Source: an uncultured Caryophanales bacterium
Lineage (GTDB): Bacteria; Bacillota_I; Bacilli_A; RF39; UBA660
Direction: 5' to 3'
Assembly (NCBI GenBank): GCA_947169395.1
Contig: CAMVPJ010000002.1
Coordinates: 1 to 64,000, forward strand
DNA: 64,000 nucleotides
Notes under the pieces: generated by a model
What the model saw: only the letters and a program-made list of their open reading frames with translations
Told to the model about the DNA's origin: nothing
Databases searched by the model: none
Made by a program: the position numbers and the translations under genes
In this document: positions 1 through 64,000 of the stretch, piece after piece
Layout: every line of letters starts with the position of its first letter
How positions within the stretch are numbered: the stretch's first letter is position 1

Positions 1-29
1 AAAAAAGCCTTGAAATATAAGGCTTTTTA
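1..29 (-). terminator. Intrinsic terminator after the tRNA-Glu/tRNA-Ile pair
   Basis: A hairpin with arms AAGCCTT and AAGGCTT, flanked by A and T runs, lies just past the 3' end of tRNA-Glu on the minus strand. It has T-runs on both strands, so it could work in both directions. Confidence 0.8.
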
Positions 30-38
30 AGGCATATT

Positions 39-115
39 TGGTGACCCGTACGGGATTTGAACCCATGAATGCATGCGTGAAAGGCATGTGTGTTAAGCCA
101 CTTCACCAACGGGCC
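39..115 (-). tRNA. tRNA-Glu (anticodon UUC)
   Basis: The 77-nt cloverleaf has acceptor arms GGCCCGT and ACGGGTC, a GGTTCGAATCC T-arm, and the 7-nt anticodon loop CTTTCAC, which gives anticodon TTC. The discriminator A is followed by an encoded CCA. It is the second gene of a two-tRNA unit read on the minus strand after tRNA-Ile, and ends at a terminator. Confidence 0.96.
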
Positions 116-124
116 ATAATTAAT

Positions 125-201
125 TGGTGGGCCTGGATGGACTTGAACCATCGACCTCCCGCTTATCAGACGGACGCTCTAACCAGCTGAGCTACAAGCC
201 C
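125..201 (-). tRNA. tRNA-Ile (anticodon GAU)
   Basis: The 77-nt cloverleaf has acceptor arms GGGCTTG and CAGGCCC, anticodon loop CTGATAA (anticodon GAT) and an encoded CCA. It lies 9 nt upstream of tRNA-Glu in the direction of transcription. The acceptor region contains a CCWGG pentamer (132-136). Confidence 0.96.
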
Positions 202-317
202 AATTAATCAATGACTATTCAAGTATACATTATTTTTATCATTCCGTCAATAGATTTTTATTAAATTTTAAGTAATTTATTAACTTTTTAATAAAATTAA
301 GAGTAATAAGAACCAAT

Positions 318-782
318 TTAGTCCTTATTACTCTCTTGAATAATAGCCTCATATACCAAATCTACTAAATGATTACTTGGTTCTAAATGATATTTATCTA
401 TTATCTCATTAAAAACATTATAACTATGTTCCATATTTAAGTATGGATAAACTAATTCTTTATTATTATCAATATCTTTTAAATAATCAAATGTATAATT
501 TGGTTCAATTAATAACAGTTTATAATCATCACACCAAGACTTAAAATCATTTAACATAGTATCTGAATCAAATGTATACTTAAACATATCATTATCATAA
601 TTAATTGCTTTTAATATTGCAATATTATCTATTTTATCTTTATTTAACCTGTAATCAAATCTATCTATTAAATTTAATCCATCTAATTTTAATGCTTGTA
701 TTTGACATATTTTACCTAGATCACTATTAGAGTGATCAGGTATTATCTCAACTATAATATATCTGTCTTTATTAAAGTCCAT
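318..782 (-). CDS. Degenerate DEDDh-exonuclease-like protein
   Basis: This 154-aa protein starts just after the aspS stop and is the last gene of the gatCAB-aspS operon. Its N-terminus (RYIIVEIIP... KICQIQALKLDG) resembles the first strand and motif of RNase T/DnaQ-type exonucleases, and its C-terminus (SNHLVDLVYEAI) resembles the HxAxxD motif. The aspartate and glutamate of the D-x-E motif are missing (VEI in place of DxE) and the last motif is also altered. If the fold call is right, the protein is unlikely to be an active nuclease. The assignment is inferred from a weak pattern; an unrelated fold is possible. Confidence 0.45.
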   Translation of the reverse strand: MDFNKDRYIIVEIIPDHSNSDLGKICQIQALKLDGLNLIDRFDYRLNKDKIDNIAILKAINYDNDMFKYTFDSDTMLNDFKSWCDDYKLLLIEPNYTFDYLKDIDNNKELVYPYLNMEHSYNVFNEIIDKYHLEPSNHLVDLVYEAIIQESNKD

Positions 783-783
783 A

Positions 784-2535
784 TTATCTAATCTTAATAT
801 GTGCCTCTCTTAATTGTAATTCAGTTACCTCACTAGGACAGTTCATCATCATATCAGCGCCACTAACACTCATTGGGAATGCTTGAACCTCACGTAAGTT
901 AGACTCTTCCCTAAGTAACATAATCATTCTATCAATTCCAGGAGCCATACCTGCATGAGGAGGTGCACCAAACTTAAATGCATTATATAGTGATGTAAAT
1001 TTCTCTTTAACGATACTCTTATCATATCCTACCATACTAAATGCTTTTTCTAATGCTTCTACACTATGATTACGAACCGCACCTGATGCCATTTCATTAC
1101 CATTACATACAAAGTCAAATTGAGAAGCAATTATATCATCGATATTTTCTTTATCAAATGCGTCAACACCATTTTTAGGCATAGAAAATGCATTGTGACA
1201 GAAATCATATTTCTTCTCTTCATCATTATATTCAAACATTGGAAAATCATTAATAATACAGAATTCAAATACATTTTCATCTATTAAGTCTAGACGACGA
1301 CCTAACTCAGTTCTAATCATACCAGCTTGCTTAGCAGCTACTTTTTCTTTTCTATCAGCTATAAAGAATAATACACTATTTTCCTTTAAATCTGCTTTAT
1401 CAATTAAATTCTTTCTATCTTCATCTGTTAAGAACTTATCAATAGGTCCTTTAAATGATAAATCAGCATTTACTGTAATATAACCAATACCAGGCATATC
1501 AATAGTTTTAGCATACGCAACAAGTTCATTAAACCAACTATTAGACTTAGTACCAATACCATCTACTTTAATAGCTCTAACAACACTACCTCTAAATGGT
1601 TTAAAATCACTATCTTTAAATATTTCTGAAATATCAATTATTTCAAGTGAATTTCTTAAATCTGGTTTATCTGTACCATATTTAAGCATTGCATCTTTAT
1701 AACTTATACGTTTAAAAGGTGCCTTGGATACTTTCTTATCACTAAACTTAGTAAATGTATCATAGAATACTTTCTCACCTATTTTATATACATCCTCTTC
1801 ATCAACAAAAGCCATTTCAAAATCTAATTGATAGAATTCTAATGTTCTATCACTACGACAATCTTCATCTCTAAAGCATGGAGCGATTTGATAATATTTA
1901 TCAAATCCTGATACCATTAATATTTCTTTAAATATTTGTGGTGCTTGAGGAAGTGCATAAAATTTACCTTTAAACTTACGAGAAGGAATAATAAAATCTC
2001 TAGCTCCTTCTGGTGATGAAGCTGTAATTATTGGAGTTTGAACTTCAGTAAAATCCATACTATCCATTTCATTTCTTAAGAATTTTAAAAGTTCACTTCT
2101 CATACGTATATTATTACCAACTTTATCATTTCTTAAATCCAAGTAACGATATTTCAATCTTACATCTTCAGACACTTCTTTACTCTTTAATATTTCAAAT
2201 GGTAACTCATTAGGCGCACTACCTAATACCTCTAAACTCTTAACTAATAATTCAACAGTACCAGTAGAAATATGATCATTATAATCTTCCTCACTTCTTT
2301 TTCTAATAGTACCTGTTATAGTAACTGCAGATTCTTTAGTAAGTCCTTTAAATATAGAATCATCATTACTTACAACCTGTATAATACCTGTATAATCTCT
2401 AACATCTACAAATATTACTCCCCCATGGTCACGAATATTTGCAATCCAACCTGCTACAGTAATCTCCTTATCTACATCTGATTCAGTTATCTTACCACAA
2501 TAACGATTACGATATTTACTCAAATATTCACTCAT
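784..2535 (-). CDS. aspS: Aspartyl-tRNA synthetase, probably non-discriminating
   Basis: This class II synthetase of 583 aa charges tRNA-Asp. It has an N-terminal OB anticodon-binding domain (residues 1-110), motif 2 (FRDEDCRSDRTLEF), a bacterial GAD insertion and the motif 3 end APGIDRMIML. The OB domain reads RDHGGVIF with His37; histidine at this position is typical of non-discriminating enzymes, which also load Asp on tRNA-Asn, whereas discriminating enzymes usually carry leucine. This fits the operon: GatCAB would convert Asp-tRNA-Asn to Asn-tRNA-Asn. A good Shine-Dalgarno (AAAGGAGATG) precedes the ATG. Dual specificity is inferred from motif and context. Confidence 0.95.
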   Translation of the reverse strand: MSEYLSKYRNRYCGKITESDVDKEITVAGWIANIRDHGGVIFVDVRDYTGIIQVVSNDDSIFKGLTKESAVTITGTIRKRSEEDYNDHISTGTVELLVKSLEVLGSAPNELPFEILKSKEVSEDVRLKYRYLDLRNDKVGNNIRMRSELLKFLRNEMDSMDFTEVQTPIITASSPEGARDFIIPSRKFKGKFYALPQAPQIFKEILMVSGFDKYYQIAPCFRDEDCRSDRTLEFYQLDFEMAFVDEEDVYKIGEKVFYDTFTKFSDKKVSKAPFKRISYKDAMLKYGTDKPDLRNSLEIIDISEIFKDSDFKPFRGSVVRAIKVDGIGTKSNSWFNELVAYAKTIDMPGIGYITVNADLSFKGPIDKFLTDEDRKNLIDKADLKENSVLFFIADRKEKVAAKQAGMIRTELGRRLDLIDENVFEFCIINDFPMFEYNDEEKKYDFCHNAFSMPKNGVDAFDKENIDDIIASQFDFVCNGNEMASGAVRNHSVEALEKAFSMVGYDKSIVKEKFTSLYNAFKFGAPPHAGMAPGIDRMIMLLREESNLREVQAFPMSVSGADMMMNCPSEVTELQLREAHIKIR

Positions 2536-2549
2536 TTAATCATCTCCTT

Positions 2550-3074
2550 TTACATTATTATATTATTGTTATTACTACCTCTTGGCATTAATAATCTTAA
2601 CTTCTTATATTCTTCATATTCATCAAAATAATCATCTTTATCACTATAATATATCATAGCGTCTTTACTGGGATAATATCCCTTATCTATAATTGGAACA
2701 GCTACATAGAATAATTGATTTATAAGATTACTATTTTCTTTTACTATATTCCACAAATCAATTAATACTTTCCTTGATATATCTATATCTTTTGAGCCAT
2801 CAACTACATAATAATTTAATTTACGATATACTTCACAAAATATAAAATTATCTTTATCTTTTAAATTACCAGAAAATAATTTTAATTCTTTATTAGTTAT
2901 TGCATCAACTAATTTTTCATCTTCATCTTTATAACAAACACAATAATCTTTTAAAATAAAGAACGTATTTTTTACATAATAATCTATATTCTCATCATAA
3001 TATTCATCATCATATGCCTTTTCATATAATTCAAATATATATAAATCATCTAAATTATAAACATCTTTATTCAT
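2550..3074 (-). CDS. Acidic protein of unknown function between gatB and aspS
   Basis: This 174-aa protein is very rich in Asp, Glu and Tyr, with no signal peptide or membrane segment and no motif I recognise. It is probably cytoplasmic. It lies 22 nt after gatB and 14 nt before aspS on the same strand, so it is co-transcribed with the tRNA-Asn amidation genes. An SD (CAGGGGGATT) precedes the ATG. A role in the transamidation pathway is suggested only by position. Confidence 0.7.
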   Translation of the reverse strand: MNKDVYNLDDLYIFELYEKAYDDEYYDENIDYYVKNTFFILKDYCVCYKDEDEKLVDAITNKELKLFSGNLKDKDNFIFCEVYRKLNYYVVDGSKDIDISRKVLIDLWNIVKENSNLINQLFYVAVPIIDKGYYPSKDAMIYYSDKDDYFDEYEEYKKLRLLMPRGSNNNNIIM

Positions 3075-3096
3075 TAATCCCCCTGAAAATTGATAA

Positions 3097-4554
3097 TTAT
3101 CTCTTATCTATTTCTTCTTTAATTATCTTAGCAGTTAAGCTTGGATTTGCTTGACCTCTAGTTGCTTTCATTACTTGACCTACAAAATAGTCAAATACAT
3201 TTCTCCCCTTACGATATTCTTCAATTAAATCTAGGTGAGCATCTAATATCTCTATTACAAGGCTTCTAATTGTATCTTCATCCCCTACTTGTTTTAATCC
3301 TAACTCATCTACTATTACTTGTGGTTCTTTCTCATCTGACAAGCATTTATATAAAACATCTTTACTTTGTTTAGAAGATATCTTACCATCATCAACCATT
3401 TTCATAATATCAAATAACATCTTAGGAGTAAGATATATCTCATCAATTTCAATATCATATTTATTTAAATGTCCTAATATTACTGAAGTTAACCAGTTAG
3501 ATGCTTTCTTAGGATTACCTCCTAGTTTAATTACTTCTTCATAATAATCAGATACTTTCTTATCTTTTACTATAATAGTTGCATCATAATCAGATAAACC
3601 ATATTTTTCAATATACTTAGTCTTTCTTTCACTAGCAAGTTCTGGAATAGATTTTCTAATTTCTTCTAACCAACTACTAGATATTTTATACTTTGGAATA
3701 TTAGGTTCAACAAAATACTTATAATCAATTGCGTCTACCTTACTACGCATATATATTGTAGACAAAGAATCTTCATCCCAACGTCTAGTTTGTTGTTCCA
3801 TCTTATCATATTCGCCTGACTCTTTTAGCTCAATTTGTCTATCAATCTCATAATTAATTGCATCTCTAACGCCACCAAATGAGTTAACATTCTTAATCTC
3901 AATCTTAGTACCCCAGTTATTAGAATCACTCTCATCTAAATCTTTATCCATAATAGATACATTTACATCACATCTGATTTGTCCTTTTCTAGAGTCAGCC
4001 TCAGAAATTCCTGCATATTGATAAATAGAACGCATTGTTTCCAAGAAAGCAACTGCTTCATCTGCAGAATGAAAGCAAGGTTCAGTAACTAACTCAAGTA
4101 AAGGTACTCCCGCACGGTTATAATCAATTGTTGAATATGATGAATAGTGATCAGTTGATGCAGCATCCTCTTCTAAGTGAAGATTATTAATAACCGCAAC
4201 TCTTTTTTCACCCTTACATTCATATTCTAAAGAACCATATATCCCTACTGGAGCAGGTTTAGTCTCTTGAGTAATTTGAAAACCTTTAGGCAAATCTGGA
4301 TAATAATAATTCTTTCTTTCAAAATACATGTACTCTGGTTGTTTACAATTTAATATCATAGAAGCTTTTAAAGCCATTTTAACAGCCTCTTTATTAACTA
4401 CAGGAAGTGTTCCTGGAAAAGCCATATCAACAGGTCTTACATTAGAGTTTGGAACATCTTTATAAGAGTTTTCGGCACTAGAAAATACTTTAGTATTAGT
4501 TTCACTAATCTCACAATGCATCTCTAAACCAATTAATGCTTTATACTTATCCAT
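3097..4554 (-). CDS. gatB: Asp/Glu-tRNA amidotransferase subunit B
   Basis: This 485-aa GatB is the tRNA-binding and kinase-like subunit of GatCAB. It activates the Asp or Glu side chain of mischarged tRNA for amidation. The GatB signature region (FERKNYYYPDLPKGFQITQ) and the start GLEMHCEI are present, as is the C-terminal YqeY-like helical tail ending in GQANPSLTAKII. Its ATG overlaps the end of gatA by 8 nt, suggesting translational coupling. Length is normal for the family. Confidence 0.97.
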   Translation of the reverse strand: MDKYKALIGLEMHCEISETNTKVFSSAENSYKDVPNSNVRPVDMAFPGTLPVVNKEAVKMALKASMILNCKQPEYMYFERKNYYYPDLPKGFQITQETKPAPVGIYGSLEYECKGEKRVAVINNLHLEEDAASTDHYSSYSTIDYNRAGVPLLELVTEPCFHSADEAVAFLETMRSIYQYAGISEADSRKGQIRCDVNVSIMDKDLDESDSNNWGTKIEIKNVNSFGGVRDAINYEIDRQIELKESGEYDKMEQQTRRWDEDSLSTIYMRSKVDAIDYKYFVEPNIPKYKISSSWLEEIRKSIPELASERKTKYIEKYGLSDYDATIIVKDKKVSDYYEEVIKLGGNPKKASNWLTSVILGHLNKYDIEIDEIYLTPKMLFDIMKMVDDGKISSKQSKDVLYKCLSDEKEPQVIVDELGLKQVGDEDTIRSLVIEILDAHLDLIEEYRKGRNVFDYFVGQVMKATRGQANPSLTAKIIKEEIDKR

Positions 4555-6010
4555 TGTTTACCTCCTTTGCAATCTGACCTTTATAAGACATAGTAGATTC
4601 AATTGCATAAGCAATATTTAATATATTAGCATCATCATAACAATTACCAGTAATATTAACTCCAACAGGTAGGCCATCAATAAATCCATCTGGAATAGTA
4701 ATTGAAGGGAATCCTCCAAAGTTTCCAATTTGTAAATGTTCTTCTAGTGCTTTAGTATTTTCATCCAAAATATCTTTAGAACCTTCTAACTTTTTAGCTG
4801 GACCTGATCCTACAGGGAGAATTACTGCATCATAATCTTTAAATAATTCTTTCCATCTATCAACAAGTAATCTTCTAACACGTTGAGCATTATGGAAATA
4901 TCTATCTTTATTCTCAGCTTGTAATACATAAGAACCTATTACAAATCTTCTTTTAATTAATGGAGAAAAACCTTTAGTACGATGATCCTTCATCATTTCA
5001 ATATAATTCTTACCTTCACCACGAGGACCAAATATAAATCCAGTTAAATTAGACATGTTAGACGTTGCTTCCGCACATGATATAACTACATAAACTGAAG
5101 CTAAAGCATCTAATAACTTCTTATCTACACTAACCTCTTCTACATCAATACCAATACTCTTACACTTCTCAATTACATCCATAAAGTTAGCAAGATGACT
5201 CTTTAATTCTAGACTTGCATTAGGATATTTATTAATATCACATAGTTCTTTTATGTAACATAATTTCTTACCCTTTACATCTCCTGTAATACTTTCATAT
5301 AGGTTAATATTACTAGAATCCCAACTAGTCATATCGTTTTTATCTATTCCCTTCATACCATCTACAACAATTGCAGCATCTTTAACTGTTCTAGTTAAAC
5401 AACCACAATGGTCTAAACTTGATGCGAAAGGAAATAAACCATATCTTGAAATCATACCATAAGTTGGTTTATATCCAACAATTCCACAGTATGCAGCAGG
5501 TTTACGAATAGAATCTCCAGTATCAGAACCAGTTGCATAAGGATAAACACCAGCTGCAACAGAAGCAGCAGAACCAGCAGAAGATCCCGCAGTCATTCTT
5601 GTTTTATCCCAAGGATTAAGTACAGTACCAGTGTGACATGTAGTACCTGTACCACCCATACCAAACTCATCCATCGCACACTTAGTAACACCTACTGCTC
5701 CTTTACTTTCTAGATTCTTAATAGCAGTAGCTGTAAAAAATGGTACATAATCTTTTAAAGTATTAGATGAACCAGTAGATAATATATCCTTAGTTGAATA
5801 ATTATCCTTAATTCCATAAGGAATACCAGATAATAGATTATCAGTAACTTCAACACCCTTTGCGTCATCAATAATAGTTACAAAACTATTATATTCATCT
5901 TGGTTTTTGTGTGCTTTTTCTAATGATTCTTTAACTAAATCTTCACTAGTTACTTTACCACTCTTTAATGCCTCATGTATTTCTTCAATACTTTTACTCA
6001 TGTATTCCAT
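4547..6010 (-). CDS. gatA: Asp/Glu-tRNA amidotransferase subunit A
   Basis: This is the amidase subunit, which releases ammonia from glutamine for GatB. Amidase-signature features are present: catalytic Lys in GIPYGIKDNYS, AGSSAGSAASVAAG and GSDTGDSIRKPAA. The last two differ from the usual GGSSGGS and GSDTGGSIRQPAA. The nucleophile serine is kept, and I recall a similar DSIRKPA variant in mollicute-related GatA. The ATG at 6010 is chosen because AAAGGTGG precedes it by 9 nt; the gene then starts 1 nt after the gatC stop and gives 487 aa, the usual size. A longer reading frame (to 6061) would overlap gatC. Confidence 0.96.
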   Translation of the reverse strand: MEYMSKSIEEIHEALKSGKVTSEDLVKESLEKAHKNQDEYNSFVTIIDDAKGVEVTDNLLSGIPYGIKDNYSTKDILSTGSSNTLKDYVPFFTATAIKNLESKGAVGVTKCAMDEFGMGGTGTTCHTGTVLNPWDKTRMTAGSSAGSAASVAAGVYPYATGSDTGDSIRKPAAYCGIVGYKPTYGMISRYGLFPFASSLDHCGCLTRTVKDAAIVVDGMKGIDKNDMTSWDSSNINLYESITGDVKGKKLCYIKELCDINKYPNASLELKSHLANFMDVIEKCKSIGIDVEEVSVDKKLLDALASVYVVISCAEATSNMSNLTGFIFGPRGEGKNYIEMMKDHRTKGFSPLIKRRFVIGSYVLQAENKDRYFHNAQRVRRLLVDRWKELFKDYDAVILPVGSGPAKKLEGSKDILDENTKALEEHLQIGNFGGFPSITIPDGFIDGLPVGVNITGNCYDDANILNIAYAIESTMSYKGQIAKEVNNG

Positions 6011-6011
6011 A

Positions 6012-6308
6012 TTATTCCACCACCTTTGGTACTCTAACCTCGTCATTAATATAATCATCACAGTTTTTTAGTAAGTCTTCAATATCGACAGATTCTTCTA
6101 CAACATCCTCTCTTAATTCATATACAAAATCATCTAGAGTATGAGTCATAGGTTCTACACTTTCAATATTATCAATTTCCATAACCTTCGCAATATCAGA
6201 ATCAATTATATTAAATTCATCCAACACCATCTTATTCTCTTCTTCAGTTAATCCGATTAATAACTTATCAGCATAATCATCAACCATCTCTTTTGTAAAC
6301 TTCTCCAT
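6012..6308 (-). CDS. gatC: Asp/Glu-tRNA amidotransferase subunit C
   Basis: This 98-aa acidic protein matches GatC, the small subunit that wraps around GatA and stabilises it. The C-terminal half carries the usual EPMTHT segment and the tail REDVVEES...ILLKN-type region (here RVPKVVE). It is first in the gatC-gatA-gatB order, preceded by AAAGGAGGAATT-ATG and by an intrinsic terminator that separates it from two tRNA-Asn genes. Confidence 0.93.
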   Translation of the reverse strand: MEKFTKEMVDDYADKLLIGLTEEENKMVLDEFNIIDSDIAKVMEIDNIESVEPMTHTLDDFVYELREDVVEESVDIEDLLKNCDDYINDEVRVPKVVE

Positions 6309-6324
6309 AATTCCTCCTTTATAT

Positions 6325-6350
6325 ATAAAAAAACAAGCCCAGCAGACTTG
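6325..6350 (-). terminator. Intrinsic terminator/attenuator between tRNA-Asn and gatC
   Basis: On the minus strand AACAAGTC and GGCTTGTT form an 8-bp stem (one G-T pair) followed by seven Ts. It sits after the second tRNA-Asn and 16 nt before the gatC ribosome site, so full operon mRNA must read through it. Confidence 0.75.
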
Positions 6351-6362
6351 TTATAATCAAAA

Positions 6363-6438
6363 TGGCGCCTAATGTAGGACTCGAACCTACGACCTATCGG
6401 TTAACAGCCGAGTGCTCTACCAACTGAGCTAATTAGGC
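6363..6438 (-). tRNA. tRNA-Asn (anticodon GUU), copy 2
   Basis: The 76-nt cloverleaf has anticodon loop CTGTTAA (anticodon GTT), acceptor arms GCCTAAT and ATTAGGC, discriminator G and an encoded CCA. It is 3 nt downstream of an almost identical copy. The two differ only at one acceptor pair (C-G here, T-A there), a compensatory change that shows both are maintained. Confidence 0.96.
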
Positions 6439-6441
6439 ATA

Positions 6442-6517
6442 TGGCGCTTAATGTAGGACTCGAACCTACGACCTATCGGTTAACAGCCGAGTGCTCTACC
6501 AACTGAGCTAATTAAGC
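6442..6517 (-). tRNA. tRNA-Asn (anticodon GUU), copy 1
   Basis: The 76-nt cloverleaf has anticodon GTT, acceptor arms GCTTAAT and ATTAAGC, and an encoded CCA. It begins about 30 nt after the T-box sequence of the leader upstream, with no clear terminator in between, so it should lie on the T-box transcript. Confidence 0.96.
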
Positions 6518-6521
6518 ATTA

Positions 6522-6735
6522 CTGTCCGCTACTTTGGGACGAATAAACGCGGTGCCACCCAAATTGCCAAAAAAATTGACCTCTCATTAGATATAACGGG
6601 CTTCCCCGGCAAACGCACCAAATGGTTGTTCTTCATAATATACTTAATTGTTAGCTTTCACCATACCTAACTCGCTTTAACCAGTTTATATTACTACTCT
6701 TCCATTTATAGTATTAATCCCCAAAAAACAGCTAC
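6522..6735 (-). promoter_or_regulatory. T-box leader, Asn-type specifier
   Basis: The minus strand carries the T-box motif GGGTGGCACCGCG (6548-6560). Stem I features are present: AAGAGTAGTA (AGTA loop), the GCGAGTTAGGTATGGTG segment, and helix AAATGG/CCATTT around the specifier loop. That loop holds AACAAC; read in the usual GAA-N-codon-A spacing the specifier is AAC (6628-6630), which is Asn. Other registers (ACA, CAA) cannot be excluded by eye. The leader precedes two tRNA-Asn genes and gatCAB-aspS. I see no U-tailed terminator between the T-box and the first tRNA; only a weak GTCC/GGAC hairpin follows. Confidence 0.93.
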
Positions 6736-6741
6736 GAATTA

Positions 6742-6770
6742 ATTATAAAGTAATTAACCCACTTTGTCAA
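6742..6770 (-). promoter_or_regulatory. Sigma-A promoter of the T-box/tRNA-Asn/gatCAB operon
   Basis: A perfect -35 TTGACA (6765-6770) and -10 TATAAT (6742-6747) are separated by 17 nt on the minus strand. The start point is expected near 6735, a few nucleotides before the T-box Stem I. Confidence 0.9.
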
Positions 6771-6887
6771 TACTATTTTTCCACTTTTTCAAGAATACTA
6801 TTTTTTTCCTATATATCTTTTAATGAATAATATACCATATTTTCGCTAAAATATAGTTTAATGTCAAAATTAATATGGTGGTACTTT

Positions 6888-7358
6888 ATGTTTGAAAATA
6901 ATTTAAAAAATGCAAGAGAAGATTTAGATATGACTCAATCTGAATTAGGTTATATATTTGGAGTATCTCGTTCTGCTATTAAAAGTTGGGAAAATGGATA
7001 TTACACTATACCTTTATTAAAGTTAATTAAGTTTTGTAATATGTTTGATTATTCTCTTGATTATATAATGGGTATTATTAAAAGAAATATTAAGTATGGA
7101 CCATTTACTGTAGATAATATAATTATTAGTGAACGTTTAAAAAGTTTTAGAAAGTCTTTAAAGTTATCTCAACAAGAATTATGTGATAAGTGTAGAATTG
7201 CTCAAACTACATATAGCGGATATGAAAGAGGTAAATATTTAATTAATACTACTAATTTATATTATTTATGTAAAACATTTGATATATCTATGGATTATTT
7301 AATTGGAAGAATTGATAATCCTAAAATAAGTAATGAAAAAGAGACAACAGTTTTGTAA
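6888..7358 (+). CDS. Double-HTH XRE-family transcriptional regulator
   Basis: This 156-aa protein consists of two Cro/CI-type helix-turn-helix domains in tandem (residues about 6-60 and 85-140; motifs TQSELGYIFGVSRSAIKSWENG and SQQELCDKCRIAQTTYSGYERG). Each is followed by a DYLIG-type segment. The start at 6888 is chosen because GGTGG lies 6 nt before this ATG; an upstream ATG at 6861 has no ribosome site. It is divergent from the T-box operon. A paralog with the same layout is at 55952-56410. The target is unknown. Confidence 0.85.
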   Translation: MFENNLKNAREDLDMTQSELGYIFGVSRSAIKSWENGYYTIPLLKLIKFCNMFDYSLDYIMGIIKRNIKYGPFTVDNIIISERLKSFRKSLKLSQQELCDKCRIAQTTYSGYERGKYLINTTNLYYLCKTFDISMDYLIGRIDNPKISNEKETTVL

Positions 7359-7372
7359 CTGTTATCTCTTTT
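7340..7372. terminator. Bidirectional terminator
   Basis: GAGACAACAG and CTGTTATCTC form a stem that overlaps the last codons of the double-HTH gene. T-runs follow on the plus strand, and the minus-strand gene at 7371-7541 ends in it from the other side. Confidence 0.8.
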
Positions 7373-7541
7373 ATTTTACTTTAGCTAAAGATTGTTTTTC
7401 GTTAACTAACATGCTTTCTAATTCATTTTTTAACAATTCATAACTTGGAACTAACCCTAATGATGCTATTTTCATATAAGCCTTACCATAAGCAATTCTT
7501 CCATAATCTAATAATAATTCTACTAATTTTCTATCGTTCAT
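7371..7541 (-). CDS. Small protein of 56 aa, unknown
   Basis: A short open frame begins with ATG after a strong AAAGGAGG ribosome site and a promoter (TATAAT at 7568-7573), and stops at the shared terminator. The product begins MNDRKLVELLLDYGRIAYGK and ends in KQSLAKVK. It looks like a soluble, mostly helical protein without a signal or membrane segment. I do not recognise it. Its own promoter, ribosome site and terminator make it a credible gene. Confidence 0.75.
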   Translation of the reverse strand: MNDRKLVELLLDYGRIAYGKAYMKIASLGLVPSYELLKNELESMLVNEKQSLAKVK

Positions 7542-7567
7542 AGTACCTCCTTTGCAAACGAGGCACT

Positions 7568-7595
7568 ATTATAACAGATTTTTTGAATATTGCAA
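7568..7595 (-). promoter_or_regulatory. Promoter of the 56-aa protein gene
   Basis: TTGCAA (7590-7595) and TATAAT (7568-7573) lie 16 nt apart on the minus strand, just upstream of the AAAGGAGG site. Confidence 0.65.
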
Positions 7596-7686
7596 ATTCA
7601 AATATGTAATATAAGAATCGGTGCAAAAATACAGTCTTCAAAAATTTTGTACATAAATCCACATCATATATAAGAACTATCTTTCA

Positions 7687-7890
7687 TTAATTATTATCTT
7701 CTATTAAATATCCTCTATTGTGCATATAAAGAAATCCAATTTTATTTTCTGATAGTGTATTACCACAAACTATTGCAAAATAATCATCAATTATTGTTTG
7801 CCACATTCAGTAAACAAATACAACACATTTATCATTTTCATTAGTTCTGAAATGCACCATAGAAAGACGCATTTGATTTTGTATAAGCAT
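7687..7890 (-). pseudogene. Possible decayed small gene in a 376-bp gap
   Basis: The stretch 7542-7917 has no intact gene beyond the promoter at its start. A minus-strand frame runs from ATG at 7890 to TAA at 7687, broken once by an in-frame TGA directly before another ATG (7806). The two halves give about 28 and 39 residues (second half MWQTIIDDYFAIVCGNTLS...). I do not recognise the product. It could be a remnant of a gene, or chance. Confidence 0.3.
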
Positions 7891-7917
7891 AATTAATAAA
7901 TCCTACATTATTCAATT

Positions 7918-8949
7918 TTAATTTTCTTCATTTAATTCAAAATTTTTCTTTTCTTCTTCAATAGCACTAATTAATTCTTGTTCTGTTGGCATGTGTAATT
8001 TATATTCAGAAGAAAAAATTGTTTTATTATCTTCAGGCAGAGTATATTTTACAACTGTTTCATTTTTATTTGTTGACAATAATGTTCCCACTGTTGGATT
8101 TTCATCATCGTGTTTAATTTCTCTATCATAATAATTAACATACATTTGCATTTGTCCTATATTTTGATGAGAAACTTTTCCAATTTTTAAATCAATAATT
8201 ACAAAACATCTTAAAAGCCTATTATAAAAAACTAAATCCGGATAAAAATGGTCTTCTTCTAATGTTAATCTGACTTGATTTCCAACATAACTAAATCCTT
8301 TGCCTAGTTCTAATAAAAACTCTTTTAAATGTTCAATAATGTTCTTTTCTAAATCAGATTCTAAATAGTCTGTATTTTCTTTTATATCTAAAAACTCCAA
8401 AACAAAAGGGTCTTTAACTAAATCTTTACTCGTTTTTAGTATTTGTCCTTTTTCAGATAGTTCTAATATTTTATCTTTATCTGCTGATAAAGATAATCTT
8501 TCATATAACAATGAATCTCTTTGTCTTTGAAGCTCTCTAACACTCCATTTAGAGTTAATACATTCTTTTAAGTAAAAGTTTCTTTTCAGTTCTTCGTCAA
8601 TCTTAATTAATTCTAAATAATGAGACCAGCTTAATTGCGACGACACTGTTGTCGCAATTGGAAAACATATATAAAATTTTCTCATTCTTTCTAGATTCCT
8701 TTTAGAGAATCCTTTACCAAACTCATTAGTTAATTTTTGTGATAATTTCTCAAGTACAGCATCACCATAACTTGCTCTTTCATCACCTTGTTGTATTTCC
8801 ATAATTGCTTTTCCTATATTCCAATATAAATTAAGCATTTCAGTATTTACAGTCTGATATACTTTATTTCTACTATTTATAACTAAACCTTTTATATTAT
8901 CAAAAATATTATTTATATCATTATCATTGTTCATTAATTCGTTACTCAT
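7918..8949 (-). CDS. YhcG/DUF1016-family PDDEXK nuclease
   Basis: This 343-aa protein matches the YhcG family. An N-terminal helical domain (SRNKVYQTVNTEMLNLYWNIGKAI, then LSQKLTNEFGKGFSKRNLERMRKFY) is followed by a C-terminal restriction-like fold with YPDLVFYNRLLRCFVIIDLK, which supplies the PD...DxK catalytic residues. Members are linked to mobile elements and defence; the substrate is unknown. The ATG at 8949 follows GGAGG by 7 nt; the upstream ATG at 8985 does not. It stands alone, with no methylase or toxin partner nearby. Confidence 0.88.
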   Translation of the reverse strand: MSNELMNNDNDINNIFDNIKGLVINSRNKVYQTVNTEMLNLYWNIGKAIMEIQQGDERASYGDAVLEKLSQKLTNEFGKGFSKRNLERMRKFYICFPIATTVSSQLSWSHYLELIKIDEELKRNFYLKECINSKWSVRELQRQRDSLLYERLSLSADKDKILELSEKGQILKTSKDLVKDPFVLEFLDIKENTDYLESDLEKNIIEHLKEFLLELGKGFSYVGNQVRLTLEEDHFYPDLVFYNRLLRCFVIIDLKIGKVSHQNIGQMQMYVNYYDREIKHDDENPTVGTLLSTNKNETVVKYTLPEDNKTIFSSEYKLHMPTEQELISAIEEEKKNFELNEEN

Positions 8950-9032
8950 TAGCATTCCTCCAGATACATAATTATTATATAACATATATACAAATAATCA
9001 ATATCTATTGGATATTTTTTTAATGAAGTGTT

Positions 9033-9058
9033 AAAAAATCCTGCATATTTGCAAGATT
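9033..9058 (-). terminator. Intrinsic terminator of the MMPL exporter gene
   Basis: AATCTTGCA and TGCAGGATT form a 9-bp stem with an AATA loop and a six-T tail on the minus strand, overlapping the stop codon of the gene. Confidence 0.85.
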
Positions 9059-12000
9059 ATTTAATTACCATGATAAACTTAGTTGTACCTATAATATCAT
9101 CAGACTTATCTCCATAAGATTGATAATTATTACTTAATTTAACTAGAGTTTTAACTGTATCAAGTTTACTAGTTAAATTATCATTAATAAATGATGTTAA
9201 CTTCTTTATACCAGTATCGTTAAATGTATTAAGTCCTGTTGCAAGAGTGTTAGTACCATTTTTAAGTGTATCTATACCACTTACTAATTCTATAGAACCA
9301 TTATGTAATTTATCTAAACCAGATGATAACTCCACTAAGTTAGTTGATAACAAGTTTAAAGAATCAATTGTTTTAGTAGTAGCTGCTGCTTTTGCTTTAT
9401 CAGCAACTGTAACAGCCACTCCTTCTGACACTTTCTCTGCAACACTCTTACTTATTGTTTGAGCAACACTTATTGCTGTATTTTTAGAAGTTTCTTCTAG
9501 TGCAGTTACTACAGGTTTATAAGTATTATAAGAAGTACAATATGCTTGATATTGTTCTGGAACCTCTGTTCCACTAGTACATAAAGCAAATAATTGTTCA
9601 TTAGCCTCAATACTATCAACTGCTGCTTTCATCTGATTATAATTATCATTAATCTTTAATCCTTCTACTGCTTGAAGACCAATATACTCTAATTGCTCTT
9701 CCGTTAAAGTAGCTCCACTTACTGCTTGCTCTTTAATCATATTAATAGTATCTTCATCTAAAGTACTTGAAGTATCATTCTTTAAATTATTAATAGAATC
9801 ATCTACCGCACTTTTAATCTTATTAGTTCCATCATAAGCACTATTAATTCCATTTTGTAATTCAACCGCACCACTTCTTAATTTATCAACTCCATTATTA
9901 AGTTCTGATGCACCACTAACTAACATATTAGTAGCTTTACTAAGTTCATTAATATCTGATGTAATATTAGATACACTACCTAATTTACTTAGGTCATTAG
10001 AATCTATTAATTTAGAAGTTGCAACTGCATAGATACTCTCCTTACTAAACTTAGTAGTATCATATTCAATTGTAACTTGATTAAGGTTAATAGAATCAAT
10101 TCCAAGAGATTCGTTTAATCCTGGAGAAGATAGTGCAACTACCATATTAGTTACTCCATTACTAATAACCTTACCATTAGTAACTTTAATATTTGTATTA
10201 TATTTAGAGTTAAGTGACATCTCACTTACTACAATAAATGGAGTATATAGTGTTTGATTATTAATACTATTACTTAAATTATTAGTATAATTAATAGTAA
10301 TTTCTACGTGTCCTTTTTTATTCTTAATATCTTTAGCTTTAACTACATTTCCATCTAATTTATAACTAACACTAATACTTACTGGTAATTCTTTATCACT
10401 ACTACCTTGATAATAAATATCTCCTTTATTAGTTTTCCAATTAATACTTTTACCATCGATACTAAATGTTTCGTTACCATTTAAATTCTTAATATTAGTT
10501 AAACTTGTTACATCATTAATAGTATCTAGTTTTTCATCATTAATTAAGTGTTCTGTAACTAATACGCTCTTAACTTTACCACTACTACCTAGTTTTGCAT
10601 ATACAGTCTCATCTTTAGATAATGCTTTAATATTAAATGGATTTATAAGTAATAAACCAATCATAATTAATAATGCTTTCTTCATTTTCTTTCCTCCAAA
10701 ACCTAAACTTGTTTTAATAATTAATCTATCAAATATTAGTAAGATTGATGGTAATACTAATATTACTACAATCATACTTATAATTGCTCCTCTTGATATT
10801 AATGTACATAAAGTACCTATCATATCTATTTTAGATACTACTCCTACACCAATAGTTGCAGCAAAGAAACACATACCACTTACAAATATTGATGAAATAC
10901 TACTATCTAAAGCACTTCTTACAGAGTCTTTTCTATTTACTCCACTCTTTCTTTCTTCTAAATACTTAGTAGTCATAAGTATTGCATAATCAATAGTAGC
11001 CCCTAATTGAATAGTACCTATAACTACACTTGCAATAAATGGTATTTTACTATGCATTAAGTAAGGAATACCCATATTTACAAATATAGCAAACTCTATT
11101 GCAGTAACTAAAAGTACTGGTAAACTAATAGATTTAGTTACTATAAGCATTAGAATAAATATAACAATAATAGATGTATAGTTTACATTATGAAAGTCCT
11201 CATCTGTAATAGATACTAAATCTCTCATTAAAGGTCCTTCTCCTGCTACTATTGCTTTTTTATCATACTTATCTACTATTTTATTTATCTTAGTTATTTG
11301 ATTATTTAACTTAGTAGTTGCAATATCATATGATGAATTTACTAATACTAGTTTATAATCTTCAGATTGATATATCTTTTTAATATCATCATCAATAAAA
11401 TCTTCACTAATACCTAGTTTACTTAACTTAGACGAGCTAAGTACTAAATCTACTCCATCTAAAGACTCTATATCATTAACCATTTCATTTAATTTATAGT
11501 TTTCTAAATCTGATGATACTAGTATCATAGTTTGTGATACTATTCCATAATCATCATGTAGTTTCTTAGTTGCTTTTTTATAACCATAACTATCAGGTAT
11601 AGATTCATCTAATTTATAATAAACATTAGTCTTTGTTTGAAATATATAAAATGGAACAAGTAATACTACAAATATTAAAAATACTATTACATAATGATTC
11701 ATAACAAAGTTTTTAACTCTAGTAAACTTTGGAGTAATTACTTTATGAGTAGTCTTTTCTATATACTTATCAAATACAAGTAAGAGTGCTGGAAAGAGTG
11801 TTACTACGCATATTAGTCCAAATAATACTCCTTTAGCCATTACTATACCAATATCTTTACCAAGTGTAAGATTCATAGTACAAAGAGCAAGGAACCCTGC
11901 AATAGTTGTTAAGGAACTACCAAATACTGATGTTAGAGTATTTACTATTGCATTACTCATAGCTTCATTCTTACTTTTATATTTCTTCTTTGCATCTTCA

Positions 12001-12749
12001 TATTTATGATATAAGAATATAGAAAAATCTGTGGTTACTCCTAATTGCAATACTGATGATATTGCTTTAGTAATATAACTTATATCTCCTAAGAATATAT
12101 TAGTTCCCATGTTAAATAGTATAGCAACTCCAATATTTGCAATTAACAAAAATGGTACTAAATATGAATCTAGGAATATTGCAAGTACAATAATACAAAG
12201 TATTACTGCTATACCTACATATAAAGCCATCTCACTATTAAATAGTTCTTGAGTATCAAGGACCATCGCACTCATACCACCTACTTCTGCTTTATCTTTT
12301 GTGATTTTTCTAATCTTACTTACTGCTTTTAAAGTTGTATCATCACTAGTTGCATTTTTAAATGTAATAAGCATTAAACTAGAATCTTTGTGAACAACTT
12401 TATTAGTAATACTACTAGGTAAGAAATCTAGTGGAATAGTAGTACCTGTAATATCATTAATACTAACTACTTTATCTACCCCATCTACCTTCTTAATACT
12501 GTTTTCTAGTTCAAGTAACTTCTTACTTGGCATATTATCAACTACAGTAACAGAAAATGCCCCCATATTAAAATCATCAGTTAATATGTTCTGTCCTTTT
12601 AATGTTTCAATATCATCTGGTAAATATACAAGTATATTATAGTTAACTTTAGTTTTATACATTCCTATCATTGCTGGAATAAGTAAAATAAGTGTTAGTA
12701 TTACTATAAATACTTTATTCTTACATATGATATCTGCAAATTTTTTCAT
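9057..12749 (-). CDS. MMPL/RND-type exporter fused to a secreted heptad-repeat protein
   Basis: This 1230-aa protein has two parts. Residues 1-688 form a two-module MMPL/RND permease with about 12 membrane segments and two large outer loops. From residue 689 (MKKALLIMIGLLLINPFNIKA) a typical Sec signal peptide begins, followed by an extracellular domain and L-x-x-G heptads (ELNNGVDKLRSGAVELQNG), as in YhgE/Pip-like proteins. GGAGG lies 7 nt before the internal ATG (10685), so this was probably a two-gene operon that lost the stop between its genes. The start at 12749 follows GAGGTG. It may export lipids or hydrophobic compounds; the substrate is unknown. Confidence 0.85.
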   Translation of the reverse strand: MKKFADIICKNKVFIVILTLILLIPAMIGMYKTKVNYNILVYLPDDIETLKGQNILTDDFNMGAFSVTVVDNMPSKKLLELENSIKKVDGVDKVVSINDITGTTIPLDFLPSSITNKVVHKDSSLMLITFKNATSDDTTLKAVSKIRKITKDKAEVGGMSAMVLDTQELFNSEMALYVGIAVILCIIVLAIFLDSYLVPFLLIANIGVAILFNMGTNIFLGDISYITKAISSVLQLGVTTDFSIFLYHKYEDAKKKYKSKNEAMSNAIVNTLTSVFGSSLTTIAGFLALCTMNLTLGKDIGIVMAKGVLFGLICVVTLFPALLLVFDKYIEKTTHKVITPKFTRVKNFVMNHYVIVFLIFVVLLVPFYIFQTKTNVYYKLDESIPDSYGYKKATKKLHDDYGIVSQTMILVSSDLENYKLNEMVNDIESLDGVDLVLSSSKLSKLGISEDFIDDDIKKIYQSEDYKLVLVNSSYDIATTKLNNQITKINKIVDKYDKKAIVAGEGPLMRDLVSITDEDFHNVNYTSIIVIFILMLIVTKSISLPVLLVTAIEFAIFVNMGIPYLMHSKIPFIASVVIGTIQLGATIDYAILMTTKYLEERKSGVNRKDSVRSALDSSISSIFVSGMCFFAATIGVGVVSKIDMIGTLCTLISRGAIISMIVVILVLPSILLIFDRLIIKTSLGFGGKKMKKALLIMIGLLLINPFNIKALSKDETVYAKLGSSGKVKSVLVTEHLINDEKLDTINDVTSLTNIKNLNGNETFSIDGKSINWKTNKGDIYYQGSSDKELPVSISVSYKLDGNVVKAKDIKNKKGHVEITINYTNNLSNSINNQTLYTPFIVVSEMSLNSKYNTNIKVTNGKVISNGVTNMVVALSSPGLNESLGIDSINLNQVTIEYDTTKFSKESIYAVATSKLIDSNDLSKLGSVSNITSDINELSKATNMLVSGASELNNGVDKLRSGAVELQNGINSAYDGTNKIKSAVDDSINNLKNDTSSTLDEDTINMIKEQAVSGATLTEEQLEYIGLQAVEGLKINDNYNQMKAAVDSIEANEQLFALCTSGTEVPEQYQAYCTSYNTYKPVVTALEETSKNTAISVAQTISKSVAEKVSEGVAVTVADKAKAAATTKTIDSLNLLSTNLVELSSGLDKLHNGSIELVSGIDTLKNGTNTLATGLNTFNDTGIKKLTSFINDNLTSKLDTVKTLVKLSNNYQSYGDKSDDIIGTTKFIMVIK

Positions 12750-12769
12750 TATAGTCACCTCTACGCACA

Positions 12770-12798
12770 ATATTATCACAAAAATGACTGATAGTCAA
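12770..12798 (-). promoter_or_regulatory. Promoter with embedded palindromic operator, MMPL gene
   Basis: TTGACT (12793-12798) and TAATAT (12770-12775) are 17 nt apart on the minus strand. The palindrome TGACTATCAGTCA (12785-12797) covers the -35 edge and the spacer. A symmetric site of this kind is typical for TetR-type repressors of exporter genes. No TetR gene is in the window. Confidence 0.75.
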
Positions 12799-12837
12799 TA
12801 TATTATATTCGTCTAGTAAAAATTAGTGAATTAAAAT

Positions 12838-12974
12838 AATTGTAGAACAAAAGTCAAAATAAATTTTGACTACTGCTTACCTCACGGTAAGCATTTTCTA
12901 CTTCACCGAATCTTTTGATTCTCCATAGACCAGTATTGGATAGTCGCTACCCTACAATTTTTCTTTGTCAAAAT
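12838..12974 (-). ncRNA. Omega-RNA-like 3' end of an IS200/IS605-type element
   Basis: Downstream of the tnpB stop, the minus strand has a short GC-richer stretch with two hairpins: GCTTACC/GGTAAGC (12875-12892) and AGTCAAAAT/ATTTTGACT (12852-12871). This position and shape match the right-end RNA that guides TnpB. The element end and the former guide would lie near 12840. It is an inferred relic; expression is not known. Confidence 0.6.
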
Positions 12975-13562
12975 TTAGTTTACTTGAAGTTCTATTAATT
13001 CGCTTTGCATATACATTTTAACACCTTCAAACATTATGTTTATACTTGCATTTAAATCCCTATTATTCATATTAGTACAATTAGGACATTCCCAAACTCT
13101 CACACTTAAATCCTTCACCCTAGACTCTTTATATCCACATCTTGAACATATTTGACTGCTGGGATTTTTGTTTCTACTTGATAGAACCGTTTATTCTTCC
13201 AAGTACATTTATACCTAAGTTGTCTTATTAGTTCTATATGATTGTCTTGATTTAGTTTTTGACTTGAATTTAGGTTTACCACCTAAATTATTATTGTATC
13301 TTTTATATGCATCTTCTAAATCAAAGATACTAGTTCTAAGTAAACAACTATCAACTTCTTTTAACCAGATATTATTCTTCTCTAATAAAGGTAATTGTTT
13401 AATATAATCATATTTATTAATATACTTATCATTTAATTCTAAAAAGTGATTATAGATGAATCTACTACATCCAAAGCTTTTCTCTATTATAGTAATTTGA
13501 GATTCACTTGGATACATTCTAAAAACATATCCCTTCATAATTTTGTCCACTATAATCACCAT
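12975..13562 (-). pseudogene. tnpB: TnpB remnant with large internal deletion
   Basis: The N-terminal part (MKGYVFRMYPS...GGKPKFKSKTKSRQSYRTN) and the C-terminal part (ELIRQLRYKCTW...CSRCGY...CPNC...NNRDLNASINI) both match IS605 OrfB/TnpB, the RNA-guided nuclease. The middle, about 170-200 residues carrying the first catalytic Asp and the Glu of RuvC, is gone. The junction near 13220 also shifts the frame, so the first part stops at 13215. The zinc finger and last RuvC Asp remain. The protein is dead. No tnpA was seen. ATG at 13538 or 13562. Confidence 0.88.
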
Positions 13563-13644
13563 CCCTGTTGATGAATATTATATTATCATACATATTTTCG
13601 CTTGTCAAGTATTTTTTTCTATAAAGTATCACTTTCCTATTATA

Positions 13645-13670
13645 TAAAAAAATACGATTTCTCGTATTTT
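13645..13670 (-). terminator. Intrinsic terminator
   Basis: AATACGA and TCGTATT form a stem with a GAAA loop and a T-run on the minus strand, just past the stop of the gene at 13669-14610. Confidence 0.85.
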
Positions 13671-14610
13671 ATTGCCACTTACTACTATAGTAATAATATT
13701 TACCATCTGATTGTTTCTTAAATGTCCAGATGTATGTGTTTGCTTTACCTGAATTTATTAATTCTTCTAGTTTAGATTGCGCTTCTGATTCATTATTTAC
13801 AACATACCTAGACAAATTATTGCTATCAGATGATTGATTTTCTCTGAAATCTTCATAACTATCAAATACGGCTAATGTATTAATTGCAGGTATGTCGTGA
13901 TAAATAACTGCATAATCATAAACATATAAATAGTCTCCTTGTAATTCAGCCTTATATGTTTTTCTAATACTATCTACATGGTCATACGCACCACCACAAT
14001 TAGTAATCATATAATATGAATTATCCTCACTATTATAATGATTTATAAATCCACATCCAGTTACACTAATATCCCCGTTTTTATAATCTGAATCAATACC
14101 AAATAATTTATCATAGTTTGCTATTATTACATCAGCGGACACTCTATAACAATTAATTTCGTTCTCACTGTAATTTGCATTTTGGCCTTCACTTTTTCCA
14201 ACGACATCAGTTATTACAGCATTTCCGCTTCCATCAGTTTTACAAATATATGAATCATCATTATAATTATACGAATTATTATAATTTAAAGATTTATCAT
14301 AAAACTGAGCCATCAACATTTTATCATCCCTAGTGTATTCAGATACATTAACATTATCAAGAATAAAGCCTTGTATATAATTACGAAGTTTCGGATTACT
14401 ATTTGGATACACCAAATTTTTAACTAAATCACTATTAATATCTATCTCTTTAGTTGTATTAGTATCCTCTTTCTTCTCTACAGTATTACTAGATTCTTTC
14501 TTTTCTCCTTTAATACCAAATAAATTCTTATCATAAGCAATAAATGCACACAATCCTATGATGATTGCAACAAGTAATATAACTATTACTATAAAACTTT
14601 TCTTTTTCAT
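13669..14610 (-). CDS. Membrane-anchored extracellular protein, unknown
   Basis: This 313-aa protein has an N-terminal membrane segment (residues 5-26) and then an outside domain that starts with a charged linker (KKESSNTVEKKEDTNTTKE) and is rich in Asn, Asp and Tyr. Four cysteines in the domain could form disulfides. No known domain is recognised. It stands alone, with its own terminator. Its N-terminal layout recalls the anchored serpin at 51872-53464, but the domains are not alike. Confidence 0.7.
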   Translation of the reverse strand: MKKKSFIVIVILLVAIIIGLCAFIAYDKNLFGIKGEKKESSNTVEKKEDTNTTKEIDINSDLVKNLVYPNSNPKLRNYIQGFILDNVNVSEYTRDDKMLMAQFYDKSLNYNNSYNYNDDSYICKTDGSGNAVITDVVGKSEGQNANYSENEINCYRVSADVIIANYDKLFGIDSDYKNGDISVTGCGFINHYNSEDNSYYMITNCGGAYDHVDSIRKTYKAELQGDYLYVYDYAVIYHDIPAINTLAVFDSYEDFRENQSSDSNNLSRYVVNNESEAQSKLEELINSGKANTYIWTFKKQSDGKYYYYSSKWQ

Positions 14611-14688
14611 ATACTTCCTACCTTTCTACATTTAGAATACAATAAATTAATTAATTAAAATTACAATACATTTTTAATTATAATAAAT

Positions 14689-14717
14689 CTAGTTTACACT
14701 TTTAATGTAAACTAGAT
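14689..14717. repeat. Long palindrome plus short direct repeats in an intergenic gap
   Basis: TCTAGTTTACA and TGTAAACTAGA form an 11-bp perfect stem with a 7-nt loop. On the plus strand a T-rich tail follows. Next to it, the 13-mer TTTTTCAAAGGAA occurs twice (about 14723 and 14756). It may be a terminator for the LysR gene or a trace of a small mobile element. Confidence 0.5.
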
Positions 14718-14795
14718 CATTTTTTCAAAGGAAAAATATATAGATAATCGAGATTTTTCAAAGGAATGTTACATTTTAAATGATATTTTAATAAT

Positions 14796-15668
14796 TTATT
14801 TTAATAAATATTCTAAAAATTTACTTGCTGCAAATGTTAAATTAATACCTTTATTTGTTGCAAGTAATACATTTATAGAAGGTAGTTTTTTATTAATATT
14901 TAACTCTTTTAAATCAGGATAGTTTCTTTTAGCTAAATCTATTAATGTATAACCAATACCTAAACCAGCATTTGTAAACTCTAATACTAAGTCTTGACTT
15001 ACTACTTCCATTTTTGGTTTTAGTATAATTTTATTATCTAATAAATAACTATCTAGTTTTCTTCTACTATTAGACTCACTCTTTTGTAAAATTAGTGGGT
15101 ATTTATGTAAATCTTTAAAACTACTTATTTCATCTTTATAATATGTAGGATTATAAATAAAACCTTCTTTTAGTTTACTTATTATTTTAGTATCTACTCC
15201 AGTTTCATTTATATCTCCTTCATTATATATGACAAAATCTAGTTTACCTCTTTTTAAATCTTCTATTAAATTACTAGTTAATTCATTAGTAATTTTAATA
15301 TCTATGTTAGGATAATCTTTATGAAAATTCTTAATTGTATCCATTAATACTAATTTAGTTAATGTAGTTGATATACCTATTTTAATCTCACCTTTATCTA
15401 AATCTTTAAATGAAGTAAAATCTGCTTCTGCATTATTAATTAATTCTATTGCATCTTTAATATAACTATAAAGCATTTTACCTTCTTCTGTTAGTTCCAT
15501 ACCTTTATTACTACGTAAAAATAATGTTCCACCTAACTGTGATTCTAATTTTTTTATTGCTTGACTAATAGCAGGTTGTGAGATAAATAACTCTTCACTA
15601 GCTCGTGTCATGTGTTTGTTTTTTGCAACAACATAAAATATTCTATATAATTCTAAGTCTATATTCAT
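14796..15668 (-). CDS. LysR-family transcriptional regulator
   Basis: This 290-aa protein has the LysR layout: an N-terminal winged helix (residues 1-60; YVVAKNKHMTRASEELFISQPAISQAIKKLE) and a substrate-binding-like effector domain. It is divergent from coaC with 86 nt between the starts, so it may control the coa operon or itself, but LysR neighbours are not always targets. The effector is unknown. SD AAGGAGGA precedes the ATG. Confidence 0.92.
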   Translation of the reverse strand: MNIDLELYRIFYVVAKNKHMTRASEELFISQPAISQAIKKLESQLGGTLFLRSNKGMELTEEGKMLYSYIKDAIELINNAEADFTSFKDLDKGEIKIGISTTLTKLVLMDTIKNFHKDYPNIDIKITNELTSNLIEDLKRGKLDFVIYNEGDINETGVDTKIISKLKEGFIYNPTYYKDEISSFKDLHKYPLILQKSESNSRRKLDSYLLDNKIILKPKMEVVSQDLVLEFTNAGLGIGYTLIDLAKRNYPDLKELNINKKLPSINVLLATNKGINLTFAASKFLEYLLK

Positions 15669-15688
15669 TATAAGTCCTCCTTATATAC

Positions 15689-15718
15689 ATTATAACACAT
15701 ATATATTTTACTTATCAA
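15689..15718 (-). promoter_or_regulatory. Promoter of the LysR gene
   Basis: TTGATA (15713-15718) and TATAAT (15689-15694) are 18 nt apart on the minus strand, in the divergent LysR/coaC gap. Confidence 0.7.
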
Positions 15719-15754
15719 TAGTTTTGTCATACAATTAAAGCAGGAGGAGATATT

Positions 15755-16300
15755 ATGTTTAAAAATATGAATATTGTAATTGGGGTTACAGGAGGAATTG
15801 CAGCATACAAGGTATGTGGATTAATTAATTATTTAAAAAGTGAAGGCGCAATTATCGATGTTATTATGACTAAGTCTGCAACTAACTTTATCACACCACT
15901 TACGCTAGAAACACTATCTGGTAACAAGGTCATAACAGATATGTTTAAAAGGCCAGATTATATAGAGGTTGAACATATTAGTCTAGCAAATAAAGCAGAT
16001 TTATTTCTAGTAGTTCCCGCAACTGCAAATATTATTGGTAAGATTTCTTGGGGTATTGCCGATGATATGTTATCAACTACTATTATGGCAACTAAATCCC
16101 CTGTGATATTCGCACCTGCAATGAATAATAATATGTATGAAAATAGAATTGTTAGGGAAAATATTGAAAGATTAAAAAGTTTTGGTTATAAGTTTATAGA
16201 ACCAGATACTGGACATCTAGCCTGTGGATACGAAGCAAAAGGTAAATTACCTAAAACAAAAACTATAATAGATAATGTAAAAAAATTAATTAAGGAGTGA
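15755..16300 (+). CDS. coaC: Phosphopantothenoylcysteine decarboxylase
   Basis: This 181-aa FMN-dependent flavoprotein performs the decarboxylation step of coenzyme A synthesis. Family motifs are present: GVTGGIAAYK, the catalytic His in EVEHISLA, PAMNNNMY (PxMNxxMW motif) and the active Cys in HLACGYEAKGKL. It is a stand-alone CoaC domain, as in streptococci, rather than a fused CoaBC. It is first in a three-gene unit with an unknown gene and coaB. SD AGGAGGAG. Confidence 0.95.
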   Translation: MFKNMNIVIGVTGGIAAYKVCGLINYLKSEGAIIDVIMTKSATNFITPLTLETLSGNKVITDMFKRPDYIEVEHISLANKADLFLVVPATANIIGKISWGIADDMLSTTIMATKSPVIFAPAMNNNMYENRIVRENIERLKSFGYKFIEPDTGHLACGYEAKGKLPKTKTIIDNVKKLIKE

Positions 16301-16304
16301 GATT

Positions 16305-17066
16305 ATGAATAATATAGATAAATTTATTAAAGAGATGAGTTTAATATTTACAAATACACTTACAAGTGATGATTTCTGCTATATTGGGTTTGATTTAGAT
16401 GAACAAAAAATTAATTATGATGATTCAATAAGTTTATATGAACTTATAAATAATTTTAATGCTTCTTATCAAAATTTTAAAAAAGAATATGATAATCTTA
16501 ATATTAATCTAGCAAAACATATAGAATTTGAAAGATATTATAAAAAAGATAATTATAGGTGTTTAAGTTTATATTTACGAAACCCAGCAATAGCTGATTA
16601 TGAAGAAACTATGCTTTACATAAGAAAAGATGAAGAAAAACTAATCGCATATATAACTAACAATAACTTTGGAAAAGATTATTATTATTATAATATTATT
16701 GAAATTGAAGATTCAAAGATTGTTGAATTATTAGATTTATTTGAAAAATACGAATATTTACTTAATATGTATAATTACTTAAAAAATAGGTTAGTATTTG
16801 GCGATTCGATAAATGTATTATTTACTAAAATTGATGGGAATATTTTTAAAAATATTACTAACTTTAAACTATTACTTGGTCAATTATACTTTAATTATAC
16901 TAATAATATAGATATAGATATTAAATTAGGAGACGAATTAAAGATAACTAGTAATAATGTTGAAGCAGAATTTAAGTCTAATAATTATCCAATATCAGAT
17001 GAAGAAATAAATAAAGTTCTTACTAAAACTTATATAAATAAAAAATATTTAAGGAGAGATTTATGA
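16305..17066 (+). CDS. Unknown protein between coaC and coaB
   Basis: This 253-aa acidic, Asn/Tyr-rich protein has no signal, membrane segment or motif I recognise. It lies 4 nt after coaC and its end overlaps the coaB start by 4 nt, so the three genes are tightly coupled. A role in CoA synthesis or its control is suggested only by position. The SD (AAGGAGTG) overlaps the coaC stop. Confidence 0.75.
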   Translation: MNNIDKFIKEMSLIFTNTLTSDDFCYIGFDLDEQKINYDDSISLYELINNFNASYQNFKKEYDNLNINLAKHIEFERYYKKDNYRCLSLYLRNPAIADYEETMLYIRKDEEKLIAYITNNNFGKDYYYYNIIEIEDSKIVELLDLFEKYEYLLNMYNYLKNRLVFGDSINVLFTKIDGNIFKNITNFKLLLGQLYFNYTNNIDIDIKLGDELKITSNNVEAEFKSNNYPISDEEINKVLTKTYINKKYLRRDL

Positions 17067-17788
17067 ATATTGTAATTACTGCTGGTGGAATAAGCGAATA
17101 TATAGATAATGTAAGAAAGATTACTAATTCATCAACTGGTAAATTAGGATTAGTTATAGCTAATACTTTTCTTTCTTACAATAATATAGATTTAATATAT
17201 TATGTATGCCCTAAGAATGCACTTAAACCAAATCATGATAAGGTAAAAATAATTGAAGTAAATGGTGCGGATAATACTAAGTGTGTTATAGAAGATTTAC
17301 TTATAAATAATAAGATTGATATTTTTATTCATTCAATGGCTGTATCAGACTATACTATTAACTACGTAACTAATATGAATTACTTAGATAAATCTTTAAA
17401 TACTAAAGATAATAATATCAAAGATGTATTTAGTAGCGCTAAAAAGTATAATGAATCAAAAATACCATCTAATGAAGATAATCTAATTCTAGTATTAAAG
17501 CCTACACCAAAGATTATTTCTATAATTAAAAATACTAGTCCTAAAACTATATTAGTTGGATTTAAATTATTAGATAATGTAGATGAACTTAAACTTATTA
17601 AAGTAGCTAAAGAATTAAGAGATAAAAACAAATGTGATTATGTGATTGCGAATGATTTAGCTAATATAAGACAAGGTAATCATAAAGCGTTAATTATAGA
17701 TAAAAATGATAATATAACTAAATCTTACGGAAAAGAAGATATTGCAAAAAAGCTTGTAAAAAGATTGATTAAAGATAAACAGTTATAA
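17063..17788 (+). CDS. coaB: Phosphopantothenate-cysteine ligase
   Basis: This 241-aa stand-alone CoaB joins 4'-phosphopantothenate to cysteine, the step before CoaC. The N-terminal Rossmann part has the ITAGGISEYIDNVRKITNSSTGKLG motif and the nucleotide site; AVSDY and KPTPKII follow. It overlaps the previous gene by 4 nt. A serine acetyltransferase gene for cysteine supply follows 43 nt later but is interrupted. Confidence 0.93.
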   Translation: MNIVITAGGISEYIDNVRKITNSSTGKLGLVIANTFLSYNNIDLIYYVCPKNALKPNHDKVKIIEVNGADNTKCVIEDLLINNKIDIFIHSMAVSDYTINYVTNMNYLDKSLNTKDNNIKDVFSSAKKYNESKIPSNEDNLILVLKPTPKIISIIKNTSPKTILVGFKLLDNVDELKLIKVAKELRDKNKCDYVIANDLANIRQGNHKALIIDKNDNITKSYGKEDIAKKLVKRLIKDKQL

Positions 17789-17831
17789 TTACTCATCTAT
17801 AATATTCAAAATAAAATATATTGAGGTGGAT

Positions 17832-18338
17832 ATGTTTAAGTATATTAAAGAATAAATAAAACTAATTAGAAAGAATGATCCAGCTATTAATAGTAATTTA
17901 GAAGTATTCTTATATCCTTGTTTTAAAGTACTAATTTACTATAGGATTGCTCATTTTTTCTATATTAGAAAGCATTATTTTATTGCCAGATTTCTAAGCG
18001 AGAGAGCAAAAAGGAAAAATGGAATTGAAATACATCCTGGTGCGATTATTGGTAAGAATTTATTTATAGATCATGGTACAGGTATAGTTATTGGTGAGAC
18101 TACTATTATTAAAGATAATGTTACTATATACCATGGTGTTACATTAGGGGGAAGAGGATTAGATAAAGGAAAAAGACATCCGACAATTGGAAATAATGTA
18201 ATAATAGGATGTGGTGCGAAGATTCTAGGAAATATTAAAATTGGTAATAATGTTAAAATTGGTGCGAATGTCGTAGTATTAAAAGATGTTATAGATAATG
18301 CTACTATAGTTGGTATTCCAGGTAAAACAATTAATTAA
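17832..18338 (+). pseudogene. cysE: Serine O-acetyltransferase with an early stop codon
   Basis: A GAGGTGG site and ATG (17832) start MFKYIKE, then TAA (17853-17855) stops translation at codon 8. The same frame goes on without a break for 160 codons as a full Cys[18 protein letters not shown], then the left-handed beta-helix ([40 protein letters not shown]) to TAA at 18338. The enzyme would make O-acetylserine for cysteine synthesis. In relatives this codon is usually Asp or similar, so one or two base changes suffice. It is either a very recent pseudogene or a sequence error; initiation at a non-ATG codon further on would lose part of the N-terminal helices. Confidence 0.9.
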
Positions 18339-18356
18339 TTAATTAATATAATAATG

Positions 18357-18389
18357 AAAAAGAATAGCTATTAACTAACTATTCTTTTT
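18357..18389. terminator. Bidirectional terminator between cysE and the adhesin gene
   Basis: AAAAAGAATAG and CTATTCTTTTT form an 11-bp stem between the convergent genes, with T-runs on both strands. Confidence 0.88.
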
Positions 18390-21300
18390 GGTTTTTAATT
18401 TGAATACTGATCCACCAATACCTAGCATTGATATAAACATCATACCAATAATACTTGTAATATTTCTATCAGATGTATTAGGAGTTTTAGAGTTATACAT
18501 TACTACTCTTGTTATATCAGTTGTATCACTAACACTAAACTTAACAACTTCATAACTTAAATCATATCCAATTGGAGCTTGTACCTCAGTTAAAGTATAA
18601 TCTCCTACATCTAATTCGATATAATGTGGAGTAGTTCCTGATACCCATCTATCAATCTCATTACCAGCAGCATCTTTTATAATAAGTGTTGCACCTGGTA
18701 ATTCAGATTTAGTTGTAATATCTTGTTTACTAATCTCTACTTGATGTTTAGAAGGATTTTCTGGAGCTGGTGGAACTGGAGTATTTTCTTTAGAATTATA
18801 CATTACTACTTTAGTAGTTGTTCCATCATCTTTTACTGTAAATTCAACAGTACTTTCTGATAACACATATCCCTCAGGAGCAATGGTTTCAGTTAATGTA
18901 TAAGTACCAGCTTCAATACCCTTTATAATATGTACTTCGCTAGTTGATACCCACTCATCAATAACTTTACCTTCACTATTTTTAACAACTAAGTGTGCGC
19001 CTGGTAATTCTTCTGAAGTAGTTGCATCTTTCTTACTAATTTCTACAGTATTTACCTTAGGAGTTTTTCTATTAGTAAAATCAACAGTTATTTCTTTATC
19101 ATCTCTACTAACAGTAAACTTCTTAACTTCATTAGATAATTCATATCCCTCTGGAGCCTTAGTTTCAGACACTGTATAAGTACCTAATTCTAAATCACTT
19201 ATTTCATAAGATTCTTTAGTAGTAACAAAACTTTTAACCTCATTACCTTTAGAATCTTTAATTACAAGTGTCGCACCTTCTAGTGTCTCTTTAGTATCAG
19301 CATCTATCTTATTAATCTTAACTTTAGTATTATTCATTGGTTCATTTAACATTTCTACCTTTGTTGTAGATCCATCTGCTTTAACTTCAAACTCTACTGT
19401 TGTAGTTTGTAGTCTATATCCCTCTGGAGCTATAGTTTCAGATAATGTAAACTTACCTTCTTTTAATCCTTTTATAATATGTACTTCATCAGTTGATACC
19501 CACTCATCAACTACATTACCATCTGCATCTTTTACTACTAAATGAGCACCTGGTAATTCTTTGCTAGTAGTTGCATCTTTTTTACTTACTTCAACTTTAG
19601 TTACATATTTTGTATTCAAGATTTCAACATTAATTGTTTTATCATCTTTATTTACTTTAAATGACACTGCTTTCTTATTTAATTGATATCCTTTTGGTGC
19701 TTCAACCTCAACTGCAGTATATTCACCTACTTCAAGGTTATCAATTACTTTAGCTTTATCGCTAGACTTAAACTTTAATACTTCTTTTCCTTCTTTATTC
19801 TTAATAACAATTGTTGCTCCACTTAAAGTCTCTTTAGTATCAGCATCTATCTTATTAATCTTAACTTTAGTATTATTCATTGGTTCATTTAACATTTCTA
19901 CCTTTGTTGTAGATCCATCGCCTTTTACTTCAAATTCTACTGTTGTAGTAGATAATCTATATCCCTCCGGTGCTATAGTTTCAGATAAAGTATACTTACC
20001 AGGTTTTAAATCTTTAATCTTATGTTCTTCACTAGTAGAAATCCATTCATCAACTACATTACCATCTGCATCTTTTACTACTAAATGAGCACCTGGTAAC
20101 TCTTTAGAAGTTGTCGCATCCTTCTTGCTAACTTCAACTCTTGTTACATTCTTAGTATTTAAAATCTCAACATTAATTGTTTTATCATCTTTATTTACAT
20201 TAAATGATACTGCTTTCTTATTTAATTGATATCCTTTTGGAGCTTCTACCTCAACTGCAGTATATTCACCTACTTCAAGGTTATCAATTACTTTAGCTTT
20301 ATCGCTAGACTTAAACTTTAATACTTCTTTTCCTTCTTTATTCTTAATAACAATTGTTGCTCCACTTAAAGTCTCTTTAGTATCAGCATCTATCTTATTA
20401 ATCTTAACTTTAGTATTATTCATTGGTTCATTTAACATTTCTACCTTTGTTGTAGATCCATCTGCTTTAACTTCAAACTCTACTGTTGTAGTTTGTAGTC
20501 TATATCCCTCTGGAGCTATAGTTTCAGATAATGTAAACTTACCTTCTTTTAATCCTTTTATAATATGTACTTCATCAGTTGATACCCACTCATCAACTAC
20601 ATTACCATCTGCATCTTTTACTACTAAATGAGCACCTGGTAATTCTTTGCTAGTAGTTGCATCTTTTTTACTTACTTCAACTTTAGTTACATATTTTGTA
20701 TTTAATATTTCTATATTTACAGTCTTATCATCTTTATTTACTTTAAATGATACTGCTTTTTTATTTAATTGATATCCTTTTGGAGCTTCTACTTCAACTG
20801 CTGTATATTCACCTACTTCAAGGTTATCAATTACTTTAGCCTTATCACTAGACTTAAGCTTTAATACTTCTTTTCCTTCTTTATTCTTAATAACAATTGT
20901 TGCTCCACTTAAAGTCTCTTTAGTATCAGCATCTATCTTATTAATCTTAACTTTAGTATTATTCATTGGTTCATTTAACATTTCTACCTTTGTTGTAGAT
21001 CCATCGCCTTTTACTTCAAATTCTACTGTTGTAGTAGATAATCTATATCCCTCCGGTGCTATAGTTTCAGATAAAGTATACTTACCAGGTTTTAAATCTT
21101 TAATCTTATGTTCTTCTTTAGTAGAAGTCCATTCATCAACTACATTACCATCTGCATCTTTTACAACTAAATGTGCACCTGGTAACTCTTTACTAGTAGT
21201 TGCATCTTTTTTACTTACTTCAACTGGATTTTTAATCTTTTCATTTTTAAATTCAACATTAACTGTTTTATCATCATTAGCAACATTGAATTTAACTATT

Positions 21301-22337
21301 TCACTAGATTTCTTATATCCTTCTGGTGCTTCTTCTTCCGTAACAGTATATTCACCAGCTTCTAAATTTTTAAGTTCATATGCTTTTTCGCTAGTTGTAA
21401 ACTTAGCAATTTCTTTACCTTTTGAATTCTTAACTACTAATACTGCACCGCTTACAGGTTTCTTAGTTTCAGAATCAATCTTATTAATATTTACTTTATT
21501 TCCTTTTAAAGTTATCTTACCAGTAATTGTAGCAGTAGCTGTTGCAAGTAACTCACTAGTATAAGTATTAGGAGTCATTGTTTGATTACCACTACCACAA
21601 TCAAACTTTTTAGCTACATTCATATACTTTTTACCATTAACTAGTATAGTTATATTAGATGTAGTACCTGGTTTTATATCACTTTTCTTTACTCTAATAT
21701 AAAACTCATTACCATTTTTACTCTCTAATTCAGATTTTACATCACCTGATAAATGTATACCATATCCACCAACCGCACCATTAGATTGTTTTACAGTAAT
21801 CTTATCAGAAATATAATAATCACCAACTAATTTAAAATTAACAGTACTTGGTGATAGTGTTATAGTATATTTAGCTTTAGCTTGATCATATGCTTTAACA
21901 GCTTCTCTATAATAATCAGCAACACCTGTATAATTTCTAACATCATTTACTGAACTAATTCTATTAGTTTTATCAGCAGTTTCTTTATAGTATAAAAACT
22001 CATTAATTGCAAGTTCAGCATAATAATAGTTTTGTGCAGTCTTATTACTATTATACTTCTTTACAATAGCTGCAATACCTGCTTGTGTAGGTGTACTCCA
22101 CTGATTATTACTTAAAGTACAACTTGTACCAACTCCTTGTACATGAAATGATGTACAAAATACATAACCTCCGCTATAAGTTTTATAATATAGGTTATAC
22201 CCGCTATAATTAATTAAATAATTCTTATTTACATTTTCAAGCTTACTTGGATAACTTGCTGCTTTCGCACTAGTAATTCCAAACACACTTATAAATGCAA
22301 TAAGCACACTAAAAATAATACTAACAAATCTTTTCAT
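18375..22337 (-). CDS. Large cell-wall adhesin with Cna_B/SpaA repeats
   Basis: This 1320-aa protein has a Sec signal peptide (to about residue 28, TSAKAA), an N-terminal region like thioester adhesin domains (residues 40-270), eleven Cna_B/SpaA modules (from about 278) and a C-terminal sorting-like signal (TPNTSDRN, hydrophobic stretch, KLKTKKNS). Modules alternate between two types, INKIDADTKETLSGAT and VSKKDATTSKELPGAH; the Lys and Glu (EAPKGY, TIAPEGY) expected for isopeptide bonds are kept. In the N-terminal domain the cysteine is present (VFCTSF) but the usual Gln of the thioester motif appears as Glu (AELAINEF). It is probably an extended surface stalk. Confidence 0.9.
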   Translation of the reverse strand: MKRFVSIIFSVLIAFISVFGITSAKAASYPSKLENVNKNYLINYSGYNLYYKTYSGGYVFCTSFHVQGVGTSCTLSNNQWSTPTQAGIAAIVKKYNSNKTAQNYYYAELAINEFLYYKETADKTNRISSVNDVRNYTGVADYYREAVKAYDQAKAKYTITLSPSTVNFKLVGDYYISDKITVKQSNGAVGGYGIHLSGDVKSELESKNGNEFYIRVKKSDIKPGTTSNITILVNGKKYMNVAKKFDCGSGNQTMTPNTYTSELLATATATITGKITLKGNKVNINKIDSETKKPVSGAVLVVKNSKGKEIAKFTTSEKAYELKNLEAGEYTVTEEEAPEGYKKSSEIVKFNVANDDKTVNVEFKNEKIKNPVEVSKKDATTSKELPGAHLVVKDADGNVVDEWTSTKEEHKIKDLKPGKYTLSETIAPEGYRLSTTTVEFEVKGDGSTTKVEMLNEPMNNTKVKINKIDADTKETLSGATIVIKNKEGKEVLKLKSSDKAKVIDNLEVGEYTAVEVEAPKGYQLNKKAVSFKVNKDDKTVNIEILNTKYVTKVEVSKKDATTSKELPGAHLVVKDADGNVVDEWVSTDEVHIIKGLKEGKFTLSETIAPEGYRLQTTTVEFEVKADGSTTKVEMLNEPMNNTKVKINKIDADTKETLSGATIVIKNKEGKEVLKFKSSDKAKVIDNLEVGEYTAVEVEAPKGYQLNKKAVSFNVNKDDKTINVEILNTKNVTRVEVSKKDATTSKELPGAHLVVKDADGNVVDEWISTSEEHKIKDLKPGKYTLSETIAPEGYRLSTTTVEFEVKGDGSTTKVEMLNEPMNNTKVKINKIDADTKETLSGATIVIKNKEGKEVLKFKSSDKAKVIDNLEVGEYTAVEVEAPKGYQLNKKAVSFKVNKDDKTINVEILNTKYVTKVEVSKKDATTSKELPGAHLVVKDADGNVVDEWVSTDEVHIIKGLKEGKFTLSETIAPEGYRLQTTTVEFEVKADGSTTKVEMLNEPMNNTKVKINKIDADTKETLEGATLVIKDSKGNEVKSFVTTKESYEISDLELGTYTVSETKAPEGYELSNEVKKFTVSRDDKEITVDFTNRKTPKVNTVEISKKDATTSEELPGAHLVVKNSEGKVIDEWVSTSEVHIIKGIEAGTYTLTETIAPEGYVLSESTVEFTVKDDGTTTKVVMYNSKENTPVPPAPENPSKHQVEISKQDITTKSELPGATLIIKDAAGNEIDRWVSGTTPHYIELDVGDYTLTEVQAPIGYDLSYEVVKFSVSDTTDITRVVMYNSKTPNTSDRNITSIIGMMFISMLGIGGSVFKLKTKKNS
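19291..21230. repeat. 543-bp tandem repeats within the adhesin gene
   Basis: The marker TTAGTATCAGCATCTATC occurs at 19291, 19834, 20377 and 20920, exactly 543 bp apart (181 codons, one pair of Cna_B modules). Copies are nearly identical, so module number could change by recombination and assembly may be uncertain here. Confidence 0.95.
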
Positions 22338-22373
22338 ATCAAAATCCCCCCAAAAATAATTTGTATGGCGATT

Positions 22374-22402
22374 ATACTAACACAAAACAATCTGTTTGTC
22401 AA
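22374..22402 (-). promoter_or_regulatory. Promoter of the adhesin gene with inverted repeat
   Basis: TTGACA (22397-22402) and TAGTAT (22374-22379) are 17 nt apart on the minus strand. AAACAAT and ATTGTTT flank the -35 as an inverted repeat, a possible operator. A GGGGGGA ribosome site precedes the ATG. Confidence 0.7.
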
Positions 22403-22450
22403 ATTGTTTTTCGAAAAAGATAGTGTAAAATAATTCTAGGTACACAAAAA

Positions 22451-22496
22451 AGAGAACTCTGTTATAATAAAGTTACAAGAATATAAAGGAGTTCTC
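22451..22496 (+). promoter_or_regulatory. Ribosome-site-masking hairpin of an IS transposase gene
   Basis: AGAGAACTC (from 22451) is the inverted copy of GAGTTCTCT just before the transposase ATG, so long transcripts would fold over the AAGGAG ribosome site. A TATAAT -10 (near 22463) lies between the arms; RNA from it would lack the left arm. This layout is known in insertion sequences as protection against outside transcription. Confidence 0.6.
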
Positions 22497-22498
22497 TT

Positions 22499-23338
22499 AT
22501 GTATACTATACCACATTTTTTAATAAATGAAGCAAAAAATTTAATAAAAGTTAAAATTAATGAAATAACTAACAATATAACTGACGAAATAATTAATAAT
22601 ATTTTCTATTCTACACCAAATAATAAGAATCAAAACTTGATGTTAAACCTTGATAAAGATATTAGAATTGCTATTCTTAAAATTATTAAGGAGGTTATTG
22701 AGATATTTGATAATCTTTATGCAAACTCTAAAGAAAGAAAAAAACAATTTAATATTAGTAATCCTAGATGTCATAGAAGTATTATGACTATATTTGGTGA
22801 ACTTGAGTTTGATAGAATTTACTACTATGATAAAAAAGATAAAAACAAGCATTTTTACTTCATTGATACACTATTTGGTTTTTCTAAGTATGATAGATAT
22901 GATAAGCTAGTTAAGGCTATCGCTATATCAAATGCAATGGAGGCTAACCAAAAGAAAGGTGCTGAAATAACAAATGACCGAATCAATTCATTACAGGATA
23001 GTCTTATTGGTAAAAAGATTTGTAACATCAGCAGACAAAATATTTATATATGGATTGATAAGTGGAATGTCCCAGATGTCAAGTTAGACCCTATTGATAT
23101 TGATGGAGATACTTTATATATTATGATTAATGAAAAGTATATTCATGAACAAATAAAACTAATGCTTGGTGTTGATTTTGATACTGCTGATACTGTAGAA
23201 ACTAAGGATGATAAAGAAATAATAAAAGAAATTGTAGATGAGCTAATGAATTTCTTAAACAATCCACCATTACTACTTCCTGCTCCTAAGAATAAGACAA
23301 GAAATTTTATTAATATCTTGACAGCACTTATTTCATAA
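22499..23338 (+). pseudogene. Truncated ISLre2-type (UPF0236) transposase
   Basis: The 279-aa frame has the N-terminal half of ISLre2/UPF0236 transposases: a helical start, IFGELEFDRIYYYDKK, a GFSKYDRYDKLVKAI stretch and ISRQNIYIWIDKWNV. The segment LYIMINEKYIHEQ corresponds to the first DDE aspartate region, where Asn now stands. Full enzymes are about 450 aa, so the C-terminal catalytic half is missing. The frame runs 11 nt into the convergent AAA+ gene. GTGTAAAATAATT at 22425 could be the left end. It is an inactive remnant. Confidence 0.8.
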
Positions 23339-24872
23339 TTAAATTATCAGTGCTTATATCATCTTTAGTTATTGTTGTAAGTATTTTATTTTGTTTATTA
23401 TTCTTAACTCTAGAAGCATGTTTAATAATAGTTTTCTCATATATATTTCTTATAAATCTAGCATTACCAAAGTTTTTCATAGTTCTATTTTTATCAATAA
23501 TACTTTTTAAGTATTCTATAGCGCTGTCTTCTACTACAAAACCACTCTTATTCATAAAGTTAATAAATATTTTAACTAGCTCATCAGTTGTATAATCATC
23601 AAACTCTAAAGTATACCCTATTCTTGATACTATACCAGAATTAGAATCCAAGAATGCTTGCATTTCTTTAGTGTATCCTGCAAATATCACAATTAATTTA
23701 TCACGATAGTTTTCCATTGCTTGTATTAAAGTAGCTATAGCCTCATCATTATAAGAATTATTATTACTAGCAAGAGTATATGCCTCATCTATAAATAATA
23801 CTCCATTTAAACTTTTTTCTATTACACTATTAGTTTTAATTGCTGTCTGTCCTACATATTCAGCTATTAAATCTTTACTACTAACTTCAATTAATTTATT
23901 TTCTTTAATATAACCTAAATTATACATAATATCTGCAATAAGTCTAGCAATAGTAGTTTTACCTGTACCAGGATTACCAAGAAAAACCATATGCATATTA
24001 ACATTGCCTATACTTAGTTTATCTGTCTTATTTTTAAGAGTCATTAAATCAACTAATTCATGAAGTGCTTTTTTTACTTTATTAAGACCTACTAAACTAT
24101 CAAGCTCTTTAAATACATCTTCTATACTCTTAGTCTCTTTTATTAAAGGAACACTATTATTAAATGAAATATATTTAATCAATTCATTCTGATAATTATA
24201 ATAATCCTTAGTATCATTATATGTCTTAGTTATATAATCAAGTAATTTAACTCCTAATTCATTACTAATACTTATACTACTTGCTATATTGTTATAAATA
24301 TCTTGAATACTAGGACTTACACCAGTAATACTATAATTAAAATAATTATTTTTAATATCTTCATAACCCAAAAAGAAATTATTAATAGAATCATCATCAC
24401 CAGATATAATAGTTATTAGTCTATCATCACTTACACATATATTATCTATTTCATGCATTAACTTCTTATGAGTCTTATCATCTTCCATATTAATACCACT
24501 TAACTCAGTAATATTTACAATACCATACTTAGTTAAATCAGTATTATTAATCTTATACAAAGAATAATCTATATAATCATTATTCTTTGTATATGAATAT
24601 TTCTTCGCACTATTAATTAATATATCTATTACATCTTTTATAGTTTTAGTACTATTTGTATTAATAACAAGTCTAATAGGTATATAAACTATATTATCTT
24701 TATTATGATAATCTTCCATATAACTAATAATTCTTTTAAGTAATTCTTTAGAATCATCTGTAATATATATTGAATCAATATTTATACCATCATCAATAGT
24801 ACTATTATCTACACTATATTTATTATCAAAGAAATCAGTATAAATATCTTTTAAATAATCCATCTTATTCAC
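23328..24872 (-). CDS. CbxX/SpoVK-type AAA+ ATPase
   Basis: This 514-aa protein has an N-terminal region of about 240 residues without a clear domain and a C-terminal CbxX/CfqX AAA+ domain: SIGNVNMHMVFLGNPGTGKTTIARL (Walker A), GVLFIDEAYTL (Walker B), then sensor and arginine-finger regions (RIGYTLEF). Relatives include RuBisCO activase CbxX and SpoVK, and such ATPases occur with Ter/Tel and secretion modules. It is the last gene of the vWA-XpaC-surface protein-TelA operon, 8 nt after telA. Its end abuts an IS remnant. It is probably cytoplasmic; the remodelled partner is unknown. Confidence 0.88.
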   Translation of the reverse strand: MNKMDYLKDIYTDFFDNKYSVDNSTIDDGINIDSIYITDDSKELLKRIISYMEDYHNKDNIVYIPIRLVINTNSTKTIKDVIDILINSAKKYSYTKNNDYIDYSLYKINNTDLTKYGIVNITELSGINMEDDKTHKKLMHEIDNICVSDDRLITIISGDDDSINNFFLGYEDIKNNYFNYSITGVSPSIQDIYNNIASSISISNELGVKLLDYITKTYNDTKDYYNYQNELIKYISFNNSVPLIKETKSIEDVFKELDSLVGLNKVKKALHELVDLMTLKNKTDKLSIGNVNMHMVFLGNPGTGKTTIARLIADIMYNLGYIKENKLIEVSSKDLIAEYVGQTAIKTNSVIEKSLNGVLFIDEAYTLASNNNSYNDEAIATLIQAMENYRDKLIVIFAGYTKEMQAFLDSNSGIVSRIGYTLEFDDYTTDELVKIFINFMNKSGFVVEDSAIEYLKSIIDKNRTMKNFGNARFIRNIYEKTIIKHASRVKNNKQNKILTTITKDDISTDNLIMK

Positions 24873-24879
24873 TTAATCA

Positions 24880-26028
24880 CTACTTTTCTACATGTATTTC
24901 TAACATTTTAGCCTTAAGTTCTTTTTCAATCTCAGTTAAAGTATTTTCAGCTTCCCTACGTTTAATGCGACCTTGTTCATGAATTTCTATTACTTTATCT
25001 AATGTTTCAATTAAGTTTTGATTAGTCTTCTGTAATGTTTCAATATTAACAATAGCCTTCTCAGACTCTTCTGCAATATCAATAGAACCTTGCTTTAGTG
25101 TTTCACTATTCTTAACTAACATCTCATTAGTAAGCTTAGATACTTCTTGTTGAGTTTTTAAAGCTTGCTTTGCATTATTAATACCTAGTGCAAGTACCAT
25201 TTGATTCTTCCATAAAGGTATTGTGTTAGTAATAGAACTCTGAATCTTCTCAACTAACTCAGCTTCATTATTTTGTAATAATCTAATTTGTGGAGCCATT
25301 TGAATAGATATAATTCTAGTTGTTTTTAAATCATATATTTTCTTCTCAAACCTAGTAATCATACTTTCCATATCATTTACCTTTTGGATATCTAGTTGAT
25401 CTCCACTTTTCTCTGCTTTTGCTTTTAATTCAGGAAGCACTTTATTTCTTAATTCTTCAATCTTTCTATCTCCTGCAATTATATATAAAGATATCTCTTT
25501 AAAATACTCTAGATTCTTCTCATACATAGTATCAAAAATACTAATATCCTTAAGCATCTGTAATTTATCTTTTTCTAAATTACCCTCAATAGTATCAATA
25601 TTCTTCTCAATCTTACTATATCTAGCAATTATATAATCAAGTTCTTTTTTCGCACTTGAAAATAACTTAGCAAAGAATCCCTTCTTCTTACTACCTGCAA
25701 TATCTGAATCAAATGACTTAATTTGACTAACCAAATTAGCAAGCAAGTCCCCTACTTCACCAGTATTCTTAGTTTTAACATCCTCTAAAATACTATCAGA
25801 AAACTTCGATATTTTATCTTGTGCAGGAGCACCAAACTGTAAAATCTCTGTTGCATCATTAATATCTATTTTACTATTAAAATCATCTACAGCTTTCTTC
25901 TCTTCCTCACTTAATAAATCATAGTTAAGCGATTCTTCAATTTTTTCTTCCGTTACTTTATCACTAACTAACTCTTTAACCTCTTCCTCATCCATCTTCT
26001 TTTCTACTTTTAATTCTAATCCATTCAT
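24880..26028 (-). CDS. telA: TelA-family protein (toxic anion resistance family)
   Basis: This 382-aa, highly helical cytoplasmic protein matches the TelA family over most of its length (for example LSEEEKKAVDDF...ILQFGAPAQDKISKFSDSIL and the C-terminal coiled coil NTLTEIEKELKAKM). The family is tied to tellurite and cell-envelope stress resistance, and in Bacillus it pairs with XpaC (xpaC-yaaN), as in this operon. It has no enzymatic motif. It starts 2 nt after the array of surface proteins, with an AAGGAT ribosome site. Confidence 0.9.
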   Translation of the reverse strand: MNGLELKVEKKMDEEEVKELVSDKVTEEKIEESLNYDLLSEEEKKAVDDFNSKIDINDATEILQFGAPAQDKISKFSDSILEDVKTKNTGEVGDLLANLVSQIKSFDSDIAGSKKKGFFAKLFSSAKKELDYIIARYSKIEKNIDTIEGNLEKDKLQMLKDISIFDTMYEKNLEYFKEISLYIIAGDRKIEELRNKVLPELKAKAEKSGDQLDIQKVNDMESMITRFEKKIYDLKTTRIISIQMAPQIRLLQNNEAELVEKIQSSITNTIPLWKNQMVLALGINNAKQALKTQQEVSKLTNEMLVKNSETLKQGSIDIAEESEKAIVNIETLQKTNQNLIETLDKVIEIHEQGRIKRREAENTLTEIEKELKAKMLEIHVEK

Positions 26029-26029
26029 T

Positions 26030-26934
26030 TTAATCCTTCTTTCTATCTTTATTCTTAATTACTATAAATATATTTAATCCAACACATGTAAGTACCATTC
26101 CAATCAATATAATTAATCCTGATACACTTTTTAATATATTTGGTACTTTTACTTCTGTTTTTGATTCATTATTATTACTTATTATTACTTTCTCAGTTTC
26201 TTTATTATCACCAGTATCTTTTTCTATATCACTATTATTACAACTATCATCTATTGCACATTTATAAAGCTCAACAACAGGTCGTATTTCATTAAGACAT
26301 CCACCATTACACTCATCCGCAAGATATCCATCATCCTTAACAATCCATAATGTATTAGAATCTTCACGATTACTCATTGTCCAATATGAATATCCACAAT
26401 TTTCATAGACCCATTTAGGTTTCTAGGAAGAGCAACAGTTCCATTAAATGGTTCATTAATATAGCCAAGATTTTCTGCAAGTTCTTCGTACTTTATAAGT
26501 CGTAAATCTTTTATATCTTTTATATTTAATTTATCCATTCCCCAAGCATTAAGTACATATTTAATATCGCTATTTTCATATGGTTTTGAATTATCAGACT
26601 GGTTTTGACAAATTGTACTACTACATCGTATCATGCCACCATAGCCTTTATTATTAGATGCCTTATAGCGATAAGAAACAGAAAAATTATCATTAATATT
26701 TACACGATTATTATCAGTCCCTACTCCTCCATATAAATCAACTTCTTCTACAGTTAAAGGATATTGTTTAAATAATATAACACTATTTTCATCTTCACTA
26801 CTATCTTTAATAACATAAAAATCTATATCATTATATGTTACTTCATCACCTATTTTATATTCCTTATATGCATAGACTTTACTACATATAAATATTGATA
26901 AAAATATAATTAATAAATTAAATAATCTCTTCAT
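26030..26934 (-). pseudogene. Frameshifted surface protein (array copy 4)
   Basis: Two frames together give one member of the array. The first part (from ATG 26934) has the signal peptide and YKIGDEVTYNDIDFYVIKDS, then leaves frame near 26420. The next frame restores PKWVYENCGYSYWTMSNRED, followed by RPVVELYKCAI and the VPN-membrane-KNKDRKKD tail. Paralogs have PTWFYNEKYWYWTM at this place, so a one-base loss (or two-base gain) in AGAAACC is the likely cause. The second half could start at ATG 26377, but without a signal peptide. It lies between copy 3 and telA. Confidence 0.85.
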
Positions 26935-26953
26935 ATAATCTCACTCTTTACTC

Positions 26954-28519
26954 TCATTTTTTTCTCTTAATTATAAATACTATTACACTAATTGTTAAAG
27001 CAACGACTCCAAGAATTATAAATATTATTGATACTTTTTTAACAGTATTAGGTACAGATACTTGATTATTATTCTTTTTATCATCAACTTTTTTATAATC
27101 TATTTTACCATCTTCATTAATTGTTTCATAACCAATAGATTCTTTTTTTAAATTTATTACAGGTCTTATTGTTGCATAAGCATTATATACCTGTTGTTCT
27201 TCAACGCCATTACGTCCAATCCAAACTTCTTCGGTTGAATCATAATAAGGACTCATTGTCCAAAAATAAGAAAAACTATATAACCAAGTTGGAACACCTT
27301 CAGAAATTTCAAATGTATCATCGGTTACTTTTTGAGAAATATTAAGCCCTATATTTATAAGCTCATCATATGTTATCAACCTAGTTTTATAACCTAATTC
27401 ATCACTAACTAGTTTAGATTTATCGAACATATCTAGCGTCCAAGCATCCACTACATATTTTACATCACTTCTATTATAATCTGAAGAACAACCTTTTTTT
27501 ATGTTATAATTTATATTTGAACATTTTTCTCTGCTATAATATGCAATATTCCCAAATCCATCAACATCTAAAACAACACCTAAAGAATCTTTAACATATC
27601 TATTAACATGATTATTTCCATAATTACTTACCTCAGATGTTAATAAAGGTTTTTCTTTTAAAAGAGTAACATAATTAGAATACTTATCACTTTCCTTAAT
27701 AACATAAAAATCCATACCATTATATGTAACTTTATCTCCAAATTCATATGTATTATATATTTTAACTTTATTTTGTTCGGTAATTTCACCACTTAAATCT
27801 TCGTCTTTGTATTCTTTTGTATCTCCTAATGCAGATTTATAAAGCTCTACTACAGGTCTAATATATCCGCTATTTCCAAAACCAGAAAGATCATGTTCTG
27901 CAACAGTATATACATAATCGGATCTACCTTCGACAGGAATCATAGTCAAAAAACTTCCTAAACCATAGCGTGCAGTTATTAACCATTTAGGAGTTTTACT
28001 AGTTTTTACCCACTCTTGACATGTAGCACAAGTACTCTTATATTCATATCCTAATTCCTTTAAATCATCCAACGTTATAAGACGTACGTTTTTTAGAATA
28101 TTTCTATCAAACTTATCTTCACTCCAAGCGTCTACTACAATTTTAACATTAGACTTGTTATAATCATTTGTACATCCACTTGTCACCCAATGTTGATCAC
28201 AATTATATCCACAACTAGTACTTTCATAAAACCTCATTGTACCAAAAAGATTTCTATATGATTCAACCTGTGGACTATAATAATAATAGCAATCTCTTTC
28301 TACATTTTGATTATAAGAATTCATTTCACTTATTGTAAAAGGATCAGCCTTTAAAAGAACAACATAATCACTATCACTACCACTATCTTTTATTACATAA
28401 AAATCAATATCATTATATGTTATTACATCACCTATTTTATATGATTTATAGGCATATACTTTAGTACTCAAAATTAACATAATAAATGTTAAACTTATAT
28501 TTAATATTAATTTCTTCAT
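26954..28519 (-). CDS. Surface protein with two array-type domains and VPNT tail
   Basis: This 521-aa exported protein has a signal peptide (to TKVYA), then two copies of the array domain (about 24-230 and 255-475). Each starts YKIGD.ITYNDIDFYVIK and ends in a WxTMxP...IRPVV/NL element. This pattern recalls DUF6273-type domains of surface proteins. The C-terminus is SVPNTVKK, a membrane segment, and KRKK, which looks like a sortase signal of a VPNT type. Cysteine pairs occur in the first domain. Its start overlaps the previous gene by 4 nt. Function unknown; ligand binding outside the cell is plausible. Confidence 0.8.
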   Translation of the reverse strand: MKKLILNISLTFIMLILSTKVYAYKSYKIGDVITYNDIDFYVIKDSGSDSDYVVLLKADPFTISEMNSYNQNVERDCYYYYSPQVESYRNLFGTMRFYESTSCGYNCDQHWVTSGCTNDYNKSNVKIVVDAWSEDKFDRNILKNVRLITLDDLKELGYEYKSTCATCQEWVKTSKTPKWLITARYGLGSFLTMIPVEGRSDYVYTVAEHDLSGFGNSGYIRPVVELYKSALGDTKEYKDEDLSGEITEQNKVKIYNTYEFGDKVTYNGMDFYVIKESDKYSNYVTLLKEKPLLTSEVSNYGNNHVNRYVKDSLGVVLDVDGFGNIAYYSREKCSNINYNIKKGCSSDYNRSDVKYVVDAWTLDMFDKSKLVSDELGYKTRLITYDELINIGLNISQKVTDDTFEISEGVPTWLYSFSYFWTMSPYYDSTEEVWIGRNGVEEQQVYNAYATIRPVINLKKESIGYETINEDGKIDYKKVDDKKNNNQVSVPNTVKKVSIIFIILGVVALTISVIVFIIKRKK

Positions 28520-29451
28520 TTATGACTCCTATTTTTTACAATTATAAATATATTTAATCCCACACATACAAGTACTAATCCAATTAATATAATAAATTCT
28601 GATATGCTTTTTAATGTATTTGGAACACTAACTTTTGTTTTTGATTCATTTTTATTATTATTTATGATTGGTTTTTCAGTTTCTTTTTTATCATCACTCT
28701 TATTATCATCAATTTCTTTATTATTATCAGTATCATTTATGATATCACCATTATTACAACTATTATCTATTGCGCATTTGTATAATTCAACTACAGGTCG
28801 CACTACAATATTGAAATTACCAACTGCAGAAGAAGTATTTATATGTCCTTCATTTGTAACTACCCATAACTCATAATCATAATTTTCATTAGGAACCATA
28901 GTCCAATACCAATATTTTTCATTGTAAAACCAAGTTGGAATTTTATCTGTAACAGAAATATACCAACCATATATTATGTTATTTTCATCATAACCTATAC
29001 CATTAATTATATCATCATAATTTAGCAATCGCTTAGATATTATATCCTGATTTTTAAAATTTGAATCAGCCCAAGTATCTACTACGTGTTTTACTGCACT
29101 GTTTTCATAGTTTGATTTTCCAACACTACCCTGATCATGATAACTCATTCCTCCATACCCATTAACGTTATAAGCGTTTTGATAATAAGAATTATTATCT
29201 GAACCAAGCATATTAACATGATTATTATCTGTTCCTACTCCTCCATATGTATTTACTTCATCTACTGTAAGAGGTTCTGCTTTAAGCAAAATAACATAAT
29301 CTTCATTTTCACTACTATCTTTAATAACATAAAAATCTATATCGTTATATGTTACCTCATCACCTATTTTATAAGATTGATATGCATAAACTTTATTATT
29401 TAGAATAAATATACTAGTTATTAAAGATATAAATATTATTACTTTTTTCAT
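28516..29451 (-). CDS. Surface protein of the VPNT array (one domain)
   Basis: This 311-aa protein has a signal peptide (to NKVYA), one array domain (YKIGDEVTYNDIDFYVIK...FYNEKYWYWTMVP...VVRPVVELYKC), an Asp/Asn-rich linker, and the C-terminal signal VSVPNTLK, membrane segment, KNRSHK. It is overlapped by 4 nt at both ends with its neighbours in the array (ATGA-type junctions), which implies one mRNA and coupled translation. Its last 150 nt are almost identical to those of the next copy. Confidence 0.8.
   Translation of the reverse strand: MKKVIIFISLITSIFILNNKVYAYQSYKIGDEVTYNDIDFYVIKDSSENEDYVILLKAEPLTVDEVNTYGGVGTDNNHVNMLGSDNNSYYQNAYNVNGYGGMSYHDQGSVGKSNYENSAVKHVVDTWADSNFKNQDIISKRLLNYDDIINGIGYDENNIIYGWYISVTDKIPTWFYNEKYWYWTMVPNENYDYELWVVTNEGHINTSSAVGNFNIVVRPVVELYKCAIDNSCNNGDIINDTDNNKEIDDNKSDDKKETEKPIINNNKNESKTKVSVPNTLKSISEFIILIGLVLVCVGLNIFIIVKNRSHK
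28520..28660. repeat. Near-identical 3' ends of two array genes
   Basis: About 140 bp here are repeated with only a few differences at 29452-29592, 932 bp away. Both encode the linker, VPNT motif and membrane tail. This suggests recent duplication or gene conversion and offers a site for recombination that would delete one gene. Confidence 0.9.
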
Positions 29452-30280
29452 TTATGACTCCTATTTTTTACAATTATAAATATATTTAATCCCACACATA
29501 CAAGTACTAATCCAATTAATATAATAAAACCTGATATGCTTTTTAATGTATTTGGAACACTAACTTTTGTTTTTGATTCATCTTTATTATTATTTATAAT
29601 AACATTATCGTTTTCTTTATTATCATCAGGATTTTCTATTATATTATTATTATTATTATTACAAGTATCATCTATCGCACATTTATATAGTTCAACAACA
29701 GGCCGTACATTTGAATTTGAACCTGGGTGATTAACATCAAGACTTCTTACTAACCCATAATTAGTTACAAACCATATATTTAAATCACTATCAATATATT
29801 TACTCATAGTGAAATATGCTTCATCAATTAATATAAAATCAAAGTTTAATGAATCTTTTGCATAAACCGTATCTGTTGGATTGTTTTCATCAAATCTAAA
29901 ACCAAAATTATCAATCAATTCATTTAAAGTTATTAATCTTTGACTTTTAAAATCTCCTGTTTTAAAATTTTTATTTACCCAAGCATCGACCACTTTTTTG
30001 GCATCAGAAGTATTATAATCATTACTATTACCAAATTTAACATTACCTTTATCGCTTATATAAATTTCATTTATGTTTAAGTATTCTATTTCTTTTTTCG
30101 TAAGTGCTTCCGCCTTTAAAAGAACTACATAATCTTCATCTTCACTACTATCTTTTATTACATAAAAGTCAATATCATTATATGTTATTACATACCTATT
30201 TTATATGATTTATATGCATATACTTTACTGCATATAAATATTGATAAAAATATAGTTAATAAACTAAATACTTTTTTCAT
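29448..30280 (-). pseudogene. Frameshifted surface protein (array copy 1)
   Basis: The gene begins at ATG 30280 (ribosome site GAGGT) with a signal peptide and YKSYKIG, then reads ATG TAA. Paralogs read GGTGATGTAATAAC where this one has GGTATGTAATAAC, so one base is missing near 30194. The other frame continues intact (VITYNDIDFYVIKDSSEDEDYVVLLKAE...) through the RPVVELYK element to VPNTLK, membrane segment and KNRSHK at 29448. An ATG inside (29993) gives only a signal-less fragment. The defect is a single indel, so it is either recent decay or switching. Confidence 0.88.
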
Positions 30281-30282
30281 AA

Positions 30283-31470
30283 TTACCTCAAATACTCAAT
30301 TAATTGGTTATATATATCCATCTTTAAACTAGTTACAGTACTAGTTATACTTTTAGGTATACCTATACCAATAGATTCTACTTCATAATTTCCACCAGTA
30401 ATACCAGTTCTAAAACCATATTTGGTAAATGCAATCTCTTGAATTTTTTTATCTTCTAATGCTTTATAAAGTTTATTACCATTCTCACTAAAAACTGTAA
30501 AACAATGTGAGTTCCAAATAGTTGGAGTTGGATAAAGTACCCTAATATCATCTTTTACCTGTTCAAATGCATCAGGTGATGAATTTTTAAAATCAATAAT
30601 ACTTTTTTCGTAATCAACTATCATTGGTTCTCCACCTAAACCAGTTTTTAAGTATCTTTCAAAAAGATCAGCAGGTGTATTATTCATATATCCTGACTTA
30701 GTATAGAACTCTTTTAATTTAGGTAGATTTGCTTCTATATTATCACTAGTTACTTGTCCACCAGAAAGTATTGAAAGTAATAATCCATAATAAGTAGCCC
30801 CTGGTGATGATGATACAGGATCAGTTGATGCAATATTTATATTACCATATAACTCAGTAAGACCAATATCTGACCAACTCTTACCTTCTAAAATATAATT
30901 AATTAACTTATTCATATCAGTAATATAATACACTCCATCAGTATTAGTAACAATCCCTTCATTAATTAAAGCATCTACAACACGACCCCAACTATATATT
31001 ACTATTGGAGTATTTAATGTAAGTCCACCATCTAATACAGTATATCTATCAGCTTCTCCTAATTCCTTGTTAGGTTGTAATTTATAATAATCATAAAATC
31101 TTTGATCTGATGTAAAGAGTGCATCATACCTAGATACTCCACTAGATAATACTGAATACTCTTTACCATTTGCAATATCATCAACTATATTACTATTACC
31201 TAGTCCAATAGACTCTCTAATAAGTGGTTTAGTTATAGTCTTACCATTACTCCAAGTATCAAATACTGGATTAATATGATATTTATTTTTAAGAATTTTA
31301 ATTACTTCTTTATCTGATAAGAAATCTTCTTTACCACCACCTGTTGCTACAAACACATCAGTTAACTTATTACTAGTAATTCCTTTATCTCCAAGATTTT
31401 TAATTACAACAATACTTATAATAAGCACTATAAATATACCTATTCCAATAAATAACTTCTTATTTTTCAT
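30283..31470 (-). CDS. Membrane-anchored substrate-binding-like protein
   Basis: This 395-aa protein has an N-terminal membrane anchor (residues 5-24) and an outside domain shaped like a periplasmic-binding protein (VFVATGGGKEDFL..., IVIYSWGRVVDALINEG, SSSPGATYYGLLL). No permease genes are nearby, so transport is unlikely; sensing or scaffolding is more plausible. It overlaps xpaC by 11 nt and stops 2 nt before the first array gene. It resembles in layout the N-terminal half of the vWA protein of the same operon. Confidence 0.75.
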   Translation of the reverse strand: MKNKKLFIGIGIFIVLIISIVVIKNLGDKGITSNKLTDVFVATGGGKEDFLSDKEVIKILKNKYHINPVFDTWSNGKTITKPLIRESIGLGNSNIVDDIANGKEYSVLSSGVSRYDALFTSDQRFYDYYKLQPNKELGEADRYTVLDGGLTLNTPIVIYSWGRVVDALINEGIVTNTDGVYYITDMNKLINYILEGKSWSDIGLTELYGNINIASTDPVSSSPGATYYGLLLSILSGGQVTSDNIEANLPKLKEFYTKSGYMNNTPADLFERYLKTGLGGEPMIVDYEKSIIDFKNSSPDAFEQVKDDIRVLYPTPTIWNSHCFTVFSENGNKLYKALEDKKIQEIAFTKYGFRTGITGGNYEVESIGIGIPKSITSTVTSLKMDIYNQLIEYLR

Positions 31471-32101
31471 TTTTTACTCCTTTCTTCGCTTGTTTCATAA
31501 TTGAATTATCATCTGTAATACCTTCTGCTTTTAACATCATATCAAATATCTTCATATCAGCATCTATATCCATTATATCTTTTTCATAAAGGGACGCAAG
31601 TATTGTATTAAATGCATCTTTAGTATTATTAATCATAGTATCTGCTTTAACAATAAAGTTCTTTCCTTCACTTGATACTAACCTTTGATTTTCTATCTCA
31701 TCATATCTATCAGTAATCTTAACTAATACTGGTAAATAATAATCAAAGAAATTCTTAATATTATCCGCTTTCTTAGGTCTTCTTTCTACTTCTTTAATTA
31801 TTTTGTTTACTATATCATTTATTTCATTTAGATTCTTTCTAGTATCCATATTATCTATCTTAGGTATTAATTCTAATATTTTCTTATTATCTTTTTTAGC
31901 TTTATTTAGTTTAGTATATAAGCTTACATTGGTATCTTTTAGAGTCTCTTTAGGTTTATAACTAGAAAGCACTAACTCTGCTGCAACAAAGGCTCCTGCA
32001 CCTATCGCAAGTGCGGGTGCGAGCGGTGTAGCTAGAGCAATATAAGGTAGTGCGAAAAATGATGAACCTACTAGTGCAGAAATAATCTCTTTACCCTTCA
32101 T
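31460..32101 (-). CDS. xpaC: XpaC-family protein
   Basis: This 213-aa protein has a hydrophobic N-terminal hairpin (residues 10-45, likely two membrane segments) and a helical cytoplasmic part with the XpaC-type core NIKNFFDYYLPVLVKITDRYDEIENQ. The family was named for 5-bromo-4-chloroindolyl phosphate hydrolysis but no enzyme activity is established. It is the usual partner of TelA. Its ATG shares one base with the stop of the vWA gene. Confidence 0.85.
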   Translation of the reverse strand: MKGKEIISALVGSSFFALPYIALATPLAPALAIGAGAFVAAELVLSSYKPKETLKDTNVSLYTKLNKAKKDNKKILELIPKIDNMDTRKNLNEINDIVNKIIKEVERRPKKADNIKNFFDYYLPVLVKITDRYDEIENQRLVSSEGKNFIVKADTMINNTKDAFNTILASLYEKDIMDIDADMKIFDMMLKAEGITDDNSIMKQAKKGVKNEK

Positions 32102-33690
32102 TAGTTATAACTCCTTACTTCTTTAAATGCACCCTTTAAGTTATGTTTACCATCAAATACTTTACCATTAGTAAGAAGTGCAATCTCACGTAATTGATAC
32201 TCTGAAGAATCTCCAAATGTAATACTATAAATTGGAATATCTAACTTATTCTTTTTATAATAAGATTCTAAATCATAGAAACTTCCTACATTAGACATAC
32301 CATCAGTCATAAGTATTACTGTTTTAGTATATTCATTAGAATCGTCCTTATCAAGTATCTTTAATGCTTCTACACTTGTATCATATATATTAGTAGCTCC
32401 ACCCACATCAAGTGAGTTTATAATAGATATCACACTTTCTGTATCATTACCTAACTTAGTATCATATACCTTATAAGTATCATCAAACGTTATAATAGTT
32501 ATTTTATCAGTATCAGAAAACTGTAATTTATCTTTAGATGCAGTTTCATAATTAAGAATATAATTCATTGCATCCTTAAGAGTATCAAGTCCTTCCCCAT
32601 ACATACTACCAGATACATCTAGGCAGAATACTACGTGAGTTGATTTTCTTAACTTCTCAATATATAAGTTAATAGCTTCACTCATCACCTTTTTACTAGG
32701 AAACTTCATATCTTTTAAATACTTAGTAGTATCAATGCCCCAATCAGGATTGAATACACTTTTATCAGTATCCTCTTTAACACCACCATACCAAGAACGA
32801 TAACCAAGACGTTCCATCTTACTAATCATTTCATCGCTTCTTAAGTATTCCTGTAATTTAGTAAACTTTTCTTTCTTCTTAGTATCATTTAAATCATTAT
32901 TAATGTAAGCAATAGGCATATCATTAATCGCAACACCATCCTTAGGATAAACTAAGTATAGCGGTTCTAACCCTTTACTTACCCTTTTTTTATTATAATT
33001 AATTAAAGTGCTTTCATAATTAAACATGGCATTATAATTACCATTATCATAAATCTCAAGTAAATAATCTTCATCCCCTGATACTCTTTCTACTCCCTTA
33101 AATAAATCCTTTAAATCATTAAGTAAAGTATCATTATTTAAATTGTCACTAGTTAATACCTCAGGATTACCGGCAAGACTATTTAAGAAATTCAAATATG
33201 TAGTAGCCCCAGTATTAGTCTTAGTAACAGAAGACATTATATACTTTAAATCTCCATTTCTAACACTCTCTAGTATATCCTTGTTATAGATATCTTTATC
33301 TACATAACCTAATTCTATAGCTTTACTCTTATCTATTCCAAGAACAACTGGATCAATTACAATGGACTTACTATCAGTAATAATATTACTACTATCTAGA
33401 TTATATAGCCATATTGAATTAGAAATCCATACTGCATCATATTTACTAGCGTTCTCATTTAAAATATCAACTATCTCTAAATCTCCATAGTAATCAATAT
33501 CAACACTAAAACCTTCATCTTTTGCAAACTTCTTTATACTAGATTCCATACTACGTGTTGAAGTAGAAGCAATAATTCTAAATGTATTTTTCTTCTTACC
33601 ACCATTAAAACAACTACTAATGATTACAAATATTAATACAAACATAATCATAATTCTAATAAAACTTTTTAATGATTTATTATTATCCAT
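32101..33690 (-). CDS. Solute-binding domain fused to a vWA domain, exported
   Basis: This 529-aa protein begins with a membrane segment ending in ISSC, a possible lipobox (Cys about residue 27). A solute-binding-like domain (about 35-330; RIIASTSTRSMESSIKKFAKDEG, YDAVWISNS) is followed by a von Willebrand A domain (about 345-529) with an intact MIDAS: DVSGS, the Thr in GGATN, and the Asp in MTDGMSN. vWA proteins form metal-dependent contacts with partners. It is the first gene of the operon that leads to xpaC, the surface array, telA and the AAA+ gene. Confidence 0.88.
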   Translation of the reverse strand: MDNNKSLKSFIRIMIMFVLIFVIISSCFNGGKKKNTFRIIASTSTRSMESSIKKFAKDEGFSVDIDYYGDLEIVDILNENASKYDAVWISNSIWLYNLDSSNIITDSKSIVIDPVVLGIDKSKAIELGYVDKDIYNKDILESVRNGDLKYIMSSVTKTNTGATTYLNFLNSLAGNPEVLTSDNLNNDTLLNDLKDLFKGVERVSGDEDYLLEIYDNGNYNAMFNYESTLINYNKKRVSKGLEPLYLVYPKDGVAINDMPIAYINNDLNDTKKKEKFTKLQEYLRSDEMISKMERLGYRSWYGGVKEDTDKSVFNPDWGIDTTKYLKDMKFPSKKVMSEAINLYIEKLRKSTHVVFCLDVSGSMYGEGLDTLKDAMNYILNYETASKDKLQFSDTDKITIITFDDTYKVYDTKLGNDTESVISIINSLDVGGATNIYDTSVEALKILDKDDSNEYTKTVILMTDGMSNVGSFYDLESYYKKNKLDIPIYSITFGDSSEYQLREIALLTNGKVFDGKHNLKGAFKEVRSYN

Positions 33691-33753
33691 ATAAGCACCT
33701 TCTATCTAATAAATATAATACCATAAATATTTTTATATGACAACAAAAGCGCA

Positions 33754-33782
33754 AAAAAAGTACCAACTTTTTGTTGATACTT
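33754..33782 (-). terminator. Intrinsic terminator of tig
   Basis: AAGTATCAAC and GTTGGTACTT form a 10-bp stem with a seven-T tail on the minus strand, starting within the tig stop codon. Confidence 0.88.
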
Positions 33783-35040
33783 ACTCACCCTTAATTATAT
33801 CAAATACTTTTCTAACTTTTAAGTCAAAACTAATATAATCTAAATTATCATCATATTCTTTCTTAACTTCTTCTTTAGTCATATTATATTTCTTTGCAAG
33901 TTCTTCTAATTTTGCATCTACTTCTTCATCAGATACTTCTATTTTTTCTTTTTCAATTATTTTTTCAATAATTAATCTATTCTTAACTCTTCTTAATGCT
34001 TCATCATGATACTCTTCTTTTAACTTATCTTCTGATGAGTTAGTAAATTGATAGAACTGCTCAATTGTAATACCTTGCATTGTAATATGTTCTTTAAAGT
34101 GTTCAATCATATGATTAACTTCATCGTTAATCATAGTATCAGGAATATCTACTTCTGTATTATCTGCAATTTCTTTTAACAATTCATCAATATACTTATC
34201 TTCTGCAGCACTTTCTTTACGAGTTTTAATATTTTCTTTTACTTGTTTTTCTAGAGATTCTTTTGAATCAATTCCTTCCATACCTAAATCTTCAAAGAAA
34301 TCTTTATCTAATTCTGGAAGTACTGTTTGTTTAACTTCATGAATCTTAACTTTAAATATTACAGGTGCATCTTTTAATTCTTCAACATGATAATCACTTG
34401 GGAATGTTACATTAACATCTACTTCATCTCCTGTAATATGTCCAATTAATTGATCTTCAAATCCTGGAATAAATGTATTTGAACCAATAGTAAGTGAATA
34501 ATTCTCACCTTTACCACCATCAAATGCTACACCATCTTTAAATCCTTCAAAATCAATTATGGCAATATCTCCAGATTCAATCTTACCATCTTTAATAACT
34601 ATTTCTTTATAATCTTCTCTCATATGTTTAATTTCATGTTCAACTTCTTCTTTAGTTACTTTTACTTTATCTTTTTTAACACTTAGCCCTTTATATTTAC
34701 CAAGTTTTACTTCTGGTTTTAAAGTTAAAGTAAATACATATTCAATATGCTTCTCATCAATTGATCTAATATCTAAAATTGGTTGCGATACAATAGTTAA
34801 ATCTTTGTTTTCTTCTATCATCTTATTATATGCTTTATCTACACATATATTTGATGCTTCATAAAATAATGATTCAACGCCATAATGTTTTAAATAAATA
34901 TTTTTAGGTGCTTTACCTTTTCTAAATCCAGCAATTGTTTTATCTTTACTAACTTTTTTGAATGCTTGATCTAATGCATCTAACCAATCTTTACCTTCTA
35001 TTTTAATTACTACTTCTTTTAAACTTTTATTTTTTTCCAT
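33781..35040 (-). CDS. tig: Trigger factor
   Basis: This 419-aa ribosome-bound chaperone and prolyl isomerase has the three family domains: ribosome-binding N-terminus with TIAGFRKGKAP, FKBP-like domain (GDIAIIDFEGFKDG...FIPGFEDQL) and the helical C-terminal domain. ATG 35040 is chosen since GGAGG lies 6 nt before it; a GTG at 35058 opens the frame further but sits in front of the ribosome site. It lies 42 nt after rpe. Confidence 0.97.
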   Translation of the reverse strand: MEKNKSLKEVVIKIEGKDWLDALDQAFKKVSKDKTIAGFRKGKAPKNIYLKHYGVESLFYEASNICVDKAYNKMIEENKDLTIVSQPILDIRSIDEKHIEYVFTLTLKPEVKLGKYKGLSVKKDKVKVTKEEVEHEIKHMREDYKEIVIKDGKIESGDIAIIDFEGFKDGVAFDGGKGENYSLTIGSNTFIPGFEDQLIGHITGDEVDVNVTFPSDYHVEELKDAPVIFKVKIHEVKQTVLPELDKDFFEDLGMEGIDSKESLEKQVKENIKTRKESAAEDKYIDELLKEIADNTEVDIPDTMINDEVNHMIEHFKEHITMQGITIEQFYQFTNSSEDKLKEEYHDEALRRVKNRLIIEKIIEKEKIEVSDEEVDAKLEELAKKYNMTKEEVKKEYDDNLDYISFDLKVRKVFDIIKGE

Positions 35041-35082
35041 AATTAACCTCCAACGCACTATAGTATATAATAAATTATTTTT

Positions 35083-35721
35083 TTAATCAAGTGTTTTTTT
35101 TATCTTTTCAATTTGTTCTTCATAATTCTCACTATTAGTTATAAAACTACCTACAACTAGTATATCAGCATTATTACATAGCTTAGAAGTAATATCATTT
35201 ACTCCACCATCTACTTCAATTAAGTAAGAATAGTTCTTTTCTTTTCTTATTTTATCTAATTCATTAATCTTAACTGGACTATCATAGATAAACTCTTGAC
35301 CACCGGCTCCTGGTTCTACACTCATAACAAGTACTACATCCAAGTATGGTAATAATTCAAGTATTTCTTCAACCTTTGTACTAGGCTTAATAGACATACC
35401 TACCTTTATACCACATGATCTAATATAGTCGATAACATCTCTATGATTATCAACAGCTTCATAGTGAAACGTCATAATAACTGGTTTTAATTCACGATAG
35501 AAATCTATATACTTTTTAACATCACTTACCATTAGATGTACATCAAGTGGAGTATTACAACTATCAAGTAATTCTTCATATACATCATATGCAACAGATA
35601 TATTATCAACAAATATACCATCCATAACATCAACGTGCATAAAATCTGTAGATGTTAAATCTAACTTCTTTATATTTTCCCCTAGGTTATCCTTTATAGA
35701 CAATATGGATGTTGAAATCAT
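35083..35721 (-). CDS. rpe: Ribulose-phosphate 3-epimerase
   Basis: This 212-aa TIM barrel interconverts ribulose-5-phosphate and xylulose-5-phosphate in the pentose phosphate pathway. Motifs with the metal-binding and acid-base residues are present: FMHVDVMDG, PLDVHLMV, MSVEPGAGGQ and IEVDGGV. It overlaps rsgA by 4 nt. The order prpC-prkC-rsgA-rpe is common in Bacillota. Confidence 0.96.
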   Translation of the reverse strand: MISTSILSIKDNLGENIKKLDLTSTDFMHVDVMDGIFVDNISVAYDVYEELLDSCNTPLDVHLMVSDVKKYIDFYRELKPVIMTFHYEAVDNHRDVIDYIRSCGIKVGMSIKPSTKVEEILELLPYLDVVLVMSVEPGAGGQEFIYDSPVKINELDKIRKEKNYSYLIEVDGGVNDITSKLCNNADILVVGSFITNSENYEEQIEKIKKTLD

Positions 35722-36557
35722 TTGATACCTCCTGATACTTCTTTTATATATTTTAAATAATTCTGATATCTAGACTTTAAAATATTAGAATTATTTACTT
35801 CATTCTTAATTTCACATTCATCTTCTTTATCATGCATACAGTCTTTATACTTGCACTCATCTCTATACTTATTAAACTCAATAAAGTTATCTCTAATATC
35901 TTCCTTACTCATACCAATAAACGATATTTTAGAAAAGCCTGGAGTATCTGCTATAAGACCACCTAATGTGTTAATTAACTCAACATGCCGAGTAGTATGC
36001 TTGCCCCTACCTAGTGCTTCTGATACTTCTCCAGTAATTAGTGATAAATTACTATCAAGTTTATTAAGTAAAGTAGATTTTCCTGCTCCACTTTGACCTA
36101 CAAATACAGTTACTTTATCTTTAAATACTTCTTTAATTGATAAATCTGTATATACTTTATAACCAATAACCCTATAATAATTTATTACATCTTCTAACAT
36201 ATCTAATTCATCACTATCTAATAAATCAGTTTTAGATACATAGATTATTGGTTTAATATTATTATATTCAATAATACATAATAGTTTATCAAGTAAATCA
36301 AGTGAAAACTCGGGTATTTTATTACTCATAACAATAACCGCTTGATCAACATTAGCAATACTAGGTCTTATTAGTTCATTAATTCTTGGTAGTATTTCTA
36401 ATATTAATTTATTATCAGGGTCAATTAAGGCATTATCACCAACAAGTGGTGTAATGCCATCATGCTTAAACTTTCCCCTAGCCTTACAAGTATATAAGTT
36501 ATTATCTACCTTAACTGTATAATCATTACTAATTTGTTTTACTATTTTACCTATCAT
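35718..36557 (-). CDS. rsgA: Ribosome small-subunit GTPase RsgA
   Basis: This 279-aa circularly permuted GTPase assists late 30S maturation. It has an N-terminal OB fold, G4 (YVSKTD) before G1 (GQSGAGKSTLLNKL), G3 (ADTPGFSK) and a C-terminal zinc knuckle (CKYKDCMHDKEDEC). It starts one base after the prkC stop. Confidence 0.96.
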   Translation of the reverse strand: MIGKIVKQISNDYTVKVDNNLYTCKARGKFKHDGITPLVGDNALIDPDNKLILEILPRINELIRPSIANVDQAVIVMSNKIPEFSLDLLDKLLCIIEYNNIKPIIYVSKTDLLDSDELDMLEDVINYYRVIGYKVYTDLSIKEVFKDKVTVFVGQSGAGKSTLLNKLDSNLSLITGEVSEALGRGKHTTRHVELINTLGGLIADTPGFSKISFIGMSKEDIRDNFIEFNKYRDECKYKDCMHDKEDECEIKNEVNNSNILKSRYQNYLKYIKEVSGGIK

Positions 36558-36558
36558 A

Positions 36559-38508
36559 TTAACCTACTGAATTTGTATTTTCTTTATCCTTATCTTTATC
36601 ATCTGTATTAGTTCCTGCTTGAATTGGTTCACTCTTACAACTCCATTTAGCAACCAATGTAGTATCACTAGTAATCTTAGTATCAAAATAGAATCTATTA
36701 CCATTTAAAGTCCAATACTCAAACTCACAATTAGTCTTAGTTGGATTACTTCTTGGTTCAGATGCTGTCTTATTATATTCAACAGTTTGGGCGCTAATAT
36801 TACCAGTTCCACCATCTAGACTAAATGATACAGTAAGACTCTTAGCCTTTGCAGTAGTTATTTTAAGAGTATCACCACTAGCTACCTCACTACCTTCTTT
36901 TTTACTTTGCTCTAGTATTGCACCCGCTTCTTTACTAGTAGACTCCTTTTCTTCAAATGTACATTTAATCTTGTTTTCATCACAGAAACTATTTACATCA
37001 TTAACTGTATACTTACCATTAGTAAAATCAGGATATACTGTAATTAGTGTTGCATAAGTAAGTTCAATAGCATCCCCTTTACTTAGTTTTTCACCAGATT
37101 TAACACTCTGCTCAATAACAGTATTCTCTTTATAATTACCACTCTTATCTACTTTCTTAGCAGTAACAACAACACTTACTCCTGCATCTTCTAATTTTTT
37201 CTTAACTGTATCAATATTCATACCAGTATAATCTTCAACAGTAATCTGTTTCTTACCCTTAGATATTGTAATAGTTACAGTACTACCCTTTTTAACTTTA
37301 CTATTTTCTTTAGGATTAACTTTAGTTACAATATTCTTTTTATATTTATCACTGTATTCTTTTTTCTCTTTTACTTTAAAGTCCTTTTCAAGAATTTCTA
37401 TTACATCTGCTTTCTTTTCACCAACTAATCCATTTGGAATAGATATATATTTACCTTTTAATTTACCAGCTATAATTGCAATTATAATACCTAACACAAG
37501 TACTCCAGCAACAATACCTAGTATAATCATGATCTTATTAAACTTCTTAGTCTCTTTAACTTCTTCTTCAGTTTCTTCAACTTCTTCTTTATGATTATTA
37601 AGTCTACTTAAATTAGGCATAACCTTAGTCTCATCTAAATCATTTTCTGGATACTGGTATACTATTCTTTTTTCATCACTTCTAACTGGATCCATACAAG
37701 TTTTTATATCTTCAAACATCTCACGAGCAGTATCATATCTATTTTTAGGATTTTTCGCACATGCTTTTAAAACTACATTTTCTACACTCTGTGGAATATC
37801 AGGAGATATACTTCTTACAGATGGAATTGGTTCACGCATCTGCTTAATAGCTATCTCAACTGCATTCTCGCCTTTAAATGGAAGTTTACCAGTAAGTAAT
37901 TCAAACATTAAAATACCTAATGAATATATATCACTTTTAATTGTCGAACCACTACCATTAGCTTGTTCTGGGGGTAAATAATGAACTGAACCCATTACTG
38001 AATTAGTTTGTGTAAGTTCATTATTATTAAGAGCCATCGCAATACCAAAATCAGTAATCTTAACTCTACCATCTTCTAATATCATTACATTTTGTGGTTT
38101 AATATCACGATGTATTATATAACTATCATGTGCACATGATACAGCAGAAGTAAGTTGTAACATAATATCTATTACTTCTTCTAGTGTTAGAACACCACGC
38201 TTTTTAATTAAACTTTTTAATGTTTTACCATTAATATATTCCATTACGATAAAATACTTACCATCATCTTCCCCTACATCATATACCTCTACTATATTAG
38301 GGTGTTTAAGTGAACTTGCAGAATTTGCCTCACGCTGAAATCTACGTACAAACTTCTCATCCTCTGCTAAATCTCCTCTTAATATTTTAACCGCAACCTC
38401 ACGTTCTAAAATTGTATCAAATGCTAAATATACATTAGCCATTCCACCTTCGCCAATTGATTTAATTATCTTATAGCGATTATCGATTAATTGTCCCTTA
38501 ATTATCAT
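36559..38508 (-). CDS. prkC: PASTA Ser/Thr kinase with an extra C-terminal InlB-type repeat
   Basis: This 649-aa membrane kinase senses cell-wall fragments. It has a kinase domain (1-270; GEGGMANVY, VAVKIL, HRDIKPQN, DFGIA), a membrane segment (about 325-350), and three outside PASTA domains (about 353-555). After these comes a further module (about 560-625; SLDGGTGNISAQTVEYNKTA...FEYWTLNGNRFYF...LVAKWSC) matching the InlB B-repeat/Flg_new family, then a charged tail. That addition is unusual for PrkC. It overlaps prpC by 11 nt, its matching phosphatase. Confidence 0.95.
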   Translation of the reverse strand: MIIKGQLIDNRYKIIKSIGEGGMANVYLAFDTILEREVAVKILRGDLAEDEKFVRRFQREANSASSLKHPNIVEVYDVGEDDGKYFIVMEYINGKTLKSLIKKRGVLTLEEVIDIMLQLTSAVSCAHDSYIIHRDIKPQNVMILEDGRVKITDFGIAMALNNNELTQTNSVMGSVHYLPPEQANGSGSTIKSDIYSLGILMFELLTGKLPFKGENAVEIAIKQMREPIPSVRSISPDIPQSVENVVLKACAKNPKNRYDTAREMFEDIKTCMDPVRSDEKRIVYQYPENDLDETKVMPNLSRLNNHKEEVEETEEEVKETKKFNKIMIILGIVAGVLVLGIIIAIIAGKLKGKYISIPNGLVGEKKADVIEILEKDFKVKEKKEYSDKYKKNIVTKVNPKENSKVKKGSTVTITISKGKKQITVEDYTGMNIDTVKKKLEDAGVSVVVTAKKVDKSGNYKENTVIEQSVKSGEKLSKGDAIELTYATLITVYPDFTNGKYTVNDVNSFCDENKIKCTFEEKESTSKEAGAILEQSKKEGSEVASGDTLKITTAKAKSLTVSFSLDGGTGNISAQTVEYNKTASEPRSNPTKTNCEFEYWTLNGNRFYFDTKITSDTTLVAKWSCKSEPIQAGTNTDDKDKDKENTNSVG

Positions 38509-39244
38509 ACTTATCCTCCTTATTCAAATATGCAATCGATATATTGTCGCTACCCCCTCTATTATTAGCCTTAAATATCAGTTTATCTAGTTTCTCATCG
38601 ATATCCATTTCATTATTATTTAATACTTTCATAATAGTATCATCATCTAACATGTTAGTAAGTCCATCACTACATAAAAATATACCATCAACTCCAAGTT
38701 CAACATTGAAAATATCCATCTCAACATCAGGAGATGCACCAAGTGCACGCATTAATACATTTTTCTTAGGATGATTCTTAGCATCCTCTTCTGTAATCTC
38801 ACCCGACTTAACAAGCAAATTAACTAACGTATGATCAACTGTTACTTTGTGTAATTTTTTATTCTTAATTACATAACCAGATGAATCTCCAATGTTACCA
38901 ACAAGCAAGAAGTCTTTTGTTAGAAGTGCAAGAACCATAGTAGTACCCATACCAGCAGACTCTTTATGTTCTGCAACATATTTATATATTAATGCATTAG
39001 CTTCTTTAACTATATCACTAATCCAATTAATTGCATCTTCTTTATTTCCTACACTACTTATACTTTTAAATCTAGTTGCGATATGATTTAGCGCAATACT
39101 ACTTGCTACTTCACCATCCTTGTGTCCTCCCATACCGTCTGCAACAGCCATTAAAATCTCGCCACTTGCATTTTCAACGATATTAACACTATCTTCATTA
39201 CGTTCTCTTACTTTACCCGGATCAGTTATATACGAGTACTTCAT
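38498..39244 (-). CDS. prpC: PP2C-type protein phosphatase
   Basis: This 248-aa metal-dependent phosphatase reverses phosphorylation by PrkC. The PP2C motifs are present: RERNEDS, ADGMGGHKDGE, GDSSGYV, LCSDGLTNML and GGSDNISI. It overlaps rlmN upstream and prkC downstream, so the three are translated from one mRNA. Confidence 0.96.
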   Translation of the reverse strand: MKYSYITDPGKVRERNEDSVNIVENASGEILMAVADGMGGHKDGEVASSIALNHIATRFKSISSVGNKEDAINWISDIVKEANALIYKYVAEHKESAGMGTTMVLALLTKDFLLVGNIGDSSGYVIKNKKLHKVTVDHTLVNLLVKSGEITEEDAKNHPKKNVLMRALGASPDVEMDIFNVELGVDGIFLCSDGLTNMLDDDTIMKVLNNNEMDIDEKLDKLIFKANNRGGSDNISIAYLNKEDKYDN

Positions 39245-40266
39245 AATTCCTCCTTATAATTTGCTCGAAGTTGTCCACACGCAGCAGATACCTTACTACC
39301 AAATTCTCTTCTAATTGTAACACTTATATTATTTTTTTTCAATATATCATAGAACTCTAATATAGAATTCTTACTACTTTTTTTAAATTCAATATGACTA
39401 GTCTCATTGTAAGGTATTATATTTACATAACAGTTTATTCCTTTTAATAAATGAGATAGCTCTATCGCACAATCCTTAGTATCATTAACTCCTTTAAGCA
39501 TTATATATTCGAAAGTTACTCTTCTATTAGTTACTTTAATATAATCTTTAATACTATCAATTAACTCTTCTATTTTATATGCTTTATTAATATTCATTAT
39601 CTTATTTCTAATCTCATTATTAGGAGCATGCAGACTAATTGCCAGATTAACCTGTTTATCATACTTGGTAAACTCTCTAATCTTAGGTACAATACCACAA
39701 GTGGAAACCGTTATATGTCTACTACCTAAGGCAACACCATTATTATCATTTATGATATCAATAAAGTTAATTACATTATCATAGTTATCAAAAGGTTCTC
39801 CAATACCCATTAATACTACGTGAGTAATTCTATCCTTAATATCTTCTTCTATTTTAAGTATTTGCATAACCATTTCAAATGATTCTAAATTACGTACTTT
39901 CTTAAGTCTACCAGACTCACAAAATGCACACCCCATATTACAACCTACTTGTGTTGAAATACACAAACTATTGCCATAATCATGATACATAAGTACTGCT
40001 TCTACTTTATTGTTATCAGATAGACCAAATAAATATTTTTTAACATCAACATCTTCTTTTTTAGTTAGAATCTCAATATCACTAAAATAAAAATTATTAT
40101 TAAGTAATTCAATCACATTCTTACTTACATTATGCATATCATTAAAACTTTTGACTCTCTTTTTATATAGCCAATCATATACTTGTTTAGCTTTAAACTT
40201 TTTGTATCCATTATCTATAAAAAACTTTTCTAAATCTTTATAACTAATATCATATATACTGCGCAC
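39241..40266 (-). CDS. rlmN: 23S rRNA/tRNA adenine C2-methyltransferase
   Basis: This 341-aa radical SAM enzyme methylates A2503 of 23S rRNA and A37 of some tRNAs. The iron-sulphur motif CNMGCAFC, the GIGEPFDNYDNV segment and the C-terminal region with the second catalytic Cys (AACGQL) are present. The start appears to be GTG at 40266 after AGGTGG; no in-frame ATG lies near. It heads the prpC-prkC-rsgA-rpe operon. Confidence 0.95.
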   Translation of the reverse strand: MRSIYDISYKDLEKFFIDNGYKKFKAKQVYDWLYKKRVKSFNDMHNVSKNVIELLNNNFYFSDIEILTKKEDVDVKKYLFGLSDNNKVEAVLMYHDYGNSLCISTQVGCNMGCAFCESGRLKKVRNLESFEMVMQILKIEEDIKDRITHVVLMGIGEPFDNYDNVINFIDIINDNNGVALGSRHITVSTCGIVPKIREFTKYDKQVNLAISLHAPNNEIRNKIMNINKAYKIEELIDSIKDYIKVTNRRVTFEYIMLKGVNDTKDCAIELSHLLKGINCYVNIIPYNETSHIEFKKSSKNSILEFYDILKKNNISVTIRREFGSKVSAACGQLRANYKEEL

Positions 40267-40320
40267 ACTACCACCTGCAATCTATATTTATTTTACCATA
40301 AATAAATACCAATGCATAGA

Positions 40321-40346
40321 AAAAAGTTGAAAATAATCAACTTTAA
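40321..40346 (-). terminator. Intrinsic terminator of the dockerin gene
   Basis: AAAGTTGA and TCAACTTT form an 8-bp stem followed by six Ts on the minus strand, 13 nt past the stop. Confidence 0.85.
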
Positions 40347-40358
40347 CATTTTTAAACA

Positions 40359-41870
40359 CTATCTTTTATATGGTAATTCAGATATAGAACCACCTATATA
40401 TAGGTTTATAATACTTACATCAGTTGTATCAATTACACCATCTAAGTTAACATCAGCTGCCTTTTTTCCAATTTCTGTTAAATTAAATTTTGAACTACCA
40501 GCAATATATCCAGATAACACTGTTGCATCAGTTGTGTCAACCACACCATCAGAATTAACATCACCATATTTAATATTTGCATTATCTTCTTCTACAGTTC
40601 CCTTATATGGCAAATCTTTATATTCATTCCACTTAGCTAAATGACGAGTTAAAATTATTCTATCTATATCATCAATTTTTCCATCGCTATTTACATCAGC
40701 ATTTCTCTTTTGTGTTTCATCTAACGTATAATCTTTAAAATTTGCTAAGTATCTTGTTAAGTATACTTTATCTAAATTATTAACTGTTCCATCTTTGTTT
40801 ACATCACCATATTTAATATTTGCATTATCTTCTTCTACAGTTCCCTTATATGGCAAATCTTTATATTCATTCCACTTAGCTAAATGACGAGTTAAAATTA
40901 TTCTATCTATATCATCAATTTTTCCATCGCTATTTACATCAGCATTTCTCTTTTGTGTTTCATCTAACGTATAATCTTTAAAATTTGCTAAGTATCTTGT
41001 TAAGTATACTTTATCTAAATTATTAACTGTTCCATCTTTGTTTACATCACCATATTTAATATTAATTGCTGCTTTTTTTACAGTACAATATCCATCAGTA
41101 GGATTTCCTTCATTACAAATATACTCTCCAATGTAATGAGTAGGACCAATAGTTCCATTCGCACTCTCACTTACATATTTTCTTAATGTAGTTTGATCTA
41201 CTACATTAACATTTCCATCTTTATTTACATCAGCAAGTTTAATCTGATACTCATCAAATTCTGCTAGTTCTCCCACATATCTTTGCAACTCATCAGCATC
41301 TACTATGTTAATGTTACCATCTTTATTTACATCACCAATTCGATATGCAACCTCTCTTACTGTTTCTGATGTTTCTGAATTATTTTCATTTGAATTATTA
41401 GAATTTATTGCTCTTTTATATACACAATATCTACCACTAATTGTACCCTCATTACAAATATATTTTCCAATCGAATGTGTCGTACCAATAGTACCACTTA
41501 TAGTCTCACTTACATATTTTCTTAAAACACTATGGTCTACTACATTTACAACTCCATCTTGATTTACATCCGCAAGTTTCGTTTGATAATCATCAAACTC
41601 TACTAACTCCGATACATATTTTTGCAAATCATCGGCATCTACTATGTTAATTTTACCATCTTTATTTACATCACCAATTCGATATGCAGTCTCCCTTACT
41701 GTTTCATAATTATCTGAAACTGAATTTCCCATTAAACTTGATAAACTTCCTGTTTCAAACAATAAAACTACAACAAACACCAACACAGCAACAATAGCAA
41801 CAATAAATATTTTCTTATTCCTTTGCATAATCGATTCATTATTACCTTTCTTTTCAATACCATTTTTCAT
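40359..41870 (-). CDS. Membrane-anchored multi-dockerin protein
   Basis: This 503-aa protein has a short inside tail, one membrane segment (about 19-42) and then five dockerin type I units outside, each with paired calcium loops (GDVNKDGKINIVDADDL...ADVNQDGVVNVVDHSVL). Between units are short linkers; the first two units are each followed by a Cys-containing spacer (YICNEGTISGRYC). Dockerins bind cohesins in cellulosome-like assemblies, but no cohesin or glycosidase is in the window and five dockerins in one chain without an enzyme is uncommon. It may be a calcium-dependent surface scaffold. Confidence 0.88.
   Translation of the reverse strand: MKNGIEKKGNNESIMQRNKKIFIVAIVAVLVFVVVLLFETGSLSSLMGNSVSDNYETVRETAYRIGDVNKDGKINIVDADDLQKYVSELVEFDDYQTKLADVNQDGVVNVVDHSVLRKYVSETISGTIGTTHSIGKYICNEGTISGRYCVYKRAINSNNSNENNSETSETVREVAYRIGDVNKDGNINIVDADELQRYVGELAEFDEYQIKLADVNKDGNVNVVDQTTLRKYVSESANGTIGPTHYIGEYICNEGNPTDGYCTVKKAAINIKYGDVNKDGTVNNLDKVYLTRYLANFKDYTLDETQKRNADVNSDGKIDDIDRIILTRHLAKWNEYKDLPYKGTVEEDNANIKYGDVNKDGTVNNLDKVYLTRYLANFKDYTLDETQKRNADVNSDGKIDDIDRIILTRHLAKWNEYKDLPYKGTVEEDNANIKYGDVNSDGVVDTTDATVLSGYIAGSSKFNLTEIGKKAADVNLDGVIDTTDVSIINLYIGGSISELPYKR
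40561..41064. repeat. 243-bp tandem repeat in the dockerin gene
   Basis: The sequence TCACCATATTTAATATT occurs at 40561, 40804 and (partly) 41047, a period of 243 bp or 81 codons. Two full copies appear identical, which points to recent duplication or gene conversion of one dockerin unit. Confidence 0.95.
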
Positions 41871-41901
41871 ACATCATCCTCCTCATTATTAATGATACAT
41901 T

Positions 41902-41934
41902 AAAAAAGAGATAAAATCAATACCTTATCTCTTT
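41902..41934 (-). terminator. Intrinsic terminator of the YfhO-like gene
   Basis: AAAGAGATAA and TTATCTCTTT form a 10-bp stem with a T-tail on the minus strand; it overlaps the end of the gene. Confidence 0.85.
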
Positions 41935-44480
41935 ACTTTACACTTTTTTACACTATAAATAATTAAAATGCCAAGTGACACTAAAGATATAATCATACCC
42001 TTACCAAGACCTTCGGAATAATAAACTAGTTTTATCTTATGATTACCTTTACTTAAATTAAGTGTAATAAAATCTCCAATCATATTATACTTAACTTTTT
42101 TACCATTATCATAAATATTCCATCCTTTATCATATGGAATAGATAATAATAATTTAGCATCACTATTAGTATTAATATCACCAGTTACTTTATTCTTACT
42201 AACTTTAACATTTTTAAGCTGATTACTCTTTAATTTATTATAAACTTTATTAAATACATCTTCATCAAAATAGTATAAATAAGCTTTATCTTTACCTTTT
42301 GCAATTGAATTATCTAATCTCATCTTAATAGTACTATTAACATACTTATTATCTAAACTGACAGTTCCTACATTCTCACTATCAAGAGATTCTACATACT
42401 CATCATTTATATAAACCGTTTCATACACTGACCAGTTTATCGCAACATCATAATCTACTGTTAAATATATCTTTTTACTATCTGTATTTATATCAAATTC
42501 ATAAGATCCATCTTCTAAATATCTTTTAGGAAGTGGTTTTAATATTTTATCATCTATCCCACTAATACTACTTACAAATTTATTTATATTTTCAAAACTA
42601 TTTTTATTGCTTACTTTATAATTAGATGCATTATTATCAATTAAATAACCAAGTGATAGTACATAAGGATTTTCATAAAGATAAATATTCTTTTTTTCAT
42701 ATATTTTTTTAAACGAATTATACTTAGTTATTTCAAATTTAGATTTATATTTATAATAAGTGTCCGTAAGTTCATCCTTACTATTTATATATTTAATACC
42801 AAGTAATGTATCAAATATAGGTAATTTATTTACATCATATATAAGTGTCGTATAAGTAAGAGAACCACCGTGCTTATGAAAGAATCTATATAAATCTCCA
42901 TCATTAGTAGATAAAGCTGTTGTAAAGCCATTAGTTGAACACGTATAACTATCTAAATAGCTATAATAATAGTTACCATCCATACGATAGAAATCATTAT
43001 CAATACTATTCAAATTATTGCATGCTTCATTATAAAACATCGAATAACTATTAACAACTTTCAGTGATTTAACTGTAACAAGTGTATCAGTATAATTGAT
43101 TGTAAGCTCAGTAAGAACAGCAAGTAATATAATTATACCTACTATCCATTTTTTATTAATTCTAGTATAGATAAAGAATAAAGTTAAATAAATTAATCCA
43201 ATTACAACACTTAATATAATATCAGTATTTGATAAGAACACTAAATATATCTTACTTATTTTGTAACTTATAAATATGTATAGTAATCCTAATATTATAA
43301 AATATCTTAATTTAATTTTATCTTGATTGTAAAAACATTTACTAGCTAGATAAATTAAAAAGAATGTATAAAAATATGAAAATCTTGATATATAACCATT
43401 AGGAAAAGAAAACTCTTGCCAAAATAATTGTAAATGTGGAATAGTTAAACTAGCTATAAAGAATAATATAATTAATAAACTCATGATCTTTTCTTTTCTT
43501 TTAATCTTCTTATTAAAGAAATATAGAATTGATAAAGCAAATGAGAATAAGGATACATATATAACTGGTCTATTTCTTCCTAATACTGATGTTGTATTAT
43601 GTGTACCAATATATGTTTTAGAAAATACATTACCTAAAAATGTTTTATATATTGTAACTAAATTAAAATCAAGCAAATTTCTATCTAAACTAAAACGCAT
43701 TACATGACTTATATTGATAATTGCAGGAATTAATATAAATGCTGAAATACCTCCGGCAAGTAAACTAAAGAGAGCAAATCGAATTAATATCTTACCATAT
43801 ACTTTTATATTTTTAAATTTATATTTAGAGAATAATTCATACAAGAAATATATAACACAAAATATACATAGCATATATGCCATATAAAAGTTAAACATAA
43901 TAGCAAGTGATAGTGTAATTACATAATATATTGGTTTATTATCAATTAATTTATTTATACCTATCATAACAAGCGGAGCCATATATATAACATCAAACCA
44001 CATATTATTAAAGTAATATACTGTTGTAAATCCCATTAATGCATAACTAGTTGAAAATATTAAATTAGTAAATTTATTACCATATTTATAATCTAAGAAT
44101 CTATTCATAAATAGACCGCACAAGCCAAACTTCATCATTAGAATAATAAATGTCATAAATGGTGTATCTACTTTAGATATAAACATATAAAATATGTTAA
44201 AAGGACTAGCTAGATAATATGCAAATGTACTTGCCATATTACCACCTAAGCCTTTAGAAAATGAATAAAATATTGAATCACTACCTACAAGTACATTATG
44301 TATATAGTTATATAAAGAATTATATTGACTAGCCATATCAGCAAGTAAGTAATTCTCTCCATTTTTAAAGTTAGTTCCATGGCTTATTATTTCTAAAGTA
44401 ATAGTAACACCTAATATAATTAGTATTGGGATAATAAATGCAAATATATTAATTAATAGTTTTTTTCTATCTAACTTCAT
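41925..44480 (-). CDS. YfhO-family polytopic membrane protein
   Basis: This 851-aa protein fits the YfhO family: an N-terminal half of about 12 membrane segments with a GT-C glycosyltransferase-like layout (ENYLLADMASQYNSLYNYI, SFSKGLGGNM), an extracellular C-terminal domain and a final membrane segment with a KKCKVKR tail. Members help glycosylate lipoteichoic acid or other wall polymers in Bacillota. It is a single-gene unit. The exact donor and acceptor cannot be told. Confidence 0.88.
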   Translation of the reverse strand: MKLDRKKLLINIFAFIIPILIILGVTITLEIISHGTNFKNGENYLLADMASQYNSLYNYIHNVLVGSDSIFYSFSKGLGGNMASTFAYYLASPFNIFYMFISKVDTPFMTFIILMMKFGLCGLFMNRFLDYKYGNKFTNLIFSTSYALMGFTTVYYFNNMWFDVIYMAPLVMIGINKLIDNKPIYYVITLSLAIMFNFYMAYMLCIFCVIYFLYELFSKYKFKNIKVYGKILIRFALFSLLAGGISAFILIPAIINISHVMRFSLDRNLLDFNLVTIYKTFLGNVFSKTYIGTHNTTSVLGRNRPVIYVSLFSFALSILYFFNKKIKRKEKIMSLLIILFFIASLTIPHLQLFWQEFSFPNGYISRFSYFYTFFLIYLASKCFYNQDKIKLRYFIILGLLYIFISYKISKIYLVFLSNTDIILSVVIGLIYLTLFFIYTRINKKWIVGIIILLAVLTELTINYTDTLVTVKSLKVVNSYSMFYNEACNNLNSIDNDFYRMDGNYYYSYLDSYTCSTNGFTTALSTNDGDLYRFFHKHGGSLTYTTLIYDVNKLPIFDTLLGIKYINSKDELTDTYYKYKSKFEITKYNSFKKIYEKKNIYLYENPYVLSLGYLIDNNASNYKVSNKNSFENINKFVSSISGIDDKILKPLPKRYLEDGSYEFDINTDSKKIYLTVDYDVAINWSVYETVYINDEYVESLDSENVGTVSLDNKYVNSTIKMRLDNSIAKGKDKAYLYYFDEDVFNKVYNKLKSNQLKNVKVSKNKVTGDINTNSDAKLLLSIPYDKGWNIYDNGKKVKYNMIGDFITLNLSKGNHKIKLVYYSEGLGKGMIISLVSLGILIIYSVKKCKVKR

Positions 44481-44513
44481 AATTTTTACCTCGATTTAAT
44501 TATATACTAACGA

Positions 44514-44540
44514 GAAAAAAAACTCAAGGTTATTCTTGAG
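44514..44540 (-). terminator. Intrinsic terminator of the first SASP gene
   Basis: CTCAAG and CTTGAG arms with an AATAAC loop are followed by eight Ts on the minus strand, just past the stop. Confidence 0.88.
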
Positions 44541-44541
44541 C

Positions 44542-44730
44542 TTACATGTTTCTATTATTTAAGTACTCTTCCCCAAGCTTAACTAATCTTTTAGTCATCT
44601 CGCCACCAACAGTACCATTTAATCTACTTGATGTATCTGCACCTAGTTTAATTCCAAGTTCACGAGCTATTTCATATTTTAAATTCTCGATAGCTTCTTT
44701 AGAACCATTTACAACTAACTTATTGTTCAT
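44542..44730 (-). CDS. Alpha/beta-type small acid-soluble spore protein
   Basis: This 62-aa SASP coats and protects DNA in dormant spores and feeds outgrowth after cleavage by the Gpr protease. Family signatures are clear: AIENLKYEIARELGI with the Gpr site, and TSSRLNGTVGGEMTKRLV. A GGAGGTG ribosome site and a sigma-G-like promoter precede it. It is a paralog of the next gene; both have their own promoter and terminator. Confidence 0.96.
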   Translation of the reverse strand: MNNKLVVNGSKEAIENLKYEIARELGIKLGADTSSRLNGTVGGEMTKRLVKLGEEYLNNRNM

Positions 44731-44746
44731 ACTACACCTCCAGTAA

Positions 44747-44775
44747 TATTATTGACAAAATTCGCACTATTATAC
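44747..44775 (-). promoter_or_regulatory. Sigma-G-like promoter of the first SASP gene
   Basis: GTATA (44771-44775) and AATAATA (44747-44753) are 17 nt apart on the minus strand; the forespore sigma-G consensus is GHATR and CATWMTA. Confidence 0.6.
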
Positions 44776-44776
44776 T

Positions 44777-44800
44777 AAAAAAAGATAGTAGTAACTATCC
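44777..44800 (-). terminator. Intrinsic terminator of the second SASP gene
   Basis: GATAGT and ACTATC arms with a TACT loop are followed by seven Ts on the minus strand. Confidence 0.85.
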
Positions 44801-44813
44801 ATTTTTAATATAA

Positions 44814-45020
44814 TTATTTAGTTTGGTAACTAGATCCACCTAAGTGTTGTTCACCCATTTTAACTAATCTCTTAGTAATTTCTCCTCCAACAGAACCATT
44901 AGCTCTTGAAGTTGCATCTGGACCCATAGTAACACCTAATTCTGAAGCTATTTCATATTTCATTTTTTCGATAGCTTGTTTAGCACCAGGTACTACAAAT
45001 TGATTATTCTTATTATTCAT
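44814..45020 (-). CDS. Alpha/beta-type small acid-soluble spore protein
   Basis: This 68-aa SASP has the signatures [15 protein letters not shown] and [17 protein letters not shown]. It is expected in the forespore, bound to DNA. AGGAGGTGA precedes the ATG and a good sigma-G-type promoter lies upstream. Together with its neighbour it is the best evidence in the window that the organism forms spores. Confidence 0.97.
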
Positions 45021-45042
45021 ACATTCACCTCCTGTACACTAA

Positions 45043-45071
45043 TAGAATGTGCACAAAAAGTTATTTCATAC
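45043..45071 (-). promoter_or_regulatory. Sigma-G-type promoter of the second SASP gene
   Basis: GTATG (45067-45071) and CATTCTA (45043-45049) are 17 nt apart on the minus strand. Both match the sigma-G consensus (GHATR, CATWMTA) fully. Confidence 0.75.
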
Positions 45072-45092
45072 ATTTTTTTTATTGGTAATTAT

Positions 45093-46265
45093 TTACAATA
45101 TATCATCAAAGTTATTATTATCTAAATTACTAATTACTTCTATATTATTTATAGCCTCATCAATTAATGATTCATAATCAAAGTTTTTTTCATAAAGTTC
45201 ACACTTATCAAGTGTTGGATTAATAACAGGATGTTTTGGTACAAATACTGTACAACAATCTTCATATGGTAAAATACTAGTTTCATATGTACCAATTTTT
45301 TTTGCAATATCAATTATTTCTAATTTATCCATACAAGCAACAGGTCTAATTACAGGTATATCACATACATTATTTATTACATTCATACTACTTAATGTTT
45401 GTGATGCAACTTGACCAATACTCTCTCCATTAAATATAACTTGCATTTTATTCTTTTTTGCAAACTTTTCTGCTATACGATACATCATTCTGCGCATAAT
45501 AGTAATGATGTATTCTTCTTTTACATTACGAAGAATAGTCTCTTGTATTTTTGTAAAAGGTACAATATTTACTTTAATATTACCAGAATACTTATTAATA
45601 ATGTTAGCTAAACTAATTACTTTATTTTTAGCTTGGTCTGATGTATGTGGTGGAGATTCAAAGTATAAACACTCAATATCTACTCCACGCTTTAAGGCTA
45701 AATATCCAGCAACTGGAGAATCTATTCCTCCACTTAACATTAAAAGTGATTTACCTTGAATACCAACTGGATATCCACCTAATCCTTTAATTTCATTAAA
45801 ATAGATAAATGATCCTTCTACTCTAATTTCTATCTTAATATGCAATTCTGGATTATGGACATCAACTCTAACTTCCTTATTTTTTAAAATTTTAGTCGCA
45901 ACCATTTTATTAAAATCCATACTATGTGTCTCAAATCTTTTATCTGCTCTTTTAGTATCTACTTTGAATGTTTTAAAAGACTCATTTTTCACAAGATCAT
46001 AAACACTATCAATAATAGTATCACTATTATTATCTACTTTATAAGCAACAACTATACTATGAATTCCAAAAATATTTTTAAGTTTTTCTACAATAATATC
46101 TATATCACTAGATTCTATATATATTCTAGATCTATCTGATTTCATACTATAATTAATATTACCTAATATATTTTTAATATTATTAGTTAATTTTTTAATA
46201 AATACATTTCTATTACCTTTTTTTGTAGTTAGTTCTCCATATTTAATAAATATAAGTTTCTGCAT
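45093..46265 (-). CDS. thiI: tRNA 4-thiouridine synthase ThiI
   Basis: This 390-aa enzyme puts sulphur on U8 of tRNA and may also serve thiamine synthesis. It has an N-terminal ferredoxin-like/THUMP region (1-165), a PP-loop (LMLSGGIDSPVAGYLALKRG) and the Cys pair in PYEDCCTVF. No rhodanese domain is present, as usual in Bacillota. ATG 46265 is chosen since GAGGTG lies 5 nt before it; the frame opens 10 codons earlier. Confidence 0.94.
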   Translation of the reverse strand: MQKLIFIKYGELTTKKGNRNVFIKKLTNNIKNILGNINYSMKSDRSRIYIESSDIDIIVEKLKNIFGIHSIVVAYKVDNNSDTIIDSVYDLVKNESFKTFKVDTKRADKRFETHSMDFNKMVATKILKNKEVRVDVHNPELHIKIEIRVEGSFIYFNEIKGLGGYPVGIQGKSLLMLSGGIDSPVAGYLALKRGVDIECLYFESPPHTSDQAKNKVISLANIINKYSGNIKVNIVPFTKIQETILRNVKEEYIITIMRRMMYRIAEKFAKKNKMQVIFNGESIGQVASQTLSSMNVINNVCDIPVIRPVACMDKLEIIDIAKKIGTYETSILPYEDCCTVFVPKHPVINPTLDKCELYEKNFDYESLIDEAINNIEVISNLDNNNFDDIL

Positions 46266-46339
46266 AAAAACACCTCGCAAAAGATTATAACACACAACAA
46301 GTATTTACTCAAGTAAGTAAAATGTGCTAAAATTTAGGT

Positions 46340-46870
46340 ATGAAAGAGATAATAGGATATAAATCATTGGATAAAGATTATAAAGATATAAGTGGAAATA
46401 AATTAGAAGAAAATAAAACTTATCATGTAGATGGTAAAATTATTTATGGTAACGGTGGAAATGGATATCACTTTGCTAAAAAATTAGAAGATACATTGCG
46501 CTATCAATTAAAAGATGAAGACTATCTAACTAGACCTAATATAGCTAAAGTAATTGGTTTTGGTGATATAGTAGAATCATTTGATGAATATTATGGTTAC
46601 TACGAATTATATGCTGCTGAAAATATAAAGATATTAAAGTATTTGAGTGAAGAAGAAATAATTGCTTATGCCTTAAAACTAAGTGAAACTAGAATGTTGC
46701 GATTTGTATCCTCATATAGACTTAGTATTGATGAGATAAAACTATTGAAAAATAAATATCTATCTGTAGATTTAGCTATTCTTTATTACCAAATGAAAAT
46801 ACATAGTACTTATCAATTATTTCACTCAAATAATTACGATAAAGTAAAAAAACTAGTTAGAAACATCTAA
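46340..46870 (+). CDS. Unknown protein, phage-type DUF7666-like pattern
   Basis: This 176-aa protein has no signal or membrane segment. Its first 60 residues (GYKSLDKDYKDISGNKLEENKTYHVDGK...NGYHFAKKLEDTLRY) resemble a fold seen in phage and bacterial proteins where a 'FHFCKNLEDVLRY' type segment follows a short beta start. The remainder is helical. I do not know its role. It is divergent from thiI, with only a weak ribosome site. Confidence 0.6.
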   Translation: MKEIIGYKSLDKDYKDISGNKLEENKTYHVDGKIIYGNGGNGYHFAKKLEDTLRYQLKDEDYLTRPNIAKVIGFGDIVESFDEYYGYYELYAAENIKILKYLSEEEIIAYALKLSETRMLRFVSSYRLSIDEIKLLKNKYLSVDLAILYYQMKIHSTYQLFHSNNYDKVKKLVRNI

Positions 46871-46877
46871 CTTTTTT

Positions 46878-46906
46878 GTATTAAAAATAAAATATACTCC
46901 ATAATA
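46878..46906 (+). promoter_or_regulatory. Sporulation-type promoter of the lipoprotein gene
   Basis: GTATT (46878-46882) and CATAATA (46900-46906) are 17 nt apart. The -10 matches the sigma-G/F consensus exactly, the -35 at four of five positions. An AATATTC/GAATAT inverted repeat follows (about 46911-46934). Confidence 0.5.
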
Positions 46907-46949
46907 ATAATGAATATTCTATAACTAGAATATGTAGAAAGGAGTATGT

Positions 46950-47501
46950 ATGAAGAAATTTTTAACTATTACATTTTCATTACTGATTGCATTTGTAATA
47001 CTTACTGGATGTAATAATAAAGTTGATGATACTGATATTGATGACGAAGATGAAATTGAAGAATCTACACAAGGTTTTGATGGGGATATAGATACATCTT
47101 GGGATGAAGTTAGTGATGATTATAATGCTATTGAACTTGAAGCAAGAGAAGAAGTTAGAAATAATGATAATATTACAGCAGATGATGTTAGAACGCTTGC
47201 AAATACAATCGATACAAAGTATAGAACAATTAGAAATGGTATTACACCTGATAATGAGAGTGATGCAAAAGAATTATACAGAGCTTCAATAAAATTACAA
47301 GAAATTGCAAAAAAAGATGGTACTCGTGTTGAACACGAAGTAACTACCCTTGCTCTAAATGGTGAGGCTATGGTTAAACAATTCTATGGTGAAGCAGAAG
47401 ATGATTTTGATGATTTAAAAGAAGAATTTGAAAATGGTCTTGAATCTATTAAAGGTTATACAGAAGATAAATGGCAAGAGTTTATGGATCTATTAAAATA
47501 A
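46950..47501 (+). CDS. Acidic lipoprotein, possibly forespore-expressed
   Basis: This 183-aa protein has a lipoprotein signal with lipobox LTGC (Cys at about residue 21), then a very acidic linker (DDTDIDDEDEIEE) and a helical domain. No known domain is seen. The AAAGGAG ribosome site is strong. Because its promoter resembles the SASP promoters, it may be a spore or forespore-membrane lipoprotein; this is an inference from the promoter only. Confidence 0.75.
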   Translation: MKKFLTITFSLLIAFVILTGCNNKVDDTDIDDEDEIEESTQGFDGDIDTSWDEVSDDYNAIELEAREEVRNNDNITADDVRTLANTIDTKYRTIRNGITPDNESDAKELYRASIKLQEIAKKDGTRVEHEVTTLALNGEAMVKQFYGEAEDDFDDLKEEFENGLESIKGYTEDKWQEFMDLLK

Positions 47502-47512
47502 TAGGTCTATTT

Positions 47513-48232
47513 TTATAACTTCTTTTTTAATTCTAATAATTTATTAACACTAATAGTAGGATTATATTTTTCTGGAACAACAATATTATTAGGATTATAA
47601 AAACATGTATCAATATTATTATTCATTCCACCTAATATATCAGTAGATAGACTATCTCCAACAATTAACATCTTACTTTTATCTTTATTAGTTACATTAT
47701 CAATCATATAATCAAAGAATTCTTTATTAGGTTTAGAATATCCTACTTCTCCTGAACTAACTAATAATGATATATAACTATTTATATTTGCCTTTTCTAT
47801 TTTACCTATTGCAGCATCTCTGGGACCATTAGTAGCTATTACTATTTCATACTTATCATATAAACTATTAAGTAAATCACTCGCACCATTAATCTCTTTA
47901 ATATTTACACCAAGATTATTACAATATATTTCATTTAAAGATACTGCATCTTTAAATGATAATCTAAGCATACCAAAGAATCTTATAAATCTAGTAGCTC
48001 TTAAATAAGTTATTTTATCTTCTAGTTTAGTAATATAATCTGGAACAATAAGACTTCCTGTTTCCCATGAGTGCCAATAAAGTGTATCATGACTCTTCCA
48101 CTTATCAAGTAAAGATTCACTATAACTAATATTTAATGTTTCTAGTACCTTCTTAAATGCATATTTAATTGATTCATGATTATCTATTAGTGTATCATCT
48201 AAATCAAATATAACTGTTTCATACTTCTTCAT
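47513..48232 (-). CDS. HAD-family hydrolase (YjjG/YfnB type)
   Basis: This 239-aa protein has the HAD motifs: FDLDDTLI (nucleophile Asp), VIATNG, the Lys in GYSKPNKEFF and GDSLSTDI. It fits the YjjG/YfnB group, which includes pyrimidine-nucleotidase-like phosphatases. The substrate cannot be told. It starts one base after the transglutaminase-like gene, so the two share an mRNA. Confidence 0.88.
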   Translation of the reverse strand: MKKYETVIFDLDDTLIDNHESIKYAFKKVLETLNISYSESLLDKWKSHDTLYWHSWETGSLIVPDYITKLEDKITYLRATRFIRFFGMLRLSFKDAVSLNEIYCNNLGVNIKEINGASDLLNSLYDKYEIVIATNGPRDAAIGKIEKANINSYISLLVSSGEVGYSKPNKEFFDYMIDNVTNKDKSKMLIVGDSLSTDILGGMNNNIDTCFYNPNNIVVPEKYNPTISVNKLLELKKKL

Positions 48233-48233
48233 A

Positions 48234-49157
48234 CTACCTCTTAACTAATACTTTATTTCTTACTGTTCTATACCCTGGTATATTCATTCTTGATTCTATA
48301 TTATTATTATCAGCATGAATAACATAATCTCTCAATGAATACTTATTATATTTATAAATTTCTATATCATATACATAAATATCTACATCATTCTTATTTT
48401 TTACATAAAATGCATTTATATATTCACGGCCTATTTCATTTCTTTTAAACAATTCTAACGAATGAACTAGTGATAACTCCTTATAACTAAGTAACTCTCT
48501 TAGTATTTTTTCATGCATCCATCTACGGTCAAAATAACTCATATCATTTTTATTAATATCAATATTATCTAGTATAAAATCAATCTTACTATTCAAATCA
48601 TTAAAATATGATATATAGTTTTTAAGTACATAAATGTAATCATCACTATAATTATTACTATCACTAATATATCCAATACTTTTATGAATTCCTTTTTGAC
48701 TATTTAAATCAACTACATAACTATTACCATCAAGTGATAATCCAAAAGAACAAGTTCTAGAATGAGTACGTATATTCATAATATCATCTTGAAGATCTAT
48801 ACTATATGTTTTACCACTTTTCTCATTTATTACATTATATACATGCTTATATCTTCTAAAATCTTTTGTATCAGCTACTACTTTGCTATCTATACCAAGT
48901 TTCTTTAATATGTAATCTAATATATAAGCAGTTGATACACAAGTTACTTTACCTGATTTAAAGAAATTATCTAAGTAGGATACATTATGTGGTGCGAAAT
49001 ATAATTCTTTTCTTTTTTTAGTTCCACCAAAGAAAAATTCTTCATCGAATTTAAACCTTAATCCTAAATCAATATATATTTGCATAATAAATTTAGTTTC
49101 ATTACTCTTATCTAATTTATTTTTAATATAATTAATATACTTATCTATTTCGTACAT
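48234..49157 (-). CDS. Transglutaminase/papain-fold-like protein
   Basis: This 307-aa protein has a Cys-His-Asp arrangement of the transglutaminase-like type: GKVTCVSTAYILDYILKKLGI (Cys at the start of a helix), RYKHVYNVI (His) and TYSIDLQDD (Asp). It lacks a signal peptide, so it is probably cytoplasmic. ATG 49157 follows CTGGTGATTTT; an earlier ATG (49187) has no ribosome site. Activity, whether peptidase or acyl transfer, is inferred from the triad only. Confidence 0.65.
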   Translation of the reverse strand: MYEIDKYINYIKNKLDKSNETKFIMQIYIDLGLRFKFDEEFFFGGTKKRKELYFAPHNVSYLDNFFKSGKVTCVSTAYILDYILKKLGIDSKVVADTKDFRRYKHVYNVINEKSGKTYSIDLQDDIMNIRTHSRTCSFGLSLDGNSYVVDLNSQKGIHKSIGYISDSNNYSDDYIYVLKNYISYFNDLNSKIDFILDNIDINKNDMSYFDRRWMHEKILRELLSYKELSLVHSLELFKRNEIGREYINAFYVKNKNDVDIYVYDIEIYKYNKYSLRDYVIHADNNNIESRMNIPGYRTVRNKVLVKR

Positions 49158-49244
49158 AAAATCACCAGCTAAGATATTATACACCAATTAGGAAATAAAT
49201 GATAGTAATTTTTAGTTAAACAAAATTCTACACTTTTTTAGCAT

Positions 49245-49275
49245 TAAAAAATCCAAGTATTTCAATATCTTGGTT
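49245..49275 (-). terminator. Intrinsic terminator
   Basis: CCAAG...CTTGG arms with an A/T-rich inner stem and a six-T tail end the kinase-linked gene at 49276 on the minus strand. Confidence 0.75.
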
Positions 49276-50073
49276 TTATTTTACCTTTGTTTTATTATCA
49301 ACATATTTTAAATCTTTAATATCTTCATCCATTTTATTAAAATGAAAATAATTTATCCCAAATTCTTTACTATATTCATCAATATTTTTTATATTACTAA
49401 TATCTAATTCATTTAATTTAGGGTACTTTTCTAATATATATTCGCGTGCTAACTTTATATATTCTTTATAATTACTTTCATTTATATTTCTATCTAATAT
49501 AAAACTCATGAATCTAAATAATCTATTAGTATCAGTTATAATAATTCTGCCTATTAAAATAGATGCAATAACATCAAATCTACATCTTCTAATCTCTACT
49601 AGCTTCTTATATAAATTATTCATTGTATTGTAATCGCTACAATCAAGTAATTTATTATTAGTTAAATCATATCCTGCAACTACATCAGGCATACATCCAC
49701 CATATTCATAAGAAGTTAAACATAAATATTTAGAATTATAATGAATATTAACTGCTTCTATTTGATCAATAAAATCACTATATACTTTTATAACATCATC
49801 ATTAGTGTTAATATACCAATTAATATTTTTATTAATAAACTGCCTTATAATAGATACAGAATCATTAATCTTATATACAGAACATATTCCTTGATTAAAA
49901 CACTTAATAAATAGATTTAATTGTTGACCTAACTCATTATTTTTAGTATTAGTATAAATAATATTTTTATCATTTATATAAATTACATCATTTCCATTTG
50001 CATCTTTAGTTAAATAAAATGGTAAATTACTACTATTATTATCTAAATAAAACGGTATACATTTCTCTTTCAT
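49276..50073 (-). CDS. Unknown protein coupled to a histidine kinase
   Basis: This 265-aa protein has no membrane segment or known motif; several Cys residues occur (KCFNQGICSVY, YEYGGCMPDV). Its ATG overlaps the end of the histidine kinase gene by 4 nt, so the two are translated together. In place of the usual response regulator, this could be a partner, inhibitor or output protein of the kinase. I do not recognise the family. Confidence 0.7.
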   Translation of the reverse strand: MKEKCIPFYLDNNSSNLPFYLTKDANGNDVIYINDKNIIYTNTKNNELGQQLNLFIKCFNQGICSVYKINDSVSIIRQFINKNINWYINTNDDVIKVYSDFIDQIEAVNIHYNSKYLCLTSYEYGGCMPDVVAGYDLTNNKLLDCSDYNTMNNLYKKLVEIRRCRFDVIASILIGRIIITDTNRLFRFMSFILDRNINESNYKEYIKLAREYILEKYPKLNELDISNIKNIDEYSKEFGINYFHFNKMDEDIKDLKYVDNKTKVK

Positions 50074-51332
50074 ATTTCATCCTCTCCTATAATTGGTAAT
50101 TTGATTGTCACTTTTGTTCCTATAAACTCTTTTGATTTATAATCTAGAGTACCATTATGAGCTTTAACTATTTCATCAGATAATGATACACCAAGTCCAG
50201 TACCTCTATTCTTAGTTGTATAAAATGGTTCTTTAATTTTAGATAGTATCTTCTTACTTATTCCATTTCCACTATCACTAACAATTATATTCACATTATT
50301 ATCTTTTATTACTTCTTCTATCGTTAGTATTTTTTTATCACTATTATCCATTGCTTCAATACTATTTTTAATAATATTTATAAGTACTTGCGCAAGTCTA
50401 TTATAATCCCCATTAATATATATTTCATCATCAATTAAATCACTGCTAAATTCAATATTATTTGCTTCTATTAAAGGTAATTCTCTATTAATAATATCTT
50501 CTATAAGCATATTTATATCCATCAAATCAAAGGAGATATTAGCCTTATTTACAAGTAAAAAATCTTCAAGTAAATTAAGTAATCTATCTATTTCCGACTT
50601 TATAATAGGAATATATTTTTCTACTTGCTTCTTATTTTTAACATTCATCATATCTAAATAAGCTTTTATTACGGCAATAGGATTTTTAATCTCGTGTGTT
50701 ATTTTAAATAGTGATGTTTTAATACGACTATCTTGTTTAATCTTCTTATACTTGTTATTTTCTTTAATAATATTTTCACCTAAATTATAAAGCAAGTAAA
50801 TAATATGAATTAAGATATAGTTAAATATTACTAAGAAAATCATATTGATTAGTCCTAATGATACATATATTTGATAATTTGAACTAAGTAACCATATTAT
50901 CAAGAAAACATAATCTATTATTAAAAATAGATCAATAAATATAAAATCAGATATATTATGTTTGTTCTTTACTCTATTGAGTAAGTTTAGAATAAAGTAA
51001 GGAACTATCATAAATGTCATAAAGTTAAATGAATTATAATATATTATTAATAGTAAAATAGATAATATACTTGCAATAGTTACTCTATTTCTTAAATAAG
51101 CAATTATAATAATACTGTTAAGTAGTAAAAATGTAATTATTGGATATATAGTAGTTGTATAACTACTTACTATATATACTATAGATAATAATACTATATC
51201 AAATATTAAATACTTAGATTTATTAGTAATACTATTGTTAGAACTAATTAATACTATATAAAAAAATAGTGGACATAATATATATACTAAATCAGAGAAT
51301 AATGTAGAAAAAAAAGTAGAACTAAGACTCAT
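50070..51332 (-). CDS. Orphan sensor histidine kinase
   Basis: This 420-aa kinase has about six membrane segments (1-185), a DHp helix pair with the phospho-acceptor His in FKITHEIKNPIAVI, and an HATPase domain (NIIKNSIEAMD, SDSGNGISKKI, TKNRGTGLGVSL). The sequence resembles sporulation kinases that feed Spo0F/Spo0A, and the organism is a spore former, but no response regulator is adjacent. ATG 51332 follows GGTGATTTG; TTG 51335 is another possible start. Confidence 0.88.
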   Translation of the reverse strand: MSLSSTFFSTLFSDLVYILCPLFFYIVLISSNNSITNKSKYLIFDIVLLSIVYIVSSYTTTIYPIITFLLLNSIIIIAYLRNRVTIASILSILLLIIYYNSFNFMTFMIVPYFILNLLNRVKNKHNISDFIFIDLFLIIDYVFLIIWLLSSNYQIYVSLGLINMIFLVIFNYILIHIIYLLYNLGENIIKENNKYKKIKQDSRIKTSLFKITHEIKNPIAVIKAYLDMMNVKNKKQVEKYIPIIKSEIDRLLNLLEDFLLVNKANISFDLMDINMLIEDIINRELPLIEANNIEFSSDLIDDEIYINGDYNRLAQVLINIIKNSIEAMDNSDKKILTIEEVIKDNNVNIIVSDSGNGISKKILSKIKEPFYTTKNRGTGLGVSLSDEIVKAHNGTLDYKSKEFIGTKVTIKLPIIGEDEI

Positions 51333-51407
51333 CAAATCACCAGAGTAAGTATATTACATATCTTTGTCGAAATTTGTCGAATTAAGTCGAAGACAAACAA
51401 AAATGAC

Positions 51408-51722
51408 TTATTTTAAGTCATTTATACATTTTATTATTTTTCCAGCATCACTACCAAGAATAATTTTAAGTTGATTATCTACTTCAAGTATTCCTTTTGC
51501 TCCCATTTTTTGAATAGCATCTTTATTAGCTTTACTAACATCATTTAAAGTAACTATAAATCTTGATTTATTTACTTCATATTTTAAAATATTATCCTTA
51601 CCACCTAGATTTTGTACTAATTTATTAGCATCTAACTTAAAATCTTTCTTATTTGCCTTAATAATTGCAAATGCAACAACTATTAGAATAATAGCTATAA
51701 CAATATATTTAATAATCTCCAT
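51408..51722 (-). CDS. Membrane-anchored PTS EIIB-like domain without active cysteine
   Basis: This 104-aa protein has one N-terminal membrane segment (about 5-23) and a small domain that matches the glucose-type EIIB fold: LVQNLGGKDNILKYEVNKSRFIVTLND..., DAIQKMGAKGILEVDNQLKIILGSDAGKI. In true EIIB the phosphorylated Cys stands in a CxTRLR motif; here the place reads KYEVNKSRF, so it cannot be phosphorylated there. It may be a binding or regulatory domain. The start follows CTGGTGATATT. Confidence 0.7.
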   Translation of the reverse strand: MEIIKYIVIAIILIVVAFAIIKANKKDFKLDANKLVQNLGGKDNILKYEVNKSRFIVTLNDVSKANKDAIQKMGAKGILEVDNQLKIILGSDAGKIIKCINDLK

Positions 51723-51855
51723 AATATCACCAGACAAAATTATACTATAAATAGAAAAAAAAGTAAAATTCAGCTAGCAGTCGTTGTGTAAAATAATTTT
51801 ATATACCATTCTGCTTTACATTAAAAATACATCTCGACACTAATTTACTGTTATA

Positions 51856-51876
51856 TAAAAACTAGTTTTCACTAGT
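51856..51876 (-). terminator. Intrinsic terminator of the serpin gene
   Basis: ACTAGT arms with a GAAA loop are followed by TTTTTATAT on the minus strand, overlapping the stop codon of the gene. Confidence 0.8.
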
Positions 51877-53464
51877 CTTCATTTTGCATGTACAAATTAA
51901 ACTCATTATAATCAGCATCTTCACTCCATGGTGATGGTTCGTATACAGTGCCAGCAAACCATACTTCGCCAGATTGCTTATCACGAATTATAAACATATA
52001 AGGTCTATCAAACGTTAAATCAATCTTTTCTACTGGAACATCATATTTGTAATCAAATGCTCCGCCGGCCCCTCTTCCGCCAATTATAGTAGCTGCAGAT
52101 GCTTTAATACCATCTTGAGTAAATTCAATATTCGCTTTATGAATAGCATCGTTTACATATAATCCTTTAGTATCACTTATATGAGATAAATCTGATTTAT
52201 CACTGTCAAATACATCATTAATACCTAATTTTTTTAGGTCAGCTAATAAATTAAGATTATATTCAAACTTAAACTTTGGAATAAATCCTTTAATCTTAGT
52301 AACTACTCCATCATTAAAATTTTCAAGTTTTAATTCTTTTAAACTGCCAATTATTTTATTAATCTTTTTAGCATCCATATTATTAATATAAGAATCTAAA
52401 TCCTCACTAGTTGGCATAATACCTACATATTGTAAAGTAGTGCCATCATATTCTTTTAAATCTTTAGCAAACGCTTTAACAGAATCATCCACATATAACA
52501 TAAACTCAGTATTTACATCTACTCTTTTATAATTTGAATTAAGTTCAGGAATATATGATTCTAGATAATCATTAATAACTTGATTAATATGTGCTTCAGA
52601 TTTATCATTGCCAAGGATATATTCAACTTCTGCTGCATTAATAGGATCATTCATATACTCTCTATATGCTTTGCTTACAGTATCTCTAATACTATCTTCG
52701 CCTAATTTAGTTACTATATCATAATTATTAAGTGATGCATCTATTTCCATACCTGCAACTGTAGCATTATTATTGAATTTATTTCCAAGCACGCTTTCTG
52801 GACCAAACCATTTAAAGTTTTCATGAGAATATATAGTCCACATACCTTTATTCTCTAAAAACTTTTCATTCCAATCCATATCGATTGCTAATGCATTAAT
52901 CAATATGAAATTATATTCAGATATATCGCTCACTAAATTATTTATTAGTTTTAAAGTTTTTTCACTTACCCAAGTATTTACTTTATCAGGTGTAGTAAAA
53001 TCATCATATACTACCTCAGCATTATAATTCTTTTTTAGCGTTTCTATATAATCGCTTTTTACACTATCTTTAAAGTCATTTTTAATAAACATAGCATTAG
53101 CTAGCGATAGATTAGAACTATTGGTATATTGTTTGGCTTCATAATCGCCAATTATATTTTCTATTTGCTTTCTAGTTTCTCCTTTGGCTCCTGCATTTAA
53201 CATAGCTAGTGCATATTTAATAGAAAGTGGACTATATATTTTATTAACTTTCTCATTTTCTAGTTGCATAAAATATAGGTCAAAATCTTCTAATGAATCC
53301 CCTGTTAATGTATACTTTGATTTTTTAACAGTACTATTTATTGTTTTTTCTGATTTTTTCTTATTACTATCCTTATCCTTTATTATTAATAAAACATATG
53401 CTGCAACTGCAAGCAAAATAATAACAACCAAACCCGTAATAATTATAATTCTTTTCTTTTTCAT
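51872..53464 (-). CDS. Membrane-anchored serpin (protease inhibitor)
   Basis: This 530-aa protein has an N-terminal membrane segment (about 5-28), a charged linker and a serpin fold: YSPLSIKYALAMLNAGAKGETRKQIE, SLANAMFIKND, INALAIDMDW, and the C-terminal serpin signature DRPYMFIIRDKQSGEVWFAGTVYEP. The hinge EFTQDGIKASAAT is of the inhibitory type, with small residues, and the reactive loop after it is Gly-rich (IIGGRGAGGAF). A segment of roughly 100 extra residues lies in the middle. It is probably exposed outside and inhibits serine (or cysteine) proteases, possibly of a host or of competitors. Confidence 0.93.
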   Translation of the reverse strand: MKKKRIIIITGLVVIILLAVAAYVLLIIKDKDSNKKKSEKTINSTVKKSKYTLTGDSLEDFDLYFMQLENEKVNKIYSPLSIKYALAMLNAGAKGETRKQIENIIGDYEAKQYTNSSNLSLANAMFIKNDFKDSVKSDYIETLKKNYNAEVVYDDFTTPDKVNTWVSEKTLKLINNLVSDISEYNFILINALAIDMDWNEKFLENKGMWTIYSHENFKWFGPESVLGNKFNNNATVAGMEIDASLNNYDIVTKLGEDSIRDTVSKAYREYMNDPINAAEVEYILGNDKSEAHINQVINDYLESYIPELNSNYKRVDVNTEFMLYVDDSVKAFAKDLKEYDGTTLQYVGIMPTSEDLDSYINNMDAKKINKIIGSLKELKLENFNDGVVTKIKGFIPKFKFEYNLNLLADLKKLGINDVFDSDKSDLSHISDTKGLYVNDAIHKANIEFTQDGIKASAATIIGGRGAGGAFDYKYDVPVEKIDLTFDRPYMFIIRDKQSGEVWFAGTVYEPSPWSEDADYNEFNLYMQNED

Positions 53465-53558
53465 GCTATCTCTCCTTTAGTTTAAGATTATCACAAAAAT
53501 TTTTTATTGTAAATAAAAAAGAGATAAAATAACATTTATTTACACTCTTCTTTACACT

Positions 53559-54947
53559 TTATTTTAATATTTCGTATATAGTACCTTCACGTGTATCTTT
53601 TAATACTATATTCTTACTTAATAATTCTTCTCTTATTCTATCTGCTTCAGTAAAATCTTTATTTGCTTTTGCAGTCTTTCTTTTCTCTATCATATCTTCT
53701 ATGTATTCTTGTAAATCAGAATCTATTTCATCACTTTTTAATAAATCAAGTGATAATACTTTATCAAAGTCATCAATTAAATATCTTTTGCACGCCCCAT
53801 TTAAATCACTTTTTATAACATCATATAAAAGTGTTATTGCATTTGCAGTATTCAAATCATTTTCAAGTGCACATTTAAACTTATCTTGATACTCTTTAAT
53901 TAATGATTTATCTATTTCACCACTATTATCTATATTAGATATCTTATTTTTAAGTTTATTATAAATATTCTTTGCACTATCTAAGTTATCAAAAGTAAAT
54001 AGTAGTTGCTTTCTATAATGGGATTGCAAGCAGTAAAAGCGATATACTAGTGGATTATATCCTTTTTCTTCAAGTAGTGATAAGGTTAAAAACTCTCCTT
54101 TTGATTTACTCATCTTACCTGTAATATCATTTAAGTGTTCAGAGTGAAACCATAAATCACACCACTTATGTCCTAGATATGCTTCACTTTGCGCAATTTC
54201 ATTGGTATGATGTGGAAAGATATTATCAACGCCACCGCAGTGAATATCTAAATGTTCTCCTAAATATTTTAAAGCAATTACAGAACACTCTATATGCCAA
54301 CCAGGATACCCCAATCCCCAAGGACTTTCCCATTTTAATTCTTGATTATCAAACTTTGATTTAGTAAACCATAATACAAAGTCTGTTTTATTCTTCTTAT
54401 TTAAATCTACTTCTACATCACATCTAACTGCTTCTTTTAAATTATCTTCCTCATGATTAGTTAATTTATAATAATTATCTAATTTAGATGTATCAAAGTA
54501 TACATTGCCACCTCTTATATAACCATAACCTTTTTCAATTAAAGTAGATATAAATTTTATATAATCATCTATACAAGTAGTTGCTGGAACGACTGTTTCA
54601 GGCCATTTAATATTTAGTTTCTCACAATCTTTCTTAAATGCATCTGTATATTTTTTAGCAATATCTAATACTGAAACGTGTTCTCTTTTTGCTCCTTTTA
54701 ACATCTTATCCTCACCAGTATCTGCATCACTAGATAAATGTCCAACATCAGTTATATTCATAACTCTATCTACTTTATAACCAATATAGTTTAATGTTTT
54801 TTCTAGTACGTCTTCCATTATATATGTTCTAAGATTACCAATATGTGCATAGTGGTATACTGTAGGACCGCAGGTATACATTTTAATAATCTTTTTACTA
54901 GGTTTGAATGAGACGGGGGCTCTATTTAATGTATTATAAATCTCCAT
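53559..54947 (-). CDS. cysS: Cysteinyl-tRNA synthetase
   Basis: This 462-aa class I synthetase charges tRNA-Cys. It has the HIGN signature (HYAHIGNLRTY), KMSKS (GKMSKSKGEF) and the zinc ligands (MYTCGPTVY, HIECS, HCGGVDNIFPHHTNE). Length is normal. No T-box or other leader was found in the 60 nt upstream. An SD (GGAGAGAT) precedes the ATG. Confidence 0.97.
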   Translation of the reverse strand: MEIYNTLNRAPVSFKPSKKIIKMYTCGPTVYHYAHIGNLRTYIMEDVLEKTLNYIGYKVDRVMNITDVGHLSSDADTGEDKMLKGAKREHVSVLDIAKKYTDAFKKDCEKLNIKWPETVVPATTCIDDYIKFISTLIEKGYGYIRGGNVYFDTSKLDNYYKLTNHEEDNLKEAVRCDVEVDLNKKNKTDFVLWFTKSKFDNQELKWESPWGLGYPGWHIECSVIALKYLGEHLDIHCGGVDNIFPHHTNEIAQSEAYLGHKWCDLWFHSEHLNDITGKMSKSKGEFLTLSLLEEKGYNPLVYRFYCLQSHYRKQLLFTFDNLDSAKNIYNKLKNKISNIDNSGEIDKSLIKEYQDKFKCALENDLNTANAITLLYDVIKSDLNGACKRYLIDDFDKVLSLDLLKSDEIDSDLQEYIEDMIEKRKTAKANKDFTEADRIREELLSKNIVLKDTREGTIYEILK

Positions 54948-55004
54948 AAAAATCTCTCCTTTTTATAATTATATCATTAATTTGTAATTTTTTTTCAAAA
55001 ATTA

Positions 55005-55033
55005 TTGATTTTGAATTTTATTTGTGATAATAT
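55005..55033 (+). promoter_or_regulatory. Promoter of the tRNA-Met/tRNA-Leu unit
   Basis: TTGATT (55005-55010) and TAATAT (55028-55033) are 17 nt apart, 15 nt before tRNA-Met. Confidence 0.75.
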
Positions 55034-55047
55034 TAAGAAGTAGTTAC

Positions 55048-55124
55048 GGATCTTTAGCTCAGTTGGTTAGAGCACCCGGCTCATAACCGGGTTGTCATAG
55101 GTTCGAGCCCTATAAGATCCACCA
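55048..55124 (+). tRNA. tRNA-Met (anticodon CAU)
   Basis: The 77-nt cloverleaf has paired acceptor arms GGATCTT and AAGATCC, anticodon loop CTCATAA (CAT) and encoded CCA. The paired first base and the body suggest elongator Met; a lysidine-modified Ile tRNA also has CAU and cannot be fully excluded. Confidence 0.93.
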
Positions 55125-55129
55125 CTACT

Positions 55130-55214
55130 GCGGGCGTGGCGAAATTGGCAGACGCACTAGACTTAGGATCTAGCGCCGCAAGGCATGGGGGTTCAAGTCC
55201 CTTCGCCCGCACCA
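55130..55214 (+). tRNA. tRNA-Leu (anticodon UAG)
   Basis: The 85-nt class II tRNA has acceptor arms GCGGGCG and CGCCCGC, anticodon loop CTTAGGA (TAG), a long variable arm (GCGCCGCAAGGCAT) and encoded CCA. It lies 5 nt after tRNA-Met. Fourteen bases of it recur in inverted form downstream. Confidence 0.96.
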
Positions 55215-55269
55215 AATAACAACTAACATGCAGCTTATGTATGTTTTTTTTATTACTTGCGGCGCTAGA
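55169..55269. repeat. 14-bp inverted copy of tRNA-Leu sequence
   Basis: TCTAGCGCCGCAAG (55169-55182, 3' anticodon stem and variable arm of tRNA-Leu) is exactly complementary to CTTGCGGCGCTAGA (55256-55269), which lies upstream of the XRE gene. Both are GC-rich in an AT-rich region. The second copy overlaps a possible -35 (TTGCGG) of that gene. Confidence 0.95.
55225..55252 (+). terminator. Intrinsic terminator after tRNA-Leu
   Basis: CATGCA and TGTATG arms with a GCTTA loop are followed by eight Ts on the plus strand. Confidence 0.8.
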
Positions 55270-55300
55270 ACGCTAACATAATAATAAGGAGAAAAAAATA

Positions 55301-55531
55301 ATGAGTAGATGTGATTACCTATATTCAATAATTGGAGCAAACATAAGAAAACTAAGAATCAGTTTAGGTAAAACACAAAGTTTATTTGCAGAAGAAGTAG
55401 GAATTAGTGAAAGCTTTGTAAAACAATTAGAAAAAGAATATGAACCAAAAGGAGTATCATTAGATACCCTTGTTAGAATAGCAGATACATATAATATAGA
55501 TTTAAGGTATTTCTTTGACGGTTATAATTGA
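55301..55531 (+). CDS. Small XRE-family transcriptional regulator
   Basis: This 76-aa protein is almost only a Cro/CI helix-turn-helix domain (residues 10-70; RISLGKTQSLFAEEVGISES, then FVKQLEKEYEPKGVSLDTL). AAGGAG precedes the ATG. A possible promoter (TTGCGG, 16 nt, TAATAA) overlaps the tRNA-Leu complement and a CGCTA direct repeat (CGCTAGAACGCTAAC), which could be its own operator. It ends convergently, 10 nt inside the next gene. Confidence 0.88.
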   Translation: MSRCDYLYSIIGANIRKLRISLGKTQSLFAEEVGISESFVKQLEKEYEPKGVSLDTLVRIADTYNIDLRYFFDGYN

Positions 55532-55806
55532 TTTATATAATCAAATACTTGATCTAAATTACCATCTACACATAATACATAATAATAACAATTATTACTA
55601 TTGGAATAAATACTCCAATATTTTTTTTGTCTCTTTATTACTACTGTAATACTGTATGATTCATCACCTTTTGTAATAAGCAATGAATCACTGTTAAAAA
55701 GCAAATTAAACCCTGAATCGATATAATTCATCACAATATCATTAGAACTATCTCTTAAAAAAAATAAATAAACTTGCTCATATAATAAATCTTCAGTTTT
55801 ATCCAT
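55522..55806 (-). CDS. Small acidic protein, unknown
   Basis: This 94-aa protein (MDKTEDLLYEQVYLFFL...) has no known motif; its second half is Tyr- and Ser-rich beta-type sequence. ATG 55806 is chosen since AAAGAGGTG lies 5 nt before it; the frame is open further upstream but without a ribosome site. It lies between two XRE regulators on the opposite strand and overlaps the first by 10 nt. Confidence 0.6.
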   Translation of the reverse strand: MDKTEDLLYEQVYLFFLRDSSNDIVMNYIDSGFNLLFNSDSLLITKGDESYSITVVIKRQKKYWSIYSNSNNCYYYVLCVDGNLDQVFDYINQL

Positions 55807-55951
55807 TTCAACACCTCTTTTTATTACTAACTTTATTATTTCTATATATATTATAACCCAAATTAGTAAAATATTAACATTTTTATTACATATATTAGTC
55901 AAAACATGGAAAATATTGGAAAAAATGAGAAAATTATTACAGGGTGTTTAT

Positions 55952-56410
55952 ATGTATTCTAATAATTTAAAAAGGTTAAGAAACGAAAAAGAATTAACTC
56001 AGCAGTATGTTGCGGAAGAAGTATTAGGATGTCGAAGAACTACTTATAATAATTGGGAACGTGGAGTTGTAATGATTCCAATTAAAATAGCAGATGATTT
56101 ATCTATCTTTTATAAAGTAAGTATGTCTTGTATACTTGGAATAAATAAAACAATAGAATTCAAAAAAGACATCAATAAAATGAATTATGATACCTTACTT
56201 AGTAATTTAAAAAAGCTAAAAAAAGAAAACAAGTATTCATATAATACAATTGGAAAAGAAATAAAATGTACAGGTACGTCATGTCAAAGATACTTATCAG
56301 GTAAAATAACTATACCAATGGATAGACTTATAATGCTTGCAAAACTATATGATATTGATATAGATGAATTATGTGGAAAAGTAGATAATAAAAATTTAAT
56401 AAAAAATTGA
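55952..56410 (+). CDS. Double-HTH XRE-family regulator (paralog of 6888-7358)
   Basis: This 152-aa protein has two tandem Cro/CI helix-turn-helix domains (about 4-60, TQQYVAEEVLGCRRTTYNNWERG; and 85-145, SYNTIGKEIKCTGTSCQRYLSG). It starts at 55952 after AGGGTG; a TTG start at 55916 is less likely. The nuclease gene follows 160 nt later on the same strand with its own promoter, so this protein could control it. Confidence 0.85.
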   Translation: MYSNNLKRLRNEKELTQQYVAEEVLGCRRTTYNNWERGVVMIPIKIADDLSIFYKVSMSCILGINKTIEFKKDINKMNYDTLLSNLKKLKKENKYSYNTIGKEIKCTGTSCQRYLSGKITIPMDRLIMLAKLYDIDIDELCGKVDNKNLIKN

Positions 56411-56521
56411 AAATATACTATTTTTAATAATCTAGTATATTTTTTTGTCATTTTTTCAAAATTTACACGTAAAAACTAAAATACTGTATTTTTTGAAATG
56501 CAAACCATCAAAAACGTACTT

Positions 56522-56550
56522 TTGCATATTATTTTTTAATGTGATAAAGT
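56522..56550 (+). promoter_or_regulatory. Promoter of the MvaI/BcnI-type nuclease gene
   Basis: TTGCAT (56522-56527) and TAAAGT (56545-56550) are 17 nt apart. GAGGTG and the ATG follow. Confidence 0.65.
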
Positions 56551-56570
56551 TAATGCCGAGGTGCCATATT

Positions 56571-57359
56571 ATGAGTTCAAAAAAAATTGATGAATCAATA
56601 AAACCAATAGTTGATAAGTTTAATGAGGTATTAAAAAAAGATTGGGTTCCAGGTATCAATGATAAGAGTTTTGGTAATGTAGGTCTAACATTTGAGCGTG
56701 AATTAGGTAAAAGGCCTGATACTACTTTTTTTCCTGATTATTATGGTATAGAAGTAAAATGTACAACTATTAATAGTCGTTATCCTGTATATTTATTTTC
56801 TGCAGCGTTTGATGGTCCAACATATCCAGAAATTGATAGGATAATTGAAAAATATGGAACATATGATTATTTCTATAAAAACAAGAAAGTATTATATACC
56901 AAAGTTAGTTTTACAGAGAAAACACTAGTTAATAACAAATGGTATTTTCAGTTTTCTAAAGACAAAGATAAGATATTTTTAAATGTATATGATTTAGATA
57001 AAAACTTGATTGAGAAAAAATCTTTTATCTATATTAAAACATTATACAATCATTTAATGATTAAGCTTAAAAAACTAGCAATGGTTTATGCTCTTCAGAA
57101 AAAAATCGATGGAAAAAATTATTTTAAGTATTATAAAATCGATATATATGAAATGAAGGAATTTGGTAAATTTATGTATTTACTAGAAAATGGCTATATT
57201 ACTGCTAGTTTAGTTTCACGAATAGGAAGAAGTGGTAATGATGCCGGTAGATACCGTAATAAGAATTTAGCATTTGCAATAGATAAGGATAAGCTATATT
57301 ATCTATTTGACAGATTATATTACTATAATTCAAGAACAGGCAAAGAAATTATAAACTAA
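56571..57359 (+). CDS. MvaI/BcnI-family restriction endonuclease, without methylase
   Basis: This 262-aa protein matches the MvaI/BcnI family (FGNVGLTFERELG...PDYYGIEVKCT...YPVYLFSAAFDGP). Catalytic residues follow the MvaI spacing: E42, then D56-x4-E61-x-K63. MvaI cuts CCWGG and BcnI CCSGG as monomers. No methyltransferase is adjacent, and CCWGG sites exist in this DNA (for example 132-136). So the specificity has changed, a methylase lies elsewhere, or the protein has another job. ATG 56571 follows GAGGTG; the frame opens at 56445, before the promoter. Confidence 0.88.
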   Translation: MSSKKIDESIKPIVDKFNEVLKKDWVPGINDKSFGNVGLTFERELGKRPDTTFFPDYYGIEVKCTTINSRYPVYLFSAAFDGPTYPEIDRIIEKYGTYDYFYKNKKVLYTKVSFTEKTLVNNKWYFQFSKDKDKIFLNVYDLDKNLIEKKSFIYIKTLYNHLMIKLKKLAMVYALQKKIDGKNYFKYYKIDIYEMKEFGKFMYLLENGYITASLVSRIGRSGNDAGRYRNKNLAFAIDKDKLYYLFDRLYYYNSRTGKEIIN

Positions 57360-57380
57360 AAAAAGGATTTCTCCTTTTTA
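57358..57380. terminator. Bidirectional terminator
   Basis: AAAAGGA and TCCTTTT arms with a TTTC loop lie between the convergent nuclease and khpA genes, with T- and A-runs on each side. Confidence 0.8.
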
Positions 57381-57620
57381 TTTTGCATCAAAATTAATTC
57401 TAACTTTACTATCTTTATTATGATAGCTGCTTGCTTGAATAATTGTACGAATAGCATTTGCAATGTTGCCACGTTTTCCAATAACACTACCAATATCCGC
57501 CTCATCAACTAGTACTTGTACAATCTTCATATCATTTTCTTCTGCAACATTTACTTCAACAGCATCTTTATTAGATACCAAGCTTTTTACTAAATATTCT
57601 GTAAGTTCAACTAACTGCAT
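57378..57620 (-). CDS. khpA: KH-domain RNA-binding protein KhpA
   Basis: This 80-aa protein is a single KH domain with the GxxG loop in IGSVIGKRGNIANAIRTII. In Bacillota, KhpA pairs with KhpB/EloR and affects RNA and cell elongation. It follows rpsP by 2 nt, the usual position in the ffh-rpsP-khpA-rimM order; rimM and trmD do not follow here, since the convergent nuclease gene comes next. Confidence 0.94.
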   Translation of the reverse strand: MQLVELTEYLVKSLVSNKDAVEVNVAEENDMKIVQVLVDEADIGSVIGKRGNIANAIRTIIQASSYHNKDSKVRINFDAK

Positions 57621-57622
57621 AA

Positions 57623-57901
57623 TTATGCCTCTTTCTTCATTTTACTTTCATGGAATTTCTTCATAATTCCTTCTTTACTAAAAATACTTCTTACAGTATC
57701 AGTAGGAATAGCTCCTGTAGATAACCACTTCATAGCTTTTTCTTCATCAACCTTAACAACAGCAGGCATCTTAGTTGGATCATAATATCCAACTTCTTCA
57801 ATAAATCTACCATCTCTAGGAGATCTAGAATCAGCTGCAACAATACGATAGAAAGGTTTCTTTTTAGCACCCATTCTCTTTAATCTTAATTTAACTGCCA
57901 T
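57623..57901 (-). CDS. rpsP: 30S ribosomal protein S16
   Basis: This 92-aa protein has the S16 core [20 protein letters not shown] and [17 protein letters not shown]. It is a structural part of the 30S subunit. AGGAGGTGC precedes the ATG. It forms a two-gene unit with khpA. Confidence 0.97.
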
Positions 57902-57940
57902 AATGCACCTCCTTTTTCAAACACAAACATATTATAGTAC

Positions 57941-57979
57941 AAAAAAAATAATCTGTCAACTATTTTTGGTTAACAGATT
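57941..57979 (-). terminator. Intrinsic terminator of the rhomboid gene
   Basis: AATCTGTTAAC and GTTGACAGATT form an 11-bp stem (one G-T) with an A-rich loop and a T-rich tail on the minus strand. Confidence 0.8.
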
Positions 57980-57993
57980 AAGATTACATTAAA

Positions 57994-59160
57994 TCATCTG
58001 AAGAATATCATATATACTAGGAAGCCTACAAATACTAAACTCATAATTATACCATTTATTTGGTCAACCTTAGTACTTTTATATTTAACTCCCACTGCTT
58101 TTGATACTAAGTATCCACCAATTAATCCACCAATATGAGCAATTACATTTATTCCAGATAACATTATTCCAATAAGCAGGTTTATAGCAATCAAAGGTAT
58201 TATTTGCGATCTAATAACATCTGATAAATAAACTCTATAATGGTATCCAAAGTATAATAATGAACCTAAAAGTCCAAATATCGCTCCTGATGCACCACAA
58301 CTTATTACATTACCATTTAAGAATAATAATGAAAGTAAATTACCAAATATTAAACTACCTATATATATAATTGCATATTTAAATTTACCAAAGAAACTTT
58401 CTATTTGCGGACCTATTACATATAAGGCATACATGTTAAATATAAAATGAATAAATCCAGCGTGTAAGAATCCACTTGTAATTATTCTTGCATAGTCTGA
58501 TACATTACTTAAATAATCTACACTAACAAGTCCACCATACTTATAAATTGTATTAGTACTTATATTAAAGAAATCATTAGAATCAAGTGCAGTTATTATA
58601 AACATTATTAAGTTAATTAATATTAATGCATATGTAATAACTGGTCTTTTCTTTGAGAATATTTCTTCTGCCTTTTCATTTTCTACTTGATTTTTCATAT
58701 TTATTTCATTAGTAAGTTTAACAAATAATTCGATACCATCTTTTGTATTACCTTCTACTTCTAATATATTAGGGAATGTATTAATAATACTATCATATTT
58801 CTTTATATCTTCAAATTTAGTAAGTTCTGCTAATGTAATATTATTATCTTTAATACTTTTTATATCAACACTATCACCAAGATTAACAAATATAGAAAGT
58901 GATGGTACTCTAAATAAGAACATTTTCTTCCTAATTTTCTTAATTATTTGTTTAGTCTTATATATATCAAAACCTAATTGTTCATTATTATGGATATAAT
59001 TACTAACTATTCTAATAATTTTATAGTCTCCATCAGACTTTTCTAACCATATTTCATCTTTTGCGCCATGTAGTATTACTGGATTATAGTTTTGTTCTAT
59101 TATAAAATAGTGCAGTAACTTCATAACTATCTCATCATTTCTATTTAGTGTTATATTCAT
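57994..59160 (-). CDS. Rhomboid-family intramembrane serine protease
   Basis: This 388-aa protein has an N-terminal soluble domain (1-165) and a rhomboid core of about seven membrane segments. The catalytic Ser is in VISCGASGAIFGLLG, the His in INVIAHIGGLIGG, and the oxyanion part is HFIFNMYALY. The long N-terminal domain recalls YqgP/GluP of Bacillus, which clears membrane proteins with FtsH. The gene has its own terminator. Confidence 0.92.
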   Translation of the reverse strand: MNITLNRNDEIVMKLLHYFIIEQNYNPVILHGAKDEIWLEKSDGDYKIIRIVSNYIHNNEQLGFDIYKTKQIIKKIRKKMFLFRVPSLSIFVNLGDSVDIKSIKDNNITLAELTKFEDIKKYDSIINTFPNILEVEGNTKDGIELFVKLTNEINMKNQVENEKAEEIFSKKRPVITYALILINLIMFIITALDSNDFFNISTNTIYKYGGLVSVDYLSNVSDYARIITSGFLHAGFIHFIFNMYALYVIGPQIESFFGKFKYAIIYIGSLIFGNLLSLLFLNGNVISCGASGAIFGLLGSLLYFGYHYRVYLSDVIRSQIIPLIAINLLIGIMLSGINVIAHIGGLIGGYLVSKAVGVKYKSTKVDQINGIIMSLVFVGFLVYMIFFR

Positions 59161-59227
59161 ATTTCACCTACTTTTCCCCAGTAATAATATTTTAATACAT
59201 TTCATAAAATATGTAAAGGGAGGAAAT

Positions 59228-59662
59228 ATGAAAAACATATTTAAAAATGTAGTTAGATTTTTAATTTATTTATTACCATGGTTTATATCTAGTATATTAT
59301 TTAGAGTAGATACATCATTCTATGATTCTATTAACAAACCATTCTTCGCGCCACCTGGTATTGTATTTCCTATAGTATGGACTATTCTTTATATCTTAAT
59401 CGCAATAGGATTATATAACAATAAAAATAAAAGTATTGAGTATTATAAAAGTTTAATTATTAATTACTTTTCTAATCAAATATATACATTTCTATTCTTT
59501 GTAATTAAAAGTCCATTTATAGCATTTATTGATACTCTAGTAGTATTAATTAGTTCATTATTCTTATATAATGAAACTAAATCTAAATGGTTTATTCCAT
59601 ACATTATCTGGAATGTATTTGCAACCATACTTAGTTTATCTGTATACTTACTAAACATATAA
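59228..59662 (+). CDS. tspO: TspO/MBR-family membrane protein
   Basis: This 144-aa protein has five predicted membrane segments and TspO motifs: NKPFFAPPGIVFPIVWTILYILIAIGLY and IPYIIWNVFATILSLSVY. Members bind porphyrins and related ligands. Position 5 of the fold shows QIYTFLFFVIKSP in place of the usual NxxW...FF pattern. A strong GGGAGGAA precedes the ATG. It is divergent from the rhomboid gene. Confidence 0.9.
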   Translation: MKNIFKNVVRFLIYLLPWFISSILFRVDTSFYDSINKPFFAPPGIVFPIVWTILYILIAIGLYNNKNKSIEYYKSLIINYFSNQIYTFLFFVIKSPFIAFIDTLVVLISSLFLYNETKSKWFIPYIIWNVFATILSLSVYLLNI

Positions 59663-59677
59663 CTTATATGTTTTTTA
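59654..59677 (+). terminator. Intrinsic terminator of tspO
   Basis: AACATATA and TATATGTT arms with an ACT loop are followed by a T-run; the stem includes the tspO stop. Confidence 0.7.
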
Positions 59678-60266
59678 TTATCTCTAATACTTCATATGTA
59701 TCATTAATCTTAAGTACTGTATATACACTATTATTAAGTTTATAAATATCTACCCACTCCTCATATAGTTTATCACTTAACTTAGTATTCTTACTTATAA
59801 ATAGAGCTTTATTATCATTTACTTTAATGTTAGTATTTGTGTAGTAAGAAAAGTCACAGTTAGAACTATTAATACATAATGAATTATTATTATAACTAAT
59901 AGAATTATAAGTATCAGATAAGAATACTATACCATTTATATTAAGTCTTTTATTAATAATCTTTTTAGGAGCAGGAATATCTATATCATACTCTTTAGTC
60001 ATTACTATAAAATCTATACTTTTACCTAGTCTATTTAATTCTTTTTTTAAGTTAGCAGAATCTTTATAATCTACTATATATAAGATATTAGTATTATTTA
60101 AGCTTATTAGTAATGTATTTGAATCATTTAAATCTAAAAAAGTAATACCTAACTCATTAAACTCGAGATTAATATCAATTTTCTCTATGGATACCTCTTT
60201 ACTTTTGTTATAAAATATAAGTATATTTATAAAACATAATATGATGATTGCAATTAATTTTTTCAT
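59664..60266 (-). CDS. Anchored ComEC-type metallo-beta-lactamase-like domain without metal ligands
   Basis: This 200-aa protein has one N-terminal membrane segment (3-20) and a domain whose order recalls the MBL part of ComEC: ELGITFLDLNDSNTLLISLNNTNILYIVDY..., LKKELNRLGKSIDFIVMTKEYDIDI, INGIVFLSD. Where ComEC has DxGQGD and HxHxDH, this protein has DLNDSN and TKEYDID, so it should not bind metal. It is likely a pseudoenzyme outside the cell. The assignment is by pattern only. It lies next to cca. Confidence 0.55.
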   Translation of the reverse strand: MKKLIAIIILCFINILIFYNKSKEVSIEKIDINLEFNELGITFLDLNDSNTLLISLNNTNILYIVDYKDSANLKKELNRLGKSIDFIVMTKEYDIDIPAPKKIINKRLNINGIVFLSDTYNSISYNNNSLCINSSNCDFSYYTNTNIKVNDNKALFISKNTKLSDKLYEEWVDIYKLNNSVYTVLKINDTYEVLEIIKNI

Positions 60267-60296
60267 AAAAAAACACCCTAATTAAAGGTATGTTTC
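60266..60296 (-). terminator. Probable terminator of cca
   Basis: AACATACC and GGGTGTT can pair imperfectly, followed by seven Ts on the minus strand. It overlaps the start of the next minus-strand gene. Confidence 0.5.
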
Positions 60297-61355
60297 TAAT
60301 AAATATTTTACGATTATATCTTTCTTATTTTCTAATCTTTTATAAATTATTTTCTCTTCTAAATCAGTTAGAATATCATTAATTAAACCACTAGGTTCTA
60401 TTTTTAATACATTACATATCTCCATTGGAGTAATATCTATATCAGTCCTTGATTTTATTGGTAAACTCTTATATATATCGTTAATACTATTAATATCAAT
60501 ATCCATAATTTCAGCTGCAATACTAACTGGATATAGTCCATATTTATATATAGTAAGGATATCTATATCATCTAATTTTATTATTTCTCTTACCTTTTTT
60601 ATAGTATCAATCTCTGATTTATTAAACTTATATTTATCAGTATTAATCTGTGCCCAAACACCTACTAGATATGTAGTTTGTTTTAAATTATATGTATTAA
60701 TCTCAAGTGGAGTTTCTAATCCTAATTCTTGTATTAATTTAATACCATAATCAAAGTTAGGAGATGCAAATATCTTATCTAGTTCACTCTTCTTTCTATC
60801 ATATGATAAATCTTTAACAAGATAACCGTACTTCTTAATACCTTCTTCTAATTTAGAGTCCAGTTTAAAATTTAGAACGGTTGCGAATCTAACTGCACGA
60901 AGTATACGAAGTGCATCTTCACTTAGTTTTTTATTAGTATTACCTACTACTCTAATTATTTTATCATCAATATCTTTCTTACCATTTAATAAATCTAGCA
61001 TATTACCACTAGCATCAATGCATAGTGTATTAATAGTAAAATCTCTTCTTTCTAAATCAGTTTTTAAATCATCTACATACTCTATTTCAATAGGTTTTCT
61101 ATTATCTGCATATTTAATATCTTTCCTAAAAGTAGTTGCTTCAAATCTATTTTTCTCATATGTAAATTTAACACACCCATAAGACTCGCTCTTTATATCA
61201 AATAATTCCATCATCTCTTTTGGGGTAGCATTGGTTGTTATATCGTAATCAATTGTATCAGTACCTAAATATAAATCTCTTGGATATCCACCTACAAAGT
61301 AAGCCTCGTACCCATGACTTTTAAATACTTTTAAAACATTATTAATATTTTTCAA
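60282..61355 (-). CDS. cca: tRNA CCA-adding enzyme / nucleotidyltransferase
   Basis: This 357-aa class II nucleotidyltransferase has the motifs FVGGYPRDLYLG, DYDITT (metal-binding Asp pair), RRDFTINTLCID and RILRAVRFA. It adds or repairs the 3' CCA of tRNAs. Since all seven tRNAs in this window encode CCA, its main task is probably repair. The start MKNINNVLKVF is normal. Confidence 0.93.
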   Translation of the reverse strand: MKNINNVLKVFKSHGYEAYFVGGYPRDLYLGTDTIDYDITTNATPKEMMELFDIKSESYGCVKFTYEKNRFEATTFRKDIKYADNRKPIEIEYVDDLKTDLERRDFTINTLCIDASGNMLDLLNGKKDIDDKIIRVVGNTNKKLSEDALRILRAVRFATVLNFKLDSKLEEGIKKYGYLVKDLSYDRKKSELDKIFASPNFDYGIKLIQELGLETPLEINTYNLKQTTYLVGVWAQINTDKYKFNKSEIDTIKKVREIIKLDDIDILTIYKYGLYPVSIAAEIMDIDINSINDIYKSLPIKSRTDIDITPMEICNVLKIEPSGLINDILTDLEEKIIYKRLENKKDIIVKYLLETYL

Positions 61356-61467
61356 TTTTACACCTCAATACCAATTTAACAGAAATTATTAATTCTAGCA
61401 AGTATTTTCACAAATTATTTAGAATTTTCTTAATGTTTGTGTTATAATGGTATTGGGAGGTTTTAAT

Positions 61468-62127
61468 ATGTATTACTTTTATAAAAATAATGATTTTATT
61501 TATAAAAAGAGTATTTCATTTGATAATGATAAAATTGATAAAATAAGAAATGGTTTGATTAATAATTGTAGTGTTATAATTCATAGAGAGTATGATAGTG
61601 ACTATGCACCTACATTAGATAATTCACTAGTAAGAAATTATAAGGAAACATTTGTAGGATGTAAAGAATATTTCGAAGAAAGTAGAAGAGTTATACATTA
61701 TAGTTATGACTTGTTAATTCCGCCAAAACTAGTGAATCTAATTGATAGATTATTAAGTGGTGATGTTACTGCTCTACATGAGATACAATATAATTATTAT
61801 TTTGGTTTTGAAAAAACAATTGATGATATGATTGAAAGTAAAAACAACGAATTAAGAAAAAAACAGAACAAAAACGCAACAAATACAATAAAGATACTGA
61901 ATGAATTACGTGAATTAATGAAATGTAAAGAATTAAATAAGAATCAAATCTCAACTTATGATTACTATTATCAATTATTAAATTGTATTAATGAAAAAAC
62001 TGTTTCTAAATTAGATAAAAAAACTTTTGATAAAGTAAATGATTTCTTTGATAACAACGTAGTTATTGAGAAAGGCAAAATTATAAATGAAGACAATAAT
62101 ACAAAAATATACAAAAAAACTAAATAA
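61468..62127 (+). CDS. Unknown cytoplasmic protein
   Basis: This 219-aa protein has no membrane segment or recognised motif. The middle is a charged helical region (DDMIESKNNELRKKQNKNATNTIKILNELRELMKCKEL) that may be a coiled coil. ATG 61468 follows GGGAGG by 7 nt; an ATG at 61447 lies at a likely -10 (TATAAT) and is rejected. It has its own terminator. Confidence 0.7.
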   Translation: MYYFYKNNDFIYKKSISFDNDKIDKIRNGLINNCSVIIHREYDSDYAPTLDNSLVRNYKETFVGCKEYFEESRRVIHYSYDLLIPPKLVNLIDRLLSGDVTALHEIQYNYYFGFEKTIDDMIESKNNELRKKQNKNATNTIKILNELRELMKCKELNKNQISTYDYYYQLLNCINEKTVSKLDKKTFDKVNDFFDNNVVIEKGKIINEDNNTKIYKKTK

Positions 62128-62151
62128 CTACTATCTCGTAGTTATTTTTTT
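62123..62151 (+). terminator. Intrinsic terminator
   Basis: AATAACTAC and GTAGTTATT arms with a TATCTC loop are followed by a T-run on the plus strand, starting in the stop codon region. Confidence 0.85.
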
Positions 62152-62156
62152 ATGTA

Positions 62157-62184
62157 CAAAAAAACTTTAGAATCATCTAAAGTT
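62157..62184 (-). terminator. Intrinsic terminator of hup
   Basis: AACTTTAGA and TCTAAAGTT arms with a four-base loop are followed by seven Ts on the minus strand. Confidence 0.88.
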
Positions 62185-62456
62185 TAGTTTAAAGCTTCTT
62201 TTAATTTAGAACCAATTTTAACAGTAACTGCATTACGTGCTGCAATGGTAACAGGTTCACCAGTTCTTGGGTTACGACCAGTTGAAGCAGGTTTATATTT
62301 TGATGTAAATGTACAGAAACCAGTTAAAGTAACTTTCTTCTCTTCTTTTAATCCTTTTGTAATTCCACTCATGAATGCATCAACTGCACGAGTAGCATCA
62401 GCTTTTGAAAGTCCAGCTTCTTCAGCAACATAATTTACTAAATCTGTTTTAGTCAT
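62184..62456 (-). CDS. hup: HU-type DNA-binding protein
   Basis: This 90-aa nucleoid protein matches HU from end to end (MTKTDLVNYVAEEAGLSKADATRAVDAF, then GFCTFTSKYKPASTGRNPRTGEP with the DNA-binding arm). It bends and packages DNA. AGGGAGGTAAAT precedes the ATG. It has its own terminator. Confidence 0.97.
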   Translation of the reverse strand: MTKTDLVNYVAEEAGLSKADATRAVDAFMSGITKGLKEEKKVTLTGFCTFTSKYKPASTGRNPRTGEPVTIAARNAVTVKIGSKLKEALN

Positions 62457-62550
62457 CTATTTACCTCCCTATCTAAGTAAGCTACCTTGCTTACAATTTA
62501 ATATTATCATATATGGTAAGCAATTGCAACAAATTTTTAAACAATTTAAC

Positions 62551-62579
62551 AAAAAAGATTAAATTTCTTCAATCTTTTT
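62551..62579 (-). terminator. Intrinsic terminator after the valS fragment
   Basis: AAAAAGATT and AATCTTTTT form a 9-bp stem with a T-tail on the minus strand, directly past the stop of the valS remnant. Confidence 0.8.
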
Positions 62580-62580
62580 G

Positions 62581-63087
62581 CTATTTTAGTAATTCTTCTA
62601 ACTTTGTTCTATCCTGATTTACAATATTAATAGGCGCTTTATTAACATAATTCTCATTATAAAGTAATTTTTCACGTCTTTCAATAGATGCTCTTAATAT
62701 ACTAATCTCTTTTTCTTTTAACTTTTTATCTGCACCTGTTTCTACTTTTTCAAAGAATATTTGTGCTTTTACTCTATTTGAGAATACTTTATATGCTTTA
62801 ATACCAAGAGGTTTATTTATTATATTATCTTTTATTTTTAACATATTTACAATAAGTTCGTTATCATCTGTAGTATCAAACATTACTTTCATATCTTTAG
62901 TAATACTATTTTCTGCTTTTACATTTCTAAAACTCTTAATAAATTCAATTTGATCATCTACAGCTTTTTCCTCTTTTATAAATATATATTTCTTATTATT
63001 TTTAGGATAACTAGATACCATTATATCTTCTTCATATTTAACAGGTAGCATTGAATATATTTCATCTGTTACATATAGTTTTACATA
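62581..63087 (-). pseudogene. valS: C-terminal fragment of valyl-tRNA synthetase
   Basis: The open frame (from after TGA at 63088 to TAA at 62581) gives YVTDEIYSMLPV...EDIMVSSYPK, IEFIKSFRNVKAENSI and the C-terminal coiled coil SIERREKLLYNENYVNKAP. This order and sequence match the last 160-170 residues of ValS: end of the anticodon-binding domain plus the C-terminal arm. The synthetase core (about 700 residues) is absent; upstream lies an unrelated gene. An ATG at 63051 could express a 156-aa product. It is a remnant, or less likely a free-standing ValS-arm protein. Confidence 0.8.
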
Positions 63088-63137
63088 TCAAATGAATCAA
63101 TACCATTTTATACTAATTTTTAATTCTCTTTCTAACA

Positions 63138-63986
63138 CTATTTTTTTAGTATTTTAATATTCTCACTGACAAAATCATAATAAACATTAGCGGCTACTTC
63201 ATTAGCTTTTTCTTCGTTATTGATAATATCATTATATTGATCAAAATAACTATTATATAGCTTGTTTTTAGGTTCAATAACAACATTGTGGCAAATATCT
63301 AAAATTCGATTTAAAGCAATTTCTCTATTAAAACGAGCATTTTTATGATAACGATATCCAATAACATTATCACATAATACTCTTTCTTTTATTTGTGATA
63401 AGAAAACGGTAATATTACCAGATAATGCTACAGACTTTTTTATTGATTTTACTAAATGGATTTTATTTTGATTATAGAATTTATCCTGTTTTAATGAAAA
63501 ATTAAATATTGAAATATCACCATTTAATTGCAAACCATATATTTTATACAATATAGGATAATCTTTAGTATCATTAATTATTCTCTCATAACTATTGAAT
63601 AAATCCAAGTGTTCAAAAGTAACATTTGGCATGATTAATTTAGTTTTATATAGTAAATCATTATAAAAATTTGGATATAAGTAACGAACTGGTAACATTG
63701 ATATTACTTTCGTAAACAGAGAATAATTATTAACTAATTTGTCTACATTTCTTTGTGAGATAACATTTCTTATCAATAAGTCATTCAAAATTTTTTCTCG
63801 ACAAATCCATAAATCATTTATACTAAAAAGGTAACCAAAATCAAAATTACTCATGTATTTATCGTAAAATCCAACTGTTCCAGTCACACTTAAATTACGA
63901 TTAGTCTTTGGCAAATTATCTCCATAAAATACTGTTACATCATAATGATCATAAAATAATGAATTATACATAATGTTTGTATACAT
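63138..63986 (-). CDS. Unknown protein, possibly continuing past the window edge
   Basis: This 282-aa protein (VTVFYGDNLPKTNRNLSVTGTVGFYDKYMSNFDFGYLFSINDLWICREKI...) has no signal, membrane segment or motif I recognise. It is rich in Asn, Tyr and Ile. The ATG at 63986 has only a weak ribosome site, and no stop precedes it in frame within the last 14 nt, so the true start may lie outside. It sits where the body of valS would be. Confidence 0.6.
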   Translation of the reverse strand: MYTNIMYNSLFYDHYDVTVFYGDNLPKTNRNLSVTGTVGFYDKYMSNFDFGYLFSINDLWICREKILNDLLIRNVISQRNVDKLVNNYSLFTKVISMLPVRYLYPNFYNDLLYKTKLIMPNVTFEHLDLFNSYERIINDTKDYPILYKIYGLQLNGDISIFNFSLKQDKFYNQNKIHLVKSIKKSVALSGNITVFLSQIKERVLCDNVIGYRYHKNARFNREIALNRILDICHNVVIEPKNKLYNSYFDQYNDIINNEEKANEVAANVYYDFVSENIKILKK

Positions 63987-64000
63987 TATCCCAATACTTT

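What the first reader, a model, noticed from the sequence alone, without database searches (positions are those of the whole stretch)
6325..6770. Asn-type T-box leader that precedes tRNA-Asn genes and the whole tRNA-Asn amidation operon
On one strand: perfect promoter, T-box with AAC-like specifier, two tRNA-Asn(GUU) genes, an intrinsic terminator, then gatC-gatA-gatB-X-aspS. T-boxes normally control mRNAs through a terminator right after the T-box motif; here no U-tailed terminator lies before the first tRNA, and the only strong one lies after the second tRNA. The regulated RNA would thus contain its own ligand. Uncharged tRNA-Asn could control synthesis of more tRNA-Asn and of the enzymes that make Asn-tRNA. 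T-box control of gatCAB/aspS by tRNA-Asn is known in clostridia; the embedded tRNA genes are the new part.
Basis: partly seen in the sequence, partly recalled or inferred. Interest (0 to 1): 0.8.

Follow-up and report, generated by a model that had tools for sequence, protein, structure and literature searches.

The report
tRNA genes inside a T-box switch
In a group of uncultured bacteria the RNA switch that senses uncharged asparagine tRNA carries, inside its own leader, the asparagine tRNA genes it senses, and base-pairing around those genes appears to let the cell always make the tRNA while making the charging enzymes only when they are needed.

Summary
On the minus strand a perfect sigma-70 promoter, a T-box (RF00230, E 7.6e-21; specifier AAC, bulge UGGC), two tRNA-Asn(GUU) genes, one U-tailed terminator (T2) and gatC-gatA-gatB-X-aspS follow each other. 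It is no one-off: 23 further genomes of uncultured Bacilli carry it, ahead of gatC (19), asnS (3) or a contig end (1), and no other tRNA-Asn gene was found in them. Ordinary T-boxes examined keep a U-tract (26 of 26); tRNA-bearing ones lack it (21 of 24), though the competing hairpin H1 can still form. The strand that H1 would release is complementary to T2's 5' arm and loop, across the tRNAs, and this pairing covaries (0 of 20,000 permutations as good; three controls flat). My model is a five-strand relay: uncharged tRNA-Asn holds the antiterminator, H1's 3' arm pairs around the tRNA array and blocks T2, and the enzymes are made; otherwise T2 stops transcription after the tRNAs. No transcript data exist; the relay must be kinetic.

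The parts
6742..6770 (-). promoter TTGACA-17-TATAAT
   Evidence: 12 of 12; 19 of 21 cassettes have 12 of 12 and two have 11; 21 ordinary T-boxes of the cassette genomes score 9-11; but the tRNA-less leader L108 also has 12 of 12
6532..6718 (-). T-box leader
   Evidence: RF00230 92.1 bits, E 7.6e-21
6628..6630 (-). specifier AAC (Asn) in the Stem I specifier loop GAAG-AAC-A
   Evidence: alignment to RF00230 and the sequence; GAA[N]AACA in all 21 distinct cassettes (together)
6558..6563 (-). strand 1: 5' arm of the antiterminator (UUUGGG)
   Evidence: sequence; local fold with CCCAAA
6554..6557 (-). UGGC bulge, complementary to the tRNA-Asn 3' end GCCA
   Evidence: sequence; T-box core
6533..6541 (-). 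strand 2: CGUCCCAAA, 3' arm of the antiterminator and 5' arm of H1
   Evidence: sequence; energies
6524..6530 (-). strand 3: AGCGGAC, contains the 3' arm of H1 and the 5' strand of the long-range outer helix; not followed by a U-tract
6518..6522 (-). 5' strand (GUAAU) of the inner long-range helix
   Evidence: inner-helix permutation p 0.015 (21 loci), 0.0034 (12 representatives); register, where adding it to the outer helix costs 1.2 kcal/mol in the window
6442..6517 (-). tRNA-Asn(GUU) gene 1, CCA encoded
   Evidence: ARAGORN, RF00005 73.5 bits
6363..6438 (-). tRNA-Asn(GUU) gene 2, CCA encoded
   Evidence: ARAGORN, RF00005 73.6 bits
6353..6357 (-). 3' strand (AUUAU) of the inner long-range helix
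6341..6347 (-). strand 4: GUCUGCU, 5' arm and loop of T2, complementary to strand 3
6327..6352 (-). terminator T2 (9-bp hairpin) with U-tract; its 3' arm is strand 5
   Evidence: a T2 hairpin folds in all 21 distinct cassettes
6012..6308 (-). gatC
   Evidence: TIGR00135 E 2.2e-10, below its curated cut-off; PF02686 above its cut-off
4547..6061 (-). gatA (start uncertain; the listed frame overlaps gatC)
   Evidence: TIGR00132 E 9.7e-128, below its curated cut-off
3097..4554 (-). gatB
   Evidence: NF004012 E 5.5e-167, above cut-off
2550..3074 (-). gene X, 174 aa, no family
   Evidence: no NCBIfam or Pfam match
784..2535 (-). aspS
   Evidence: NF001750 E 2.9e-217, above cut-off

Best explanation
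A transcriptional T-box whose expression platform has been moved behind tRNA genes. One strong promoter makes one RNA: T-box, tRNA-Asn genes, terminator T2, gatCAB-X-aspS. Five strands can pair as 1-2 and 3-4, or as 2-3 and 4-5. Uncharged tRNA-Asn, bound at the AAC specifier and the UGGC bulge, holds the antiterminator (1-2). This frees strand 3, which pairs with strand 4 around the folded tRNA array; the loop half of T2 cannot form and RNA polymerase reads into the enzyme genes. With charged tRNA-Asn, strand 2 pairs with strand 3 (H1, which has no U-tract and so should not terminate), T2 (4-5) forms, and transcription stops after the tRNAs. The tRNA is made always, the enzymes on demand. Shown by sequence: the parts, their order, the missing U-tract, the conservation, the covarying 3-4 pairing. 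Inferred: the switch itself, its direction, its kinetic nature, and release of the tRNAs by ordinary processing.
For: Own-locus pairing of strand-3 and strand-4 segments in 21 distinct cassettes: summed duplex energy -234.8 against a permuted mean of -178.8 (sd 8.9), 0 of 20,000 permutations as low; 12 hand-picked representatives: 0 of 100,000; 40 random draws of one locus per 75%-identity cluster (11 clusters): p at most 0.001. Controls flat for 21 loci: reversed strand 4 p 0.51, T2 3' arm plus 20 nt p 0.84, leader piece upstream p 0.62. The pair next to the core holds in 20 of 21 loci in five pair types (p 5e-5), the next in 18 of 21 in four types (p 3.5e-4). U-tract missing in 21 of 24 tRNA-bearing T-boxes, present in 26 of 26 ordinary ones. 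Only 49-66 nt separate the last tRNA from the first codon and no conserved promoter lies there, so the enzymes need read-through of T2. The cassette tRNAs are the only tRNA-Asn genes found. Perfect promoters in 19 of 21 cassettes against 0 of 21 ordinary T-boxes. Relative L099 has a 14-bp complement of T2's 5' arm upstream of the tRNA's own promoter, so only T-box transcripts would carry it (2 of 1000 shuffled leaders, 6 of 1000 shuffled T2 segments reach it).
Against: By constrained minimum free energy, antiterminator plus T2 is more stable than antiterminator plus the long-range helix in 20 of 21 loci (the window is the exception, by 0.4 kcal/mol) and H1 plus T2 is the most stable in 21 of 21, so the relay must win by kinetics. 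The unbroken core of H1 in the window is 4 bp (the constrained fold adds pairs beyond a bulge). L007 keeps only the 4-bp core of the outer helix unbroken. The third flanking pair does not covary (9 of 21, p 0.65). In L004, L008 and L014 the first flanking base is G and may also lengthen H1, so it is not free of that constraint there. The inner helix is weaker evidence and does not add stability in the window. In 11 representatives a pair slid by one (x-2 with y3) was also enriched (9 of 11, p 0.013; 14 of 21, p 0.056 in all). Unconstrained folding of the leader shows no unusual stability (z 0.07 and -0.16). Type-2 relatives show no relay signal (L111, L113). L108, a T-box leader without tRNA, also has a perfect promoter, so promoter strength is no proof. 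The loci are related, so permutation p values are optimistic. No transcript data.
Confidence: 0.6

Rival explanations
1. The long-range helix is a processing stalk: flanks of the tRNA array pair so that a nuclease (such as RNase III) cuts the tRNAs out; T2 is a leaky terminator and the T-box acts little or not at all.
For: A helix that brackets the array is what a stalk would look like; the inner helix next to the tRNAs is supported (p 0.0034 for 12 representatives, 0.015 for 21). Read-through of a leaky T2 would suffice for enzyme mRNA.
Against: The better supported outer part lies on T2's 5' arm and loop and on H1's 3' arm, so it excludes both hairpins; a stalk has no reason for that. L099's complement lies upstream of the tRNA's own promoter, so transcripts from that promoter would lack it. 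Specifier and T-box motif are kept in the cassettes.
Confidence: 0.15
2. One reading: the T-box stops transcription at H1 before the tRNAs, so uncharged tRNA-Asn controls synthesis of tRNA-Asn as well as of the enzymes.
For: A hairpin H1 that competes with the antiterminator can still form. L111 and L113 have a U-tailed T-box terminator directly before three tRNA-Asn genes, their only ones found. L124 has H1 followed by five U.
Against: No U-tract after H1 in 21 of 24 tRNA-bearing T-boxes against 26 of 26 ordinary ones with one. As the only tRNA-Asn genes found would be off unless uncharged tRNA-Asn is already there, the design is risky. It does not explain the covarying strand 3-4 pairing.
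Confidence: 0.12
3. T-box relic: T2 is a constitutive leaky terminator that sets the ratio of tRNA to mRNA.
For: No terminator directly after the T-box; T2 has a good hairpin and U-tract.
Against: Specifier AAC in all 21 distinct cassettes; bulge UGGC or UGGU; core letters of both antiterminator arms invariant in the 17 aligned; strand 3-4 covariation.
Confidence: 0.08
4. The cassette's own precursor tRNA binds the T-box in cis before its 3' end is freed and acts like charged tRNA, so the switch reads tRNA maturation as well as charging.
For: Two ligand copies lie on the same RNA, the first 14 nt after the end of the T-box match; a blocked 3' end mimics charging in known T-boxes (recalled).
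Against: No test made here; geometry of a cis complex not modelled. Not exclusive with the relay.
Confidence: 0.05

Closest known systems
Transcriptional T-box riboswitch (RF00230), as in tyrS or glyQS of Bacillus subtilis (examples recalled)
   Same: Stem I specifier, UGGN bulge, T-box motif, antiterminator competing with a hairpin, downstream genes that charge the same tRNA
   Different: The competing hairpin H1 has no U-tract; the only terminator lies behind tRNA genes and would be reached through an extra long-range pairing; the leader encodes its own ligand
T-box of the tRNA-dependent amidation operon of Clostridium acetobutylicum (Saad 2012, 2013: seen only as reference entries and as a passage in the review PMC4052509)
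   Same: T-box with an Asn codon before the transamidation operon; in the window the letters GAAC would also allow the overlapping Glu codon
   Different: The passage read mentions no tRNA genes in the leader; the overlapping Glu codon is not conserved in the relatives here (A, G or U precedes AAC) and UGGC fits discriminator G
Multi-strand attenuators such as the trp leader (recalled)
   Same: Alternating pairing of successive strands decides whether a terminator forms
   Different: The sensor is a T-box, there is no leader peptide, and the third and fourth strands enclose tRNA genes
tRNA-mRNA cotranscripts such as the E. coli tRNA-tufB operon (recalled)
   Same: tRNA genes upstream of a protein gene in one transcript
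   Different: Here the terminator between tRNA and protein gene appears to be switched by charging of that same tRNA

Membership tests
T-box riboswitch (RF00230) | sequence and structure match to the Rfam model | tested here: met
   Window 92.1 bits, E 7.6e-21, 0.9 bits under the gathering score. Of L001-L018, 15 pass the gathering score and L002, L010, L012 do not; these score 86.6, 91.5 and 92.9 in the genome search. L117, L122, L123 pass, L070 scores 88.3; L124 was not scanned
T-box riboswitch (RF00230) | specifier triplet matching a tRNA whose charging the downstream genes serve | tested here: met
   AAC with tRNA-Asn(GUU) and gatCAB-aspS downstream; no asnS at E 1e-100 in six genomes of the nearest genus that carry the cassette
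T-box riboswitch (RF00230) | UGGN bulge complementary to the discriminator base | tested here: met
   UGGC against G73 with encoded CCA; four of the 21 distinct cassettes (L009, L018, L055, L124) have UGGU, a G-U match
T-box riboswitch (RF00230) | antiterminator mutually exclusive with a second hairpin | tested here: met
   CGUCCC shared by antiterminator and H1
Canonical transcriptional T-box | U-tailed intrinsic terminator directly after the T-box motif | tested here: not met
   absent in the window and in 21 of 24 tRNA-bearing T-boxes; present in 26 of 26 ordinary ones
Translational T-box | sequestered ribosome-binding site controlled by the T-box | not tested
   two tRNA genes and T2 lie between the T-box and the ribosome-binding site, which makes it unlikely; no fold test of a sequestering stem was made
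T-box riboswitch (RF00230) | binds its tRNA and responds to charging | not testable with these tools
   needs binding and transcription assays

The most novel reading that the evidence does not exclude
A riboswitch leader that encodes its own ligand: a five-strand T-box relay in which the tRNA genes form the loop of the antitermination helix, so one transcript gives constitutive tRNA-Asn and demand-controlled Asn-tRNA enzymes, in a lineage where these are the only tRNA-Asn genes found.
Probability: 0.6. Interest if true: 0.88.

Novelty: new variant of a known kind. Interest (0 to 1): 0.8.

Why it matters
T-boxes are known to control proteins through a terminator or ribosome-binding site next to the tRNA-binding domain. 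Here the same sensor seems to act some 180-200 nt further on, past structured RNA genes, through a relay strand. That would show that a riboswitch can skip a functional RNA gene in its own transcript, and how a cell keeps an essential tRNA out of a feedback loop that would otherwise need that tRNA to make it. The relatives form a series (T-box only; tRNA with its own promoter; tRNAs behind an intact T-box terminator; U-tract lost), so the origin of a new expression platform can be followed and tested.

Tried and rejected
Literature for tRNA genes in T-box leaders: ten searches (two searches found no paper, one search listed 20 of 41) showed nothing on it in titles or starts of abstracts. The passages shown of PMC7778990, PMC2494555, PMC4052509, PMC7583486, PMC12452182 and PMC4206432 (only part of the matching places) do not mention it. 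Saad 2013 and a 2009 T-box review are not held and Saad 2012 was not looked up, so absence from print is not proven.

Alignment-based covariation (MAFFT, 17 sequences with two tRNAs) was dropped because variable H1 loops misalign strand 3; I used alignment-free permutation and hand-anchored columns instead. The four single-tRNA cassettes were left out of that alignment only. The permutation set of 21 leaves out L002 (same as the window there), L015 (same as L014), L011 (read as L055) and L016 (contig ends in tRNA1).

Separate promoter before the tRNAs or before the enzyme gene: best matches 7-10 of 12, not conserved; L122 has one of 10 before tRNA1, L017 a perfect -10 with a poor -35 inside T2. 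Two-codon (Glu/Asn) specifier: not conserved. A relay in L111 and L113: no signal. Searches (385 genomes of the order; 291 of the family; 7 of the genus) gave 7, 6 and 5 matches to the T-box-tRNA patterns, all in genomes already known; the arrangement is rare and clade-bound. G397 of the genus shows neither gatC nor tRNA-Asn, perhaps an incomplete assembly.

Full report
WHAT IS THERE. On the minus strand a perfect promoter (6770-6742) is followed by a T-box leader (6718-6532). Rfam finds it at 92.1 bits, E 7.6e-21, 0.9 bits below the curated threshold, so the default scan did not list it. The specifier loop reads GAAG-AAC-A, giving the asparagine codon AAC, and the UGGC bulge matches the encoded tRNA end GCCA. 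After 14 nt begin two tRNA-Asn(GUU) genes (6517-6442, 6438-6363). Then come a 9-bp hairpin with a U-tract (T2, 6352-6332), a ribosome-binding site and gatC, gatA, gatB, a gene without family, and aspS.

HOW WIDESPREAD. The window's own genome is not held. A pattern scan of 84,980 species genomes for a T-box motif followed within 15-45 nt by a common tRNA D-arm found 18 loci, all in MAGs labelled Bacilli, Bacillales, Erysipelotrichaceae or Tenericutes; tRNAs with other D-arms or at other distances would be missed. ARAGORN finds one or two tRNA-Asn genes at the T-box in 17; L011 is cut by the end of the stored locus, and L055 of the same genome shows two. Five more genomes came from other patterns: G398, G402, G071, G444, G244. 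In the genus of the closest genome 5 of 7 match, and a sixth, G398, has the cassette with a longer loop. Outside this clade the arrangement is rare: 6 of 291 sampled genomes of the family, 7 of 385 of the order. Of the 23 genomes, gatC follows in 19 (35-98% identical to the window's GatC), asnS in three (L001, L005, L017), and G016 ends in the tRNA. In L014 the gene order fits gatC-gatA-gatB-asnS (asnS placed). In the six genomes of the nearest genus with the cassette no asnS was found, so GatCAB with AspS is their only visible route to Asn-tRNA. The cassette tRNAs are the only tRNA-Asn genes found in all 23: searches (18 of them plus G398 and G397, up to 2 mismatches; G244, G402, G071, G444) show otherwise only tRNA-Ile-like matches (GATAAG); (15 genomes, another pattern) agrees. 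The genomes are MAGs and may be incomplete, and a very divergent gene would be missed.

THE MISSING U-TRACT. Among distinct T-boxes in my loci, 26 of 26 not directly followed by a tRNA have a run of at least five T after the CGTCC arm; 21 of 24 directly followed by tRNA-Asn have runs of three or fewer. The 26 are 22 from the cassette genomes, taken from the best-scoring of about 157 other T-box matches there, and 4 from relatives. The exceptions are L111 and L113 (seven T) and L124 (five T). The hairpin H1 that competes with the antiterminator can still form, for example UUCGUCC-GGACGAA in L001; it is short or bulged in some (window, L003).

A SERIES OF LEADERS. Upstream of gatC in relatives: type 0, T-box with U-tailed terminator directly before gatC (L100, L101, L106, L108); type 1, T-box with its terminator, then a promoter, one tRNA-Asn, T2 and gatC (L099); type 2, U-tailed T-box terminator, three tRNA-Asn, T2, gatC (L111, L113; L102 of G215 has three tRNAs but its contig starts inside the first); type 3, H1 without U-tract (five U in L124), one or two tRNA-Asn, T2, gatC or asnS (the window and the rest). 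Four further gatC loci (L103, L104, L105, L107) show neither T-box nor tRNA-Asn; L109 and L110 gave no T-box or tRNA match and were not read further. The order of steps is my inference; no tree was built.

THE RELAY. In 21 distinct type-3 cassettes (L124 included; see Tried and rejected for what was left out) I compared the segment between CGUCCC and tRNA1 with the segment between the last tRNA and the T2 loop. Own-locus duplexes are much better than swapped ones: -234.8 against -178.8 (sd 8.9), 0 of 20,000 permutations. With 12 hand-picked representatives, 0 of 100,000; controls with reversed strand 4 (p 0.51; 0.30 for representatives), T2's 3' arm plus 20 nt (0.84; 0.70) and a leader piece upstream of the T-box motif (0.62; 0.43) are flat. 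Random representatives of 11 clusters at 75% identity give p at most 0.001 in 40 draws. The outer helix alone gives 0 of 100,000 and the inner one p 0.015, or 0.0034 for representatives. By position: the pair next to the GGAC/GUCC core is kept in 20 of 21 loci as C-G, A-U, G-U, U-G or G-C (p 5e-5; 11 of 11 representatives, p 0.005), the next in 18 of 21 as G-C, U-A, A-U or G-U (p 3.5e-4; 9 of 11, p 0.009), the third not (9 of 21). A slid control pair was also enriched in the representatives (9 of 11, p 0.013), the other five slid pairs not (made with one locus misanchored). In the window the outer helix is AGCGGAC with GUCUGCU. The flanking positions lie in the H1 loop in most loci, so H1 does not force them; in L004, L008 and L014 the first is a G that may lengthen H1. 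In L099 a 14-bp complement of T2's 5' arm lies between the T-box terminator and the tRNA promoter; 2 of 1000 shuffled leaders and 6 of 1000 shuffled T2 segments reach its score, while by duplex energy it is only p 0.03-0.04.

HOW IT MOST LIKELY WORKS. Antiterminator (strands 1-2) plus relay helix (3-4) is the ON state; H1 (2-3) plus T2 (4-5) is the OFF state. The enzyme genes can be reached only through T2: the last tRNA and the first codon are 49-66 nt apart and the best promoter-like matches there reach 7-9 of 12 and are not conserved. Promoters of the cassettes are perfect in 19 of 21 and 11 of 12 in two, those of 21 ordinary T-boxes of the same genomes score 9-11, which fits a promoter that has to supply tRNA; but the tRNA-less leader L108 is perfect too, and types 0-2 range from 9 to 12. 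Since these seem to be the only tRNA-Asn genes, a classical T-box in front would need tRNA-Asn to make tRNA-Asn; losing the U-tract removes that trap. In a simple evaluation of the window, antiterminator plus outer relay is -14.9 (-13.7 with the inner helix), antiterminator plus T2 -14.5 and H1 plus T2 -12.5 kcal/mol relative to folded tRNAs alone. In constrained folding of all 21, antiterminator plus T2 is lower than antiterminator plus relay in 20, and OFF is lowest in 21. So the relay must act during transcription: it would occupy the loop half of T2's 5' arm before T2's 3' arm is made.

WHAT IS NOT SHOWN. No binding, no transcript ends, no charge response. Related loci make the permutation p values optimistic. 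A processing stalk remains the best rival.

NOVELTY. It meets the tested T-box features except the terminator directly after the motif. I file it as a new variant of the T-box: same sensor, displaced expression platform, ligand genes inside the leader. In ten searches of the open-access library I found no report of it, but key subscription papers are not held.

Noticed in passing
window 2550-3074 (-): 174-aa gene between gatB and aspS without any NCBIfam or Pfam match, in the amidation operon
   Followed up: no
window 6631-6628 (-): The letters GAAC in the specifier loop would allow overlapping Glu (GAA) and Asn (AAC) codons, as described for a Clostridium acetobutylicum T-box; the G is not conserved in relatives
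   Followed up: partly
L111 and L113, upstream of gatC: U-tailed T-box terminator directly before three tRNA-Asn genes, the only ones found in those genomes: there the T-box may control the whole tRNA-Asn supply, a positive feedback loop
   Followed up: partly
L099 1174-1500: T-box terminator, separate promoter, single tRNA-Asn and T2 before gatC, with a 14-bp complement of T2's 5' arm upstream of the tRNA promoter
   Followed up: partly
L124 (G244): H1 followed by five U before the tRNA: possible intermediate between type 2 and type 3
   Followed up: no
window 6861-7358 (+): Divergent helix-turn-helix protein just upstream of the cassette promoter (matches to RstR and HipB-like families)
   Followed up: no
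window 7918-8985 (-): YhcG/DUF1016 nuclease-type protein (PF06250, PF17761)
   Followed up: no
window 9057-12779 (-): 1240-aa MMPL/RND-like membrane protein with a heptad-repeat match
   Followed up: no
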